A stretch of 64,000 nucleotides of DNA from Mesorhizobium helmanticense. Its GTDB lineage: Bacteria; Pseudomonadota; Alphaproteobacteria; Rhizobiales; Rhizobiaceae. Positions 1 through 64,000 of the stretch are shown here, in pieces. Each line of letters begins with the position of its first letter. The stretch's first letter is position 1. The notes below the pieces were generated by a model that was not told the origin of the DNA, made no database searches, and saw nothing but the letters and a program-made list of their open reading frames with translations. The position numbers and the translations under genes are program-made. Location: contig NZ_PZJX01000047.1 of NCBI RefSeq assembly GCF_003034915.1, positions 62,001-126,000 on the forward strand, given 5' to 3'.

Positions 1-7
1 GAACGAC

Positions 8-1909
8 TTGAACCAATCGCCCAAACACCAAGCGCCCAAACACCAGGCGAAGGCCCAGCCCGGCGAGATCGTGGCGGTGGTGCGCCGTATCCTCACCGAG
101 AACGGCCGCGACTACCGAGGGTCGTATGTCTTCGCCATCGTCTGCCTGCTGACCGTGTCGGGAACGACAGCGGTCACCGCCTTGATCATGAGCCCGGTGG
201 TCAACCAGATCTTCTACGAACGGCGCGGCGATCTGATCGCCTGGATCTGCGCTGCGATTCTGGGCGCCTTCATCCTGCGCGGCCTGGCCGGCTACGGCCA
301 GGCGGTGACGCTGGCCAAGATCGGCAACAATCTGGTGGCGCGCTATCAGAAGCGCATCTTCGACCATCTGATGAAGCTTGGCGTCGGTTTCTTCAACGAC
401 ACGCGCTCGGGCCGGCTGGCCGCGCAGATAAACGAGAACGTCAACGGCATCCGCGACCTTTTGTCGATGACGCTGACGTCGATCGCCCGCGACGGCGTGA
501 CGCTGATCGGGCTGATCTGCGTCATGATCTACCAGGATCCGGTGCTATCCCTGAGTTCCCTGCTGATCGGGCCGCCGCTGATCTATACCGTCACCTATCT
601 GATGCGGCGGGTGCGGCGCATCACGCGTGAATCGGTGCAGATCAACGCGCGGCTGATCGGCGCCATGCAGGAAGCCACGCAAGGCATCGCCATCGTCAAG
701 GCCTTCACCATGGAGGACGAGCTGTCGCGCCGTATCGGCAAGCTCGCCGACGATGCGGAGCAACGGTCAAACAAGATCGCCCGCGTTTCGGAACGGCTGA
801 CGCCGATCTCCGAGATACTGGCCGGTTTCGCCGTTGCCGGCGTCATCGCCTATTCCGGCTACCGGGCGACCGTGCTCGGGCAGCCGCCGGGCGCCGTCTT
901 CTCCTTCATCACCGCGCTGCTGCTCGCCTACGATCCGGCGCGGCGGCTGGCGCGCATGCAGGTCGGCATGGAGCGGGCGCTGGTCAATGCGCGCATGATC
1001 TACGAGCTGCTCGACCTCGAGCCGCAGCAGGGCGACGCGCCGGGAGCGGTCGCGGCGAAATTCACCAAGGGCGAGGTGCGCTTCAACAATGTGTCGTTCG
1101 GCTATGTTGCGGAGACGCCGGTGCTCCAGGATTTGAGCTTCGTTGCCGCCGCCGGCAAGACGACGGCGATCGTCGGCGCTTCGGGCGCCGGCAAGTCGAC
1201 GCTGGTGGCGCTGCTGCAGCGCTTCCATGATGTCGACAAGGGCAGCATCGAGATCGACGGTGAGGACATTTCGCGGGTGACCAAGCAGTCGCTGCGCGGC
1301 TCCATCGCCTATGTCTCGCAGGCGCCCTATCTGTTCGAAGGTACCATCCGCGACAACATCCGCTACGGCCGGCCGAGCGCCACCGACGCCGAGATCGAAC
1401 GCGCCGCGCAACAGGCCGCGGCCGACGATTTCATCCGCCAGCAGCCGGATGGCTACGACACGCCGGTCGGCGAAAACGGCGTGACGCTGTCGGGCGGCCA
1501 GCGCCAGCGCGTGTCGATCGCCCGCGCCATCGTGCGCAACGCACCGATCCTGCTGCTCGACGAGGCGACCTCGGCACTCGACAATGAGGCGGAAGCACGC
1601 GTCCAGCAGGCACTGACCCAGGTCATGGAAGGGCGCACCACCATCGTGATCGCGCATCGGCTGTCGACCGTGGTCAATGCCGACCAGATCATCGTGCTGG
1701 AAGAGGGCCGGCTGGTCGAACAGGGCACGCATGCCGCGCTGATGGCCGACCCGCACAGCGTCTATGCCCGCTTCCACCGGGTACAGGGCAACAAGGGGCT
1801 GGGGCTTGTCGACGACGCCAAGTCTATCCAAAATGCCAAGTCCATCCAAACTCCGGTGCCGCAACCACCGGTGCGACGCGCAAAGAAGGCGGTCGGGAGA
1901 ATCTTATGA
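8..1909 (+). CDS. MsbA-type lipid/multidrug ABC exporter (fused permease-ATPase)
   Basis: Half-size ABC exporter of 633 residues that would homodimerise in the inner membrane and flip lipids or drugs outward; MsbA-type lipid A core export is the commonest role, but the substrate cannot be read here. The transmembrane domain spans about residues 40-310 with several hydrophobic segments. The nucleotide-binding domain follows, with Walker A (GASGAGKST) near 390-398, an LSGGQRQR signature near 505 and Walker [13 protein letters not shown] after it. The first available start is a TTG only 7 bases into the window, so the real start may lie outside it. The N-terminus carries a short repeated [10 protein letters not shown] peptide and the C-terminus a repeated KSIQ peptide. 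The stop overlaps the dapB start by 4 bases, suggesting cotranscription. Confidence 0.9.
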
Positions 1910-2742
1910 GCGGCATGTCTCCTAATGACACAAGCGATATGGGCCTGGTGGTGGTGGGTGCCGCCGGCCGCATGGGCCAGGCGCTGATCCGCGCCATCCA
2001 CACGATCCCGGGCGCGCGCGTCGCCGGCGCGGTCGAGCGGTCCGGTTCGGCCTATCTCGGCAGGGATGCCGGCGAGCTTGCCGGCATCGGCATCATCAAT
2101 GCGACGATCGGTGACGATCCGCTGCCGGCCTTCGCCAAGGCCGACGGCGTGCTCGATTTCACGACGCCGGCGGCAACAGTCGAATTCGCCGGCTACGCGG
2201 CGCAGGCACGCATCGCCCATGTCATCGGCACGACAGGCTGCTCGGATGACGACAATGCCAGGATCGCGGCGGCGGCGCGCCACGCGACGATCGTCAAATC
2301 AGGCAATATGAGCCTTGGCGTCAATCTTCTGGCGGTGCTGGTCGAGCAGGCGGCGCGTGCGCTCGACGCCGACGATTTCGACATCGAGATCCTGGAAATG
2401 CACCACCGTCACAAGGTCGACGCGCCGTCGGGGACGGCGCTGCTGCTCGGCGAAGCCGCGGCCGCCGGGCGCGGCATTCAACTTGCCGGCAACGATGTCC
2501 GGTCACGCGACGGTCACACCGGCGTGCGAAAAGCCGGCTCGATCGGCTTTGCCACGCTGCGTGGCGGCTCGGTGGTCGGCGATCATTCCGTGATACTGGC
2601 CGGCACCGGCGAGCGCATCACGCTTGCCCATCATGCCGAGGACCGGGCGATCTTCGCCCGCGGCGCGGTCAAGGCCGCACTTTGGGCGCGTGGCAAGAAG
2701 CCCGGCCTCTATTCGATGCGGGACGTGCTCGGGCTCGGCTGA
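1906..2742 (+). CDS. dapB: 4-hydroxy-tetrahydrodipicolinate reductase
   Basis: NAD(P)H-dependent reductase of the diaminopimelate/lysine pathway, cytosolic and normally a homotetramer. The 278-residue length fits the family (about 270). Visible are an N-terminal Rossmann glycine motif ([10 protein letters not shown]), the signature [15 protein letters not shown] with the catalytic His/Lys pair, and the late [16 protein letters not shown] segment. The ATG overlaps the stop of the upstream ABC exporter by 4 bases (ATGA), so translation is probably coupled. The gpmA gene follows 89 bases downstream; a dapB-gpmA pairing is usual in Rhizobiales. The start could also be the ATG at 1915 or 1939, shortly after the chosen one. 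Confidence 0.95.
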
Positions 2743-2831
2743 GAAATCCAGAACCATTTGTCTTTACGCAATTCCGGACGGAAAATCGCTACACACTTTT
2801 CCCGGAATTGCTCAAACTCGAAGGAGCAGAA

Positions 2832-3452
2832 ATGTCGAGAACTCTCGTGCTCGTGCGGCATGGCCAGAGCGAATGGAACCTGAAGAACCTGTTCACCGGC
2901 TGGCGCGACGTCGACCTGACCGAGCAGGGCCACAAGGAGGCCAAGGAGGCCGGCGCGAAGCTTAGGGCACGCGGCCTGAAATTCGACATCGCCTTCACCT
3001 CGGCGCTGATCCGGGCGCAGAAGACCTGCCAGCACATTCTCGACGCGGTCGGCCAGAGCGAGCTCGAGACCATCCGCGACCAGGCGCTGAACGAACGCGA
3101 TTATGGCGACCTCTCCGGCCTCAACAAGGACGACGCGCGCAAGAAATGGGGCGAGGAGCAGGTGCATGTCTGGCGCCGCTCCTATGACGTGCCGCCGCCC
3201 GGCGGCGAAAGCCTGAAGGACACCGGCGCGCGCGTCTGGCCCTATTATCTGCACGACCTGCAGCCGCATGTGCTGCGTGGCGAAACCGTGCTGGTGGCGG
3301 CGCATGGCAATTCGCTGCGCGCGCTGATCATGGCGCTGGACGGCAAATCGGGCGAGGAGATCGTCAAGCTGGAACTCGGCACCGGCGTGCCGATCATCTA
3401 CAAGCTCAACGCCGATTCGACGGTGGCGTCGAAGGAAGTGCTGGAGAGCTGA
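2832..3452 (+). CDS. gpmA: 2,3-bisphosphoglycerate-dependent phosphoglycerate mutase
   Basis: Interconverts 3- and 2-phosphoglycerate in glycolysis and gluconeogenesis. The 206-residue protein opens with the histidine phosphatase motif [12 protein letters not shown], in which His10 is the phosphorylated residue, continues with [13 protein letters not shown], and has the second catalytic His in [14 protein letters not shown]. The open frame extends upstream, but the ATG at 2832 has an AAGGAG Shine-Dalgarno about 6 bases ahead and gives the normal family N-terminus. At 206 residues it belongs to the short alphaproteobacterial form rather than the about 250-residue enterobacterial one. It is followed by tRNA-Leu. 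Confidence 0.95.
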
Positions 3453-3486
3453 GCCGGCAGTGGATTGCGGCTTTCAAAAAAGCGCG

Positions 3487-3515
3487 TTGACACCCATCGT
3501 CTGCCCGCTTACATG
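3487..3515 (+). promoter_or_regulatory. sigma70-type promoter of tRNA-Leu
   Basis: A consensus -35 TTGACA at 3487-3492 is followed after exactly 17 bases by TACATG at 3510-3515, which fits a -10. The tRNA begins 11 bases after the -10, a normal distance for a tRNA promoter with a very short leader. Confidence 0.65.
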
Positions 3516-3526
3516 AGCCCGCACCA

Positions 3527-3611
3527 GCCCAGATGGCGGAATTGGTAGACGCGCACGGTTCAGGTCCGTGTGCCGCAAGGCGTGGAGGTTCGAGTCCTCT
3601 TCTGGGCACCA
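3527..3611 (+). tRNA. tRNA-Leu (anticodon CAG)
   Basis: The sequence folds as a class II tRNA of 85 bases including an encoded CCA. The acceptor arms GCCCAGA and TCTGGGC pair perfectly, the anticodon stem ACGG/CCGT encloses a loop with CAG at 3561-3563, there is a variable arm, and the T-arm GAGGTTCGAGTCCTC is canonical. CAG reads CUG leucine codons. Leucine tRNAs are frequent integration sites, and the composition changes immediately downstream, but I found no second copy of the tRNA 3' end in the next 12 kb. Confidence 0.97.
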
Positions 3612-3619
3612 TCTTTCAG

Positions 3620-3649
3620 CAGCTAAGGTGCAGAATTGCGCCTTAGCTG
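3620..3649 (+). terminator. hairpin just after tRNA-Leu
   Basis: CAGCTAAGG and CCTTAGCTG form a perfect 9-bp stem, extendable by a wobble and two GC pairs around a 6-base loop. It starts 9 bases after the tRNA. There is no T-run, so it may aid 3' processing or Rho-dependent termination instead of intrinsic termination. Confidence 0.45.
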
Positions 3650-3759
3650 GCGGTGAGACTACCCCGCTACATGCACTTCTACCTGAGTTAGGCATCGCCT
3701 GCCGCACGATCACAAGGGATGCAGATGTCGCGGGCCGGTCAACTTCACATCGATAGGCG

Positions 3760-4686
3760 TTAATCGTCAGCAGCCATCGGGTTGACCCTTGCCAGCCTCA
3801 TAGCCTCAGCAATTTCATGCACAGGGACAGGCGACAACTTGTCCTCCGCCTTCGCATGAGACCATCGATGACAAGTTGGGCACAGCACGGCCAGATCGTC
3901 CAATCGGGTCTCTCGGGGACCGATGGAAAGGGGGTTACGATGATGGGCATCAAACATCATGCTAAGCGAATCCGAGTAGCCGCACGCCTCGCAGATGATA
4001 ACGCCACCATTTCTCGCGCGGTTCGCTGCCTTGGTCGCTCGAGCTAGGGCGGCGTCCCGTTCCATGTCCCTCTGAAGTTTCCACACTCTCTTGCCTTCGC
4101 TGGAGGTGCTGTCCAAGCGTGGGTACATCGAGCCAAACATCTGCACGCGACCCGGATCTCGGAAGCCAGATGGAAGCTGTATCTCCCATCGCCTCTCAAT
4201 CTCCCGGTCCTTTAGGACCTCCCATAGCAGACGGATCTGGGCATCATCTCGCTTAACGCGGTCGAAGGCATTGGTAAGAATACGATGATCTGGCTGGCCG
4301 AGATCTTGGACAAGACGAGGCTCGCTCACAACTGAGTATACTTCGGAGATGATTACCGCCACTGGCCATTGGGCAAGACGGGCCTTCAACTCGTCATCGC
4401 GCACAAACGCGGTGGTCTCGCCGTAGACACCAGTTGATCTGACGAGTTCCAATACGCGGCCCCGCAGGTCGTCAGGGACTTGATCGCCTCCCCCGATTGT
4501 AAGGAAATACGGCTGATCAACCGACCGTTCCGCTGTAGTTCGGGCGAGAGAGAAGTGAGCCCTGTCTTTAAGTGCTACGTTGCCATGGGAGCCAAAGCAC
4601 ATAACCGGCTCGCTTGAGCGACCCCATACAGCTTTTACGCCCATCAATACATCGGGCGTGGGAGCAACCTCTATGAATTTTACCAC
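3760..4686 (-). CDS. HNH endonuclease-like protein
   Basis: Predicted nuclease of about 308 residues. The C-terminal third carries a zinc-type HNH domain: CEAC near 232-235, the AHH catalytic pair near 247-249, then CPTCH near 269-273 and a last His four residues on. This spacing is typical of McrA-like and phage/restriction HNH nucleases. The N-terminal 200 residues match no family I recognise; a sensor or DNA-modification reader role is only a guess. A GTG at 4686 is preferred as start because GGGAGGA lies 9 bases upstream; a TTG at 4704 would put the ribosome site inside the gene. It points toward tRNA-Leu and is divergent from the RES toxin-antitoxin operon. The codons are less GC-biased than those of core neighbours, suggesting acquisition. 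Confidence 0.75.
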   Translation of the reverse strand: MVKFIEVAPTPDVLMGVKAVWGRSSEPVMCFGSHGNVALKDRAHFSLARTTAERSVDQPYFLTIGGGDQVPDDLRGRVLELVRSTGVYGETTAFVRDDELKARLAQWPVAVIISEVYSVVSEPRLVQDLGQPDHRILTNAFDRVKRDDAQIRLLWEVLKDREIERRWEIQLPSGFRDPGRVQMFGSMYPRLDSTSSEGKRVWKLQRDMERDAALARATKAANRARNGGVIICEACGYSDSLSMMFDAHHRNPLSIGPRETRLDDLAVLCPTCHRWSHAKAEDKLSPVPVHEIAEAMRLARVNPMAADD

Positions 4687-4829
4687 TGCCAACGTTCCTC
4701 CCAATCAGTCCCGCTCGTTGTGGCGATGGCATAACATGATTGGCAGGAGCTTCAGAACAGGGCTGAGTAGTTCGCCCTCGACGCACTGCGTAGCCAAGCA
4801 CGATAAGTTCGCAACAAAGGGATGTCCCC

Positions 4830-4883
4830 TTGACTGTTCCGTATCAGTTTCATATATTTAAACTCTGAAACCGATACGGAACA
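4830..4883 (+). promoter_or_regulatory. Promoter with built-in 18-bp inverted-repeat operator
   Basis: TTGACT at 4830-4835 and TATATT at 4853-4858 are separated by 17 bases, a near-ideal sigma70 promoter. An inverted repeat is laid over it: left arm TGTTCCGTATCAGTTTCA (4835-4852) fills the spacer, and right arm TGAAACCGATACGGAACA (4866-4883) starts at the expected +1. The arms match at 17 of 18 positions, with a 13-base centre holding the -10. A dimeric repressor bound here would block RNA polymerase. The first gene starts 8 bases after the right arm. Autorepression by the downstream Xre-type antitoxin is the obvious inference. Confidence 0.8.
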
Positions 4884-4890
4884 AGCGTCC

Positions 4891-6249
4891 ATGAGCGCCG
4901 ACATCGTTCACTTTCCGCAGAAGTCACCGCCGGTGGAGCCGCTCGCGCAGTTTGTCCGGCTTGGGGAGGTGTCGCACAAGCGAACGGCAAGCCTTTTCGC
5001 GGAAGGGCACCTTGCCGCGAAAAGGGTTGTCATTGACGCATCCCGCCTACGGTTTCTGAGGAGTGAGATTAAGCAGTTCAAGGAAGCCGGCAGAGAGATC
5101 GTGCTCGACACCAAAGCCGCCGAATTGGCAGCGCTCAGCAAGTATGGTGGGAGCGCGAAAGATGCGCCATGGTCGCAAGTTGCCGGGGGCCAATTGGTGA
5201 CCGCGCCTTGCTTTCTACGTGGCCATCCCGGCGACATCTTTGGCCAGATTGCTCGTTGTGCCGTTGAATATGATGTCGATGCTGTATTGTCCCCCGGCCA
5301 CTTCCTTCACCCAGAGAATGGGCTCGATTGGCTGGACATTGATCGCGGCTCTTGTTCTGAATTGCGCCGAGCGCTTGACCATGAAGGTGGCAAACATATT
5401 GCGATAGATTACTTATTGATCCTACCGCATCTCATGCTGAATGATCCTGAGATGCGGCTGAAGATCATGCAGGCACTATCTGATTTGCCTTTCGATAATC
5501 TGTGGATTCGTGCTTCTGGCTTTGGCAATGATTCTGCCGCTCAGCCTCTGGTGGCCTTTATTTCTTCACTTGTCCAATTTCACAACCTCGGAAAGCCCAT
5601 CATTACCGACTACCTCGGTGGTCTCGTTGGCGAGGCGGTGATGGCACTCGGCGCATCGTCCGGCTTCGCTCATGGTATCGCGGAATGCGAGCGTTTTGAT
5701 GCTCGCCCATGGGACAAGCCTGCCAAGAAGCGCGACCCGGATAAACCGGGCGGGCGGGCAGCGAGAATAAATCTGTCGTTGATCAATAAGTCTCTGACGC
5801 TGAATGAGTACGAAACATTGCTGTCTGCTAAGAGCGCAAAGCGTCTCTTGTCTCCAAGTGTTGCCTTGCCGGGCGTTCGAACGCCAAGCGACGTCACCAA
5901 TGATCCTAAGATACTCGCCTCCAAAGAGGCTGTGACCAATTTCGAAGCTTTGGCAAACGTGCCGAATTTGCACAGGCCAAAGGATTTCGTTGAGCGACGA
6001 GTCGAGCCGGCCGTTGAGCGTATGCAACAAATCAAGAACTTAATACCCAATCCGGAGATTGCGAAAGCCAAAGTTGTGGATGTGGACAAACTAATGAAAC
6101 GGATGGGGGATCATCATAAGCAATTGAGTCGCCAATCTAATTCTCTGACGGAATTGTCTGAGCGTCTGGTCGATCTCGGTCCTGTAGCGCGCCCGGTACA
6201 GCGGCTATCGCGGCTTGAAGAAAATGAAAGACGTGGGCAGAGGCCATGA
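4891..6249 (+). CDS. Uncharacterised TIM-barrel-like protein, first gene of RES-Xre operon
   Basis: A 452-residue protein that I do not recognise. Residues about 45-265 alternate hydrophobic strands and helices (VVIDAS near 46, EIVLD near 69, VDAVLSP near 129, HIAID near 169, NLWIRA near 203, KPIIT near 235, a glycine-rich GASSGFAHGI near 254), a pattern that suggests a TIM-barrel enzyme; this is inference from spacing only. Acidic residues end several strands (D49, D73, D173, D240), as in barrel active sites. Residues 340-450 are charged and helical, perhaps coiled coil near 400-430. There is no signal peptide or membrane segment. It is the first gene after the operator promoter and overlaps the antitoxin gene by 4 bases (ATGA), so the two are translationally coupled. 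Its base composition is well below that of core neighbours. Confidence 0.85.
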   Translation: MSADIVHFPQKSPPVEPLAQFVRLGEVSHKRTASLFAEGHLAAKRVVIDASRLRFLRSEIKQFKEAGREIVLDTKAAELAALSKYGGSAKDAPWSQVAGGQLVTAPCFLRGHPGDIFGQIARCAVEYDVDAVLSPGHFLHPENGLDWLDIDRGSCSELRRALDHEGGKHIAIDYLLILPHLMLNDPEMRLKIMQALSDLPFDNLWIRASGFGNDSAAQPLVAFISSLVQFHNLGKPIITDYLGGLVGEAVMALGASSGFAHGIAECERFDARPWDKPAKKRDPDKPGGRAARINLSLINKSLTLNEYETLLSAKSAKRLLSPSVALPGVRTPSDVTNDPKILASKEAVTNFEALANVPNLHRPKDFVERRVEPAVERMQQIKNLIPNPEIAKAKVVDVDKLMKRMGDHHKQLSRQSNSLTELSERLVDLGPVARPVQRLSRLEENERRGQRP

Positions 6250-6596
6250 GTAACTCAACTGCCAATTCTATCGCACGTAGCTTGGAGGAAATCGAGCAGG
6301 CTGGAGGCTTGCGAGGAACGGACATCGCTAACTTGACGCAAGTATCGAAGGCGACCGTTTCCCGCTGGCGTACTGGCCTAGCCAGACCTCAGCCGCGTAA
6401 TGAGATGGTGCTCTCTGACCTTGTTTACGTCGTGCGGCGGTTGCAGGATTACTATACTGAGGAAGAAATCCGTACTTGGCTGTACTCGCGACACCCTCAG
6501 CTAGGGGATGAGCGTGCGGTTGATCTCATCCATAGTGGCCGTACCATTGACGTGTTAAATGTATTGAATCGACTCGATTCTGACGGATATCTCTGA
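6246..6596 (+). CDS. Xre/MbcA/ParS-family antitoxin (DUF2384)
   Basis: A 116-residue protein with the two-part layout of RES-system antitoxins. A helix-turn-helix lies at about residues 24-44 (TDIANLTQVSKATVSRWRTG), and the C-terminal toxin-binding DUF2384 domain is at about 66-116 (YYTEEEIRTWL, then HPQLGDERAVDLIHSGRT). In this family the antitoxin dimer binds operator DNA through the helix-turn-helix and blocks the toxin's NAD site with its C-terminal tail. The start codon overlaps the upstream stop (ATGA), and the toxin gene starts 2 bases after its own stop. It is the likely repressor of the inverted-repeat promoter at 4830-4883. Confidence 0.85.
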   Translation: MSNSTANSIARSLEEIEQAGGLRGTDIANLTQVSKATVSRWRTGLARPQPRNEMVLSDLVYVVRRLQDYYTEEEIRTWLYSRHPQLGDERAVDLIHSGRTIDVLNVLNRLDSDGYL

Positions 6597-6598
6597 CC

Positions 6599-7174
6599 TT
6601 GAACCGGTTCCCTCCGCGCGACAGTCGACTAATCGACGCGATGGAAGAATTACCTGTTACACCGTATCAGGGGCACGTTTGGCGCGTCGTTCGCGAGGGA
6701 CGTGATCCCTGCCAAGGTTCCTCCGCTGGAAATCGCTGGGACACCGGACAATTCGAAGTTCTCTACACATCCCTGGAGCGCAGGGGTGCGATTGCCGAGA
6801 TGTACTTTCACCTCAAAGCAGGGCAACCAGTTTTCCCATCCAAGCTACGCTACACGCTCCATGAAATTGAGGTCTCTCTCAACGGAATTTACGACCTCTC
6901 TGATCGTCATTTATTGGCACGTCTTGGTGTCGATATCGCAAACTTTGGACGTCTAGACTACCTTTACCGGAAGGCTGAATATCCAACTTGTCAGCAGGTC
7001 GGCGAAGCCGCTCACTTTCTAGGGTCAATGGAGGCGAACGATCCGTCCGGCATTCTTGTCCCAAATGCCCGCTACGCTTGCAGTAACCTTGTCATATTTT
7101 GTCAGCACACCGTGCCCGACCAGATCGAGCCTGTCAAAGACCACGGATTGGTGGATTGGGCGGAGCTGAGATAG
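6599..7174 (+). CDS. RES-domain toxin (NAD+-consuming)
   Basis: A 191-residue RES-domain protein; characterised members degrade or transfer ADP-ribose from NAD+ and stop growth. Family landmarks are visible: VWRVVR with Arg29, GNRW with Arg46, VLYTS with Tyr56, and AIAEMYFHL with Glu67. The late conserved motif, usually Pro-Ser-x-Arg, reads PNAR here (Asn156), so the serine that gives the family its final letter is replaced; another Ser sits at 162. The TTG at 6599 follows the antitoxin stop by 2 bases; an ATG at 6641 is an alternative that keeps all motifs. Third gene of the operon from 4891. Confidence 0.85.
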   Translation: MNRFPPRDSRLIDAMEELPVTPYQGHVWRVVREGRDPCQGSSAGNRWDTGQFEVLYTSLERRGAIAEMYFHLKAGQPVFPSKLRYTLHEIEVSLNGIYDLSDRHLLARLGVDIANFGRLDYLYRKAEYPTCQQVGEAAHFLGSMEANDPSGILVPNARYACSNLVIFCQHTVPDQIEPVKDHGLVDWAELR

Positions 7175-7221
7175 TTTTAGGGTCGGGCAGCATACAGTCC
7201 AACCTGGCCTGCGCGGTCGCG

Positions 7222-7303
7222 ATGCCGTAGAAGCGAAGAGACTGATAGGACAACTATACTGTCCTATCGCCGGCCTCCGCGAGGCAACCTTCCCCTACGG
7301 CAT
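7222..7303. other. Nested inverted repeats, possible three-way-junction structure
   Basis: Outer arms ATGCCGTAG (7222-7230) and CTACGGCAT (7295-7303) are perfectly complementary. They enclose two further perfect stems: GATAGGACA/TGTCCTATC (7244-7252 with 7260-7268, loop ACTATAC) and GCCTC/GAGGC (7273-7277 with 7281-7285). As RNA this makes a compact three-way junction beginning 48 bases after the RES toxin stop. It could be the operon's structured 3' end, a small RNA or a DNA-level site. There is no T-run after it. Confidence 0.6.
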
Positions 7304-7468
7304 ATTTGTCACAGATCTTTTTTGATCGGTTTATCCACAACCTCCGATATTGATCCCGTGTTTTCGCTGTCGCTAATGTGCCGCCCATTGCGTGATTTGG
7401 CGGGGAACAGGGCAAGCCACGCGATGTCGCCGGCTACTTTCAGTGGTCAGCGCGGCGGACCTGAGCTT

Positions 7469-7507
7469 GGCCCTGCGGCTGGCAGACTACACTACAGCCG
7501 CAGGGCC
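7469..7507. terminator. Long perfect hairpin (13-bp arms, 13-base loop)
   Basis: GGCCCTGCGGCTG (7469-7481) and CAGCCGCAGGGCC (7495-7507) are perfect inverse complements around a 13-base loop. TGGTCA (7444-7449) and TGACCA (7509-7514) add an outer 6-bp stem. The stem is very stable but lacks a T-run, so intrinsic termination is only one option. Confidence 0.5.
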
Positions 7508-7705
7508 TTGACCAGCGATCTTGGCGGGGGGCGCCGGCCGCCGAACATGTACTGAGAGAAATTGGAGCCGAAACATCTGAATGAAGTACGCCGGCTGAGC
7601 ACTGCTTACGCAGAGGGCTGGATACTGCTTACGCAGGGGAATGACCCGAAATGGGTCAACAAAGTTGGCACCGCAATTGCATCGCTGGGCTTGGGGCCTG
7701 GGGTG

Positions 7706-7742
7706 GAGGGCTCGTCGCTTCGCGAATGACCGACGAGCCCTC
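7706..7742. terminator. Long perfect hairpin upstream of a small gene
   Basis: GAGGGCTCGTCG (7706-7717) and CGACGAGCCCTC (7731-7742) pair perfectly around a 13-base loop, the same loop length as the hairpin at 7469. It ends 50 bases before the small gene at 7793 and could insulate it from upstream transcription. Confidence 0.5.
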
Positions 7743-7792
7743 TCGCTGATTGTCGGCGCTGCGGCATCCGCCGCTTTGCTTGGAGATCGATA

Positions 7793-7993
7793 ATGCCAAA
7801 ATTCGTTGTTGAAGAAATACATGGTAGTACGGTCACAGCGTCCCAAAGCATTGTTGCGCCCTCGGCGTTCAAAGCCGCCGCCAATGCGACTGGTCGCTTG
7901 GTGACGCTGTGGTCCGGCGAGCCGGCTTGCGTGCGCGTCACTGAATTCGGGATGAGCCGCTCGTTCACCTACGCTTATTGCGGCTCTTTTTAG
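7793..7993 (+). CDS. Small conserved-looking protein, function unknown
   Basis: A 66-residue protein beginning MPKFVVEEIHGSTVTASQS, with a GGAGAT ribosome site 7 bases before the ATG. It has no signal peptide or membrane segment. The alternating beta pattern and the central KAAANATGRLV segment suggest a small alpha/beta fold of the kind often annotated as hypothetical in rhizobia. It is separated from the toxin operon by the hairpins at 7222-7742 and is convergent with the gene at 8118. I do not recognise a family; the clean ribosome site and the pattern of conservative residues are the basis for calling it. Confidence 0.55.
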   Translation: MPKFVVEEIHGSTVTASQSIVAPSAFKAAANATGRLVTLWSGEPACVRVTEFGMSRSFTYAYCGSF

Positions 7994-8117
7994 GGTGGGT
8001 TTGCTGACAGCCACCAGCACGCCAGCGCCGGGCGCACTCGCTAATCCAGGTGCTCTGCTAGAGCCGGACGATTTCAGGTCAAACCGCTTCACACTTTTTG
8101 GCATCGTGCTCTAGCGC

Positions 8118-8369
8118 TCAGGATTTCTCCTGGTCCGCAAATTCGGGCAGCGATTTGTGCAACGTGAGCTGAACCGCGTTAAAGAACTGTCGGACTTCAT
8201 GACGCGCGGCTTCGGTTTCATAGCCTCGCTCGAGCGCGACTGAGAGCAGGTGCCTGGCTGTTTCGCGCCAGAATGTGGCTGCGTCCTCGCCATGAAGCCG
8301 GTCGATGGTGTTGGCGATGAGCCGCACAGTGGAAACCTCTCGACTGATCGGGAACGCGACAACTGACAT
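8118..8369 (-). CDS. DUF6074-like small protein
   Basis: An 83-residue protein starting MSVVAFPISREVSTVRLIAN, with a central FWRETARHLLSVALERGYE and a C-terminal VRQFFNAVQLTLHKSL. The order 'VVaFP.sr', 'W......L...L...G' and 'F..aV' fits the short rhizobial DUF6074 family, recalled from memory and not searched. No enzymatic or DNA-binding motif is visible, and the role is unknown. The frame extends to 8417, but that extension has no better start; the ATG at 8369 gives the family N-terminus. The ribosome site is weak. Confidence 0.6.
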   Translation of the reverse strand: MSVVAFPISREVSTVRLIANTIDRLHGEDAATFWRETARHLLSVALERGYETEAARHEVRQFFNAVQLTLHKSLPEFADQEKS

Positions 8370-8853
8370 TGACGGAATAATCCTGGCGCCATGAATCGAG
8401 ATTGATCTTCGACACAAGGCGTACCGCCAAAATCGGAAATGGATCGTTAAGGCCGCGCATGGCGATGCCCGGATAGGGCGCTGTGAGCGGTGGGCTTTCT
8501 TGCTTCATGTTCTGATTGAGTATTGGGCTGCGCGAAAGCCGCCCGCCGCCTGCAAGCGGCGGGCTTCTCCTCCTCCCCACGCTATGCAGGTCAATCCATA
8601 GTCTTGACGATCTTTGCGTGCGCCTGGATCAACGAGGACGGCGCGATGGACGCCATCATCTTCACACCAAGCCTACCCCAAACTTGAGACAGCCTTGAAC
8701 GTTCCTCGGGTTAGCCTTCAGTCCATCCCGAACCCGTCTTTCATGGGACTTAAGTCCAGCCTGTCGCGCGCAAAGGGCGGGCAGATGGTGCCACCCGGAA
8801 CTGCAACTGCTCATCCTCGTTGCTCCCTGCAAGTTACGGGAGGAGCCCGCCCC
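8370..8853. other. Gene-free stretch with one hairpin
   Basis: No supported gene. A GC hairpin formed by GCCCGCCGC (8541-8549) and GCGGCGGGC (8556-8564) with a 6-base loop is followed by pyrimidine-rich TTCTCCTCCTCC on the plus strand. It could end a plus-strand transcript, but no gene of that orientation lies close upstream. Frames across the area look like chance. Confidence 0.45.
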
Positions 8854-8946
8854 ATGGACAAGAGTGTTTACCAAGCCCGCTGGCTACTGATGCCGATCGT
8901 CGCTGTCTCCATGACGTTCCTGGCGATTGGCATGTTCGTTAACTGA
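8854..8946 (+). CDS. 30-residue single-pass membrane microprotein
   Basis: MDKSVYQARW followed by an uninterrupted hydrophobic stretch (LLMPIVAVSMTFLAIGMFV) and a final Asn. The ATG is preceded by an excellent Shine-Dalgarno, GGGAGGAG at 8838-8845, with 8 bases of spacing. One transmembrane helix with a short charged N-terminus is the expected topology. Proteins of this size are usually missed. A strong hairpin at 8996-9035 starts 50 bases after the stop. The function is unknown; small membrane regulators or stress peptides look like this. Confidence 0.55.
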   Translation: MDKSVYQARWLLMPIVAVSMTFLAIGMFVN

Positions 8947-8995
8947 GGGTCGATTTCAATGGCATCTGCGCAGCTACGTCCCTTCCTGCGCCGAT

Positions 8996-9035
8996 AGGGT
9001 TCGCGCCGCCACGCCGCAGCGGTGGTGCGAACCCT
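8996..9035 (+). terminator. Strong hairpin after the 30-residue gene
   Basis: AGGGTTCGC (8996-9004) pairs perfectly with GCGAACCCT (9027-9035), and the inner CCGCCAC/GGTGGT region adds pairs including G-U wobbles around a loop. It may terminate or protect the transcript of the 30-residue gene. No T-run follows. Confidence 0.45.
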
Positions 9036-9505
9036 CAATTGCCGCGCGCCTTGCGATCAACATTCGGACGATGCAGGGTCGGGTGCGCCGAACGGCGGCA
9101 AGCGCTATCGGAATGAAGTACGCCGGCTTAAGATTCCGAGGAACATTAGCGGCCTCTAAAAGTTCGAGTTATGGCCGGTAGTGCCCCTACACTTGCTGCC
9201 AAGATCGGGTCACAGACCTGATCGAGCCCGCGCTTCTCCGCCAGAAGCGCGGGCTCACTGTTTTGCTTTGAACGGACTTGCGGAACGCGCCTTCCGACAC
9301 AAAACCTTCGGCCCTTTAGGTGCCATGTCGGACCTAAGCCCCAATCAAACCCGGCAAAGGTCCTACCGCGTCAGGACCAAAGCCCAAGTTGGGAACATCG
9401 TCGGCAAGGGCACGTTCGCCTCCAGGTGTCCGCATCAACGCCATTGTTCAGAAAGCGAGCCACGAGTGATGCAAACAGCGGTGGGCTCGCGTCAAGGAGA
9501 GAACC
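9036..9505. other. Gene-free stretch before DUF1236 gene
   Basis: No convincing gene. A frame starting at 9181 runs into the DUF1236 gene in another reading frame and lacks a ribosome site. The stretch contains the second copy of the 18-base repeat (9111-9128) and the terminator hairpin at 9224-9256. The DUF1236 promoter should lie between about 9260 and 9490. Confidence 0.5.
9224..9256 (+). terminator. Intrinsic-terminator-like hairpin
   Basis: GAGCCCGCGCTTCT (9224-9237) and AGAAGCGCGGGCTC (9243-9256) form a perfect 14-bp stem with a 5-base loop, followed by ACTGTTTTGCTTTG. This is the clearest terminator in the accessory stretch, yet no plus-strand protein gene ends just before it. It may therefore end a small RNA or a very short transcript. 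Confidence 0.6.
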
Positions 9506-9805
9506 ATGAGAATCCCCCTTTCGACTTCACTTGCAGGACTTTTGCTTTTGGCGGGCGTCGGTGCGGTTGCCGCACAGGACGTGATCATCGCGCCTGAGCA
9601 GGAGACGGTTGTACGTGAATACGTAAAGAAAAAGCCGCTCGCCTCGGTCAAGATACCAGGGGTCGAACTGAACATAGGGTCCGCCCTTCCAGACACGGTC
9701 GAGCTGTATGAAGTACCGGATGTGCAATATCGCTATGTGGTTGTTGATGACCGGACTGTCCTGGTCGATCCCGGCACGCGCAAGATCGTGAAGATCTTGG
9801 ACTGA
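9506..9805 (+). CDS. DUF1236 secreted protein
   Basis: A 99-residue protein with a clear Sec signal peptide (MRIPLSTSLAGLLLLAGVGAVAAQ, cleavage after an Ala-rich stretch near residue 23). The mature C-terminal half has the DUF1236 pattern: LPDTVELYEVPDVQYRYVVVDDRTVLVDP, then TRKIVKIL. Members are small periplasmic proteins common in Rhizobiales and of unknown function. The ribosome site AAGGAGAG lies 6 bases before the ATG. A 10-bp hairpin follows at 9827-9860. Confidence 0.8.
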   Translation: MRIPLSTSLAGLLLLAGVGAVAAQDVIIAPEQETVVREYVKKKPLASVKIPGVELNIGSALPDTVELYEVPDVQYRYVVVDDRTVLVDPGTRKIVKILD

Positions 9806-9826
9806 AATAACTGTGCGGTGAAATAA

Positions 9827-9860
9827 TTCCACCGCCGCCCTTCTTCGAGTGGCGGTGGAA
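9827..9860 (+). terminator. Hairpin between DUF1236 gene and next gene
   Basis: TTCCACCGCC (9827-9836) and GGCGGTGGAA (9851-9860) pair perfectly around a 14-base loop, with AATT-like flanks. It lies 22 bases after the DUF1236 stop and 21 bases before the next start, so it can act as a terminator or an RNA stabiliser. Confidence 0.5.
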
Positions 9861-9880
9861 ATTGATTTCGGGAGATCGAG

Positions 9881-10153
9881 ATGTCCTATGATTTGATGGA
9901 AGCTATGTTCGAACGCAGGAATGAGGGCGCCCGGATTTCAGGCGTATACGACGTCCGCCGCAAGCAGGACGCCAACCTTGCGCCCCGCAGGTTGGGCGAA
10001 GCGATCCAATTCGTGGCACTAGCCCCGCCCGAATGCTACGTCGTGCGCTCGGCTACTGTGGCGTTCGGTGAGAGGGGGGACTGTAGCCTCCGCGCAAATG
10101 AATGCGCGAGAATCTGGGCCAAGTACGGAATGTCGCTTCTGGATAGAGTTTGA
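9881..10153 (+). CDS. Small hypothetical cytosolic protein
   Basis: A 90-residue protein starting MSYDLMEAMFERRNEGARISGVYDVRRK, with a GGGAGAT ribosome site about 7 bases upstream. There is no signal peptide or membrane helix. Three cysteines fall in the second half (CYVV, DCSL, ECARIW). I do not recognise a family. It follows the DUF1236 gene on the same strand, and the histidine kinase gene starts 124 bases downstream. Short open frames of this size can be chance, but ribosome site, position and strand continuity favour a real gene. Confidence 0.5.
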   Translation: MSYDLMEAMFERRNEGARISGVYDVRRKQDANLAPRRLGEAIQFVALAPPECYVVRSATVAFGERGDCSLRANECARIWAKYGMSLLDRV

Positions 10154-10277
10154 AGCCGGACATCACATTGCTGGTAGTGCTTCACTTGTTGGCAGCACCA
10201 ACTGTTCTAAATGTCGAGACGCCCCAAGCTGGGGACGCTAGGATACGGCCCGGTGAAGCTCGGACATCAATTGAACC

Positions 10278-11666
10278 GTGCGGTACGTTGAGAATTTCTA
10301 TCAGCGGTGGAGCAGGCTTTCGCTGGCCTTGCAGTTCCTCATTGCCGGCGGCATCGCTCTCTTGGCTGCAATGCTGATGGTAGGCTTGTGGGTCACATCG
10401 CAGATCAGGGAAGCCGTTATTCGCAATTCCGCCGGCACCACCGCCCTTTACGTCGACAGCGTGATTGCGCCGCTTCTGCCGGACATGCGCAAGAACGAAG
10501 CGCTTAGCGACAGCGTCAAACAAGCGCTTGACGAGACGTTGGACCAGGGTGCGCTTGGAAAAAAGCTGGTCTCGTTCAACCTCTGGGGTCGTGATGGCAA
10601 GATACTGTACTCCAAAGACCCACGGTTGATCGGCCAGGTGTTTGAGCCGAGTGCGAACCTGTTACGCGCTTTCGGGGGAGATGTTTTTGCCGAATTCGAC
10701 AGACTGGACGACAGCGAGCGGCAGCAGAAGGGAACGACTTCGCGGCTGCTTGAGATTTACAATCCGGTGCGCGAGCCATGGTCGGGCGATGTGGTAGCCG
10801 TCTCGGAATTCTATGAAGTCGCCGACGACTTCCAGAAAACCCTGAACGCGGCCTTGTGGTCGAGCTGGCTTGTCGTGGGAGGAGCGACGGCGGCGGCGCT
10901 CGCAATGTTGTCGGGCATCGTGCTTCGCGGCAGCCGCACAATTCACAGGCAGCGCCTGGCGCTTGAAGCAAAAATAGCCGAACTTCAAGAGCTGCTGTCG
11001 CAAAACTCGAAATTGCGCCATCGCGTGCAGCGCGCCTCGCGGCGTGCCACGGCGATCAACGAGCGCTACTTGCGTCGCATTGGCGCCGATCTCCACGACG
11101 GCCCAGCTCAGCTTGTCGCACTGGCGGCGCTTCGGGTGGACAGCCTTCACTTGGTCGATCCAGCCGCGCCGTCGAAAGATCGCAAGGCAGAAATCGCGAA
11201 CATTCATCACACGCTGGACGAGGCAATGCGCGAGATACGCGCCATCTGCAACGGCCTTGTGCTTCCACAGATCGAAACCGCGGCAGTTGGGGACATATTG
11301 CGACTTGCCGTTACCGAGCACCAGCGCCGGACAGCGTCCTCGGTAGCGCTTACCCTTCCTGCCAGGCTTCCTGAACTGGGAACATCCGAAAAGATCAGCA
11401 TCTATCGTTTCGCCCAGGAGGGTTTGAACAACGCATGGCGCCACGCAAACGGCAAGGACCAGGCGGTCAAAGCCTCGATGACGGGCGGCAAGCTCCAGAT
11501 TGAAGTCTCGGATGGCGGCTCCGGCTTCGATTTGGCATCAAGCGAAGGGCTCGGACTTGCCGGCCTGAGGGAGCGAATAGAAAGCATCGGAGGCCGTTTC
11601 GAAACCTCTTCCAGCAGCAAGGGTACGCGGTTGACCGTCACCCTATCGATCGAGGAACAACAATGA
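10278..11666 (+). CDS. Membrane sensor histidine kinase, NarX/DegS type (HisKA_3)
   Basis: A 462-residue sensor kinase. A transmembrane helix near 17-40 and another near 193-216 bracket a periplasmic sensor domain of about 150 residues (LYVDSVIAPLLPDMRK..., NLWGRDGKILYSKD). A short coiled linker leads to the HisKA_3 dimerisation domain with the phosphoacceptor His273 in RIGADLHDGPAQLV, then an HATPase domain with the N-box QEGLNNAWRHANGK and G-boxes DGGSGFD and GLGLAGLRER. The GTG start is the first possible codon after an in-frame stop and has no clear ribosome site. Its stop overlaps the response regulator start by 4 bases. The stimulus is unknown. Confidence 0.9.
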   Translation: MRYVENFYQRWSRLSLALQFLIAGGIALLAAMLMVGLWVTSQIREAVIRNSAGTTALYVDSVIAPLLPDMRKNEALSDSVKQALDETLDQGALGKKLVSFNLWGRDGKILYSKDPRLIGQVFEPSANLLRAFGGDVFAEFDRLDDSERQQKGTTSRLLEIYNPVREPWSGDVVAVSEFYEVADDFQKTLNAALWSSWLVVGGATAAALAMLSGIVLRGSRTIHRQRLALEAKIAELQELLSQNSKLRHRVQRASRRATAINERYLRRIGADLHDGPAQLVALAALRVDSLHLVDPAAPSKDRKAEIANIHHTLDEAMREIRAICNGLVLPQIETAAVGDILRLAVTEHQRRTASSVALTLPARLPELGTSEKISIYRFAQEGLNNAWRHANGKDQAVKASMTGGKLQIEVSDGGSGFDLASSEGLGLAGLRERIESIGGRFETSSSSKGTRLTVTLSIEEQQ

Positions 11667-12334
11667 GCGCTGTCGTTCGCATCACTATTGTTGATGACCA
11701 TCCGCTTTTTCGCGAAGGCGTCGCACGCAGCCTCCGTGAAATCGGTGGCTTCGAAATCGCCGGTGAAGGCGCCACCGCTGCAGATGCTGAAAGGCTCGCC
11801 CGGATCGAGCAGCCGGACGTAATGCTGCTCGACATCAGCATGCCTGGCGGGGGACTGCAGGCCGCCGCGAACATTTTGGCAAAGTCCCCCAACCAGAAGA
11901 TCGTGATTCTTACTGTATCGGAGGCAAATGCCGATTTGGCACTCGCGCTCAAGACAGGTGTTCGTGGCTATGTTCTGAAAGGGGTCCGCTCGAGTTCACT
12001 GGCTGAGATATTGAAAAGCATCGCTGCCGGAGAAAAATACATCCCGCCTACGCTTTCGGCTCAATTGTTGAACGAGCTGATCCAGCCCGAAACCCGGAAG
12101 GTCGATCTCATCGGGCAACTCTCGGACCGTGAATTTGGAATACTGTCGCTGGTAGCGGAGGGATTGAGCAACAAAGAAGCCGCCAAGAGGCTCGCGCTCC
12201 AGGAAAAGACGATCAAACATCATATGACGCGTATTCTCGCGAAACTTAAAGTTCGCAATCGCACAGAGGCCGCGCTTTTAATGCATGAGTCCAGGAACAG
12301 GCCGGTTGACATGATGCACCAGCCTGCCCCGTGA
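11663..12334 (+). CDS. NarL/FixJ-family LuxR-type response regulator
   Basis: A 223-residue response regulator. The receiver domain holds the acidic pair D11-D12, the phosphorylation site Asp57 in VMLLDISMPGG and the conserved Lys106 in GYVLKG. A LuxR-type helix-turn-helix occupies about 150-205 (LSDREFGILSLVAEGLSNKEAAKRLALQEKTIKHH, split here by its helices). The start overlaps the kinase stop (ATGA), making a coupled two-component pair. The target genes are not evident; neighbours encode small secreted or membrane proteins, hinting at an envelope or stress response. Confidence 0.93.
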   Translation: MSAVVRITIVDDHPLFREGVARSLREIGGFEIAGEGATAADAERLARIEQPDVMLLDISMPGGGLQAAANILAKSPNQKIVILTVSEANADLALALKTGVRGYVLKGVRSSSLAEILKSIAAGEKYIPPTLSAQLLNELIQPETRKVDLIGQLSDREFGILSLVAEGLSNKEAAKRLALQEKTIKHHMTRILAKLKVRNRTEAALLMHESRNRPVDMMHQPAP

Positions 12335-12372
12335 ATTGCGGTTGTACCGACAGGCTCCCGAACGGGCAGACA

Positions 12373-12819
12373 TCAAAGGGCTTTTAACCGCTTCACGTCG
12401 GAAGCTTTTAGGGCGCGATCGATAATGGTGCGGCCGAGCGCGTCCTTCATTCTGAACCGCCCAGCCTCGACTCTCTCGCTGATACCGTCGGGATGGACAA
12501 CCTCGATAACGTTGCCCCGAACCGTCACCTTGTCGCCGGTCGCCGGATTTACCCTGGTTTCCCCGCCGCTGCTTCCATCGTCGCTGTCACCGCTGTCATT
12601 GCCTTTAGAGTTGTCATTGCCGCTATTCCCGTTGTTGCCGTTTCCGCTATTGCCTTTGCCCTTGCCGCCTGCGCCGCCCTTTGCGTAAGCAGCAGCGGGT
12701 CCAACCTTAGGAAACGTTGAGTGGTCGAGTTCAACAATGCAGGGCACGAATGTCAGCATCGCTCCCAGCGAAGCAGGAGCGATGAGCCGGCAAAGCCAAC
12801 GCAATGAGGGAACGGGCAT
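12373..12819 (-). CDS. Secreted Gly/Asn-rich hypothetical protein
   Basis: A 148-residue protein with a hydrophobic N-terminal signal (MPVPSLRWLCRLIAPASLGAML), a low-complexity Gly/Asn/Ser/Asp run near 45-90 (KGKGNSGNGNNGNSGNDN), and a conserved-looking C-terminal domain (VNPATGDKVTVRGNVIEVVHPDGISE, then RFRMKDALGRTIIDR, split by a loop). The ATG at 12819 has GGGGAGAAG 6 bases upstream; an upstream extension to 12930 is less likely. Similar Gly-rich exported proteins are common in Rhizobiales without known function. It is convergent with the two-component pair. Confidence 0.7.
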   Translation of the reverse strand: MPVPSLRWLCRLIAPASLGAMLTFVPCIVELDHSTFPKVGPAAAYAKGGAGGKGKGNSGNGNNGNSGNDNSKGNDSGDSDDGSSGGETRVNPATGDKVTVRGNVIEVVHPDGISERVEAGRFRMKDALGRTIIDRALKASDVKRLKAL

Positions 12820-13156
12820 TTTGCTTCTCCCCGTGATGAGCACGGAAGCACAATCGGGCCGCCGGTTCCATGCCCCATAGTAATTGGCCAATCCAGCACT
12901 GAACCTTTGTCCCCTGGCCCTATTCACCATCTGGACGCTTGTATAGGAAACCCTTCAAACGCTCAAATCAACTTGAAACGTCATTTATTCCGGCTTTGTT
13001 CCTCGCCGGAGATCCTTCCGGCATTTCCAACCGCGAACAATCAGACCTTGGTCCTAACTCGATATGCCCAGAAGTCCGAAACTGTCGGTCTAAAGGCCCG
13101 GTGCGGGAACGCTCCCCTGAGACTGGCGTTACGGGCTCTGTTTAAACGACGACCTT
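12820..13156. other. Gene-free stretch between divergent genes
   Basis: No supported gene. Frames starting at 12907 and 12939 have no ribosome site and read through promoter-like AT-richer sequence, so I treat them as chance. Promoters for the divergent genes at 12373-12819 and 13157-13369 must lie here, but I see no clear -35/-10 pair. Confidence 0.45.
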
Positions 13157-13369
13157 ATGGACGAGAAAATGTGGCAGTCCTCCTATGTCAACACTGGCAA
13201 TGGCCTGGGCACCGCGATTGCCGTGCTGGTGGTCGGGCTCATGGCGATCGGCGTTGTGTTCCTGATTCTAGGTGGTGCGCTCTACCTGAATCAAGGGACC
13301 GACGAGCGCCCGCTGTCGACCATCCCTGCCCGAGCCGTCGTTACCCAAGGCAGCAGCCCGGCAAGGTGA
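13157..13369 (+). CDS. Small single-pass membrane protein
   Basis: A 70-residue protein with one strong transmembrane helix (about residues 18-44, LGTAIAVLVVGLMAIGVVFLILGG split at its middle) and a short polar tail. It may start at the ATG at 13157 or at a second ATG at 13169, which would give MWQSSYVNTG. No lipoprotein box is visible. The function is unknown; it belongs to the run of small envelope proteins around the two-component pair. Confidence 0.5.
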   Translation: MDEKMWQSSYVNTGNGLGTAIAVLVVGLMAIGVVFLILGGALYLNQGTDERPLSTIPARAVVTQGSSPAR

Positions 13370-13467
13370 GTCTGTATGAATTGCGGATCCAGCCTTCGGC
13401 AGGGCCTGAAACGATCACCGCGGGCAAATTGCTTGCATCATGGAGGAACCAGAGGGGTGGATGACCA

Positions 13468-13926
13468 GTGACGCAAACGGTGAGCAGGGTCTATGATTCT
13501 CGTTTCGACGCCGTCAGCGCCGTCAGAGCCCTGCTGTCAGCAGGGGTGCCTCGAGAAAACATTACCGTGTTCTGGCCTCCGGATGATGAAGCAGGAATCG
13601 TTTCAGCCATCTCCGTCGTAGGAGCGGCCTTTGGCGCCTCGATTGGTCTGCTTGCAGCCATGTCGCTGGCGATGTATGGCGCGATCCCCTTCGAAGGAGG
13701 ATGGCTGGCAATGGCGGTCGTCGGTGGCGTGGTCTGCGGCGGCTTTGCGGGTGGGATTCTCGGCACGTTCGCCGATGACCCAAAGGAACTCGTCGAAAAG
13801 AGCTCCCCTCAAGGCATCGTCCTGGTTGTTGCAGAAGTCGAGGAACAAATCGCGACGGAGTGCGGCGTCTGCCTTGGCGCCGCGAAACCCCGGGCGGAAT
13901 ATGCGCGACAGTCGGCATTTTCGTAA
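13468..13926 (+). CDS. General-stress-type membrane protein with glycine-rich hairpin
   Basis: A 152-residue protein. The N-terminal 45 residues (VYDSRFDAVSAVRALLSAGVPRENITVF) resemble the small alpha/beta domain seen in general-stress 17M-like proteins, in which a 'DAVSAVRAL' helix precedes a membrane part. Two Gly/Ala-rich transmembrane helices follow at about 48-70 and 78-103. The C-terminal part (GIVLVVAEVEE) is again a beta strand of a soluble domain. The start is a GTG at 13468; no better ATG exists in frame. The role is not known; the family is associated with osmotic and general stress. Confidence 0.65.
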   Translation: MTQTVSRVYDSRFDAVSAVRALLSAGVPRENITVFWPPDDEAGIVSAISVVGAAFGASIGLLAAMSLAMYGAIPFEGGWLAMAVVGGVVCGGFAGGILGTFADDPKELVEKSSPQGIVLVVAEVEEQIATECGVCLGAAKPRAEYARQSAFS

Positions 13927-14001
13927 AGTCGGGCAGCGCCGCCGCGGCGGCCACGGGCGATGACAGGGATATGCGGCGACGCCAGAGGCCCGCCAGCTTT
14001 G

Positions 14002-14184
14002 TCATGGTGTGCGGCCACGCTTTCGGGCCTGCACGATTTTCGCCACTCGCAACATCGCTCCTCGATGAGGTCCCACCAGCTCGATTAGCGCCAGCGCCTC
14101 GTTCATGGTGACCCCGGTCTCTCGGGCGAGCGCGTTGGCCTGAAGTTCCTTCTGGCGATCTAGATCGCCTCTTTCGTTGTCCAT
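14002..14184 (-). CDS. Small hypothetical protein, DUF3606-like
   Basis: A 60-residue protein (MDNERGDLDRQKELQANALA...). The core LARETGVTMNEALALIELVG, followed by a helix LRVAKIVQARKR, resembles the small helical DUF3606 type by pattern only. The ATG at 14184 has a perfect AGGAGG ribosome site with 8 bases of spacing; the frame reaches 14220 but that part contains the ribosome site. Small proteins of this sort are abundant in Mesorhizobium and often stress-inducible; function unknown. Confidence 0.65.
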   Translation of the reverse strand: MDNERGDLDRQKELQANALARETGVTMNEALALIELVGPHRGAMLRVAKIVQARKRGRTP

Positions 14185-14360
14185 GCCCGTCGCCTCCTCG
14201 CGATGAAACCCACCAGACATGGTCCCAACAAATTATGTCACGTACATTTCCGTTACCTAATATAATCGCGCAGATTGGATCGTGTTCCGCGCGTGCCTTC
14301 CATACGTTTGAGGTTCGCCGAGCTGTTGACGCCGACCTGGTCGGGACGGGACCGCCGCCC

Positions 14361-14417
14361 TCACCCCAGCCCGATCCTTTCCGCTCCCGCTCCCTGCCGG
14401 AACAGCGCCTCGGCGTC
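14361..14417 (-). pseudogene. Duplicated 3' tail of the BTAD regulator gene
   Basis: This about 57-base segment closely matches 15316-15369, the 3' end of the large regulator gene: both encode on the minus strand DAEALFRQGA...RIGLG with its stop, differing by two extra codons here. Upstream of the match the two sequences diverge at once. It is a gene fragment left by duplication or recombination, about 0.9 kb from the intact gene and on the far side of the DUF4239 gene. Apart from it, the gap 14185-14501 shows nothing. Confidence 0.65.
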
Positions 14418-14501
14418 CGATTGCCGCCCGCCGGCGTCAAGCAGCATGTCGCTTTCCTGCCGCCGAATGGATAATGTCGCGAAACAACGGGGTGGCAATC
14501 C

Positions 14502-15266
14502 ATGACGGCTATCTTGCTCGGAGGGGTCGTATTTCTCTGCCTCTCCGGTACGGCGTCGATCGGGATGCTGTTGCGTGCCTATCTGCCTGACCACCATCTG
14601 AGCGCCGACTCCAAGGATGTAATCAAGCTGGCAACGGCGGTGGTCGGAACCTTGTCGGCACTCGCACTCGGGCTCCTGATCGCCTCCGCCAATGCCAACC
14701 ATAACAGCGCCGAAACGGAGTTGAGGACGTCTGTCGCCCGCCTGGTGCTGCTTGATCGCGTCATGGCGCATTACGGCCCGGAGACTGAAAAGGCACGCGG
14801 GCTACTTAGAAGGCTGGTCGAGGTCCGGTTGCGCGATGTCTGGGGCGATCCGAACGATGCTGACCAGTCGCGCAGTTCCGCGGCCGATGAAGCAGGCATC
14901 GAGCCTGTGCAAGACGAACTGCGGGACCTGCATCCGCTAACCGATGCTCAACGGTCGCTGCAGTCGCGAGCCATCCAGATCGGCGGGCAGATTGCCGAGG
15001 GCCATTGGCTGTTGATCGAAACGCGCGGTGAAGGGCTCCCCTGGCCATTTCTTGCGATTCTGGTCTTCTGGCTGGGCTTGCTCTTCTTCACCTTCGGTCT
15101 GTTGGCGCCGGTCAATACGACCGTCATCTGCACGCTGCTCGTCTGCGCGCTTTCAGTTGCCGGCGCGGTTTTCCTGATCGTCGACATGTCCCATCCGTAC
15201 CTTGGATTCATCCACGTTTCGGATAGCCCGCTGCGTGATGCGCTTCAGCGCATAGGACGGCAGTAG
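14502..15266 (+). CDS. DUF4239 bestrophin-like membrane protein
   Basis: A 254-residue membrane protein with the DUF4239 layout: an N-terminal helix (about 3-24), a second near 42-65 followed by NANHNSAETELR, a soluble middle domain of about 100 residues and two closing helices at about 180-205 and 208-232. The C-terminal VDMSHPYLGFIHVSDSPLRDAL is typical of the family, which is related to bestrophin-like channels and whose function is unproven. It stands alone between two copies of the regulator 3' tail, so it may have been inserted with that duplication. Confidence 0.8.
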   Translation: MTAILLGGVVFLCLSGTASIGMLLRAYLPDHHLSADSKDVIKLATAVVGTLSALALGLLIASANANHNSAETELRTSVARLVLLDRVMAHYGPETEKARGLLRRLVEVRLRDVWGDPNDADQSRSSAADEAGIEPVQDELRDLHPLTDAQRSLQSRAIQIGGQIAEGHWLLIETRGEGLPWPFLAILVFWLGLLFFTFGLLAPVNTTVICTLLVCALSVAGAVFLIVDMSHPYLGFIHVSDSPLRDALQRIGRQ

Positions 15267-15315
15267 CGTCCTCGGATTTCCCGACCGGGACACGGTCAAG
15301 CACTCCACCGCAGCC

Positions 15316-17382
15316 TCAGCCCAGCCCGATCCTTCTCGCCCCCTGCCGGAACAGCGCCTCGGCGTCGGGTTCGAAGCGGAAGGTGCCGATGAAATCGTCG
15401 GCGCAGTAGCTTGGGTGCGTCTTGCGCAGCGCGGCGGCGAAATTTCGGGCCTCGTCCTGCCGTCCGGCCAGCGCCAGGCAGTGCGCGGCGATGGCCAGGA
15501 TGATGACGTGGGCGTTGGGACGGGCGGCAGCCTTCAGCGCCCACTCGGCCGCCTCGTCGAACTGGCCGAGCCGGGCAAGCGCCATGGCGCGGGAGCCGAG
15601 CATGCCGAACAGCAGCGGGTCGAAAGGGCTCAAGTGCCTGGAATGATCGGACGAGCCGATCGCCGATTTCGGGTCGCCCGACTGGGAATGCACGAAGGAG
15701 AGAGCGTAGTGGCCGAGCGCGAAGTTGGGGCTCAAGTCGACCGCCCGTTCCAGCTCGATGAGCGAGCCGTCCTGCTCGCCGCGCAGCCACAGCGCCCGGC
15801 CCATGGCCCAGTGCGCGGCCGGGTTGTGATCGTCGACCAGAAGGCTTTGCCCGGCCGCCTCGAAGGCCAGTGCGCTTTCCTGATCGCGATCGCCCCAGCG
15901 CTGGAAGGCGCTTTGCCAATGGGTGAAGGACAGGCCGGCATAGGCGCGGGCGAAAGTCGGATCGAGCTTCAAGGCCATGTCGAAGAAATGCCGGGCCTGC
16001 TCGTTCTCCGTGCGGGTGAAGCGGTACATATGCCAGAGGCCGCGATGGTAGGCCTCCCAGGCGTTGAGCGAGTTCGGCGCCTTCAGCATGGCGCGGTTGC
16101 GCTCGACCGTCTCGATCTCGTTCGAGATCGACGAAACGATGGCGTTGCCGATCTCGTCCAGCACGGCAAAGACGTCGTCGGGCCGGCGCTCGAACGTCTC
16201 GGCCCAGACGATCCTGGCGGTGCGCACCTCGACGAGCTCGATGCTGACGACGACGCGGCCCGGCTGGCTGCGCACCGTGCCGGTGGCGACATAATCGACG
16301 TTGAGCCGCCGGCCGGCATCCTCCGGCGCGATGTTCCTTTCCGCCAGCGCGAAGACCGAGCCGCGCGCGATGACGAAGAAATCCCTGAGCTTGGCCAGGC
16401 GGGTGATGATGTCGTGGGTGAAGCCATCGGCCAGGCCTCCACGGGGAAGGCCGATGCCGGCTTCCTCGACAAACGGCATCACCGCCAGCGAAGCCCGGCG
16501 CAACGGAACGGCGTCGGGTTCGGCGAGCGCGACCGGGGGCGTCAAGGCGACCATCGAGCGCGCGCAGGGCGTGGCTACCGATGGCCGTTCCTTGATCGCC
16601 CGCCAGGCGTCGCGGACCGGAGCGAAATCCAGATCCTCGGACTGGAAGAGCAGTGCGGCGGCGGCAAGATGATCCTCGCAGGCGCCGATCTGGCCGCGCC
16701 TGGCCAGATTTTCCAGCAATGCGACATGCGCGCGCCCGTCGAAAGGCGCCTGCGCAAGCCATTTCTCGATATGGGCGGACACGCGTCCCGAGCCCGCCGG
16801 AAGATTGTTGACGAGATGCTCCAGAATGGCGGCATGGCATGAGGAGAAGCGGCGGCGCTGCGCGGTCACCCAGCTCATGAAATACGGGCTGCGGTCGATC
16901 TCCAGGCCTTCGAGGAAATCGCCGGCGAACTGTTCGGACAAGGCTTGCAGCCGCTCCAGATCGAGCGTCTCGACGCCCTTGGCTGCGGCCGAGGCAATGT
17001 CGATCGCGTCGACGAAACTGCCGCCGAGATCAAGCGCGACCGTATCGTCCGAGGTCTCGACCCTGGCGGGGTCGTCGAGAATGCCTCTGAGCTTGCTCAG
17101 GCACCAGCGAAGCTCGCCCCGCGGGTCGTTCGGCACATCCCACAAGAGCTCGCACAAGCGACTGCGGCCCACGGGATGCGGGGCCAGCGCCAGATAGGCG
17201 AAGAGAGCGCGCAGCTTGCGCGAGGCCGGAAGTTGCACCGTGGCGCCGTCGCGGACGACGGTCAGCGGCCCGAACAGGCGCACGCTAAGCCCTGCCGTGC
17301 CGCCATCCAGGCTCGATCGAGTGGATTCCACGTGCGTTTCCACGCCTGCTCCCACGCTGGCCGTCGGCCGATATTCTATCAT
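15316..17382 (-). CDS. BTAD/TolB-like/TPR transcriptional regulator
   Basis: A 688-residue regulator. Residues about 30-130 form an OmpR-like winged helix (VRLFGPLTVVRDG, then LPASRKLRALFAYLAL and SRLCELLWD), followed by a BTAD-type helical domain to about 260. A TolB-N-like segment starts at about 300 (LAVMPFVEEAG, GLADGFTHDIITRLAKL, VDYVATGTVR) and TPR repeats run to the end. This layout is known from SARP/CadC-like one-component regulators in rhizobia; no phosphoacceptor or membrane helix is visible. It is divergent from the CysK-like and decarboxylase genes with a 172-base gap, so it probably controls them. Its last 18 codons are duplicated at 14361-14417. Confidence 0.85.
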   Translation of the reverse strand: MIEYRPTASVGAGVETHVESTRSSLDGGTAGLSVRLFGPLTVVRDGATVQLPASRKLRALFAYLALAPHPVGRSRLCELLWDVPNDPRGELRWCLSKLRGILDDPARVETSDDTVALDLGGSFVDAIDIASAAAKGVETLDLERLQALSEQFAGDFLEGLEIDRSPYFMSWVTAQRRRFSSCHAAILEHLVNNLPAGSGRVSAHIEKWLAQAPFDGRAHVALLENLARRGQIGACEDHLAAAALLFQSEDLDFAPVRDAWRAIKERPSVATPCARSMVALTPPVALAEPDAVPLRRASLAVMPFVEEAGIGLPRGGLADGFTHDIITRLAKLRDFFVIARGSVFALAERNIAPEDAGRRLNVDYVATGTVRSQPGRVVVSIELVEVRTARIVWAETFERRPDDVFAVLDEIGNAIVSSISNEIETVERNRAMLKAPNSLNAWEAYHRGLWHMYRFTRTENEQARHFFDMALKLDPTFARAYAGLSFTHWQSAFQRWGDRDQESALAFEAAGQSLLVDDHNPAAHWAMGRALWLRGEQDGSLIELERAVDLSPNFALGHYALSFVHSQSGDPKSAIGSSDHSRHLSPFDPLLFGMLGSRAMALARLGQFDEAAEWALKAAARPNAHVIILAIAAHCLALAGRQDEARNFAAALRKTHPSYCADDFIGTFRFEPDAEALFRQGARRIGLG

Positions 17383-17554
17383 TCAAAATGACAAGGTGCA
17401 CCCGTCGGCGTATTTCCGTGCCGGACGCGCCCGTTGCGGCATATGCCGTCAAGTCACCTTAGCGCGGCAAGGTCTCGAAACCTCGTCGCCCAGTCCGCCG
17501 GTCTGTAACCGGCGCGTGACCACGAACCATGACAACAAGATCGAGGAGATCAAC

Positions 17555-18640
17555 ATGTTGCATAAACAGAAAATCAGAACCACGGCCGGTCGCGGCCGCC
17601 TGTTCGACAGCATTCTCGACACGGTCGGCGATACGCCGGTGATCCGGATCAACAATCTCGGCCCGGCCCATGCGACGATCTATGTGAAGGCCGAATTCTT
17701 CAATCCGGCGGCCTCGGTGAAGGACCGGCTGGCGCTCAACATCATCGAGGAAGGCGAGCGCAGCGGCGCGCTCAAGCCGGGACAGACCGTCGTCGAGGCG
17801 ACCAGCGGCAACACCGGCATCGGGCTGGCCATGGTCTGCGCGCAGAAGGGCTATCCGCTGGTGGTGACGATGGCCGACAGTTTTTCTGTCGAGCGGCGCA
17901 AGCTGATGCGCATGCTGGGCGCCAAGGTGGTGCTGACGCCGCGCGCCCAGAAAGGCTTCGGCATGTACAAGAAGGCGGTGGAGCTGGCGGAAGCCAATGG
18001 CTGGTTCCTAGCCCGCCAGTTCGAAACCAAGGCCAATGCCGCCATCCACGAGGCGACGACGGCGCGCGAGATCATCAACGATTTCGCCGGTGCGCGGCTC
18101 GACTGCTTCGTCACCGGCTATGGCACCGGCGGCACGGTCGTCGGCGTCGGGCGCGTGCTGCGGCGCGAACGGCCGGAGACGCGGATCGTGCTGGCCGAGC
18201 CGGCCAATGCGCAGCTCATCGGCAGCGGCACGGCGCAGGAGCGCGGCGCCGGTGGCGCCCCCGCCGCCAGCCACCCGGCCTTCGAGCCGCACCCGATCCA
18301 GGGCTGGACCCCGGATTTCATCCCTGACGTGCTGCAGGAGGCGATCGACGCCAGCCTCTACGACGAGGTGATGCCCATTCCCGGACCGGAAGGCATGAAA
18401 TGGGCCAAGGCGCTGGCACAGAAGGAAGGCATCTTCACCGGCATTTCGGGCGGAGCCACCTTCGCGGTGGCGCTTCAGGTCGCCGAAAAAGCAGCGCCCG
18501 GTTCGGTGATTCTGTGCATGCTGCCCGACACCGGCGAGCGTTACATGACGACGCCGCTTTTCGACGGCATCGAGGCCGAGATGGACGCCGAGGAGATCGC
18601 GCTCTCGCAGTCGACGCCCGGCTGCCAGTTTCCGGCGTGA
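17555..18640 (+). CDS. Cysteine synthase-like PLP enzyme
   Basis: A 361-residue fold-type II PLP enzyme of the CysK/CysM family, which makes cysteine from O-acetylserine and sulfide or related beta-substituted alanines. The PLP lysine is Lys56 in NPAASVKDRLA and the phosphate-binding loop SGNTG is at 84-88. It is longer than ordinary CysK (about 310-325) because of an insert near 225-250 (QERGAGGAPAASHPAFEPH) and a C-terminal tail ending in CQFPA. The ATG at 17555 has GAGGAG close upstream; longer frames overlap the promoter. The decarboxylase gene follows after 25 bases. Pairing with a decarboxylase suggests a dedicated pathway, so a housekeeping role is less likely. Confidence 0.85.
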   Translation: MLHKQKIRTTAGRGRLFDSILDTVGDTPVIRINNLGPAHATIYVKAEFFNPAASVKDRLALNIIEEGERSGALKPGQTVVEATSGNTGIGLAMVCAQKGYPLVVTMADSFSVERRKLMRMLGAKVVLTPRAQKGFGMYKKAVELAEANGWFLARQFETKANAAIHEATTAREIINDFAGARLDCFVTGYGTGGTVVGVGRVLRRERPETRIVLAEPANAQLIGSGTAQERGAGGAPAASHPAFEPHPIQGWTPDFIPDVLQEAIDASLYDEVMPIPGPEGMKWAKALAQKEGIFTGISGGATFAVALQVAEKAAPGSVILCMLPDTGERYMTTPLFDGIEAEMDAEEIALSQSTPGCQFPA

Positions 18641-18665
18641 CGGCGGCATATAGGGAGCGACCTGC

Positions 18666-20210
18666 ATGGACACGCCGTCTGGATTCACCGCCACGACCAC
18701 CGAGGAAACGCTTGACCCCTCGGACTGGGCCGATGTGCAGGTCCTGTCGCATCGGATCGTCGACGATGCCGTCGCTTACCTGCGCGATGTCAGGGAACGG
18801 CCGGTGTGGCAGGAGATGCCTGGAGATGTGAGGGACTTCTTCACCGCGTCCCTGCCGCAATCACCAACGCCGCTGGCCGAAATCTATGGCGACGTCGTCG
18901 AGAGACTGATGGCCTATCCGATGGGCAATATCCATCCGCGCTTCTGGGCCTGGTACATGGGGTCGAGCAATTTCACCGGCGCACTCGGCGATTTCCTGGC
19001 GGCGATCCAGGGCTCCAATCTCGGCGGCGGCAACCACGCCGCCGCCCTGATGGACAGCCAGGTGGTCGACTGGGTGAAGCAGATGCTGGGCTTTCCCCAA
19101 TCCGCCAGCGGCACGCTGGTCAGTGGCGGCTCGATGGCCAATATCATCGGCCTAACCGTGGCGCGCAATGCCAAGGCCGGCGTCGACGTGCGCGAATATG
19201 GCGTCTCGGCAATCGCCAAGCCGCTGCGTTTCTATGGCTCGGACCAGATCCATTCCTGCCACCGCAAGGCGATGGAAGCGCTCGGCCTCGGCAACCGGGC
19301 GCTGCGGCGCATCCCGACCGATGCCGGATTGCGGATCGACATCGACGCGTTGCGCAGGGTGATCGCCGAGGACCGCAAGGCAGGCTTCAAGCCGGCCTGC
19401 GTCATCGGCACGGCAGGCACCATCAACACCGGCGCGATCGACGATCTGCAGGGGCTGGCAAAGGTTGCGGCCGAAGAGGACCTCTGGTTCCATGTCGACG
19501 GCTGCATCGGCGCCCTGATCGCCATCGCGCCGGAAAATGCCCAGCGTGTCGCCGGCATCGAACGCGCTCACTCGATCGCGCTCGATCCGCACAAATGGCT
19601 GCACGCGCCGTTCGAGGTCGGCTGCGCCCTGGTCAGGGACGGCGCCTCGCATCGCGATACGTTTGCGGTGACGCCGGAGTATCTGGAATCGACGCCACGC
19701 GGGCTCGCCTCCGGACAATGGCTGCATGATTACGGCCTGCAGACGTCGCGCGGTTTTCGCGCGCTGAAAGTATGGATGGCGTTGAGGGAGCACGGCGTCG
19801 AGAAATTCGGCCGGCTGATCGACCAGAACATCGCCCAGGGCCACACGCTCGCCGGGCTGATCGAGGCCGAGCCGACGCTCGAGTTGACGGCGCCGACCAG
19901 CATCAACATCGTCTGCTTTCGCTATCGCGGCGACGGGCTGGCTGGCGACGAGTTGACAGGCGAGGCGCTGAAGGCGCTCAACACCGAGATCATGCTGAGG
20001 CTGCAGGAAGAAGGCATCGCCGTCCTCTCGGACACGACGGTGCATGGCCAGCATTGCCTCAGGGTGGCGATCAACAACCACCGCACCCGGCGCGAGGATC
20101 TGGACCTGCTGGTGCGGGAAACGGTTCGACTTGGGCGGGAGATTTCGAACTCGGGCGTGGCTCTCCCTTCTCCCCTTATGGGAGAAGGTGGACGCGAAGC
20201 GGCCGGATGA
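18666..20210 (+). CDS. Group II PLP-dependent amino acid decarboxylase
   Basis: A 514-residue decarboxylase of the aromatic-amino-acid/glutamate/cysteine-sulfinate type. Visible are IHPRFWAWYMGSSNF (substrate-side helix), the PLP-stacking His in YGSDQIHSCH, FHVDGCIGA and the PLP lysine Lys310 in LDPHKWLHAPFEVG. The substrate is not readable; the adjacent CysK-like enzyme suggests a beta-substituted alanine made just upstream. The last 14 or so residues (PSPLMGEGGREAAG) are encoded by a palindromic intergenic repeat, meaning the original stop was lost or moved when the repeat inserted. It starts 25 bases after the CysK-like gene, so an operon is likely. Confidence 0.88.
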   Translation: MDTPSGFTATTTEETLDPSDWADVQVLSHRIVDDAVAYLRDVRERPVWQEMPGDVRDFFTASLPQSPTPLAEIYGDVVERLMAYPMGNIHPRFWAWYMGSSNFTGALGDFLAAIQGSNLGGGNHAAALMDSQVVDWVKQMLGFPQSASGTLVSGGSMANIIGLTVARNAKAGVDVREYGVSAIAKPLRFYGSDQIHSCHRKAMEALGLGNRALRRIPTDAGLRIDIDALRRVIAEDRKAGFKPACVIGTAGTINTGAIDDLQGLAKVAAEEDLWFHVDGCIGALIAIAPENAQRVAGIERAHSIALDPHKWLHAPFEVGCALVRDGASHRDTFAVTPEYLESTPRGLASGQWLHDYGLQTSRGFRALKVWMALREHGVEKFGRLIDQNIAQGHTLAGLIEAEPTLELTAPTSINIVCFRYRGDGLAGDELTGEALKALNTEIMLRLQEEGIAVLSDTTVHGQHCLRVAINNHRTRREDLDLLVRETVRLGREISNSGVALPSPLMGEGGREAAG

Positions 20211-20290
20211 GGGGTGTTCCAGCTTGGCACCGATCGCATCGTCCAGCACCCCTCAACCGTCTTGGCGCTGCGCGCCACAAGGGGAGAAGG
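20164..20290. repeat. RIME-like palindromic intergenic repeat (copy 1, internally deleted)
   Basis: It begins CCTTCTCCCC and ends GGGGAGAAGG like the other copies, but about 15 bases are missing from the right half, just before ACAAGGGGAGAAGG. It overlaps the 3' end of the decarboxylase gene. The middle (TCCAGCTTGGCACCGA) has the same orientation as copies at 53342 and 58613. Confidence 0.8.
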
Positions 20291-20304
20291 AATAAAGAGC
20301 GCAA

Positions 20305-21945
20305 TCACGCCTCAATCCAGACCTTCTCGAAATGCTGCTCGAGCGACTGGTGCTGCTCGCAGCCATGCACGCCCTTGCGATAGGTGCGGAAGACCGAGCG
20401 CCAGTAGGGCTGGATGATGATGCCGGAATCGCGCAGGTTCTGCTCGATCCTGGCCATGATCTCCTTGCGGGCGGCGGCATCGGGGGTGGCCAGCGCCTTG
20501 TCGAGCAAAGTGTCGAATTCCGGATTGGCGTAGGCGCTTTCGTTCCAGGCGGCGCCTGATTTATAGGCGAGCGCCAGCACCTGGACGCCGAGCGGCCGGC
20601 CGAGCCATTCGGTGCAGGAGAAGGGATATTTGCTCCAGTCGTTCCAGAAGGTCGCCGCCGGCAGCACGGTGCGCTTGACCTTCAGCCCGGCCTCGCGCAT
20701 CTGCGCGGCAATCGCATCGCCGCTCGTCTTCTGCCAGTCGACATCGACCGAGATGAGATCGAATTCATGATCGGCCTTGCCGGCCTCGTCGAGCAGCTTC
20801 TTGGCCTCGTCGACCTTGCGCACGGCCGGGCCGATATCGGCATATTCGGCGTGCATCGGCCCGACATGGTGGTTTTCGGCCGGCTTGCCCCGATTGTCGA
20901 TGCCAAGCATCAGCACCGCTGAATTGTCGACCGCGAGCTGGGCGGCGCGCCGCACCTTGACGTCATCATAGGGCGGATTGCCGACATTGAAGCGCGCAAC
21001 CAGGGTCGAGCCGGTGGCGAGTTCCGAATTCTCGAGCTCCATCTGTTCGGTCTGCGACACCGTATCGGCGGCGGTTTCGTGGTTGGTGTCGATCTCGCCC
21101 GATTCGAAGGCTGACAGCATGGCATTGGGATCGGAGCCGTAGTCGACCCATTTGATGCCGTCGAGGTAGAAGTCGCCCTTCCACCACGGCTTGTCCTTGC
21201 GGCGGACCTCGGCGCCGGTCTCGGCGTCCCATGACACCAGTTCGCAAGGCCCGGTGGTGATCGCCAGCGCCTTCAGCGGATCGTCGCCACCCTCGTAGGA
21301 GCGATGCATGATCAGTCCGGGATAGTCGGCCACACCGGCAATCAGCGAAATGTCGGGCTTCGGCAAATTGAGCTTGATGGTGAAGTCGTCGACACGCTCG
21401 ATGCCGCCATCGACGGCTTTCTTGGTGTCGGGGTTGATCAGCGCGCCCAGTCGCGCGGCGACCGAATTGCCGGCGACGGAAGCATCGCACCAGCGCGTGA
21501 GATTATGGACGACATCGTCGGCGTTGAAGGTGTCGCCGTTCGACCAGGTGATGCCCTTGCGAACATGCAGCGTCAGCGTCTTGGCATCGTCGCTGGTCTC
21601 CCAGCTCTCGAGCAGCCATGGCTCGAAGGTGAAATCACGGTTCCAGCGGACCAGATATTCGTTGCACTGGCGGGCGATGTTGGACATTTCGACGCCGTCG
21701 AAAGTGCGCGGATCCTTGAAGCCCTTGACGTTCATGGCGACGCGCAGCACGCCGCCGCGCTTCGGCTCCTCGGCCCTGGCCGGAGATGGCGCCAGGCCGC
21801 CCAGCGCCAGCGCGCCGGCGGCGCTGACGCCAAGGGCTGCCATGGTGGCGAGATATTCGCGCCGGTTCATCTGGCCCTTCTTGAACCCGTCGGCGACGGG
21901 TTCGGCCTGCGGATGCAATGATCTGCCGGTCAACATGAACTTCAT
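20305..21945 (-). CDS. Dipeptide/opine-type ABC transporter solute-binding protein
   Basis: A 546-residue family 5 solute-binding protein that would deliver a peptide-like or other organic substrate to an ABC importer from the periplasm. A twin-arginine signal is visible ([22 protein letters not shown], cut near ARAEE), then the family 5 pattern: [21 protein letters not shown] and [19 protein letters not shown] (split by helices). The ATG at 21945 follows AGGGGAA; longer frames run into the next gene. No permease or ATPase gene is adjacent, which is unusual. It is the last gene of the minus-strand cluster from 25295. Confidence 0.88.
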
Positions 21946-22103
21946 TGTCGTTCCCCTGTTGTTGGGCGCCCCGGCCGACCGGCAGACGCGGGGGACGGGT
22001 GCGATCGCCGGAGCGCCATTGCCTCGGAGGGGATGATAGGGCGGGCTGCCGCAAGGGAGTGTTCGGACTTCCGCAGTTCTTGTGCGCCGTTCCGCAAGCG
22101 CGC

Positions 22104-23081
22104 TCAGTACGGCCAGTCGCCTTTGCCGAGCGCGGCGATGGCCGCGATGATGCGGGCAAAGGCTTCGCCGGCCCGGGGCACGATCTTGCGGGCGCGCAGG
22201 AAACTGTGCACCAGGCGCGGCTCCTCGCGCCACCAGGCGCGGCCGCCGGCGGCTAGGATACGGTCGCGATAGACCTGGCCGTCAGACGATAGCGGATCAC
22301 ATTCGGCGGTGAGGATGAAGGTCGGCGGCAGGCCGGAGAAATTGCTGTCTCGGAGCGGCGAAAAGGTCGGATCATCGGGCGACTGCGTCTTGCCGGAGCG
22401 GACGTTGCGGTAGAACTCGATATCGCCCAGCGTCAGCAGCGGCGCTTCGGCATGCTCGACATAGGAGCCGGCGCTCTCGTCACCGCCGAGGCCGGGATAG
22501 ATCAGCACCTGGCCGATCGCGGGGCGAGGGTGGTTGCGCGAGGCCTGCGCCACTCCTGCGGCAAGATTGCCGCCGGCGCTTTCGCCGCAGAGCACGATCG
22601 GCAGATCTGACGTCGCAGTGGCCCATTCGAACACGGTGAGTGCGTCGTCGAAGGCGGCCGGATGCAAATGCTCGGGCCCCAGCCGGTAGTCGACTGAGAG
22701 AACGTCAAAACCGGTGCCGGCGCAGATCTCGGCGCAGATGTCGTCGTGGCTGTCGAGCCCGCCGAGGATGAAGCCGCCGCCGTGATAATAGACGACGATC
22801 GCCTGTGGCGTCCCGCCCGCCATCCGGTAGCGCCGAACCGGAATGGTATGGTCGCCGGCGGCAACCGTGCTGTCGCTGGCCTCGACCCCGGCCGGGTAGG
22901 CCTCACGGAACGCCCGGCACATCGCGTCATAAACCGCGCGCTGCCTGTCGATCGGCAGGCCGGAAATCTCGGGCGGGTACCAGCCATTGACCCGGTCAAT
23001 GTAGTCCCAGAGCTCGGGATCAAGCCGGGTGGCGTATTTCCCTCGGCTGGTCTTTCCGGGGCGCTCGACATCCATGGCCAT
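22104..23081 (-). CDS. Alpha/beta hydrolase, hormone-sensitive-lipase family
   Basis: A 325-residue esterase/amidase-type hydrolase of the HSL group. The oxyanion motif HGGG is in [13 protein letters not shown], the nucleophile in CGESAGGNL, the acid in [11 protein letters not shown] and the late catalytic His in LVHSFL. It is probably cytosolic. The start at 23081 (MAMDVERPG) is preferred over an upstream TTG at 23102 that overlaps the preceding stop. It lies 17 bases downstream of the isochorismatase-type gene and 158 bases before the solute-binding protein gene, in one direction. The substrate is unknown; with its neighbours it likely cleaves an ester or amide of the imported compound. Confidence 0.85.
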
Positions 23082-23098
23082 CGCGGTCCGCACCAGAG

Positions 23099-23779
23099 TC
23101 AAAGCTCGCCGTAGAGCCGGGCCACATTTTCGTAGGTGAAGCGCAGAGGCACCGAGCCTTCGACCTGCCAGGCGGTTACGCTTTCGCCGGCAAGCAGCCG
23201 GCAGGCGCCGTCAGTGTCGGTGACCGCGCCGCCATAGAGCCGGTTGGCAAGGTTGAGGATGGCGGTCTGGTGCATGGCGGCGCTGCCGCTGCCGCAGGCG
23301 TCCTTGACCAGGAGCACGCGAAAGCCCGATGCGACCGCATCCCTGACGGTGGCGTCGATGCAGGCCTCGGTCCAGACCCCGGCAACGACCAGCCATTCGA
23401 TGCCGCGCGCCTTGAGCTCGCCCGCGGCGGGGCCGCTGCGGAAGGCGCTGGCCTCGGCCTTGATCCGCAAGGTTTCGCTATCTATTGGCGCGACCTCGTG
23501 ACAGATCGCGGTCAACGGGTCGTCCTTATCGGAGAAGGCCGACTTGCCATCGGCCTCGACCGGGTGGAACGGCCGGTCCTGGGCGTCGAGATCGACGATA
23601 TAGGCCCAGTGCCAGAGCGGCACGCCGCTCGCCCGCGCCGCCGCCTGCAGGCGCTGGACATTGGCCAGGATTTTTTCATAGCCGTCGACGAGATAGCGCT
23701 GGTCCTGCCGGTGCTCCTCCTGCAGGTCGATGAAGATGGCGGCCACGGCGCCGCGTTTGATGGCGATGGGCGTTTTCAT
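23099..23779 (-). CDS. Isochorismatase-family cysteine hydrolase
   Basis: A 226-residue hydrolase with the family's catalytic triad visible: Asp18 in IFIDLQ, Lys107 in RIKAEASAF and Cys140 in GVWTEACI. The cis-peptide neighbour before the cysteine helix is present. Members include nicotinamidase, N-carbamoylsarcosine amidase and ureidoacrylate hydrolase; the sequence alone does not pick one. It sits between an M24 enzyme and an alpha/beta hydrolase in the same direction, and the three probably act in one catabolic route. The start ATG at 23779 gives a normal N-terminus (MKTPIAIKRGAVAAIFIDLQ). Confidence 0.88.
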   Translation of the reverse strand: MKTPIAIKRGAVAAIFIDLQEEHRQDQRYLVDGYEKILANVQRLQAAARASGVPLWHWAYIVDLDAQDRPFHPVEADGKSAFSDKDDPLTAICHEVAPIDSETLRIKAEASAFRSGPAAGELKARGIEWLVVAGVWTEACIDATVRDAVASGFRVLLVKDACGSGSAAMHQTAILNLANRLYGGAVTDTDGACRLLAGESVTAWQVEGSVPLRFTYENVARLYGEL

Positions 23780-23792
23780 GCGGATGCCTGAA

Positions 23793-23980
23793 CTTCGTCA
23801 TTCCAGGGCGAAGCAGCCGCGAAGCGGCGTCGCGAAGACCCTGGAATCCATGCCGTTACCTCTAGCGAAGACTGCAGCGGAACAGAATTCTGCACCGTCG
23901 GAAAGCCGAAATGTAACGGCATGGATCCTGGGGTCTGCGCTGCGTCGCTGCGCTCCTTGCTGCGCCCCAGGATGACGAAG
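23793..23980. repeat. Palindromic intergenic repeat, CTTCGTCAT family (copy 1)
   Basis: About 188 bases with outer ends CTTCGTCATTCC and GGATGACGAAG in inverse orientation, and an inner GGAATCCATGCCGTTAC against GTAACGGCATGGATCC. It fills the gap between the isochorismatase and M24 genes. Related copies lie at 32854 (half) and 48582. It can fold into a long hairpin if transcribed. Confidence 0.8.
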
Positions 23981-23990
23981 CGATGGGGCG

Positions 23991-25295
23991 TCAAACCTGT
24001 TTCTCCAGAAAATCGTCCTCATAGGGGAAGCGCGACAGAAGTTCGGTGCCGGTCTCGGTGATCAGGATCTCGTCCTCCAGCTTGACACCTTCGCGGCCGC
24101 CCTTCTCACCGATATAGCTCTCGACGCTGACCACCATGCCGGGAACGATGATACCATCGCGGCCATAGGTCTCGTAGTCCATGGCATGGGCAATGAACGG
24201 CGTCTCGCCATGCATGCCGACACCATGCATGACGGAAGTATAGCGCTGGTCGACAAAACGATCGGGGATCTTCCAGGCCTTTTCGGCGATCTCGCGAAAC
24301 GCCATGCCAGGCCTGACGACCCCGATATTGTGCTGAACCTGGTCATGCGCCATGCGGTAGAGCGATTTCTGATAATCGGTCGGCTTGCCCGGCCCGCAAC
24401 GGAAGGTGCGCGAGAAGTCCGAATAATAGCCGTAGCAGCCGATCGTGTCGGTATCGAGCGCCAGAAGTTCGCCCGGCCTGATCTTGCGGCCGCTCGCCTC
24501 GTTGAACCAGGGATTGGTGCGCTGGCCGGAGGTGAGCAGCCGGGTTTCGATGAACTCGCCGCCCTGGCGGATCACCTCGCCATACATGATGGCGAACAGG
24601 TCGTTTTCGGACACGCCGGGCTTGATCGCCTCGCGCACTGCATAGACGGCGGCTTCCGCACCTGCCATCGACACTTGCAGGCATTTCACTTCCTCCGGCG
24701 TCTTGACGGCGCGCACCGCCAGGATTTCGCCCTGGCAATCCCTGACCTCGCAGCCGCGCTTTTCCAAGGCGAGGGCCTGCAAATGGCTGCAGCGGTCGAG
24801 CCCGAGCTTCATCGAACCGCCGCCGTGCTGCTTCAGGAGTTCGGTGATCTCATCGGCGAAGGGACCGGCGGTTTCGTCGTCGCGGCCCGATACGGAAGAC
24901 CAGACCAGCTTGGAGGGCCGCGCCTCGTCGATCGTGTCGAGCACCATGGATACATGGTAGCTCTGCGGATATTCGAACAGCACGATCGGCCCTTCAGTGG
25001 GGATGAAGAAGTAGCGCGTCGAGTTGCGCAGGAAATAGCCGAACATGTTCCGCGAGCCAGTGGCGTAGCGCTGGTTATAGGGGTCGAACAGGACGACACC
25101 GCCATAGCCGGCCTCGCGCATCCAGGCGCGCAGCCTGGCGAGCCGCCCCTTGCGCAGCGCGTCGGCGTCGATGAAGGACGGTTCGGTGTCGGACAGCCAC
25201 ATGCCGCCGGCGGGGTCGGCCGCAGCGGGGTGGCGCATACGGTCCTTGAAATCCACATCCTCGGTGCTGTCGGGGTCGAAAACGACGATGCTCAT
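23991..25295 (-). CDS. M24-family enzyme, creatinase/DddP-like
   Basis: A 434-residue 'pita-bread' M24 protein. The N-terminal creatinase-like domain includes YGGVVLFDPYNQRYATGS. The C-terminal domain has GGEFIETRLLTSGQRTNPWF, metal-ligand motifs in LALDTDTIGCYG and YSDFSRTF, MHGVGMHGETP with the His ligand, and late Glu ligands in SVESYIG and KLEDEILI. From memory the overall pattern is close to the DMSP lyase DddP, but the position of DddP's key Asp after the HGVG motif is Gly here, so DMSP cleavage is doubtful. Creatinase, ectoine hydrolase or Xaa-Pro peptidase activity are alternatives. The start at 25295 has a perfect AGGAGG ribosome site. First structural gene of the cluster. Confidence 0.85.
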   Translation of the reverse strand: MSIVVFDPDSTEDVDFKDRMRHPAAADPAGGMWLSDTEPSFIDADALRKGRLARLRAWMREAGYGGVVLFDPYNQRYATGSRNMFGYFLRNSTRYFFIPTEGPIVLFEYPQSYHVSMVLDTIDEARPSKLVWSSVSGRDDETAGPFADEITELLKQHGGGSMKLGLDRCSHLQALALEKRGCEVRDCQGEILAVRAVKTPEEVKCLQVSMAGAEAAVYAVREAIKPGVSENDLFAIMYGEVIRQGGEFIETRLLTSGQRTNPWFNEASGRKIRPGELLALDTDTIGCYGYYSDFSRTFRCGPGKPTDYQKSLYRMAHDQVQHNIGVVRPGMAFREIAEKAWKIPDRFVDQRYTSVMHGVGMHGETPFIAHAMDYETYGRDGIIVPGMVVSVESYIGEKGGREGVKLEDEILITETGTELLSRFPYEDDFLEKQV

Positions 25296-25388
25296 GGGCG
25301 CCTCCTGGAAAGGCAGACCATGGCGCAAACGACGTACCGGCATTGTGCGGAAAACCGCAAATGTCGTGCCGGATGCCGTAGACAGGTT

Positions 25389-25565
25389 GGCGGGACAGCA
25401 CCCCCCTCTGGCCTGCCGGCCATCTCCCCCTCAAGGGGGGAGATGGCAGCTTCGCACGCAGCGCTCACTCAGCAACCTTGGAGATTGGCGAAAGCTGAAG
25501 TGACGTCCAATCTCCCCCCTTGAGGGGGAGATGCCCGGCAGGGCAGAGGGGGGTGCTGTCCCGCC
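25389..25565. repeat. Long inverted repeat (about 55-base arms)
   Basis: The left arm 25389-25444 begins GGCGGGACAGCACCCCCCTC and the right arm 25511-25565 ends with its near-perfect inverse complement GGGGGGTGCTGTCCCGCC. Inside each arm sits a smaller palindrome CATCTCCCCC...GGGGGAGAT. It lies between the M24 gene and its probable regulator and could shield one from the other as a double hairpin. Confidence 0.8.
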
Positions 25566-25580
25566 GACGTCTCGCAAGAC

Positions 25581-26558
25581 CTAATGCCGCCGCATAACCT
25601 TCGGCGCATGCCCATGCTCCTCACGAAACGCCCGCGCAAAGCTCGACATCGAGGCAAAACCGCAGGCCAGCGCCACGTCGCGCACCATCAGCTTGGAGTG
25701 CGCCAGGAGATCGGCGGCGCGCTTCAGCCTGAGGCGGCGGTAGTAGCCGTTGGGCGAGATGCTGAGCTCAGCGCGGAAATTCCGCTCGAGCTTGTCGGAG
25801 GAGACGCCGAGCCTGGCGGCAAGGTCGGTCATGCCGAGCCGCTCCTCCACCGCATCCTCCATGATGGCGATGGCCGAGAGCACCAGCTCGTTCCGGACGC
25901 CGGTGCGCAAGCGCAGTGGCATCATCTTGCGGTCGACGCTCGAGCGAAGCGGGCTGTGCACGAACCATTCGGCGATGCCGGCGGCAAGCTCGGCGCCATA
26001 GTCCGACGCGACGATCTCCAGCATCATGTCGAGGCTGCCGACGCCGCCGGCCGAGGTGAAGCGCTTGCGGTCGATGACATAGAGATCGCGCCTGAGCTCG
26101 ATATTGGGAAAGGCCTCGGTGAAGGCGGCCTGGCTGGTCCAGTGCAAGGTGCAGGCATGGCCGTCGAGCAGACCGGCTCGGGCGAGAAAGAACGCGGCAT
26201 CGGCCACCGCGCCGATATGGGCGCCGCCGCGCAGGCTCCTGCGGATCCAGCTCACCGCGTCCTCGGCGACGAGATGATCGGCGTCGCCGCCCGAGCAGAC
26301 GACGATGCGGTCGACCTTCGGCGCAGCGCCGGCGAAGAAGCCGGGCTGGATGACGACGCCGTTCGAAGCCTCGACCGCGCCGCTGTCGGCGCCGACGATG
26401 ATCCAGCGATAGCAATTCTTCTTCGCCAGCACATTGGCGGCGCGCAACGGCTCAATGACCGAGCTGAACGCCATCATCGGAAAGCCGGGGAAGACGAGCA
26501 CGGCGAAGGTGAGGGGGGCTTCGTTTGCCGCAGGCTGGGTGCGTTGTCGGTTGTTCAT
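25581..26558 (-). CDS. GlxA-family AraC-type transcriptional regulator
   Basis: A 325-residue regulator with an N-terminal DJ-1/PfpI-like domain (LTFAVLVFPGFPMMAFSSVIEPLRAAN, split by a turn; RIVVCSGGDAD) and a C-terminal AraC helix-turn-helix domain from about 225 (GMTDLAARLGVSSDKLERNF, then MVRDVALACGFASMSSFARAFREEHG). Members control catabolism of quaternary amines, carnitine and similar nitrogen compounds. The start ATG at 26558 gives MNNRQRTQ; longer frames cross a palindromic repeat. It lies just upstream of, and in the same direction as, the M24/hydrolase/solute-binding cluster, which it likely activates. Confidence 0.88.
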   Translation of the reverse strand: MNNRQRTQPAANEAPLTFAVLVFPGFPMMAFSSVIEPLRAANVLAKKNCYRWIIVGADSGAVEASNGVVIQPGFFAGAAPKVDRIVVCSGGDADHLVAEDAVSWIRRSLRGGAHIGAVADAAFFLARAGLLDGHACTLHWTSQAAFTEAFPNIELRRDLYVIDRKRFTSAGGVGSLDMMLEIVASDYGAELAAGIAEWFVHSPLRSSVDRKMMPLRLRTGVRNELVLSAIAIMEDAVEERLGMTDLAARLGVSSDKLERNFRAELSISPNGYYRRLRLKRAADLLAHSKLMVRDVALACGFASMSSFARAFREEHGHAPKVMRRH

Positions 26559-26901
26559 AGCTTCCGGAACCAGGAGGATCGGCTCACTACAATTCAGGCA
26601 GATGCGGCTTGGGTCAACCGAGTGGTGGCGGATCCATGTCGGGAGGCGTCTGCGCTGCCCCCTCTCCGGCCGCTGCGCGGCCACCTCTCCCCCATTCCAT
26701 GGGGGCGAGGAAAACGCCAACCGCCGAGGTCGCGGCTTGAAAAGCTTGGGTTCCTCGCCCCCATAAAGTGGGGGAGAGGTGGCTCGGCGAAGCCGAGACG
26801 GAGAGGGGGAGCGCCATATGCGATAACCCTGCCCGCGCGGGGAGAAGTGCCCGGCAGGGCGATGAGGGGCGGCGCCAGCTTCGACAGCCAATTGGCGCCT
26901 T
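26559..26901. other. Intergenic stretch filled mostly by repeats
   Basis: No gene is seen. It holds the GlxA regulator's upstream region (26559-26657), the palindromic element at 26658-26809, and at about 26832-26872 a fragment (GGGGAGAAGTGCCCGGCAGG) resembling one arm of the repeat at 25389-25565. Confidence 0.5.
26658..26809. repeat. Palindromic repeat, CCCCCTCTCC family
   Basis: The left half, CCCCCTCTCCGGCCGC to GGGGGCGAGGAA, is answered by an inverse right half, TTCCTCGCCCCC to GGAGAGGGGG. Each half contains its own small palindrome (GGCCGCTGCGCGGCC and GGCTCGGCGAAGCCGAG). The architecture is like the RIME-type elements but the sequence is different. Confidence 0.75.
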
Positions 26902-28083
26902 CTAACCCCTCAGCGCCTGATCCAAATCCGCAATCAAATCATCACCATCCTCGATCCCCGCCGACAGGCGCACCAGCGAATCCGAAATCCCGATCTCCGC
27001 CCGCTTCCCGGCCGGGATCGACCCGTGCGTCATCAGCGCCGGGTGCTCGATCAGGCTTTCGACGCCGCCGAGGCTTTCGGCCAGGGTGAACAGCTGCGTG
27101 CGTTCGAGAAACTTTTTTGTGCCCGCCAAGTCGCGGTCGAGGTCGACGGAGATCATGCCGCCGAAGGCGTGCATCTGCTGGACGGCGATGGCGTGCTGCG
27201 GGTGGCTGGCGAGACCGGGATAGATGACGCGGCGCACATCCTTGCGGGTCTCCAGCCACTGCGCGATCTTCAGGCCGTTCGTGGAATGGCGCTCCATCCT
27301 GAGCGCCAGCGTCTTGATGCCGCGCAGCGCCAGAAAGCTGTCGAACGGGCCTGATATGGCGCCGACGGCGTTCTGCAGGAATTTCAACCGGTCGGCCAGA
27401 TCCTTGTTGTCGCCGACCACGGCGACGCCGCCGACCATGTCGGAATGGCCGTTGAGGTATTTGGTCGTCGAGTGGACGACAATGTCGATGCCGAGCTCCA
27501 GCGGCCGTTGCAGATAGGGACTGCAAAAGGTATTGTCGGCGACCGAGACAAGGTTTTTGCGCTTGGCCAGCGCGGCGACACCTTCGAGGTCGACGATGCG
27601 CAGCAGCGGGTTGGTCGGCGTCTCGACCCAGAGCAGTTTCGTCTCCGGGCGGATCGCCGCCTCGACCGCGGCAAGGTCGGTGAAGTCGACGAAGCTGACC
27701 TGCAAATTGGCGGAGCGCTTGCGCACCCGCTCCATCAGGCGGAAGGAGCCGCCATAGATATCGTCGGTGGCGACGACATGGGCGCCGGAATCGAACAGTT
27801 CGAGCACCGTGGCGATCGCCGCCAGCCCGGAAGCGAAGGCGAAGGCGGCGGTGCCGCTTTCGAGATCGGCCACCGCGCGCTCGAAGGCGAAACGGGTCGG
27901 GTTCTGGCTGCGGGCATATTCAAAACCCTTGTGCACGCCGGGCGACTGCTGGCCATAGGTCGAGGTGGCGTAGATCGGCACCATCACCGCGCCGGTCAGC
28001 GGGTCGTGGGTCTGGCCGCCATGGATGGTGCGCGTCGAAAAGGCCAGGCGGTTCTTGCCCGATACGGTTGCTTTGATGGTCAT
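26902..28083 (-). CDS. Cystathionine gamma-lyase/synthase-type PLP enzyme
   Basis: A 393-residue Cys/Met-metabolism PLP enzyme. The PLP lysine is Lys208 in VVHSTTKYLNGHSD, the cofactor Tyr/Arg in YARSQNPTR (near 57-64) and the substrate-binding SLGGVESLIEHPA near the C-terminus are all visible. Its start overlaps the end of the upstream cystathionine beta-synthase gene by 4 bases. That pairing argues for the reverse transsulfuration direction (homocysteine to cystathionine to cysteine), so gamma-lyase is favoured over gamma-synthase, although the two cannot be separated by sequence alone. Confidence 0.88.
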   Translation of the reverse strand: MTIKATVSGKNRLAFSTRTIHGGQTHDPLTGAVMVPIYATSTYGQQSPGVHKGFEYARSQNPTRFAFERAVADLESGTAAFAFASGLAAIATVLELFDSGAHVVATDDIYGGSFRLMERVRKRSANLQVSFVDFTDLAAVEAAIRPETKLLWVETPTNPLLRIVDLEGVAALAKRKNLVSVADNTFCSPYLQRPLELGIDIVVHSTTKYLNGHSDMVGGVAVVGDNKDLADRLKFLQNAVGAISGPFDSFLALRGIKTLALRMERHSTNGLKIAQWLETRKDVRRVIYPGLASHPQHAIAVQQMHAFGGMISVDLDRDLAGTKKFLERTQLFTLAESLGGVESLIEHPALMTHGSIPAGKRAEIGISDSLVRLSAGIEDGDDLIADLDQALRG

Positions 28084-29504
28084 CGAGCGCGCCTCAAATG
28101 GTTGATCAGGTCGATGCGGGTTATCAGGCCGACGAATTCGTCGCCGTCGAAGATGATGGCGACCTCGTTGCGGTCGAAGACCGGCAGCAGCGCGTCCAGC
28201 GTCTGGCTGGCCTGCAGTGTGTGCAGATTGGAGGTCATGGCGGTGCGGACCGGGGCCTTGAAGCGGTCCCAGCGGCTGTCATAGGGGCCGTCGACATGGG
28301 CGAGGATATCGCTTTCGTCGACGATGCCGACCAGCTTGCCCTCGTCCAGCACCGGCAGTTGCGAAACGTCGGAGCGGCGCATGCGGCCATAGGCGTTGAG
28401 CAGGCTTTCTTCCGGACCGACAAACACCGTGTCGCCGGTGCGGTGCGAGCGCATCACCAGGTCGCGCAGATCGCCATGCTGCTCCTGCTCGGCCAGGCCC
28501 TGCTCGGCCAGCCAGAAATCGTCGAACACTTTCGACAGATATTTGTTGCCGCTGTCGCAGACGAAGGTGACGACGCGCTTGGGCGTCGTCTGCTCGCGGC
28601 AATAGCGCAATGCGGCCGAAAGCAGCGTGCCCGAGGACGAGCCGGCGAGGATGCCTTCCTTCGACAGCAGGTCGCGCACCGCCAGCATGCTCTGCTTGTC
28701 GGTGATGGAGTAGGCCTTTTTCACCAGCGACAGATCGGCATTGGGCGGGACGAAATCCTCGCCGATGCCTTCCACGGTCCAGCTGCCGGCCTCTTCCATC
28801 TTGCCGGTCTTGATCAGCGGCGCCAGCACCGAGCCGACCGGATCGGCCAGCACCATTTCGGTCTTCGGCGACACCTTGGCGAAGTAGCGGCCAAGCCCGG
28901 TCAGCGTGCCGCCGGAGCCGACGCCGACGACCACCGCGTCGACATCGCCTTCGAGTTGTTGAAATATCTCGGGACCAGTGGTGGTTTCGTGGGCCAGCGG
29001 ATTGGCGGGGTTGGCGAACTGGTTGGCGTAGAAGGCGCCGGGCAGTTCGGCGGCGATCTTTTCGGCCATGTCCTGATAATATTCGGCATGGCCCTTGCCG
29101 ACATCGGAGCGTGTCATCCGCACTTCGGCGCCGAGCGCGCGCAGATGCTGGATCTTTTCACGCGACATCTTGTCGGGCACGACCAGGATGATGCGGTAGC
29201 CCTTGGGAATGCCGACCTGGGCCAGCCCAAGGCCGGTATTGCCGGCCGTCGCCTCGACGATGGTGCCGCCGCGCTTGAGCTTGCCCTGTTTTTCGGCGGC
29301 GGCGATCATCGACACCGCGATGCGGTCCTTGATCGAGCCGCCGGGATTCTGGCTTTCGAGCTTGATGAACAGCCGGCACTTGCCGGTGTCGAATCTGGTC
29401 AGCTCGACGACCGGCGTCTGGCCGATCAGGTCGAGGACCGAGGCGTAGGGCGGCCGCAGGCGCTGCAGGCCAGCGTCGGGTGCGGCGGTCTTGTGCTCGC
29501 TCAT
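28080..29504 (-). CDS. Cystathionine beta-synthase with C-terminal CBS domains
   Basis: A 474-residue enzyme joining homocysteine and serine. The N-terminal fold-type II catalytic domain has the PLP lysine Lys59 in NPGGSIKDRIA and the loop EATAGNTGLGLA; GVGSGGTLTGLGRYF follows. Two CBS motifs occupy about 345-470 (DTVFVGPEESLLNAYGRMRR, LPVLDEGKLVGIVDESDIL split, and AIIFDGDEFVGLITRIDLINHL split), as in the full-length eukaryote-like form; they usually bind S-adenosylmethionine or nucleotides. The stop overlaps the next gene's start, so the two form a transsulfuration operon. Confidence 0.92.
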   Translation of the reverse strand: MSEHKTAAPDAGLQRLRPPYASVLDLIGQTPVVELTRFDTGKCRLFIKLESQNPGGSIKDRIAVSMIAAAEKQGKLKRGGTIVEATAGNTGLGLAQVGIPKGYRIILVVPDKMSREKIQHLRALGAEVRMTRSDVGKGHAEYYQDMAEKIAAELPGAFYANQFANPANPLAHETTTGPEIFQQLEGDVDAVVVGVGSGGTLTGLGRYFAKVSPKTEMVLADPVGSVLAPLIKTGKMEEAGSWTVEGIGEDFVPPNADLSLVKKAYSITDKQSMLAVRDLLSKEGILAGSSSGTLLSAALRYCREQTTPKRVVTFVCDSGNKYLSKVFDDFWLAEQGLAEQEQHGDLRDLVMRSHRTGDTVFVGPEESLLNAYGRMRRSDVSQLPVLDEGKLVGIVDESDILAHVDGPYDSRWDRFKAPVRTAMTSNLHTLQASQTLDALLPVFDRNEVAIIFDGDEFVGLITRIDLINHLRRAR

Positions 29505-29693
29505 ATCAGATGCTCCGTGGTAACAGGCGAGCGACCGCCTCCGGCGAGGTGGTCAGCCTATCGTCTTTTCCAGCCGTTTGCAGTCCGAAAGAAGATAGAT
29601 CGTGCCAATCGCCCGGCGAGATGCGGAATGAAATTCCGGTTGTTGGTCACGGAGCGCGGGTCAGGTACCGACTTCCTGACCGGTTCACGGGCG

Positions 29694-29873
29694 TCAACGA
29701 TTCGCCCAGATCAGCCCCGCCAGGCCGACCAGCGCGGTGACGATACCGGCATAAAGCCATTGCGACTGGCCGGTCATGAAGCTGCCCTGGACCACGCCCA
29801 TGCCTTGCAGCGACCACACCACGCCGATGGCGATCACGAGCAGCGCCAGCAGGTTCTTGATCAATCTGGTCAT
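29694..29873 (-). CDS. Small two-helix membrane protein
   Basis: A 59-residue protein starting MTRLIKNLLALLVIAIGVVW with two hydrophobic helices (about 5-22 and 38-55) separated by a polar turn containing GSFMTGQSQW. The ATG at 29873 has an AAGGAG ribosome site at good spacing; a longer frame to 29924 has none. It resembles the small rhizobial membrane proteins of unknown role that are often annotated as hypothetical. It stands alone upstream of the transsulfuration operon's 5' side. Confidence 0.65.
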   Translation of the reverse strand: MTRLIKNLLALLVIAIGVVWSLQGMGVVQGSFMTGQSQWLYAGIVTALVGLAGLIWANR

Positions 29874-30184
29874 TATGAATCTCCTTGCCAAGTCGATCCT
29901 GGCTCTGCCGATCGCGTTCGCCATGACCGCGATGATATTCCTAAGGAAGCGATCCGAACGCGCTCGTCTACACTTATGTTCCGGCGCGCGATCTTGCTGA
30001 AGACATCTGCGATATCGATCCGGATATCAGCCAAGACTCGTGCTCCAATGACGGAAAAACTCTGACAGACTGTTTCGCAGCGACTCCAAACGTGTGCTCT
30101 TGCCACGGAACTGCCGGAGGTTTGCCGCATTTACTGCCTTATTCGCCACCTAACGGCGCGGTTCTGTCAACGGAGCCTTTCCAA
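29874..30184. other. Gene-free stretch between divergent small genes
   Basis: No gene is seen. The stretch should carry promoters for the membrane protein at 29694-29873 (minus) and the RlpA-like gene at 30185 (plus). No repeat or strong hairpin stands out. Confidence 0.5.
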
Positions 30185-30544
30185 ATGAAGAAGAACAACA
30201 AGACCGCGCTTGTCGCGGTGACGATAGCGGCTGGCCTGATGGTCGGCGCATCCACCTCCTCCGCCGCCGCCCAGTGCGGACGTGCCTCCTGGTACGCGCT
30301 GCATTCCAAGACCGCATCCGGCGAGCGCATGAATCCCTCGGCATTGACCGCGGCGCACCGCAGCCTGCCCTTCGGCACAAGGCTGAAGGTGACCAACCGC
30401 AACAATGGCCGCAGCGTCGTCGTGCGCATCAACGATCGCGGCCCGTTCATCAAGGGGCGTGTGCTCGACCTGTCGAAGGGCGCCGCCAGCCGGCTCGGCT
30501 TCATCGGCTCGGGTCACACGTCCGTGTGCATGGCACGCGTCTGA
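30185..30544 (+). CDS. RlpA-like double-psi beta-barrel protein
   Basis: A 119-residue exported protein with a Sec signal ([20 protein letters not shown], cut after SSAAA) and one RlpA-like domain: [55 protein letters not shown]. RlpA proteins are lytic transglycosylases for peptidoglycan strands lacking peptides, or structural wall-binding proteins. Catalytic Glu/Asp candidates are in the GERMN and NDRGPF motifs. There is no SPOR domain, so it is the short form. The ATG at 30185 is preferred over an upstream frame because it begins the signal peptide. Confidence 0.85.
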
Positions 30545-30794
30545 GCCTGCCTGGAAATTCTGCTCCGGCGGAGAAGCAGAGTCCCGCCGGACACCACTCC
30601 CTGTTTTCGCAGGCGCACATTGAGCCGGCTCTGGCTGCCGAGCGCTGATTCCCAAGGCCTTGGCAGAAAGAAGTGCATAGATCACGGCGCTTGACGTATT
30701 GCATTGCAGCAATTTGTTGCTAACCTCCCCGGCAGACATTTCAGGGTTCGGCGCTGCCCGTCGTCCTCTTGGTACTGCAGCCGCGGGGTTCCCG

Positions 30795-32072
30795 ATGTTC
30801 TACCAGCTCTATGAACTGAACCACGCCGCCCTGCAGCCGGCGCGCCTCTATGCCGATGCGGTGCGGCTGCTCTACACCAACCCGCTCAATCCGTTTTCGC
30901 ACACGCATTGGGGCCGTTCGGTCGCGGCGGCGGCCGAATTGTTCGAACGCACCACGCGCCGCTACTCCAAGCCGCGCTTCGGCCTGGCGAAGACGGTCGT
31001 CGACTGGAAGAATGTCGAGGTCAGCGAAAAGACCGTCTGGTCGCGGCCTTTCTGCAATCTGGTCCGTTTCGAGCGGGCCGTTCCGGCCGGCCGCAAGCCC
31101 GATCCGAAGCTGCTGATCGTGGCGCCGATGTCCGGCCACTACGCGACGCTTCTGCGCGGCACGGTCGAGGCGATGCTGCCCCATGCCGACGTGCATATCA
31201 CCGACTGGGTCGACGCCCGCATGGTGCCGCTCAGCGATGGCAGCTTCGACCTCGACGACTATATCGATTACATCGTCGACATGCTGCATGCGCTGGGGCC
31301 CGACACCCATGTCATGGCGGTGTGCCAGCCTTCCGTGCCGGTGCTGGCGGCGGTGGCGCTGATGGAGACGCGGGGCGACCCGTTCGTTCCCTCGACGATG
31401 ACGCTGATGGGCGGGCCGATCGATACCCGCCGCAACCCGACCGCGGTCAACCTTCTGGCCGAGGAAAAGGGCATCGACTGGTTCCGCGACAATGTCATCC
31501 TGCAGGCGCCCTGGCCGGTGCCGGGTTTCGGCCGCGAGGTCTATCCCGGCTTCCTGCAGCTCTCGGGCTTCATGAGCATGAATCTCGACCGCCACATCAT
31601 CGCCCACAAGGACTTCTTCATGCATCTGGTGAAGCATGATGGCGACAATGCCGAGAAGCACCGCGATTTCTACGACGAATATCTGGCGGTGATGGACCTG
31701 ACGGCGGAGTTCTACCTGCAGACCGTCGACACCGTGTTCGTCCGCCATGCCCTGCCCAAGGGCGAGATGATGCATCGCGGCGTGGCAATCGATCCGTCCA
31801 ACATCCGCAATGTCGCCCTGTTCACGGTCGAGGGCGAGAATGACGATATCTCCGGCCTCGGCCAGACGAAGGCCGCGCACGATCTGTGCGTCAACATCCC
31901 CGCCGACAGGCACGCCCACTACATGCAGCCGGCGGTCGGCCATTACGGCGTCTTCAACGGCTCGCGCTTCCGCTCCGAAATCGTGCCGCGCATCGTCGAC
32001 TTCATCACCAGCTATGGCCGCCAGACCCGCGTTGCGGTGAAACCGAGGCTGGTGCGCGCCGCCAAGCGCTAG
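30795..32072 (+). CDS. phaZ: Intracellular polyhydroxyalkanoate depolymerase
   Basis: A 425-residue enzyme mobilising stored PHB/PHA granules. It lacks a signal peptide. The usual lipase box is replaced by VCQPSVPVLAA with Cys177 as nucleophile, as in the Ralstonia-type intracellular depolymerases. The N-terminus MFYQLYELNHAALQPARLYAD and the segment MSGHYATLLRGTVE are family-typical. The ATG at 30795 matches the usual start; an in-frame extension to 30699 is probably leader. The 250 bases upstream include TTGACG at 30691 and a near-palindromic TTGCAGCAA, which might be a PHA-regulator site, but I cannot confirm that. Confidence 0.9.
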   Translation: MFYQLYELNHAALQPARLYADAVRLLYTNPLNPFSHTHWGRSVAAAAELFERTTRRYSKPRFGLAKTVVDWKNVEVSEKTVWSRPFCNLVRFERAVPAGRKPDPKLLIVAPMSGHYATLLRGTVEAMLPHADVHITDWVDARMVPLSDGSFDLDDYIDYIVDMLHALGPDTHVMAVCQPSVPVLAAVALMETRGDPFVPSTMTLMGGPIDTRRNPTAVNLLAEEKGIDWFRDNVILQAPWPVPGFGREVYPGFLQLSGFMSMNLDRHIIAHKDFFMHLVKHDGDNAEKHRDFYDEYLAVMDLTAEFYLQTVDTVFVRHALPKGEMMHRGVAIDPSNIRNVALFTVEGENDDISGLGQTKAAHDLCVNIPADRHAHYMQPAVGHYGVFNGSRFRSEIVPRIVDFITSYGRQTRVAVKPRLVRAAKR

Positions 32073-32191
32073 GGAAGGCGTGGTAGGCCGAAGGGGGTAG
32101 GCTGTTGCACAATAGCCGCTTTTTCGGCCCTGCCGGTAACCATGTCGAAATTCTCGCCGTTTGCATAATTGACACGGAGTGTAAATCGCCC

Positions 32192-32206
32192 TTAACGTTT
32201 CGTTAA
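32192..32206 (+). promoter_or_regulatory. CtrA-type box (TTAA-N7-TTAA)
   Basis: TTAACGTTTCGTTAA is an exact full CtrA recognition site (TTAA, 7 bases, TTAA) 23 bases before the next gene. TTGACA at 32170 is an upstream -35-like element. In alphaproteobacteria CtrA sites mark cell-cycle-controlled promoters. Confidence 0.6.
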
Positions 32207-32228
32207 CAACAAGGGACGAGCGGGGACA

Positions 32229-32846
32229 ATGATTTCCTCAAGGGTGGCGCGAAAGCTGTGCCGGTACGTCGTGGCCGGGCTGGCGATTTCGGGAGGTTGG
32301 GCGACGGCGGCTCTGGCAGCCAGTCCAATGGTGACGGGTGGCCCGACATCGCAACCGATCGGTCATTACGACTTCTGCAAGACCAGTCCGGGCGAGTGTT
32401 CGATCCGCCCGGCCGATCTCGATCCCGCCGCGATGACCAACTCGCTCTGGCGCAAGTTGATCGGCGTCAACGACAGGGTCAACGCCGCCGTCAAGCCGGA
32501 GAGCGACTACGACATCTATGGCAAGGACGAGGTCTGGGCCTATCCCGACAAGGGCGTCGGCGACTGTGAGGACTATGTCCTGGAAAAGCGCCGCGAGCTA
32601 AACCGCCTCGGCGTGTCGTTCTCCGACCTGCTGATAACCGTCGTGCGCAAGCCCGACGGCGAGGGCCACGCGGTGCTGACGGTGCGCACCACCAAGGGCG
32701 ACTACGTCCTCGACAATCTGTCCACCAAGGTTCTGTCCTGGGACCAGACCGGTTACCGCTTCCTCAAACGGCAGGCGATCGACAACACCGGCCGCTGGGT
32801 CTCGATCCGTGGTGGCCAGCAGGTTCTGGTCGGCGCGGTTCAGTAG
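32229..32846 (+). CDS. Bacterial transglutaminase-like cysteine peptidase (BTLCP)
   Basis: A 205-residue exported protein (signal near residues 1-31, ending ALAAS). The transglutaminase-like triad is visible: Cys113 in GVGDCEDYVLEKR, His147 in GEGHAVLTVRT and Asp162 in DYVLDNLS. The family (formerly DUF920) is frequent in rhizobia; some members, such as LapG, cleave adhesins, others are uncharacterised periplasmic peptidases. No LapD-like partner is in the window. A complete CtrA-type box immediately upstream suggests cell-cycle-timed expression. Confidence 0.88.
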   Translation: MISSRVARKLCRYVVAGLAISGGWATAALAASPMVTGGPTSQPIGHYDFCKTSPGECSIRPADLDPAAMTNSLWRKLIGVNDRVNAAVKPESDYDIYGKDEVWAYPDKGVGDCEDYVLEKRRELNRLGVSFSDLLITVVRKPDGEGHAVLTVRTTKGDYVLDNLSTKVLSWDQTGYRFLKRQAIDNTGRWVSIRGGQQVLVGAVQ

Positions 32847-32853
32847 CGCGCCT

Positions 32854-32940
32854 CGTCATCCTGGGGCGAAGCAAGGAGCGAAGCGACGCGGCGCAGACCC
32901 TGGAATACATGCCGCGACGCCAAAACCGCTGCGGCGCAGG
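32854..32940. repeat. Palindromic repeat, CTTCGTCAT family (half copy)
   Basis: CGTCATCCTGGGGCGAAGCA, followed by GGAGCGAAGCGACG and GACCCTGGAATACATGCCG, matches one half of the elements at 23793 and 48582. The other half is missing. The rest of the gap to 33128 shows no gene. Confidence 0.7.
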
Positions 32941-33128
32941 GACAGGCACCCGCAATCCTTCACTTCGGCATATCGCTAAAGCGCGGCGCGCTCGACCGGG
33001 CCAAGGCGATCCGTAACCCCAGCCACGCATCCCATCGCCTCCGAAAAATTTCGCGCTCTCCGTGAACCAAACCGCATTGGCCAGCGACACATGGCCGTAG
33101 ACGGAAAACACAACCACGGAGAATTCAG

Positions 33129-33356
33129 ATGACTGCACTTTTGCGAAATACAGTTCTCGCCGCCGTCGCGATATCGTCGCTGGCCGGATCCGCTTTGGCC
33201 GACCAGACCATCACCAGCTGTGGCAAGACCTCGACCAACGAGCTGTGGAGCGGCCGCTGTTGCGGTGACGGCGACTCGAACTGCCTGGGCGGTGGAAACG
33301 GCGGTCGCGACCATGGCGATCGTGGCGGCCGCGGCGGCCAGGCCGGCGCAAAGTAA
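33129..33356 (+). CDS. Small secreted Gly/Cys-rich protein
   Basis: A 75-residue protein with a Sec signal peptide (MTALLRNTVLAAVAISSLAGSALA, cut near residue 24). The mature part has four cysteines (CGKTSTN, RCCGDGDSNC) and a Gly/Arg/Asp-rich tail (GGGNGGRDHGDRGGRGGQAG). GGAG lies 7 bases before the ATG. The function is unknown; the cysteine cluster suggests disulfides or metal binding outside the cytosol. Confidence 0.65.
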   Translation: MTALLRNTVLAAVAISSLAGSALADQTITSCGKTSTNELWSGRCCGDGDSNCLGGGNGGRDHGDRGGRGGQAGAK

Positions 33357-33428
33357 TCTCGCCACATGCCCGCTGGCTCCCCGCCGGCGGGCATCGCTTT
33401 ATAGTGGAGCCGGCGCCCTTGGAGTAAC

Positions 33429-33797
33429 CTACGGCCGTCGGCCGAGTGCTGCGCGGATCGATGCGGTGATACGGCGAAGCTCGGCCTCGTCCAGTTTTTC
33501 GATGTTTTCGGCCAGGAGGTTGGCAAGCTCGGTGGCGGCGGGCGTAAGGCCCGACGTGTCGAGCTTCACCCGCGGGTGCGAGCTCTCGGCCAGCCGCGCC
33601 AATTCCTCGGCATCGTCCCAGATGATGTTGAAATAGCCGATGATCTTCTGGATCAGCGTCCAGGTCGGCGCGCCGCGACGGCCATGTTCCAGCGCCGACA
33701 GATAGGCGGCGCTGACGCCGATCGCCTCGGCCATGGCCTTCTGGCTGACGCCGCGTTCACCACGCAATTGGCGCAGCTTCTCGCCGAACGGGGTCAT
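33429..33797 (-). CDS. XRE-family helix-turn-helix regulator
   Basis: A 122-residue protein with an N-terminal Cro/CI helix-turn-helix (LRQLRGERGVSQKAMAEAIG, then VSAAYLSALEHGRRGAP) and a helical C-terminal part (NLLAENIEKLDEAELRRITASI split). It starts one base inside the stop of the Smr-domain gene (TGATG), so it is translated from the mltA-smr mRNA. Its targets are unknown. The linkage mltA-smr-xre near secB and dnaQ is conserved in Rhizobiales as far as I recall. Confidence 0.85.
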   Translation of the reverse strand: MTPFGEKLRQLRGERGVSQKAMAEAIGVSAAYLSALEHGRRGAPTWTLIQKIIGYFNIIWDDAEELARLAESSHPRVKLDTSGLTPAATELANLLAENIEKLDEAELRRITASIRAALGRRP

Positions 33798-34324
33798 CAG
33801 CGCACCCGCCGCAAGCGGACATAGAGTGCGCCCGAGCCGCCATGATTGCGCGCGGCATGGTCGTGGCTGGAGACGAGCGGCCTGAAGGCCGGTGTCGACA
33901 GCCAGGCCGGCACGGCGCGCCGCAAGACGCCGTCGCCGCCCGAGGACGACCCCTTGCCGGTGATGACCAGCACATAGCGGACGCCGCCGGCATGCGCCCG
34001 GTGCAGGAAGGAGAACAACAGCGAATAGGCTTCGTCCTGGGTCAGGCCATGCAGGTCGACGCGGCCTTCGATGGGCAGCCGGCCCTTGGACAGTTTGTCT
34101 AGCGTCGGTTCGTCGAGCGCGTGCGAAACATGCTGCGTTTTCGGCTTTGCGGCACCTGCCAGACTGGCGGCGGCCTGGATCGATTGCGATGGTGTCGGCC
34201 TCGCCTCAGCAGCAATTTCGGGAATATCGACGGCAAGCCTGCCCTTCAGCGGCTTGGCCGTGCGCGCCACCAGGTTCCACAGCACCCGGTCGTCCTCGCT
34301 CAGCCTGTCGTTGCGCCTGGTCAT
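33797..34324 (-). CDS. Smr/MutS2-domain protein
   Basis: A 175-residue protein. The first 90 residues are a low-complexity, mostly helical extension (MTRRNDRLSEDDRVLWNLVA). The Smr domain follows: GRVDLHGLTQDEAYSLL with the typical DLHG motif, then VRYVLVITGKGSSSGGDGVLRRAV (split) with the TGKG motif and a final ALYVRLRR. Smr domains are DNA/RNA nicking nucleases. It overlaps mltA by 4 bases (ATGA) at its start and the XRE gene by one base at its end, so the three genes form one operon. Confidence 0.9.
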   Translation of the reverse strand: MTRRNDRLSEDDRVLWNLVARTAKPLKGRLAVDIPEIAAEARPTPSQSIQAAASLAGAAKPKTQHVSHALDEPTLDKLSKGRLPIEGRVDLHGLTQDEAYSLLFSFLHRAHAGGVRYVLVITGKGSSSGGDGVLRRAVPAWLSTPAFRPLVSSHDHAARNHGGSGALYVRLRRVR

Positions 34325-35472
34325 CGTGCGCGCCCAACAAGCGAGCGCGGGATCAGCGCATAAAAGTCGGCGGGGTTGCGGACGACGCCGGCGATCTCGC
34401 CGGCGGCATCGCCCGAGCCGGCGAACAGGTCGCCGCGCGCCGGTCCGGTGATGGCCGAGCCGGTGTCCTGCGCGATCATCAGCCGCCGGAACGGTTTTGC
34501 GTCGAAAGCGGTCAGCGACGGCGCGTCGATGTAGAAGGGCGTGCCGAATGTATGGAGCAGACGGTCGACCGCGACCGAACGCCCCGGCGTCAGCGGCACC
34601 TTGGCGGCGGCGATCGGGCCGAGCTCCCGGTCGTCGACGGCTGCCTCGCGGAAGAAGATATAGGAGCGGTTCTGCCACAGGATCTCGTCGACGCGGTCCG
34701 GATGCGCCTTGAACCAGGCGCGGATCGATTGCATCGTCACCTTTTCCAGCGGGATTTCGCCTGACGCACCCAGGATCTTGCCCGCTCCGGTAAAGCGCTG
34801 GCCGGATTTGGCGGCATAGGTGACGCGGCAAAGCCGGCCGTCGGTCATTTTCAGCCGTGCGGATCCTTGCACATGGATGAAGAAAGCGTCGACCTTGTCG
34901 GCGAGCCAGGCGATTTCCAGGGCCTTGCCATCCAGCGCACCGCGTTCGATCTCGCCACGGTCGAAATATTCGACCGGTCCGTCCGGCGTGTCGCGGCCGA
35001 AGGCGAGATAGGGATCCATGCCGGAGGGCCGGTTGGCGTCGTCGATGTCGATGAGATCGGCCGGGCGGGACAGCAGCGGCACGACAAATCGCCCGGTGCG
35101 GACCGGCGAGGCTTCGACCACGGGTTCGTAGAAGCCGGTGACGAGGCCGGCGCCGCCATCCTCGGCCCGGATATGCGCGGGAACAAAATGGCGCTCGAAG
35201 AAGTCCCGCGCCTCCTTCCGATCCAAAGATGGCAACCGATTCGCCAACGAAACGGTGCGCGCTTCCGCATAGGCCTGGGCAAAGGCGCTGAAATCGACGC
35301 CGAGGGCGCCGGAGCGATAGGGCCTGGTCAGGACATGGAAGGCAGAACGGCGAAAGGCAGCAAAGGCTTGGAGATGATCGTCTTCGGCCCAGCCGGGCAG
35401 CTCATCGAACGTTTTTTGGCTGAAAGCCTGAGATAGCGACACGACAGGCCTCGCAGCCGACCTCTCATGCAT
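34321..35472 (-). CDS. mltA: Membrane-bound lytic murein transglycosylase A family
   Basis: About 383 residues of the MltA fold, a cell-wall lytic transglycosylase. Family segments are visible: GAGLVTGFYEPVVEASPVRTG (split), DPYLAFGRD, EIAWLADKVDAFFIHVQGSARL (split), FTGAGKILGASGEIP, and the C-terminal RRLMIAQDTGSAITGPARGDLFAG (split) with the catalytic Asp in an AQDTG motif. No lipobox is visible. The frame continues upstream through two 47-49-base repeats, so the start is uncertain; the ATG at 35472 itself lies in the first repeat, and a downstream GTG is possible. First gene of an operon with smr and xre. Confidence 0.85.
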   Translation of the reverse strand: MHERSAARPVVSLSQAFSQKTFDELPGWAEDDHLQAFAAFRRSAFHVLTRPYRSGALGVDFSAFAQAYAEARTVSLANRLPSLDRKEARDFFERHFVPAHIRAEDGGAGLVTGFYEPVVEASPVRTGRFVVPLLSRPADLIDIDDANRPSGMDPYLAFGRDTPDGPVEYFDRGEIERGALDGKALEIAWLADKVDAFFIHVQGSARLKMTDGRLCRVTYAAKSGQRFTGAGKILGASGEIPLEKVTMQSIRAWFKAHPDRVDEILWQNRSYIFFREAAVDDRELGPIAAAKVPLTPGRSVAVDRLLHTFGTPFYIDAPSLTAFDAKPFRRLMIAQDTGSAITGPARGDLFAGSGDAAGEIAGVVRNPADFYALIPRSLVGRAR

Positions 35473-35573
35473 GTCGTCATCCCAAAACCGAAGCGCACCT
35501 TTGGGCGACATGCTTCTTTGCTTGATGCATGTCGTTAACCCCAAAAACCGCTGCGCACTTTTGGGCGACATGC
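35467..35573. repeat. Two tandem copies of a CATGTCG palindromic repeat
   Basis: Copy 1 (35467-35513) and copy 2 (35525-35573) both start ATGCATGTCG and end GGGCGACATGC, so each is a hairpin with CATGTCG/CGACATG ends and a central AAAACCG/GCGCAC segment. They sit between mltA and the Tim44-like gene and partly form the mltA 5' end. Confidence 0.8.
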
Positions 35574-35580
35574 ATTGGAA

Positions 35581-36288
35581 TCAATCTTCTTCTTCGGTGG
35601 CGACGAGCTTCCAGTTCGGGTCGCGCGAGCGCGTGTCGCGGGCGAAGGTCCAGACATCCTTGACCTCGGCGACGGTCTCGGGATCGCCGTCGACAACCGC
35701 GCCGGCCTTGTCGCGGGTCGCCGAAATCAGTTCGCTGACGATGCGCAGCGTAATATGCGCTTCGCCGCCCTTCATCTCGGCCGAAACGATGTCGGCCTTG
35801 TTGATGCCGACGAAGGAGGACTGGATCTTTTCCGATTTCGCCTCGCGCTCGCCGATGGCCGCGACAAAACCGTCATAGACCTCGCGCGACAACAGGTTCT
35901 TCAGCGTCTTGCGGTCGCCGTCGGCATAGGCCATGACGATCATCTCATAGGCCATCTTGGCGCCGTCGACGAAGGTCTTCGGCTCGAACGTCGGATCATT
36001 GTCCTTGATCGCGCGCAGGCCCTTGTTGAGATCGGTGTCGGGCTTGGCGAAGGCGTCGATCGCGGCATAGATGTCGTCCGCCGGCTCTCCCGGCGCCCGC
36101 TTGCGCGGCAGCGAGACCACGTTCTCGGGCTTCTTGGCAGCGTCCTTGTCGCCCGTGCGGCTTGCCGTATAGGGATCGAAAGGCGGGCGCTCGCTGCCGG
36201 TGCGGCGGCCGAGCACATTGCGCAGCTGGAAAAAGATCACCACCGCCGCGATCAGAAAGAAAATCGTGCCGAAGTCGAAGAATCCCAT
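35581..36288 (-). CDS. Tim44/TimA-family protein
   Basis: About 235 residues with an N-terminal membrane anchor (MGFFDFGTIFFLIAAVVIFF) and a C-terminal Tim44-like domain (PKTFVDGAKMAYEMIVMAYA split, GDRKTLKNLLSREVYDGF, SRDPNWKLVATEEE). The mitochondrial relative is an import-motor adaptor; the bacterial form (TimA) is a membrane-linked adaptor of unclear role. The ATG at 36288 is preferred over one four codons upstream because GGAAGAT precedes it. It is divergent from fxsA; location next to fxsA and secB is usual in this order. Confidence 0.85.
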   Translation of the reverse strand: MGFFDFGTIFFLIAAVVIFFQLRNVLGRRTGSERPPFDPYTASRTGDKDAAKKPENVVSLPRKRAPGEPADDIYAAIDAFAKPDTDLNKGLRAIKDNDPTFEPKTFVDGAKMAYEMIVMAYADGDRKTLKNLLSREVYDGFVAAIGEREAKSEKIQSSFVGINKADIVSAEMKGGEAHITLRIVSELISATRDKAGAVVDGDPETVAEVKDVWTFARDTRSRDPNWKLVATEEED

Positions 36289-36423
36289 ATCTTCCGCCAA
36301 TCAATCCCTACTCCGGCCGGACCGCGCGCCAAGCAAGAGCGGCGGTCGCATAGCGTTCAACATCCAAAGCATATAGAACGCAAGCTGCAATCATTCAAAT
36401 CAAAGGCAGGCATACCTATCTAA

Positions 36424-36987
36424 ATGGCCCACTGCCAGCGGCGATTGCCCGCCGGCCGGCAAAACATGGAAACGATCGGTCACGACTTGCGCATTTCGCT
36501 GCTTCCCCTCTTCCTGCTTGCGCTCCCTCTGCTGGAGATCGCTGGCTTCGTCGTAGTCGGCCGCCAGGTCGGCGCGCTGGCGACGGTCGGGCTGGTGCTG
36601 GCTTCGAGCGTGGCGGGCATGCTGCTGCTCCGACACCAGGGGTTTGGCGTCATGGCGCGCGTGCGCGCCGAAATGGACGCCGGACGCGACCCAAGCCGCC
36701 AGCTCGCGCATGGCGCCATGATCGTGCTGGCCGCCATCCTGCTCATCATCCCCGGCTTCATCACCGATATTTTCGCCATTCTGCTGCTGCTGCCAATGGT
36801 TCGCGATCTCGCCTGGCGGCTGCTGAAAGGCCGCATCGTGGTGGCCACCGATTTCGGCGCCGGCGGGTTCCGGCCCCGGCCCCGCGACAAGGTCATCGAT
36901 CTGGACGATGGCGATTATTCGCGCGGCGACGATTACACCCGTGGCCCCGATCACAATTCTCCGTGGCGCCGCCTCAAGGACGAATAG
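36424..36987 (+). CDS. fxsA: FxsA-family membrane protein
   Basis: A 187-residue protein with the FxsA pattern: [21 protein letters not shown], the [18 protein letters not shown]-type second helix (here [20 protein letters not shown]), [20 protein letters not shown] and [19 protein letters not shown]. In E. coli FxsA (SuzA) suppresses phage T7 exclusion by F plasmid. The C-terminal 45 residues are polar and Asp/Arg-rich. The start may be the ATG at 36424 or, closer to the family N-terminus, the one at 36466. secB follows on the same strand. Confidence 0.88.
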
Positions 36988-37081
36988 CGCCTGCAAAACT
37001 TGTCTTGTCATGCCGGCCATGGTAGCGAACGCCCGATTTCAATCCGGCGGCAATGCCGCCGAGGCAAAAGGACAACGGCTA

Positions 37082-37582
37082 ATGGCCAGCAATGACGACG
37101 CGCCGACCGGCGCGGCCAATGGCAATGGCAACACGGCGCAGCCCTCGCTCAACGTACTCGCCCAGTATGTGAAGGATCTTTCCTTCGAAAGCCCCGGCGC
37201 GCCGAACTCGCTGCGCGGCCGCGACAAGGCCCCCGGCATCGCCATCAACGTCAATGTCAACGCCAACCCGCTTTCCGACAAGCAGTTCGACGTCAACCTG
37301 ACACTGAACGCCAAGGCGTCCTTCGACCAGGAAGTGCTGTTCAATGTCGAGCTGGTCTATGGCGGCGTGTTCGCCATCAGCGGCTTCCCACAGGAACATA
37401 TGCTGCCGATCCTGTTCATCGAATGCCCGCGGCTGCTTTTCCCGTTCGCCAGGCAGATCATCGCCGAGGCGACGCGCAATGGCGGCTTCCCGCCGCTGAT
37501 GCTCGACCCGATCGATTTCGCGCAGATGTTCCAGCAGAAGCTGGCCGAAGACCAGGCCGCCGGCAAGGTCCAGGTAAGCTGA
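37082..37582 (+). CDS. secB: Protein-export chaperone SecB
   Basis: A 166-residue cytosolic tetrameric chaperone that keeps preproteins unfolded and hands them to SecA. The core is clear: [96 protein letters not shown]. The N-terminal 20 residues are polar and variable. The ATG at 37082 starts [10 protein letters not shown]; the upstream frame overlaps the fxsA end. An intrinsic terminator follows at 37606. Confidence 0.96.
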
Positions 37583-37605
37583 GGCTGATTGCCCGGTAGC
37601 TTTTG

Positions 37606-37632
37606 AAAAGCCCGGCTTCGCGCCGGGCTTTT
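37606..37632 (+). terminator. Intrinsic terminator of secB
   Basis: AAAAGCCCGGC (37606-37616) pairs with GCCGGGCTTTT (37622-37632) around TTCGC, and the T-run continues (TTTTTG). It lies 24 bases after the secB stop. Confidence 0.85.
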
Positions 37633-37696
37633 TGTTGTCTGGATTGCGCACCAACGTTCGAGACTAGCCGAAACGATCCTCGCTTCGTCGTGCCGC

Positions 37697-38401
37697 CTAC
37701 CCCGCCGCAACCCTCAACCACAGCGCCTTTTCGCCCAGCGAACCCACCATCCCGGCATGGGCGGCGCGCTCGGCGTCGGTCAGGCGCGGCGGCAGGGCGG
37801 TCGGCCTGGCGGCAATGGAGATGTCGATGTCGGCGACCTCGCCCGCACCGTTGACCTGCACCGCCACGCTATCCAGGATGAGTGCTGCCTGCTTGCCGCC
37901 GATGAGCTCGATATAGACCTCGGCCAGCAATTCCGAATCGAGCAGCGCGCCGTGCTTGGTGCGGCGGCCATTGTCGATGCCGTAGCGCCGGCACAGCGCG
38001 TCCAGCGAATTGGGACCCATCGGATGCCTGCGGCGCGCCAGCGCCAGCGTGTCGACGACAAGACCCGGATCGATGGCCGGGTGGCCGAGCCGGCCGAATT
38101 CGAGGTTGAGGAAGCCGATATCGAACGTCGCATTGTGGGCGACCAGCCTGGCGCCGTCGATGAAGGCGAGAAATTCCTCGGCGATGTCGCTGAAGGTCGG
38201 CTTGCCGACGAGGTCGGCGGCGCTGATGCCGTGCACGGCCTGCGCCTCCGCATGGATCGGGCGGCCTTGCGGATTGATATAATGATGGAAGGTGCGGCCG
38301 GTCGGAAAGCGGTTGACCAGCTCGACGCCGCCGAGCTCGATGACGCGGTCCTCGCGGGAATCGAGACCGGTGGTTTCCGTATCGAAGATGATCTCGCGCA
38401 T
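37697..38401 (-). CDS. dnaQ: DNA polymerase III epsilon subunit (3'-5' proofreading exonuclease)
   Basis: A 234-residue DEDDh exonuclease. Exo I is MREIIFDTETTGLDSREDR, Exo II is in HNATFDIGFLNLE, and Exo III is HGALLDSELLAEVY with its His/Asp. The C-terminal tail beyond the exonuclease domain is about 50 residues and would bind the alpha subunit. It is the most distal of the minus-strand genes (dnaQ, coaE, aroE, maf, ppsR) that read away from the proposed origin, in leading-strand orientation. The gap to coaE is 65 bases. Confidence 0.95.
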   Translation of the reverse strand: MREIIFDTETTGLDSREDRVIELGGVELVNRFPTGRTFHHYINPQGRPIHAEAQAVHGISAADLVGKPTFSDIAEEFLAFIDGARLVAHNATFDIGFLNLEFGRLGHPAIDPGLVVDTLALARRRHPMGPNSLDALCRRYGIDNGRRTKHGALLDSELLAEVYIELIGGKQAALILDSVAVQVNGAGEVADIDISIAARPTALPPRLTDAERAAHAGMVGSLGEKALWLRVAAG

Positions 38402-38466
38402 CGAATCAGTCCGTCCTGAACGAGCAGATCATACACCAGAACAAAATGGCAATGGAAAAGCTGGCG

Positions 38467-39063
38467 TCAGGCGCCCGACTTATCCCCGGTCAGTTCGGCG
38501 ATAATCGCATTCACCGACGCCCGCGCGACGTCAAAGCCCTGGCTGGTATCGACGATGAAATCGGCCTGCCGACGTTTTTCGGCGTCGGGAACCTGCCTGG
38601 CCAGGATCGCCGCCAGCTTGGCCTCGCTCATGCCCGGCCGCGCCAGAACGCGGGCGCGCTGGATGTCGGCCGGCGCGGTGACGACCACCACCTTGTCGAC
38701 CCTGCCCCGCCCGCCCGTCTCGAACAGCAGCGGGATATCGAGAACCACAAGCGGCGCGCCGGCGGCGCGATTCCTGGCCAGAAAGGCATCGGCATCGGCC
38801 CGCACCAGCGGATGGATGATCGCTTCCAGCCGTTTCAGCGCCGCTGCATCGCCGAGCACGGGCCCGGCCAGCTTCGCGCGGTCGACCGCACCGGAAACCG
38901 TGGTGCCGGGAAAGGCGGCCTCAACCAGCGGCGCGGCCTTGCCGGCATAGAGCCGGTGCACCGCCTCGTCGGAATCATGGACGGGCACGCCCGCCTCGGC
39001 AAACATCTTTGCCGTCGTCGATTTGCCCATGCCGATCGATCCGGTGAGACCGAGCACGATCAT
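38467..39063 (-). CDS. coaE: Dephospho-CoA kinase
   Basis: A 198-residue kinase for the last step of coenzyme A synthesis. The P-loop is [13 protein letters not shown] at the N-terminus, followed by [14 protein letters not shown] (substrate-binding Asp) and later [13 protein letters not shown] and [14 protein letters not shown]. The length is normal. Its start overlaps the aroE end by 4 bases (39060-39063), so aroE, coaE and probably dnaQ are cotranscribed. Confidence 0.95.
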
Positions 39064-39899
39064 TTGGCACCGATATCGGCCAGGATCATCCGCCTGAGTT
39101 CGGCGGTGACTTCAGGCCGCACGCCGAACCAGCGCTCGAAGCCGGGCACGGCCTGGTGCAGCAGCATGCCGAGCCCGTCGACCGTCTTCAGGCCGCGCGC
39201 CCGGGCGGCAGCCAGAAGCGGCGTCTCCAGCGGCACATAGACGAGGTCGGTGACCAGCGCATGGGCCGGCAATCCCGCCGGGTCGGCGGAAAGGCCTTCA
39301 TTGCCATGCATGCCGAGCGCGGTGGTGTTGATGAGCAGGCCGGCATCGGCCAGCAACTCGCCTGTCGCCGCCACGCCATGCGCGGACACGCTGCTGCCGA
39401 AGCGATGGCTGAGCTCCTCAGCCCTCGCCAGCGTCCGGTTGACGATGCGGATGTCGCTGACGCCGCGCTCGATCAGAGCGTGGATGACCGCACGCGACGC
39501 GCCGCCGGCGCCGAGCACCACGGCCGGGCCATTGGAAGCCCAGCCCGGCGCGTGCTCGTCGAGATTGGCGGCAAAGCCGTGGCCGTCGGTATTGCCGCCC
39601 CACAGGGCGCCGTCCTCGAACCACAGCGTGTTGACCGCGCCGATCGCATCGGCCGCATCGTCGCGACGCGAGACAAGAGCAAAGGCCGCCTCCTTGTGCG
39701 GAATGGTGACGTTGCCGCCCCGGTAGCCGTTTGCCGCGAGTGTTTGCACGAATTCGGCAAAGTCATACGGCGCGACATCGATCGCCCGGTAGCTGCCGTC
39801 GATGCCGTATTTGGCCAGCCAATGGCCATGGATCTTCGGCGACCGCGAATGCGCGATCGGATGGCCGGTGACGAAGGCTTTTTTTGACCCTTCAGCCAT
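39060..39899 (-). CDS. aroE: Shikimate dehydrogenase
   Basis: A 279-residue NADPH-dependent shikimate dehydrogenase of aromatic amino acid synthesis. The substrate domain has [13 protein letters not shown] and VTIPHKEAA (catalytic Lys), then [20 protein letters not shown]; the cofactor domain has [16 protein letters not shown] and [10 protein letters not shown]. The C-terminal [18 protein letters not shown] is typical. It overlaps the upstream maf gene by 8 bases and the downstream coaE by 4 bases, forming a tight operon. Confidence 0.96.
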
Positions 39900-40491
39900 C
39901 GATGGCTCCGAGCTCGCGCAGCTTCGCCAGCACCGGCAACAGCGGCAGGCCTACTATGGTGAAGTAATCGCCCTCGATTTTTTCGAAAAGCTGGATGCCC
40001 TCGCCCTCGATCTGATAGGCGCCGACACTGGCCAGCGCCTTGGCGCCGACGCGCGCCAGATGGCGGCCGATGAAGGCCGGATCGAGTTTTCGCATGGTCA
40101 GGCTGGCGACACCGACATGGCGCCACAGAATATCGCCGTCACGGGCAAGCACCGCGGCGCTGTTCAACTGATGGGTCTTGCCCGACAGCGCCAGGAGATG
40201 GCGGCGCGCGCCCTCCATATCGGCCGGCTTGTGGAACAGTTCGTCGCCCAGCGACAGCGTCTGGTCGCAGCCGAGCACCAGGGCGCCGGGCCTGCGCTCG
40301 CTGACCTCGGTGGCCTTGGCTTCGGCGAGCACCAGGGCGACATCCTCCGGCGAAATGCCGCTGTCCTGCAACGGCGCTTCCACCGCCCGCTCATCGACCT
40401 CTGCCGGGACCGCCTCGATGGCAACGCCGGCATTGACGAGCATAGCCTTGCGGAACGGACTGCCCGAAGCGAGGATGATTGTTTCGGTCAT
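39892..40491 (-). CDS. maf: Maf-family nucleotide pyrophosphatase
   Basis: A 199-residue Maf/Ham1-fold nucleotide house-cleaning enzyme. It starts [20 protein letters not shown], the family SxSPRR-type motif with variation, has the EVDER motif early, and continues with [18 protein letters not shown] and [20 protein letters not shown] (split). The ATG at 40491 is chosen because the frame upstream is a palindromic repeat. It overlaps aroE by 8 bases. The gap to ppsR contains a RIME-like repeat. Confidence 0.93.
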
Positions 40492-40508
40492 TTTTTCGCC
40501 CGATCTTT

Positions 40509-40648
40509 CCTTCTCCCCTTGTGGGAGAAGGTGGATTGGCGCGCAGCGCCAAGACGGTTGAGGGGTGCTGGACGGAGCGATCGGTGTCAAGCTGGAACAC
40601 CCCTCATCCGACCGCTTCGCGGCCACCTTCTCCCACAAGGGGAGAAGG
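40509..40648. repeat. RIME-like palindromic intergenic repeat (copy 2)
   Basis: A 140-base element bounded by CCTTCTCCCC and GGGGAGAAGG. Each end has its own hairpin CTTCTCCC(C)..TGTGGGAGAAG, and the middle reads TGAGGGGTG...CACCCCTCA. Orientation is as in the copies at 44950 and 54580. It fills the maf-ppsR gap. Confidence 0.85.
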
Positions 40649-40680
40649 AAAGAGCCGCCCACAGCACAAGCGCTCGAATC

Positions 40681-41511
40681 CTATCTGTTCTTCCCGCGCA
40701 GGGCAACGATGGCAGCGGCCGTTTCCTCGATCGAGCGGCGGCTGACATCTATCATCGGCCAGCCATGCCGGGTGCAGATCTGGCGGGCATAGGCAAGCTC
40801 CTCGTTGATCGCGGCGCGGTCGACATAGTCGGTCGGCTCGTAGGAAGTGGTGTTGGACAGGATGCGGTTCTGGCGAACCTGCGAGATGCGCTCGGCGGTA
40901 GCGATCAGCCCGACGATCAGCGGCGTCCTGGCATTGACCAGGCTTTCCGGCACCGGCACGCCAAGCACGATCGGAATGTTGGCGGTCTTGATGCCGCGAT
41001 TGGCGAGATAGATGCTGGTCGGCGTCTTGGAAGTGCGTGAGATGCCTATCAGCACGATGTCGGCATCATCCATATTGGCCGGCAGCTGGCCGTCATCATG
41101 CTCCATGGTGAAGTTGAGCGCATCGATGCGGCGGAAATAGTCGGCGTCGAGAACATGCTGGGCGCCGACGCGGCGGCCGGCCGGGGTGCCGAGATAGGAT
41201 TGGAACACGGTCAGCACCGGCTCCAGCACCGAGACGCAAGGCAGGCCCATGGTGGCGCAGCGCTCGTCGATGCCGCGGGCGAGCTTCTGGTCGACGACGG
41301 TATAGAGGATGATGCCCGGCTCCTCCTCGATATCCTCGAACACCTTCGCCACCTGCTTTTCGGTGCGGATCAGTGGGTAGATATGCTCGATGGCGCGCGC
41401 GTCCTTATATTGCGCCGACGCGGCGCGGCCGGCGGCGAGCAGCGTTTCGCCGGTGGCATCGGAAATCAAATGGAGGTGAAAGAAGCTCTGCGGTTTGTTC
41501 ACAGGGGTCAT
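40681..41511 (-). CDS. ppsR: PEP synthase/PPDK regulatory kinase-phosphatase (DUF299)
   Basis: A 276-residue bifunctional regulator that phosphorylates and dephosphorylates pyruvate phosphate dikinase or PEP synthase. The N-terminus [14 protein letters not shown], the P-loop-like [18 protein letters not shown] and [14 protein letters not shown] are diagnostic. The start ATG at 41511 (MTPVNKPQ) borders the putative origin; the frame reads far upstream but only through hemE antisense. In Caulobacter and rhizobia this gene flanks oriC opposite hemE, and the same layout is seen here. Confidence 0.95.
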
Positions 41512-41528
41512 TCCAGGCTGTGGGCCGA

Positions 41529-41537
41529 TGTGGATAA
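41529..41537 (-). promoter_or_regulatory. Consensus DnaA box
   Basis: TTATCCACA on the minus strand is an exact DnaA consensus match, 18 bases from the ppsR start, inside the putative oriC. Confidence 0.75.
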
Positions 41538-41587
41538 GGCTGGACGGAAAGGGCTGCCGGCCGGGGGCGACTGTATCAGATGGCAGT

Positions 41588-41596
41588 TTGTCCACA
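41588..41596 (+). promoter_or_regulatory. DnaA box variant
   Basis: TTGTCCACA differs from the consensus at one position and is among the better-tolerated variants. It is in the middle of the origin gap. Confidence 0.6.
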
Positions 41597-41665
41597 ATTC
41601 GATGCGCTGTCGACTTCGCCGGGCCGCTGGGGACAAATCCGTGGACGAGTGTTTTTGCCTTCGTG

Positions 41666-41674
41666 TCATCCACA
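41666..41674 (+). promoter_or_regulatory. DnaA box variant
   Basis: TCATCCACA differs from the consensus at one position. With the boxes at 41529 and 41588 it forms a spaced series of about 60-80 bases. Confidence 0.55.
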
Positions 41675-41904
41675 GGGCCGTTTTCCCCGGGGCGGCGATA
41701 AGCCATTGACTCCAGTGGGCGATTCCCGGCCTTCCACAAAGTCCTACAATCCCGATGGAGAAGCACGCGACAATATGCTGGCTGGTCTTTGCCGGGGTAA
41801 AGCGGGACAGGTGACAACCACCACAACCAACAGACTCTTAGAATCAGAAGATTCTTAGAAATAGAATATTTGATTATAGAGAAGCCGGGAGAGGCGAGCG
41901 CTGA

Positions 41905-42933
41905 ATGCCTGAGAACCGCATCATGCTGGACGTGCTGAAGGGCAGGACGGTATCGCCGCCGCCGCTCTGGATGATGCGTCAGGCCGGCCGCTACCTGCCG
42001 GAGTACCGGGAGACGCGCAAACGCGCCGGCTCGTTCCTCGATCTTTGCTACAATCCCGATCTTGCCGTCGAGGTGACGATGCAGCCGATCGAGCGCTTCG
42101 GCTTCGACGCCTCGATCCTGTTTTCCGATATCCTGGTCGTGCCGCATGCGCTGGGCCGCGACGTGCGCTTCGAGGAAGGCCGTGGACCGCTGCTGACGCC
42201 GATCTCGGCCGTGGAGATTTCGGCTCTCGATGGCGAAACGTTTCACGTGAATCTCGAACCGGTCTACGAGGCGGTGCGCCGGTTGCGCGCGAAATTGCCT
42301 GGAGAGACAACGCTGATCGGCTTCTGCGGCGCGCCGTGGACGGTGGCGACCTATATGATCGCCGGCCACGGCACGCCCGACCAGGCGCCGGCGCGGCTGT
42401 TCGCCTATCGAGAGCCGGCGGCTTTCTCCCGACTTCTCAAGGTGCTGGCCGATCATTCCGCCGCCTACCTCATTCGCCAGATCGAAGCCGGCGCCGATGT
42501 GGTGCAGATCTTCGACTCCTGGTCCGGCGTGCTCGACGAGGCGTCCTTCGAATTGTTTTGCGTAGAACCGGTGGCCGAGATCGTCAGGCAGGTTCGAGCC
42601 GTTCATCCCGATGTTCCGATCATCGGCTTTCCCAAGGGCGCTGGCGATCACTACCGCAGCTATCGGCAGAAGACCGGTGTGACCGGCCTTGGTCTCGATT
42701 GGACCGTGCCGCTGACAGCGGCGCGAGAGTTGCAGCGAGATGGCGCTGTCCAGGGCAATCTCGATCCGCTGCGGTTGGTGGTCGGCGGCAAGGCGCTTGC
42801 CGAGGGCGTAGAAGCGATCCTGAAGGCGTTGGGCAACGGGCCGCTGATCTTCAACCTCGGCCATGGCATCACGCCGGAGACGCCGCTGGCGCATGTCGAG
42901 CAGATGGTGAAGCTGGTGAGGAGCGCATCATGA
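41905..42933 (+). CDS. hemE: Uroporphyrinogen III decarboxylase
   Basis: A 342-residue enzyme converting uroporphyrinogen III to coproporphyrinogen III in heme synthesis. The N-terminal signature [17 protein letters not shown] is complete, followed by [38 protein letters not shown] and [12 protein letters not shown]. It is the first gene to the right of the proposed oriC and overlaps hemJ by 4 bases (ATGA). A weakly parS-like palindrome (GTTTCACGTGAATC, 42240-42253) lies in the coding sequence. Confidence 0.97.
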
Positions 42934-43484
42934 CGATGATGGGCAAAGGCGGCCAGGAAGGCGGCGCCAATGGGGGCGGAACGGCGATGCGCCGGGCGGC
43001 AATCGCGATTGCCGTTTTCCTCGTTCTTGCCGGGCTGCTGTTCTTGTTCGGGCCGGATGATTTCTATCCATGGGCGAAGGCGATCCATGTGATTGCCGTC
43101 ATTTCGTGGATGGCGGGCATGCTCTATCTGCCGCGGCTCATGGTCTATCATGCCGATGCGCAGAAGGGTTCGGTGCAGTCGGAGACCTTCAAGGTGATGG
43201 AGCGCCGCCTGCTGCGCGGCATCATCAATCCGGCGATGGTCGTCACCTGGGCGTTTGGCCTCTGGCTTGCCTGGAAGGGCTTCGGTTTCCACGGCGGCTG
43301 GCTGCATGCCAAGATAGCGGGGGTGGTTGGCCTCTCCGCCGTTCACGGCTATCTGGCCGGCGCCGTGCGCAAATTCGCCGAGGATCGCAACGAAAAACCG
43401 GCGAGGCACTGGCGGATCGTCAATGAGATCCCCACATTGCTGATGATCGTCATTGTCGTGCTGGTTATCGTGAAGCCGTTCTGA
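42930..43484 (+). CDS. hemJ: HemJ-type protoporphyrinogen IX oxidase
   Basis: A 184-residue membrane protein with about four or five helices. HAIAV-type family motifs are visible: [22 protein letters not shown] with a conserved His, [26 protein letters not shown]-like segment, [20 protein letters not shown] with two His. HemJ is a heme-containing replacement for HemG/HemY. The ATG overlaps the hemE stop, giving a heme operon. The N-terminal 18 residues are polar and Gly-rich, so a start at the internal ATG ([10 protein letters not shown]) is possible. Confidence 0.9.
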
Positions 43485-43660
43485 CGCATTATGGCGCTGC
43501 TGGTGTGACCAGCAAAAGGCGGCTTGCTCTTTCACCCGACCGACGATAAAAGACGGGTCTTCCTTCCCGTCATGCGCCGCCCCTTCATCGCTTTCGGCCG
43601 CGCCCGGCATTTGTCGCATCCCGCCGATCTTTTTTCCCAAATCCGATTCAGAGTCCGTCT

Positions 43661-44926
<1,266 letters not shown>

Positions 44927-44949
44927 GGGTCGGGCTGTGCCCGGCCTGT

Positions 44950-45095
44950 CCTTCTCCCCTTGTGGGAGAAAGTGGATCGGCGCGCAGCGCCGAGACGGTT
45001 AAGGGGTGCTGGCCGGATCGTTGTTGGTGCCAAGCTGGAACACCCCTCATCCGACCGAGCTTCGGTCGGCCACCTTCTCCCACAAGGGGAGAAGG
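44950..45095. repeat. RIME-like palindromic intergenic repeat (copy 3)
   Basis: A 146-base copy with ends CCTTCTCCCC/GGGGAGAAGG and the middle AAGGGGTG...CACCCCTCATCC. One end hairpin has a G-to-A change (GGGAGAAAGTGG). It lies between rho and the convergent thioredoxin-domain gene. Confidence 0.85.
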
Positions 45096-45111
45096 AAGAG
45101 CGGCGCGAGGC

Positions 45112-47127
<2,016 letters not shown>

Positions 47128-47189
47128 GGAGCAACTCGGTTTGTGGGACGGTTCTCCGGGAAGCTAGGGCGGTTGAATAGAGCGGGCAA

Positions 47190-48512
47190 ATGATTTCAAG
47201 CGATTCCATCGTTGCTCTTTCCAGCGGCCGCCTGCCCGCCGGCATTGCCGTGATCCGCATTTCGGGGGCGCGGACTCGATTCGTTGTCGAAACGATTGCC
47301 GGCGGTATGGTTAAGGACCGCGTCGCGACGTTGCGAAAGCTGCGGGCAGCGGATGGAACCTTGCTCGACACCGGCTTGGTGGTCTTCTTCCCGGCTCCAA
47401 ACAGCTTTACCGGTGAGGATGTCGCCGAGTTCCATGTTCATGGCGGACGGGCCATCGCGGCAAAAATGCTGGAGACGATCGCGGGCTTCGACGGTGTCAG
47501 GCATGCCGAGCCCGGCGAATTCACCCGGCGCGCCTTTCTCAACGGCAAGGTCGATCTGGTCGAAACCGAGGCGCTGGCCGATCTGGTCAACGCAGAGACC
47601 GAGGCACAAAGGCGCTTTGCCGTACAAAATGCCGAGGGCGCGCAGAGCGAACTCTATCTCGGCTGGCGCCGGCGGCTCATCCATGCGCGCGCGATGATCG
47701 AAGCCGAGATCGACTTCGCCGACGAGGACGATGTGCCTGGTTCCGTGGCGGACGCGGTCTGGGAGGATGTCAGGGCGATGGTCGACGAGATCGGCCGCCA
47801 TGTCGAAGGGTTCCGGGCCGCCGAGATCATTCGCGACGGGTTCGAAGTCGTCATCCTCGGGGCGCCGAATGCCGGAAAATCCAGCCTGTTCAATGCGCTG
47901 GCCCGGCGCGAGGCAGCGATCGTCACCGATGAGCCCGGCACGACCCGCGATCTGCTTGAAGTGGTGCTGGATCTCAGTGGTGTGCGGGTCAGGGTCACCG
48001 ATACGGCCGGTCTGCGCGAAGCGCCGGACAAGGTCGAGGCGATCGGCATCGAGAAGGCGCGCGCCAAGGCCCATGGCGCCGACCTCTTGCTCGTGCTGGA
48101 GGACATGGCCGATCCGGTTCCAGTCGGCGCGATACCGACCGACGCGCCGGTGTTAAGGATTGGAACAAAGGCTGACTTGATCGAGCCGCAGTTGCTGGCG
48201 GCAGATTATGATGCTGCGATTTCGGTCAGGGATGGCACAGGTGTGCCTGAGTTGCTGGCAGAGATCGGACGTCGCGCTGAGGCAGAAATCAGTCAAGCGG
48301 GCGATATCCTGCCGTCGCGGCTGCGGCATGTCGAACTTCTTAACGAGACCAGGCGCTTTCTGCTGGCGGCGTTGACCGAGGACGGGCGCGGGCAGGAGTT
48401 GCGGGCGGAGGAGTTGCGCCTGGCGGCGGATCGACTTGGACGAATCGTCGGGTCGGTTGACGTCGAGGATTTGCTGGATGTGATCTTTTCGCAGTTCTGC
48501 ATTGGGAAATGA
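47190..48512 (+). CDS. mnmE: tRNA-modification GTPase MnmE
   Basis: A 440-residue GTPase that, with MnmG, makes 5-(carboxymethyl)aminomethyl-uridine at tRNA wobble position 34. The formyl-tetrahydrofolate-binding N-domain (DTIVAL-type start, here SDSIVALSSGRLPAGIAVIRISG; EPGEFTRRAFLNGKVDL) is followed by the G domain (GAPNAGKSSLF at about 224-234, DEPGTTRD) and the C-terminal catalytic motif CIGK as the last residues. The stop overlaps the first parS-like site. mnmG follows after 406 bases holding repeats and parS sites. Confidence 0.96.
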   Translation: MISSDSIVALSSGRLPAGIAVIRISGARTRFVVETIAGGMVKDRVATLRKLRAADGTLLDTGLVVFFPAPNSFTGEDVAEFHVHGGRAIAAKMLETIAGFDGVRHAEPGEFTRRAFLNGKVDLVETEALADLVNAETEAQRRFAVQNAEGAQSELYLGWRRRLIHARAMIEAEIDFADEDDVPGSVADAVWEDVRAMVDEIGRHVEGFRAAEIIRDGFEVVILGAPNAGKSSLFNALARREAAIVTDEPGTTRDLLEVVLDLSGVRVRVTDTAGLREAPDKVEAIGIEKARAKAHGADLLLVLEDMADPVPVGAIPTDAPVLRIGTKADLIEPQLLAADYDAAISVRDGTGVPELLAEIGRRAEAEISQAGDILPSRLRHVELLNETRRFLLAALTEDGRGQELRAEELRLAADRLGRIVGSVDVEDLLDVIFSQFCIGK

Positions 48513-48525
48513 CTCACGTGAAACA
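48510..48525. promoter_or_regulatory. parS-like site 1 (14/16 match)
   Basis: TGACTCACGTGAAACA against the parS consensus TGTTTCACGTGAAACA. It overlaps the mnmE stop codon. Confidence 0.6.
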
Positions 48526-48547
48526 TTGCAGAGCGGCGGCGGGTTAG

Positions 48548-48563
48548 GGATTCACGTGAAACA
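48548..48563. promoter_or_regulatory. parS-like site 2 (14/16 match)
   Basis: GGATTCACGTGAAACA, with the right half perfect. It lies 38 bases from site 1, a spacing that may support joint ParB loading. Confidence 0.6.
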
Positions 48564-48581
48564 TGGGCGACTGCTATCGCT

Positions 48582-48823
48582 CGTCATCCTAGGGCTTAGC
48601 GAACGCGAAGCGGAGCGCAGACCCAAGGATCCATGCCGTTACCTCAGCCGAACGACGCAGCGATTCGGAATGGTCTCTGCCGCAGCACGCCTTTGTCGTT
48701 GAACTGACGCGCAGAAAAAATACTCGATTCGGGCAGGCCTTCGTTTGCCATTGATGTCGCGGCATGGATGCTAGGGTCTGCGCTGCGTCGCTGCGCTCCT
48801 TGCTTCGCCTTAGGATGACGAAG
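48582..48823. repeat. Palindromic repeat, CTTCGTCAT family (copy 2)
   Basis: Outer ends CGTCATCCTAGGGC and CCTTAGGATGACG are inverse, inner CCATGCCGTTACC and the CGGCATGGATGC side likewise. At 242 bases it is longer than the copy at 23793 because of an AT-richer centre. It separates the parS-like sites at 48510/48548 from the one at 48830. Confidence 0.75.
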
Positions 48824-48829
48824 TTGCAC

Positions 48830-48845
48830 TGTTTCACGTGAAACG
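48830..48845. promoter_or_regulatory. parS site 3 (15/16 match)
   Basis: TGTTTCACGTGAAACG differs from the consensus only at the last base. It is the best non-coding parS in the window and lies 74 bases before mnmG. Confidence 0.85.
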
Positions 48846-48918
48846 AGCTTGCCCTGCGTCCTTGACAGCGCGGCCCAGCGGGGACATGTGTCGACCACTC
48901 TGAAACTGGAACACTGGA

Positions 48919-50790
48919 ATGACCGATCGCTATGATGTGGTTGTGGTGGGCGGCGGCCACGCGGGTTGCGAGGCGGCGAGTGCTGCCGCGCGCGCCGGGG
49001 CGCGGACTGCCCTGGTGACGCTGCGCTTCGACACGATCGGCGTCATGTCCTGCAATCCGGCGATCGGCGGCCTTGGCAAGGGCCATCTGGTCCGCGAGAT
49101 CGACGCCATGGACGGGCTGATGGGCCGCGTCGCCGATGCGGCCGGCATCCAGTTCCGGCTGCTCAACCGCCGCAAGGGGCCGGCGGTGCGTGGGCCGCGG
49201 ACCCAGGCCGACCGCAAGCTCTATTGCCTTGCCATGCAAGCAGCGATTCGGCAGCAGAACGATCTCGACGTGGTCGAGGGCGAGGTGCTGGATTTCGAAA
49301 TCGACGATGGGCGCATGGTGGCGGTACTGCTGGCCAATGGCCGAAGACTCGGCTGCGGCGCCGTGGTGCTGACGACCGGCACGTTCCTGCGCGGTCTCAT
49401 CCATATCGGCGAGAGGAAGATCGTCGCCGGCCGCATGAACGAGCAGGCGAGCCTCGGCCTGTCGGCAACGATGAGCCGCGCGGGCTTCAAGCTTGGGCGG
49501 CTGAAGACCGGCACGCCGCCGCGGCTTGACGGCCGCACCATCGACTGGGCGTCGCTGGAGAGCCAGGCGGCGGATGAAGATCCCGTGCCGTTCTCGCTGA
49601 TGACCGACGCTATCGAGAATCCACAGATCCATTGCGGCATTACGCGCACCACGACGGCCACGCACGAGCTGATTCGCGCCAATCTCGGCCGCTCCGCCAT
49701 GTTTTCCGGCTCGATTGAAGGCGTCGGGCCGCGTTACTGCCCATCCATCGAGGACAAGATCGTCAAGTTTGGCGACCGAGAGGGCCACCAGATATTCCTC
49801 GAGCCCGAGGGGCTGGACGACGACACCGTCTACCCGAACGGCATTTCGACCTCGCTGCCCGAAGATGTGCAGCTCGACATATTGAAGACCATTCCCGGCC
49901 TGGAGCGCGCAAGCATGCTGCAGCCCGGCTACGCCATCGAATATGATCACGTCGATCCGCGCGAGCTCGAGCCGACGCTGGAGACGAAGCGGATCGGCGG
50001 TCTGTTCCTGGCCGGACAGATCAACGGCACGACGGGCTATGAAGAAGCCGGGGCGCAAGGCTTGCTGGCTGGCCTGAATGCCGCCCGGAAGGCTTCGGCC
50101 AGCGACCAGATCGTGCTCAGCCGTACCGAGGCCTATATCGGCGTGATGGTCGACGATCTGACCAGCCGCGGCATCAGCGAACCCTACCGCATGTTCACGT
50201 CGCGGGCCGAGTTCCGGCTGTCGCTCAGGGCCGACAATGCCGATGAGCGGCTGACGCCTTTGGCCATGAAGCTCGGGATCGCTTCGCGGGAACGCACACA
50301 GCGGTTCAATGAAGTCGTGCAGGATCTGGAGACGGCGCGGGCGTTGGCACTTGGCACGACCATGACGCCCAACGAGGCGGCGCGCCATGGCTTGGAGATC
50401 AACAAGGACGGCGTGCGCCGCTCGGCCTATGAACTGCTGGCTTATCCCGGCGTCGACGTCGCCTGGCTGACGAGGATCGCGCCCGAGTTCGGCGCGATCG
50501 ATGCCAAGACGGCGGAACGCCTTGAAACGGAGGCGAAATATTCCGTTTACCTTGACCGCCAGCAGGCGGATGTCACGCAGATCAGGCATGAGGAGAGCCG
50601 GCTGATTCCGGCTTCGCTCGACTTTACGGCAGTGCCTGGCCTGTCGAACGAACTGAAGCAGAAGATGCGGGCACGCCAGCCGCGCTCCATTGCCGATGCG
50701 CAGCGCATGGAGGGCATGACGCCGGCGGCGCTGGCGATCATCGTCGCGCATGTCCGCAACGCCGAGGCCGCGCGAAGGGATGTTGCGTGA
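48919..50790 (+). CDS. mnmG: tRNA uridine 5-carboxymethylaminomethyl modification enzyme MnmG
   Basis: A 623-residue FAD protein and partner of MnmE. The N-terminal FAD motif is [21 protein letters not shown] (split after 20), and family signatures are [36 protein letters not shown], and [20 protein letters not shown]. The length is normal. It precedes rsmG with a 4-base overlap (GTGA). The linkage mnmE-mnmG-rsmG-parA-parB is the classical origin-proximal cluster. Confidence 0.97.
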
Positions 50791-51419
50791 GCGCTGCGTC
50801 CTGGGCGAGCCTGCAAGAGGCAGCCGGCCCGGTTTCACGTGAAACATTCGAGCGCCTGGTCGCGTTTGAAGGGGTGTTTCAGAAGTGGAACCGCAGCATA
50901 AATCTTGCCGCGCCCTCGACGATGAACGATGTCTGGGGCCGTCACATCCTCGACAGCGCCCAGCTCGCTCGAATCGCGCCCGAGGCGAAGAGCTGGGTCG
51001 ATCTCGGCTCGGGCGGCGGCTTTCCCGGCCTGGTTCTTGCCTTTCTGCTTGCCGAGCGCGATGGCGCCAGCATCGATCTCGTTGAAAGCAATCGGAAAAA
51101 AGCGTCGTTCCTGCAAACGGTCGTCGGGCAGTTCAACCTGCCGGCGCGGGTCGTCGCGCGCCGCATCGACGATAGCTATCCTCTTGTTCCGACACCAGAA
51201 CTCGTCACGGCTAGGGCGCTGGCGCCGCTCCCCATGCTGCTCGACTTGGCATCGCCCTGGCTGACCAAGGGCGCGCGCGGCCTGTTCCACAAAGGCCGGG
51301 ATTACCGCGCCGAAGTGGCAGAAAGTACTCAACGATGGTCCTTCGATCTGGTAGAACATGCCAGTGTGACCGACGCCCATGGCGTCATCCTCGAACTGTC
51401 TGGCTTGCGACCCGTCTGA
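50787..51419 (+). CDS. rsmG: 16S rRNA (guanine-527-N7)-methyltransferase
   Basis: A 210-residue SAM-dependent methyltransferase. The glycine motif [20 protein letters not shown] is intact, followed by [12 protein letters not shown]. The GTG start overlaps the mnmG stop (GTGA). Its codons for VSRETF (residues 16-21) are formed by a parS palindrome (50831-50846), so the protein N-terminus and the ParB site share sequence. The last residues are LELSGLRPV. Confidence 0.96.
50831..50846. promoter_or_regulatory. parS site 4, inside rsmG (15/16 match)
   Basis: GGTTTCACGTGAAACA differs from the consensus only at the first base. It lies within codons 15-20 of rsmG, and about 640 bases upstream of parA. 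Confidence 0.85.
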
Positions 51420-51471
51420 CATGCGATTCCCTTTGACTGGCGACCTCGGAATGAATTTCTGGCATAGACCC

Positions 51472-52272
51472 ATGATGAAGAACGGCCCTCGAATCATCAC
51501 CGTAGCCAACCAGAAGGGCGGCGTCGGCAAGACCACGACCGCCATCAATCTGGCCACGGCGCTGGCGGCGATCGGCGAAAAGGTGCTGATCGTCGACCTC
51601 GATCCGCAAGGCAATGCCTCGACGGGCCTTGGCATCGACCGCAAGGACCGCACCGTCTCGTCCTATGACGTGCTGACGGGCGAGCTGGATCTGGAAGCAG
51701 CGGCGATTCCAACGGCGGTGCCGGGCCTGTCGATCGTGCCGTCGACGCTCGACCTGCTCGGCATCGAGATGGAGATCGCTTCCGCACCCGACCGGGTGCT
51801 CAAGCTGCGCAATGCGCTGCGCGCGGCGAGCGAGCGTGGCGCGCCCTTCGGTTATGTGCTGATAGACTGCCCGCCTTCGCTCAATCTTTTGACTTTGAAT
51901 TCAATGGCGGCAGCCGATTCTGTTCTTGTTCCGCTGCAATGCGAATTCTTCGCGCTGGAAGGCCTCAGTCAGCTGCTCGAAACGGTCGAGCAGGTGCGCC
52001 GCACGATCAATCCGGATCTGATCATCCAGGGCATCGTGCTGACCATGTATGACGGCCGCAACAATCTCGCCAACCAGGTGGTGCAGGACGTCAGGGCACA
52101 TATGGGCGACAAGGTCTACGAGACCATCATTCCGCGCAATGTCCGGGTGTCCGAGGCGCCGTCCTACGGCAAGCCGGCGATCCTTTATGACCTCAAATGT
52201 TCGGGCAGCCAGGCCTATCTGCAGCTTGCCTCCGAAGTGATTCGCCGCGAGCGCAAATTGCGCGCCGCGTAA
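51472..52272 (+). CDS. parA: Chromosome-partitioning ATPase ParA (Soj)
   Basis: A 266-residue deviant Walker ATPase that moves ParB-parS complexes. The deviant Walker A is KGGVGKTTTAINLATALA, Walker A' VDLDPQGNASTGLGID and Walker B VLIDCPPSL. The start is uncertain: ATG at 51472 (MMKNGPRIITVANQ) fits the family, while ATGs at 51421 and 51451 would add a short leader. It directly follows rsmG and precedes parB by 69 bases. Confidence 0.95.
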   Translation: MMKNGPRIITVANQKGGVGKTTTAINLATALAAIGEKVLIVDLDPQGNASTGLGIDRKDRTVSSYDVLTGELDLEAAAIPTAVPGLSIVPSTLDLLGIEMEIASAPDRVLKLRNALRAASERGAPFGYVLIDCPPSLNLLTLNSMAAADSVLVPLQCEFFALEGLSQLLETVEQVRRTINPDLIIQGIVLTMYDGRNNLANQVVQDVRAHMGDKVYETIIPRNVRVSEAPSYGKPAILYDLKCSGSQAYLQLASEVIRRERKLRAA

Positions 52273-52341
52273 AGGTTTGCCCGATTTTGCTAAAGCGATA
52301 CGAAAGAAGCCGATTCGCTACCGAAACGATCTGGACGGACG

Positions 52342-53223
52342 ATGACTGAAGACCTTTCAAGAAAAAGACTGGGGCGGGGACTGGCGGCGCTGATCGGCGA
52401 AATCGATCGCCCGGCGGCGGTGGAAAAGCAGGGCATGAACGCCGACGGCAAGGTGCCGATCGAGTTCATCAGCCCCAATCCGAAAAACCCGCGCCGGCAT
52501 TTCGGCGATGCCGAGCTGACCGATCTTGCGCAATCGATCCGCGAACATGGCGTGGTGCAGCCGGTGGTGGCGCGGCCGTCGCCGACGCAGCCCGGCCGCT
52601 ACGAGATCATCGCCGGCGAGCGGCGCTGGCGTGCGGCTCAGCGCGCCGGGCTGACCGAGATCCCGATCATCGTGCGCGACGTCAACGACCGCACGGCGCT
52701 GGAACTGGCGATCATCGAGAACGTCCAGCGCGCCGACCTCAATCCGGTCGAGGAGGCACAGGGCTATCAGCAATTGATCGACGACCACGGCTACACCCAG
52801 GCCGATCTCGGCAATGTCATCGGCAAGAGCCGCAGCCATGTCGCCAACACGCTGAGGCTGTTGAAGCTGCCGGACGTGATCCGCGACATGCTTGTCGAGG
52901 GGGCGCTCTCGGCCGGGCATGCCCGCACGCTGGTGACTGCGGAAGACCCGGCCGGCCTTGCCAAACGGATCGTCGAGGACGGGCTTTCGGTGCGCCAGGC
53001 GGAAGCGCTGGCGCAGATGCCGGCCGGTGCGCCAGCCGCCCCAAAGAAGGCCGAACCGGCGCATAAGGATGCCGACACGCTGGCGCTGGAGAAGCTGATG
53101 ACCGATACGACCGGCATGATCGTGTCGATCGAGCACAAGGGGAAGGGTGGGGTGCTCCACGTCTCGTACCGGACGCTGGAACAGCTCGACGAATTGTGCC
53201 GACGACTGAAGCAAGAGCGGTAG
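52342..53223 (+). CDS. parB: Chromosome-partitioning protein ParB (Spo0J)
   Basis: A 293-residue CTP-dependent DNA clamp. The N-terminus KRLGRGLAALIGEID is family-typical. The CTP-binding part includes IREHGVVQPVVAR and GERRWRAAQRAG, then ENVQRADLNPVEEAQGY. The parS-reading helix-turn-helix is TQADLGNVIGKSRSHVANTL. The C-terminal dimer domain ends LDELCRRLKQER. Four parS-type sites lie 1.5-3.8 kb upstream. It is followed by a RIME-like repeat and the convergent holA. Confidence 0.96.
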   Translation: MTEDLSRKRLGRGLAALIGEIDRPAAVEKQGMNADGKVPIEFISPNPKNPRRHFGDAELTDLAQSIREHGVVQPVVARPSPTQPGRYEIIAGERRWRAAQRAGLTEIPIIVRDVNDRTALELAIIENVQRADLNPVEEAQGYQQLIDDHGYTQADLGNVIGKSRSHVANTLRLLKLPDVIRDMLVEGALSAGHARTLVTAEDPAGLAKRIVEDGLSVRQAEALAQMPAGAPAAPKKAEPAHKDADTLALEKLMTDTTGMIVSIEHKGKGGVLHVSYRTLEQLDELCRRLKQER

Positions 53224-53227
53224 TTAG

Positions 53228-56194
<2,967 letters not shown>

Positions 56195-56196
56195 CC

Positions 56197-57210
56197 ATGC
56201 CAAGACGGACGATGATCGAGGCGATCCGCGACGCCATGGACGTGTCGATGGCGCGCGACGAACGCGTCATCGTCTATGGCGAGGATGTCGGCTTTTTCGG
56301 CGGCGTCTTCCGCTGCACGCAGGGCCTGCAGGCAAAATACGGCAAGAGCCGCTGCTTCGACGCGCCGATCAGCGAGGCCGGCATTGTCGGCTCGGCCATC
56401 GGTATGGCGGCCTACGGCCTGAAGCCTTGCGTCGAGGTGCAGTTTGCCGACTATGTTTATCCGGCCTACGACCAGATCGTCTCGGAGGCGGCGCGGCTGC
56501 GCTACCGCTCGAACGGCGATTTCACCTGCCCGATCGTGGTGCGCATGCCGACCGGCGGCGGCATCTTCGGAGGCCAGACCCACAGCCAGAGCCCGGAGGC
56601 GCTGTTCACCCATGTCTCCGGCCTGAAGGTCGTGGTGCCATCCAATCCGCATGACGCCAAGGGCCTGCTGATTTCGGCGATCGAGGATCCCGACCCGGTG
56701 ATCTTCCTGGAGCCGAAGCGGCTCTATAACGGCCCCTTCGACGGCCATCACGACCGCCCGGTGACGCCGTGGTCCAAGCATGAGCTCGGCGAGGTCGCCG
56801 AGGGTCATTACACGGTCCCGCTCGGCAAGGCCGTCATCCGGCGGCCGGGTGCTGCCGTCACCGTGCTTGCCTATGGCACGATGGTCTATGTCGCCGAAGC
56901 CGCCGCCGCCGAGACCGGCATCGATGCCGAAATCATCGATCTCAGGACCTTGTTGCCGCTCGATCTCGACACAATAGTCGCCTCGGTGAAGAAAACCGGG
57001 CGCTGCGTGGTCGTGCACGAGGCGACGCTGACCTCCGGCTTCGGCGCCGAACTGTCGGCGCTGGTGCAGGAGAACTGTTTCTATCACCTCGAAGCGCCAG
57101 TCGCGCGCGTTGCCGGCTGGGACACGCCCTACCCGCATGCGCAGGAGTGGGACTATTTCCCCGGGCCCGCCAGGCTCGGCCGCGCCTTGCTTGAAACGAT
57201 GGAGGCCTAG
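56197..57210 (+). CDS. bkdA2: Branched-chain 2-oxoacid dehydrogenase E1 beta subunit
   Basis: A 337-residue E1 beta subunit. It begins with TMIEAIRDAMDVSMARDERV and shows GEDVGFFGGVFRCTQGLQAKYG (split), the family block ISEAGIVGSAIGMAAYGLKP, PTGGGIFGGQTHSQSPEALF and LVQENCFYHLEAPVARVAGW. It forms the alpha2beta2 heterotetramer with BkdA1. The gene starts 2 bases after bkdA1 and the E2 gene starts 1 base after it. Confidence 0.95.
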   Translation: MPRRTMIEAIRDAMDVSMARDERVIVYGEDVGFFGGVFRCTQGLQAKYGKSRCFDAPISEAGIVGSAIGMAAYGLKPCVEVQFADYVYPAYDQIVSEAARLRYRSNGDFTCPIVVRMPTGGGIFGGQTHSQSPEALFTHVSGLKVVVPSNPHDAKGLLISAIEDPDPVIFLEPKRLYNGPFDGHHDRPVTPWSKHELGEVAEGHYTVPLGKAVIRRPGAAVTVLAYGTMVYVAEAAAAETGIDAEIIDLRTLLPLDLDTIVASVKKTGRCVVVHEATLTSGFGAELSALVQENCFYHLEAPVARVAGWDTPYPHAQEWDYFPGPARLGRALLETMEA

Positions 57211-57211
57211 C

Positions 57212-58537
57212 GTGGGCGAGCATGTCATCAAGCTGCCGGATGTCGGCGAAGGCGTCGCCGAGGCGGAACTGGTCGAATGGCACGTCAAGGTCGGCGATCT
57301 CGTGCGCGAGGACGCGGTGCTGGCTGCGGTCATGACCGACAAGGCGACGGTCGAAATACCCTCGCCGGTCGATGGCGAGATCCTGTGGCTCGGCGCGGAG
57401 ATCGGCGACACGGTGGCGATCGGCTCGCCGATCGTGCGGCTGAAAGTGGCGGGCGAGGGCAATGTGAAGGCGCAGAGCGGCGTGGCGGAAGAGGCCATCC
57501 GTGCCGAGCCTCCAGCGAAGCCTGCAGCGCCGAAACCCGAGGTTGCGCTCGCGAAGACGCCGTCAAAAACCGATGAGATAAAGGCGAAACCGGCGCCATC
57601 TCCTTCTATTTCGAAGAACACGGTGCGGCCGTCCATCTCCGGCGCCCCGCGTCCCGAAGGCGAAAAGCCGCTGGCCTCGCCCGCCATCCGGCTGCGGGCC
57701 AAGGAGGCCGGCATCGATCTCAGGCAGGTCGCGGGCAGCGGCCCGGCAGGCCGCATAAGCCATGAGGACATCGACGCCTTCCTGGCGCGGGGACCGCAGG
57801 TCGCCAGGACATCCGGCCTCGCCCGCAACGACGCCGTCGAGGATATCAAGGTGATCGGGTTGAGGCGCAAGATCGCCGAGAAGATGGCGCTCGCCAAATC
57901 GCGCATTGCGCACATCACCTATGTCGAGGAGATCGACGTCACCGCGCTGGAGGAACTGCGCGCCGCGCTCAACAAGGAGAAACGGCCGGCCGGCGCGGAA
58001 AGGCCGAAGCTGACGCTGCTGCCGTTCCTGATGCGCGCCATGGTCAAGGCGATCGCCGACCAGCCCCAGCTCAACGCGCTGTTCGACGACGAGGCCGGCA
58101 TCATCCATCAGCATGGCGGCGTCCATATCGGCATTGCCGCGCAGACGCCGTCGGGGCTGGTGGTGCCGGTGGTGAAACATGCCGAGGCGCGCGACATCTG
58201 GGATTGCGCCGCCGAGCTCAACCGGCTGGCCGAGGCGGCAAAATCGGGCACGGCGAGCCGCGACGAGCTGTCGGGATCGACCATCACCATCACCTCGCTC
58301 GGCGCCATGGGCGGCGTGGCGACGACACCGGTGATCAACCATCCGGAAGTGGCGATCGTCGGCGTCAACAAGATGATGGTGCGGCCGGTGTGGGACGGCA
58401 CCCAGTTCATCCCGCGCAAGATGATGAACCTGTCGTCGAGCTTCGACCACCGCGTGATCGACGGCTGGGACGCCGCGGTGTTCATCCAGCGCATCAAGAC
58501 GCTGCTGGAGACGCCGGCGCTGATTTTCGTGGATTGA
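57212..58537 (+). CDS. bkdB: Dihydrolipoamide acyltransferase E2 of the branched-chain complex
   Basis: A 441-residue core subunit. One N-terminal lipoyl domain carries the lipoylated Lys44 in VMTDKATVEIPSP. An Ala/Pro/Lys-rich linker (about 90-140) leads to the E3-binding domain (SPAIRLRAKEAGIDLRQVAG split, GPAGRISHEDIDAFL) and the catalytic acyltransferase domain ending in SSSFDHRVIDGWDAAVF with the active His. The GTG start at 57212 sits 1 base after the E1 beta stop. A RIME-like repeat separates it from the E3 gene. Confidence 0.95.
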   Translation: MGEHVIKLPDVGEGVAEAELVEWHVKVGDLVREDAVLAAVMTDKATVEIPSPVDGEILWLGAEIGDTVAIGSPIVRLKVAGEGNVKAQSGVAEEAIRAEPPAKPAAPKPEVALAKTPSKTDEIKAKPAPSPSISKNTVRPSISGAPRPEGEKPLASPAIRLRAKEAGIDLRQVAGSGPAGRISHEDIDAFLARGPQVARTSGLARNDAVEDIKVIGLRRKIAEKMALAKSRIAHITYVEEIDVTALEELRAALNKEKRPAGAERPKLTLLPFLMRAMVKAIADQPQLNALFDDEAGIIHQHGGVHIGIAAQTPSGLVVPVVKHAEARDIWDCAAELNRLAEAAKSGTASRDELSGSTITITSLGAMGGVATTPVINHPEVAIVGVNKMMVRPVWDGTQFIPRKMMNLSSSFDHRVIDGWDAAVFIQRIKTLLETPALIFVD

Positions 58538-58612
58538 TGAGATGAGGTCGATCTCGAACGTACATGGGGCAGAGAAGAGTCGCCGGCGTGGGGCGCCGGG
58601 ATGTGGGCTCCC

Positions 58613-58754
58613 CCTTCTCCCCTTGTGGGAGAAGGTGTCGCCGAAGGCGACGGATGAGGGGTGTTCCAGCTCGGCACGGACGGCGATCCGTCCAACACCC
58701 CTCATCCGTCTCGGCGCTGCGCGCCGATCCACCTTCTCCCACAAGGGGAGAAGG
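58613..58754. repeat. RIME-like palindromic intergenic repeat (copy 6)
   Basis: A 142-base copy in the same orientation as 53342, inside the bkd operon between E2 and E3. As RNA it would form a stable double hairpin and may set the E3 level relative to E1/E2. Confidence 0.85.
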
Positions 58755-58795
58755 ACAAGGCGCGCGGCGCCCATCGCCGGAAGGACGCAGTCGAC

Positions 58796-60190
<1,395 letters not shown>

Positions 60191-60204
60191 GGGGGGCGGC
60201 TCCC

Positions 60205-60227
60205 CCTTCTCCCACAAGGGGAGAAGG
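60205..60227. repeat. Fragment of the RIME-like repeat (end hairpin only)
   Basis: CCTTCTCCCACAAGGGGAGAAGG is a single end-hairpin of the longer element. It sits between the convergent lpdA and the dehydrogenase gene and could serve as a bidirectional terminator. Confidence 0.65.
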
Positions 60228-60241
60228 AAAGGTGGTAGCGC

Positions 60242-61345
60242 TCAACTCGCCAGCCGGCTTACCATCTCGTGCTGCGCATAGGTGTGCCCAAAACGGTTGG
60301 CGAGGAAGGCGTCGAGGGCGATGTCTTCCTGCCTGATGAAGCCCTTGGCCGGCAGGCTGCCGTCGGCCAGCATGTCGAGCACGGCGCAGATGGCGGAGGC
60401 CGTGGTGATCTGGATGGCGCTGCGCACCATTTCGCCGACTCGCCTGGCGTAGATCTTGTTGGCGTAGGTCTCCTGCAGCAGGCGGCCGTTCTTGCGGCCG
60501 CTGACCGTGACGAAGACGATGACCACGTCCTGCAGCGTCGCCGGCAGGGCGCTTTCGAAAATGTCCTTCAGCACGTCGCGGCGGTGGCGCAGGCCAAGGT
60601 CGTTGAGCAGCGCCTTCATGATCGCGGCGTGGCCGGGGTAGCGGATGGTGCGGTAATTCAGCGTGCGCACCTTGCCCCGCAGCGTTTCGGCCAGCGTGCC
60701 GAGGCCGCCCGACGTGTTGAACGCCTCGTAAGTGACGCCGTCGAGCGAGAATTCCTCGCGCTCCTCCAGCGGCGGCACCTCGACCAGCTCGCCTTCGACG
60801 ATCGCCTCGCAAGGCTCGCAATATTCGTTGATGACGCCGTCGGTGCTCCAGGTCAGATTGTAGTTCAGCGCGTTCGACGGGTATTGCGGCAGCGCGCCGA
60901 CCCGCATGCGCACGCTCTCCAGCGTGTCGAAGCGGCTGGCGAGGTCGTTGGCGACGATCGAGATGAAGCCCGGCGCCAGCCCGCATTGCGGGATGAAGGC
61001 GCTGCTGGCCGAACGGGCCAGCTCCTTGACGCGCCTGGTGGCGGCGACATCCTCGGTCAGGTCGAGATAGTGCACGCCGGCGGTTGCCGCGGCTTCGGCA
61101 ATGCGCGTGGTCAAATGGAAGGGCGCTGCGCTCAGCACCGCGAAACGGCCGGCGAGCGCTGCTTCGAGAGCGCCGACTTCCGCGATGTCGAGCTCCAGCG
61201 TCGCAACCGTGGCCGATAGTTCGGCCGCGCCAAGCTGCGCCACCGAACGGTCGACGAGGGTGACATGATAGTCGCCCGTATCGGCCAGCATTGCGGCGAT
61301 GGTCGAGCCGATCTTGCCGGCCCCGACGACTACGATTTTCTTCAT
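60242..61345 (-). CDS. Saccharopine dehydrogenase/lysine 6-dehydrogenase-type oxidoreductase
   Basis: A 367-residue NAD(P)-binding protein starting MKKIVVVGAGKIGSTIAAML with a Rossmann GxGxxG motif, then LDLTEDVAATRRVKEL and QCGLAPGFISIVANDLASRF, typical of the saccharopine-dehydrogenase superfamily. The single-domain length fits L-lysine 6-dehydrogenase (LysDH) of Agrobacterium-type bacteria better than fungal saccharopine enzymes. A divergent Lrp-family regulator gene next door suits an amino-acid catabolic role. The exact substrate (lysine, saccharopine or a polyamine precursor) is not decided by sequence. Confidence 0.8.
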   Translation of the reverse strand: MKKIVVVGAGKIGSTIAAMLADTGDYHVTLVDRSVAQLGAAELSATVATLELDIAEVGALEAALAGRFAVLSAAPFHLTTRIAEAAATAGVHYLDLTEDVAATRRVKELARSASSAFIPQCGLAPGFISIVANDLASRFDTLESVRMRVGALPQYPSNALNYNLTWSTDGVINEYCEPCEAIVEGELVEVPPLEEREEFSLDGVTYEAFNTSGGLGTLAETLRGKVRTLNYRTIRYPGHAAIMKALLNDLGLRHRRDVLKDIFESALPATLQDVVIVFVTVSGRKNGRLLQETYANKIYARRVGEMVRSAIQITTASAICAVLDMLADGSLPAKGFIRQEDIALDAFLANRFGHTYAQHEMVSRLAS

Positions 61346-61446
61346 GACGGCTTCCCTCGCCTAAATTGGTTGAGGGCTCAGGATCGCAGCTTGCCTGTCG
61401 AAAGGAAGCGTGGAATTGTTCGAAACGAAGTCCCTGTTTGATCGAT

Positions 61447-61896
61447 ATGCCGATATGGATCGTCGAAATGCTGAGTGAAGCTGACCAGGCACTGATTTCC
61501 CTGCTGCGTGACAATGCGCGAGCGTCAACGGCTGAGCTGGCGCAGCGGCTCGGCGTGTCGCGCACGACCGTGCAGAGCCGGATCGAGCGGCTGGAGCAGC
61601 GCGGCATCATCGCCGGCTATGGGGTGAGGCTCTCGCCGGACCATGAACGCGGCCTGGTGCGGGCGCATGTCCTGCTGACAGTCACGCCCAAGCTCGCCGA
61701 CAGAGTGGTGCGCGCCCTGCAAGCCTTGCCGCCGGTCAGGACACTGCATTCGGTGAGCGGCAATTTCGACATGATCGTCATCGTCGACGCGCCGTCGATC
61801 AGGGATCTCGATACGCTGCTCGACGAGATCGGCGCTATGGACGGGGTCGAGCGTACATCGTCGTCGATCATCCTTTCGACGCGGATCGACCGCTGA
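61447..61896 (+). CDS. Lrp/AsnC-family transcriptional regulator
   Basis: A 149-residue regulator. The N-terminal helix-turn-helix is LISLLRDNARASTAELAQRL then GVSRTTVQSRIERLEQRGII. The C-terminal RAM effector domain is HVLLTVTPKLADRVVRAL and VSGNFDMIVIVDA. Lrp-type proteins sense amino acids. It is divergent from the lysine-dehydrogenase-like gene with about 100 bases between, so it probably controls that gene. The start may be the ATG at 61447 or at 61468. Confidence 0.88.
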   Translation: MPIWIVEMLSEADQALISLLRDNARASTAELAQRLGVSRTTVQSRIERLEQRGIIAGYGVRLSPDHERGLVRAHVLLTVTPKLADRVVRALQALPPVRTLHSVSGNFDMIVIVDAPSIRDLDTLLDEIGAMDGVERTSSSIILSTRIDR

Positions 61897-61989
61897 GGAG
61901 GGGCTGATGCTTCGAGTTTCCAGCATCTAAGAGGGCGGAAGCCGCCAATCTCCCCCTTGCATCCGAAAAACATCAACAAGGTCGTTTAC

Positions 61990-62005
61990 TACTAACATGT
62001 TAGTA
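61990..62005. promoter_or_regulatory. Perfect 16-bp palindrome, likely GntR operator
   Basis: TACTAACATGTTAGTA is a perfect palindrome 41 bases before the DapA-family gene. TATGAT at 62004-62009 overlaps its end and fits a -10. A GntR-family regulator gene lies two genes downstream and is the obvious candidate ligand. Confidence 0.7.
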
Positions 62006-62045
62006 TGATAGTACTGACCACGAACTTCCTTTCGGAGACCGCCCT

Positions 62046-62930
62046 GTGACATCACGCTTTGGCCTTTCGGCCGCCCTTGCCACGCCTTTCGATGCCTCCG
62101 GGCAAATCATCATGCCCGCGATGGTCGCCCAGGCGCGCAAATGCCTGGCCGAAGGCTGCGGCAGCGTGACGCTTTTCGGCACCACCGGCGAAGGCGCGTC
62201 GGTGGGTACGCAGGAACGGCGGTCCGTCACCGAGGCCATGCTGGCCGCCGGCATCGCGCCAGACCAGCTCGTTGCCGGGGTGCTGGTGGATGCCGTCGAA
62301 GACGCCGCCGGGCAGGCGCGCGACGCCTTGCGGCGCGGCGCCCGCAATATCCTTCTGGCGCCGCCGAGCTACTTCAAGAATGTCGGCGACGACGGCCTGT
62401 TCGGCTGGTTTTCCGCGGTGTTCGCCGCACTTGGACCGCTCGGCCGCGACGTGCTCGTCTACAACATCCCCTCCGTCACCATGGTGAAGCTGTCGCTCGG
62501 CCTGATCGGCCGGTTGCGCGCCGCCTTTCCGGGCGTGGTAACCGGGGTCAAGGATTCCGGCGGCGACTGGGATTACAGCCAGGCGCTGCTTGGCGCCCAT
62601 GGCGACCTGGTGATCCTGATCGGCGACGAAAGGCATCTGGCGCAAGCGGTGAGGATTGGCGCCCAGGGCGCGATCTCGGGCATGGCCAACTTCGCTGCCG
62701 CCGAAATCCGCGCCATGGCCGAGAACGGCCGCGACGATCCCCGCGTCGAGCGCTTCGTGCTCGAGCTGCTCAAGCATTCGGTCATCCCGGCGGTGAAGGC
62801 GATGGTGGTGCACAAGACCGGCGACGAACGCTGGCTGGCGGTTCGCCCGCCGCTGGAGCCGGTCGCCTTGCCGGAGCGGCAACGGCTTGTCGCTACTTAC
62901 GACGGGCTGTTTGCGGCAATCCCGGCCTGA
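62046..62930 (+). CDS. DapA-family (dihydrodipicolinate synthase-like) aldolase/lyase
   Basis: A 294-residue class I aldolase of the DapA/NanA superfamily. The Schiff-base lysine is Lys169 in VVTGVKDSGGDW and the catalytic Tyr139 is in VLVYNIPSVTM; GTTGEGASV near 45-53 binds the pyruvate carboxylate. A GTG start follows a TTTCGGAGA ribosome site. Context with a GntR regulator and a sugar-type solute-binding protein points to catabolism of a sugar acid or similar (for example 2-keto-3-deoxy acid cleavage) and not lysine synthesis. The true dapA should be elsewhere. Confidence 0.85.
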   Translation: MTSRFGLSAALATPFDASGQIIMPAMVAQARKCLAEGCGSVTLFGTTGEGASVGTQERRSVTEAMLAAGIAPDQLVAGVLVDAVEDAAGQARDALRRGARNILLAPPSYFKNVGDDGLFGWFSAVFAALGPLGRDVLVYNIPSVTMVKLSLGLIGRLRAAFPGVVTGVKDSGGDWDYSQALLGAHGDLVILIGDERHLAQAVRIGAQGAISGMANFAAAEIRAMAENGRDDPRVERFVLELLKHSVIPAVKAMVVHKTGDERWLAVRPPLEPVALPERQRLVATYDGLFAAIPA

Positions 62931-62964
62931 ACGGCACAGGAAGCGCCAGGATATCGGTTTCAAG

Positions 62965-63624
62965 ATGGGCAACGGCAACGAACTGACCAACCTCCGGGAA
63001 AAGGCCTATGCCAGCTTCACGCGGCATTTGCTGGCCCGCGATTTGCTGCCGGGCCAGTTCGTGTCGCAACGCGAACTCGTCGCCTTCACCGGACTGCCGC
63101 TCGGCGCCATCCGCGAGATCGTTCCGCGCCTCGAGGCCGAGGGATTGCTGACGACGATCCCGCAGCGCGGCATGCAGATCGCGCATATCGACATCAGCCT
63201 GATCCGCGAGGCTTTCCAGTTCCGCCTGTTCATGGAACGCGAAGCGGTCGCTTTGTTCACCACCAGTGCGTCCGACGCCGAGCTTGCCCGCTTGCGGCGC
63301 GAGCATGAGGACATGCTGGCCCAGGCGCTGGCCGAGACGCCGACACCGGAAATGGAAGCCAAGGCGCAGACTGTCGACTGGGCCATGCACGACACCTTCA
63401 TCAATGCGCTCGGCAACGAAATCATCGCCAAGGCCTATCTGGTCAACTCGGTGAAGATCCGGCTGATCCACCAGGAGCGCTTCCGCATCGACGGCCGCGT
63501 CGTGCCGGTGATGCGCGAACATCTGGCGGTGATCGAGGCACTCGAAAGCCGCGACCCGCGGAAGGCGGTCGAGGCCATCAGCGCGCATATCGACAATGCG
63601 CGCCGGCTGGCGCTCCAGATCTGA
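62965..63624 (+). CDS. GntR-family (FadR/FCD) transcriptional regulator
   Basis: A 219-residue repressor-type protein. The winged helix is at about 10-75 (REKAYASFTRHLLARDLLPG, VSQRELVAFTGLPLGAIREI, LEAEGLLTTIPQRGMQI). The FCD effector domain follows, with the metal-binding His/Asp pattern in DWAMHDTFINALGN, VMREHLAVIEAL and ISAHIDNARRLA. The ATG at 62965 starts MGNGNELTN. The gene sits between the aldolase and the transporter gene and likely binds the palindrome at 61990-62005. Confidence 0.9.
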   Translation: MGNGNELTNLREKAYASFTRHLLARDLLPGQFVSQRELVAFTGLPLGAIREIVPRLEAEGLLTTIPQRGMQIAHIDISLIREAFQFRLFMEREAVALFTTSASDAELARLRREHEDMLAQALAETPTPEMEAKAQTVDWAMHDTFINALGNEIIAKAYLVNSVKIRLIHQERFRIDGRVVPVMREHLAVIEALESRDPRKAVEAISAHIDNARRLALQI

Positions 63625-63685
63625 GGAAGCATGAGCGCGCCGCAGCCGCGGCGCAATCGACAACGACAGCAACCGGGAGGAAAAA

Positions 63686-64000
63686 ATGTCGTACAATCCG
63701 TTCAACCCAACCAGAAGGCAATTGCTTCAGGGAACCGCGGCACTGGCCGCCGCCGGCCTTGCCGGCCTGCGCCCCGGCTTTGCCGCCGATGTCGACTGGA
63801 AGCGCTTTGCCGGCACGACGCTCGACGTCAATCTGGTGAAGAGCCCGCGCAGCGACACCATCCTGAAGTACCTCGCCGAATTCGAGGAATTGACCGGCAT
63901 CAAGGTCAATGCCGAGGCGACGCCCGAACAGCAGCAGCGCCAGAAGACGGTGATCGAGCTGAGCTCCGGCAAGCCGAGCTTCGACGTCGTGCATCTGAGC
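63686..64000 (+). CDS. ABC transporter solute-binding protein, family 1 (5' part only)
   Basis: The first 105 residues of an exported substrate-binding protein, cut by the window end. It starts MSYNPFNPTRRQLLQGTAAL with a twin-arginine motif and a hydrophobic Ala-rich signal ending near FAADVDW. The mature start TTLDVNLVKSPRSDTILKYL and EFEELTGIKVNAEATPEQQQ is typical of family 1 sugar-binding proteins. GGGAGGAAAAA precedes the ATG. It probably supplies the substrate handled by the DapA-family enzyme upstream. Confidence 0.85.
   Translation, partial: MSYNPFNPTRRQLLQGTAALAAAGLAGLRPGFAADVDWKRFAGTTLDVNLVKSPRSDTILKYLAEFEELTGIKVNAEATPEQQQRQKTVIELSSGKPSFDVVHLS

Follow-up and report, generated by a model that had tools for sequence, protein, structure and literature searches.

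A 49-bp inverted repeat across the promoter of a three-gene Xre-RES operon: a probable autoregulatory operator that goes with xre

Introduction

A long inverted repeat lies across a predicted promoter of Mesorhizobium helmanticense, directly in front of three genes read in the same direction. Two questions are raised by this locus: which product of the operon would bind such a repeat, and whether its close fit to the promoter is essential. We approached both in a stretch of 64,000 nucleotides of contig NZ_PZJX01000047.1 (the window; positions 62,001 to 126,000) and by comparison with related loci from other chromosomes and plasmids.

The dyad and the promoter

The features of the intergenic region are as follows (window coordinates).

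4830..4835, + strand: -35 hexamer TTGACT, from the promoter scan
4835..4852, no strand: left arm of the putative operator, TGTTCCGTATCAGTTTCA, from the repeat search
4837..4840, + strand: outer TTnC element of the left arm, from the position profile, 11 bp from the inner element
4847..4852, + strand: inner half-site GTTTCA (core RTTTCA), from the comparison of related loci
4853..4858, + strand: -10 hexamer TATATT, from the promoter scan, spacer 17 nt
4866..4871, + strand: inner half-site TGAAAC (core TGAAAY), from the comparison of related loci
4866..4883, no strand: right arm of the putative operator, TGAAACCGATACGGAACA, from the repeat search
4878..4881, - strand: outer TTnC element of the right arm (GGAA on the + strand), from the position profile, 9 nt before the start codon of the first gene

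The repeat search returned two arms of 18 nt separated by a 13-nt gap, 94% complementary and paired at 17 of 18 positions, the sole mismatch being A4846 against C4872. Repeats of this quality (at least 17/18, loop 0–60 nt) did not occur when the 64-kb window was simulated 20 times with a first-order Markov model (1.28 Mb), or in 2000 simulated 300-bp regions, and a chance origin of the dyad was rejected. The original prediction had described an inverted repeat over 49 bases with a 17/18 arm match far beyond chance, and the search and simulations bear this out. Elsewhere in the real window such a repeat occurs only once, at 58647, where a long hairpin is picked up in three registers; this hairpin-forming repeat (58647–58712) resembles an extragenic palindromic element.

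The promoter TTGACT-17-TATATT scored 10/12 in the promoter scan, in which promoter matches by themselves were at shuffle level (two observed, against a mean of 1.9). The left arm takes up the entire 17-base spacer and, before it, the final base of the -35 hexamer, and the right arm begins at the predicted +1 (4866, the eighth base past the -10), both as first described. The claim that the -10 forms the centre holds in part: the hexamer lies inside the gap, of which it occupies the left six of 13 bases, but the dyad axis, at 4859, falls one base beyond it.

Genes of the operon

The dyad heads an operon of three genes, here called X, xre and res.

4891..6249, + strand: gene X, 452 aa, first gene, predicted tRNA-guanine-transglycosylase-like fold
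6246..6596, + strand: xre, predicted antitoxin, 116 aa, HTH plus Xre/MbcA/ParS C-terminal domain, its start overlapping the stop of X
6599..7174, + strand: res, predicted RES-domain toxin, 191 aa, TTG start, PF08808

The RES protein matched PF08808 with 68.9 bits (cut-off 23.2) and NF049844 weakly (20.3 bits; cut-off 110). For the antitoxin, PF09722 gave 24.0 bits, narrowly under its cut-off of 24.5, and NF049845 gave an E-value of 8e-8, yet below its cut-off. The nearest relative of known structure was Mycobacterium tuberculosis MbcA (PDB 6fkg; E 5.7e-8, residues 16–109), which by sequence match alone belongs to the same antitoxin family. From these matches we classify the operon as an Xre-RES type II toxin-antitoxin system, Xre being assigned on the combined evidence with scores under the curated cut-offs. 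The RES-Xre pair has been a predicted toxin-antitoxin system since 2009 (PMC2701414), and a RES-Xre pair is also on record from Legionella (PMC12457610). The source genome carries five other RES loci, whose xre genes were not reliably located and whose upstream regions stood outside the comparison.

Sampling of related loci

At the levels of family, class and phylum, relatives of X were found in 12/394, 3/385 and 2/398 genomes, each count including the window's own genome; they also occurred in 14 plasmid records and 12 loci of named genomes. An initial scan of genome contigs using only X as the query gave no relatives, and viral contigs contained no relatives of X. Twelve of the 14 plasmid records were fetched, H3 and H13 being left out as near-copies of H2 and H12. 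In every one of the 34 distinct X-bearing loci fetched, xre and res stand next to X in the same orientation; these include L038, where res is split in two pieces, and L012 and L039, where X is truncated. A search with Xre added seven xre-res loci lacking X, on two Pannonibacter plasmids and in five other genomes, with Xre proteins at 50–66% identity. Further Xre matches without X were left unused (L064, a contig-end fragment, and L065–L072, weak), and L080–L082 were fetched for the gene scan only and stood outside later analysis.

The set for operator scoring comprised 38 loci, 31 with three genes (the window included) and seven with two. Left out were L026, L028 and L032 (same contigs as L002, L003 and L005), L008 (same contig as L019), L035 (operator identical to that of L021), and L012 and L039 for their truncated X.

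Conservation of the core

The core RTTTCA-N13/14-TGAAAY was scored in the 200 nt that precede the first gene. It reached at least 11 of 12 positions in 34 of the 38 loci: 27 scored 12/12 and seven scored 11. In 1900 shuffled upstream regions, a score of 10 was reached in 6%, 11 in 0.5% and 12 in none. L009 scored only 10/12, a value that 6% of shuffles reach, and three remote members (L011, L024 and L038) scored 8–9 and have no core; the truncated L012 likewise yielded none. A total of 379 gene fronts was scored in these loci; 23 reached at least 11, and all 23 were the operator itself: 20 stand before X (duplicate loci included) and three belong to opposite-strand ORFs over the same site. In the remote members L011 and L012, a common AAAATGTCAAG sequence occurs upstream of X in place of the core, and in L024, from the actinobacterium Gordonia, direct repeats of TGTGTTCA are present upstream (3873–3982) instead of a dyad.

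The loci without X bear on the binder. The core was present in all seven two-gene xre-res loci at a score of 11 or 12, and a stricter pattern matched five of the seven. In L073, from Pannonibacter, the promoter-operator region and the first codons of X align with L013 positions 3909–4025, and the next stretch aligns with L013 5266–5381, from the end of X into xre; by this alignment X has been excised internally, with the operator and xre retained. In L039, X lacks its middle and the strict core pattern does not match, but a similar dyad can be recognised by eye, GACGTTTACATTACA-N14-TGAAACGAAAACGTC, with TATAAT in the gap. In the Xre tree, where several other forks are weakly supported, the X-less loci are scattered: L073 and L074 lie within a three-gene clade, and L075 lies beside the three-gene locus L005.

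These loci speak against a need for the 452-residue protein. X might bind the operator alone or as an obligatory co-repressor, as its place as the first gene behind the operator and its association with xre-res in the 34 loci fetched would allow, and TGT-fold proteins bind nucleic acid. However, the core is retained where X is absent or internally deleted, and an HTH match was obtained for Xre and not for X. We consider operator binding by X quite improbable, and X as the required owner of the operator is ruled out by the X-less loci; it could be a modulator of the Xre-RES complex. Because the core persists in these loci, the site goes with Xre, and probably with the Xre-RES complex. By sequence comparison, an operator-like inverted repeat thus overlaps the operon promoter and is conserved with xre. 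These natural gene deletions assign the operator to the toxin-antitoxin pair, and the operator can now be defined for an entire branch of Xre-RES operons.

That a repeat of this kind is bound by some regulator of the host with no tie to the operon is a general possibility, in favour of which nothing further was found. Against it, the motif accompanies xre-res in several genera, on chromosomes as well as plasmids, and the exact 12-base core occurs at just two other places in the 6.88-Mb genome, without a promoter or mirrored outer arms (by eye), which makes this explanation highly improbable. The two further cores were treated as chance occurrences and not as operator sites.

Symmetry and elements of the arms

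The symmetry analysis used 35 operators grouped into 25 clusters, with L011, L024 and L038 excluded for lack of a core and L009 anchored by hand. Mirror matches were compared with permutations in which right halves were redistributed among loci of equal gap length. At positions 1–12 outside the hexamer, 184 of 300 comparisons matched, against a permuted mean of 152, and none of 2000 permutations was as high. At positions 13–20, the match was 52 of 200 against 47, a value reached in 379 of 2000 permutations. Symmetry extending to position 12 indicates that the arms differ between lineages and change together within a locus, and gives a functional arm of 18 nt, in accord with the arm length of the original prediction.

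Such covariation is also expected of a hairpin stem, and the arms could in principle control expression as an RNA hairpin or a DNA cruciform. The predicted start site at the right arm, however, would leave the left arm untranscribed, and in loci where the dyad surrounds the -35 the predicted start sites would leave neither arm transcribed. When the halves were folded onto each other, two conserved blocks appeared, TTnC at -10 to -7 and TTTCA at 1–5, so that TTnC recurs one helical turn (11 bp) apart in each arm and four elements are present in total. Two such blocks, spaced with an 11-bp period and separated by less constrained positions, resemble protein contacts and not a stem. The RNA hairpin was rejected on the position of the predicted start site, and we give the hairpin or cruciform explanation very little credence.

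The arm centres are 31 bp apart, which by arithmetic is about three helical turns and would place both arms on one face of the helix. Four TTnC elements together with this distance are compatible with two Xre dimers. Against this fit, the elements within an arm form direct repeats instead of inverted ones, and the centres of the inner pair lie 19 bp from each other.

Position of the promoter relative to the dyad

Phase was taken as the position of TTGA relative to the core in the 35 distinct loci with a core; it was read by eye and not from the TTGA scan in L007, L009, L022 and L023, and some loci contain more than one TTGA. In 17 loci, including L009, the dyad surrounds the -10, with TTGA at -17 or -16. 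Four others have a dyad shifted by 6 nt (TTGA at -11), with the -10 abutting the right hexamer. In 11 loci TTGA lies inside the gap, which puts the -35 within the dyad and makes the right arm take up the spacer. The remaining three, L007, L022 and L023, resemble this last type with a weaker -35.

From these alignments, the dyad is the fixed part, and its fit to the spacer, -10 and +1 in the window is one of several solutions. The exact fit, from which very tight autorepression had first been predicted, is not supported as essential, since the promoter slides relative to the dyad among the relatives. A promoter hexamer seems always to lie in or against the gap, so occupancy of the dyad should exclude polymerase. 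It appears that a repressor-DNA unit can stay constant while promoter elements move through it.

The sequence GGAAC (4878–4882) stands at a Shine-Dalgarno position before X. The right outer element, GGAA, lies 7–9 nt before the start codon here and in several other loci of the -10 type, whereas most loci of the -35 type have an AGGAG of their own (both by eye). The right outer element may thus double as a ribosome-binding site.

Proposed binder and mechanism

Taking these comparisons together, we put the probability at roughly 80% that the dyad of 49 bp serves an Xre-RES operon with an extra first gene X as its autoregulatory operator and is bound by Xre, most likely in the toxin-bound complex. 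The original prediction of an operator-like element, with an operon product as the likely binder and autorepression by steric block as the natural reading, is supported by the locus comparison. Binding by Xre-RES, repression through this binding and a 4:2 stoichiometry are what we infer from the operator and from relatives studied elsewhere.

In the proposed mechanism, Xre, most likely as a toxin-bound complex with two DNA-binding Xre dimers, would occupy both arms and contact each at the inner RTTTCA and the outer TTnC element. The bound complex would cover the -35/-10 region and the start site and so exclude RNA polymerase. Loss of Xre subunits from the complex would lead to its release, and X, xre and res would then be transcribed.

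A correlation between the presumed recognition helix of Xre and the core was noted by eye. G as the first core base goes with Lys as the first residue of the helix in 15 of 15 clusters, in both halves; A goes with Thr or Pro in all 10 left halves and in 7 of the 10 right ones. The correlation may reflect few events, since the operators share ancestry.

Known Xre-RES systems provide the precedent. In Pseudomonas putida KT2440, an imperfect inverted repeat (S4) lies inside the region needed for xre-res promoter activity; the 4:2 Xre-RES complex represses, the 2:2 form does not do likewise, and the second Xre dimer is thought to contact DNA nearby (PMC12204516). The window is alike in having an inverted repeat within the promoter region of an Xre-RES operon, and by this precedent the same would be expected here, but with each dimer on its own arm. 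In P. putida, binding is primarily at S4, with a second site placed by inference some 20 bp upstream and the dimers modelled about 20 bp apart (PMC12204516); the window, unlike P. putida, has two mirror arms with centres 31 bp apart, with two elements each, enclosing a promoter hexamer. The available part of that paper mentions no gene X in the P. putida operon. The four elements would suit the two Xre dimers of a 4:2 complex, in agreement with the two-dimer repressor complex originally suggested, its stoichiometry following the P. putida precedent (PMC12204516).

The NatR-NatT system of P. aeruginosa is likewise a RES-Xre pair, whose 4:2 hexamer binds and represses its own promoter whereas the smaller complex does not bind (PMC11535050). 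The main text of that paper contains neither "palindrom-" nor "operator" nor "inverted repeat", and no gene X is seen in the available part. The element of the window, putatively an autoregulatory operator of a toxin-antitoxin system, is of an ordinary kind and represents a clearly delimited variant for which we found no description.

Gene X

X has no match in Pfam, the TGT (tRNA-guanine transglycosylase) model included, or in NCBIfam at E-values up to 1, and its one PADLOC match is at chance level (E 0.074). AlphaFold2 models were obtained for the X proteins of the window (pLDDT 75.5) and of L034 (pLDDT 80.6). The predicted model of window X superposed on 1iq8 with a VIA Z of 20.5 (rmsd 3.6 over 299 residues) and that of L034 X on 4h6e with a VIA Z of 20.5 (rmsd 3.5 over 296 residues). 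In Foldseek, window X matched TGT with an E-value of 1.5e-7, with a query-length TM-score of just 0.42–0.48 among the matches listed. Against viral models, L034 X had eight matches at E up to 0.001, one of them named putative queuine tRNA-ribosyltransferase. These models predict a TGT fold for X. Identity to TGT is about 10%, and neither the sequence search of solved structures nor hhalign against the genome's own Tgt as a single sequence (probability 0.3) supported the relationship.

D73 of X is invariant and stands at a strand end, positioned by strand order like the residue that we take to be the general-base Asp of TGT; the position of what is presumably the TGT nucleophile seems, also by strand order, to be held by H261, which is invariant only among the closer relatives and not in the wider set. 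Of 20 aligned relatives, 14 retain a zinc-type C..CC..H cluster, whereas the window copy and five others have lost it. In some loci, as described above, the gene is missing or truncated.

An elaboration, which we regard as speculative and rather doubtful, would make the operon a toxin-antitoxin module of three components. A symmetric Xre-RES hexamer would straddle the dyad, its two-fold axis between the arms, with a promoter hexamer trapped between two Xre dimers. X would act as a TGT-fold sensor or extra neutraliser, apparently lacking the normal nucleophile, that responds for example to base modification in tRNA or in the DNA of an infecting phage and tunes the complex, and that can be lost where it is not required. 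A predicted TGT-fold protein associated with an NAD-depleting toxin family is a surprising third gene. We found no description of a TGT-like gene tied to Xre-RES among the matches listed from the open-licence literature, and the words "three-gene" and "transglycosylase" are absent from the main text of the 2009 study (PMC2701414). One listed paper, a phage survey, contains "transglycosylase", "RES domain" and "Xre" together.

Genomic setting

The operon lies in a stretch of low G + C content (3527–7200) that directly follows tRNA-Leu(CAG), with 52–56% G + C against 64–67% upstream and 56–59% downstream. Low G + C content and the position after the tRNA gene suggest that the stretch was acquired, and it is probably an acquired island. 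A search for a repeat of the tRNA 3' end marking the end of the island found none of at least 15 nt. The same stretch contains an HNH endonuclease gene at 3760–4704 on the minus strand. On a Celeribacter plasmid (L016, 6232–8963), qatA and qatB of the Qat anti-phage system are located directly after X-xre-res.
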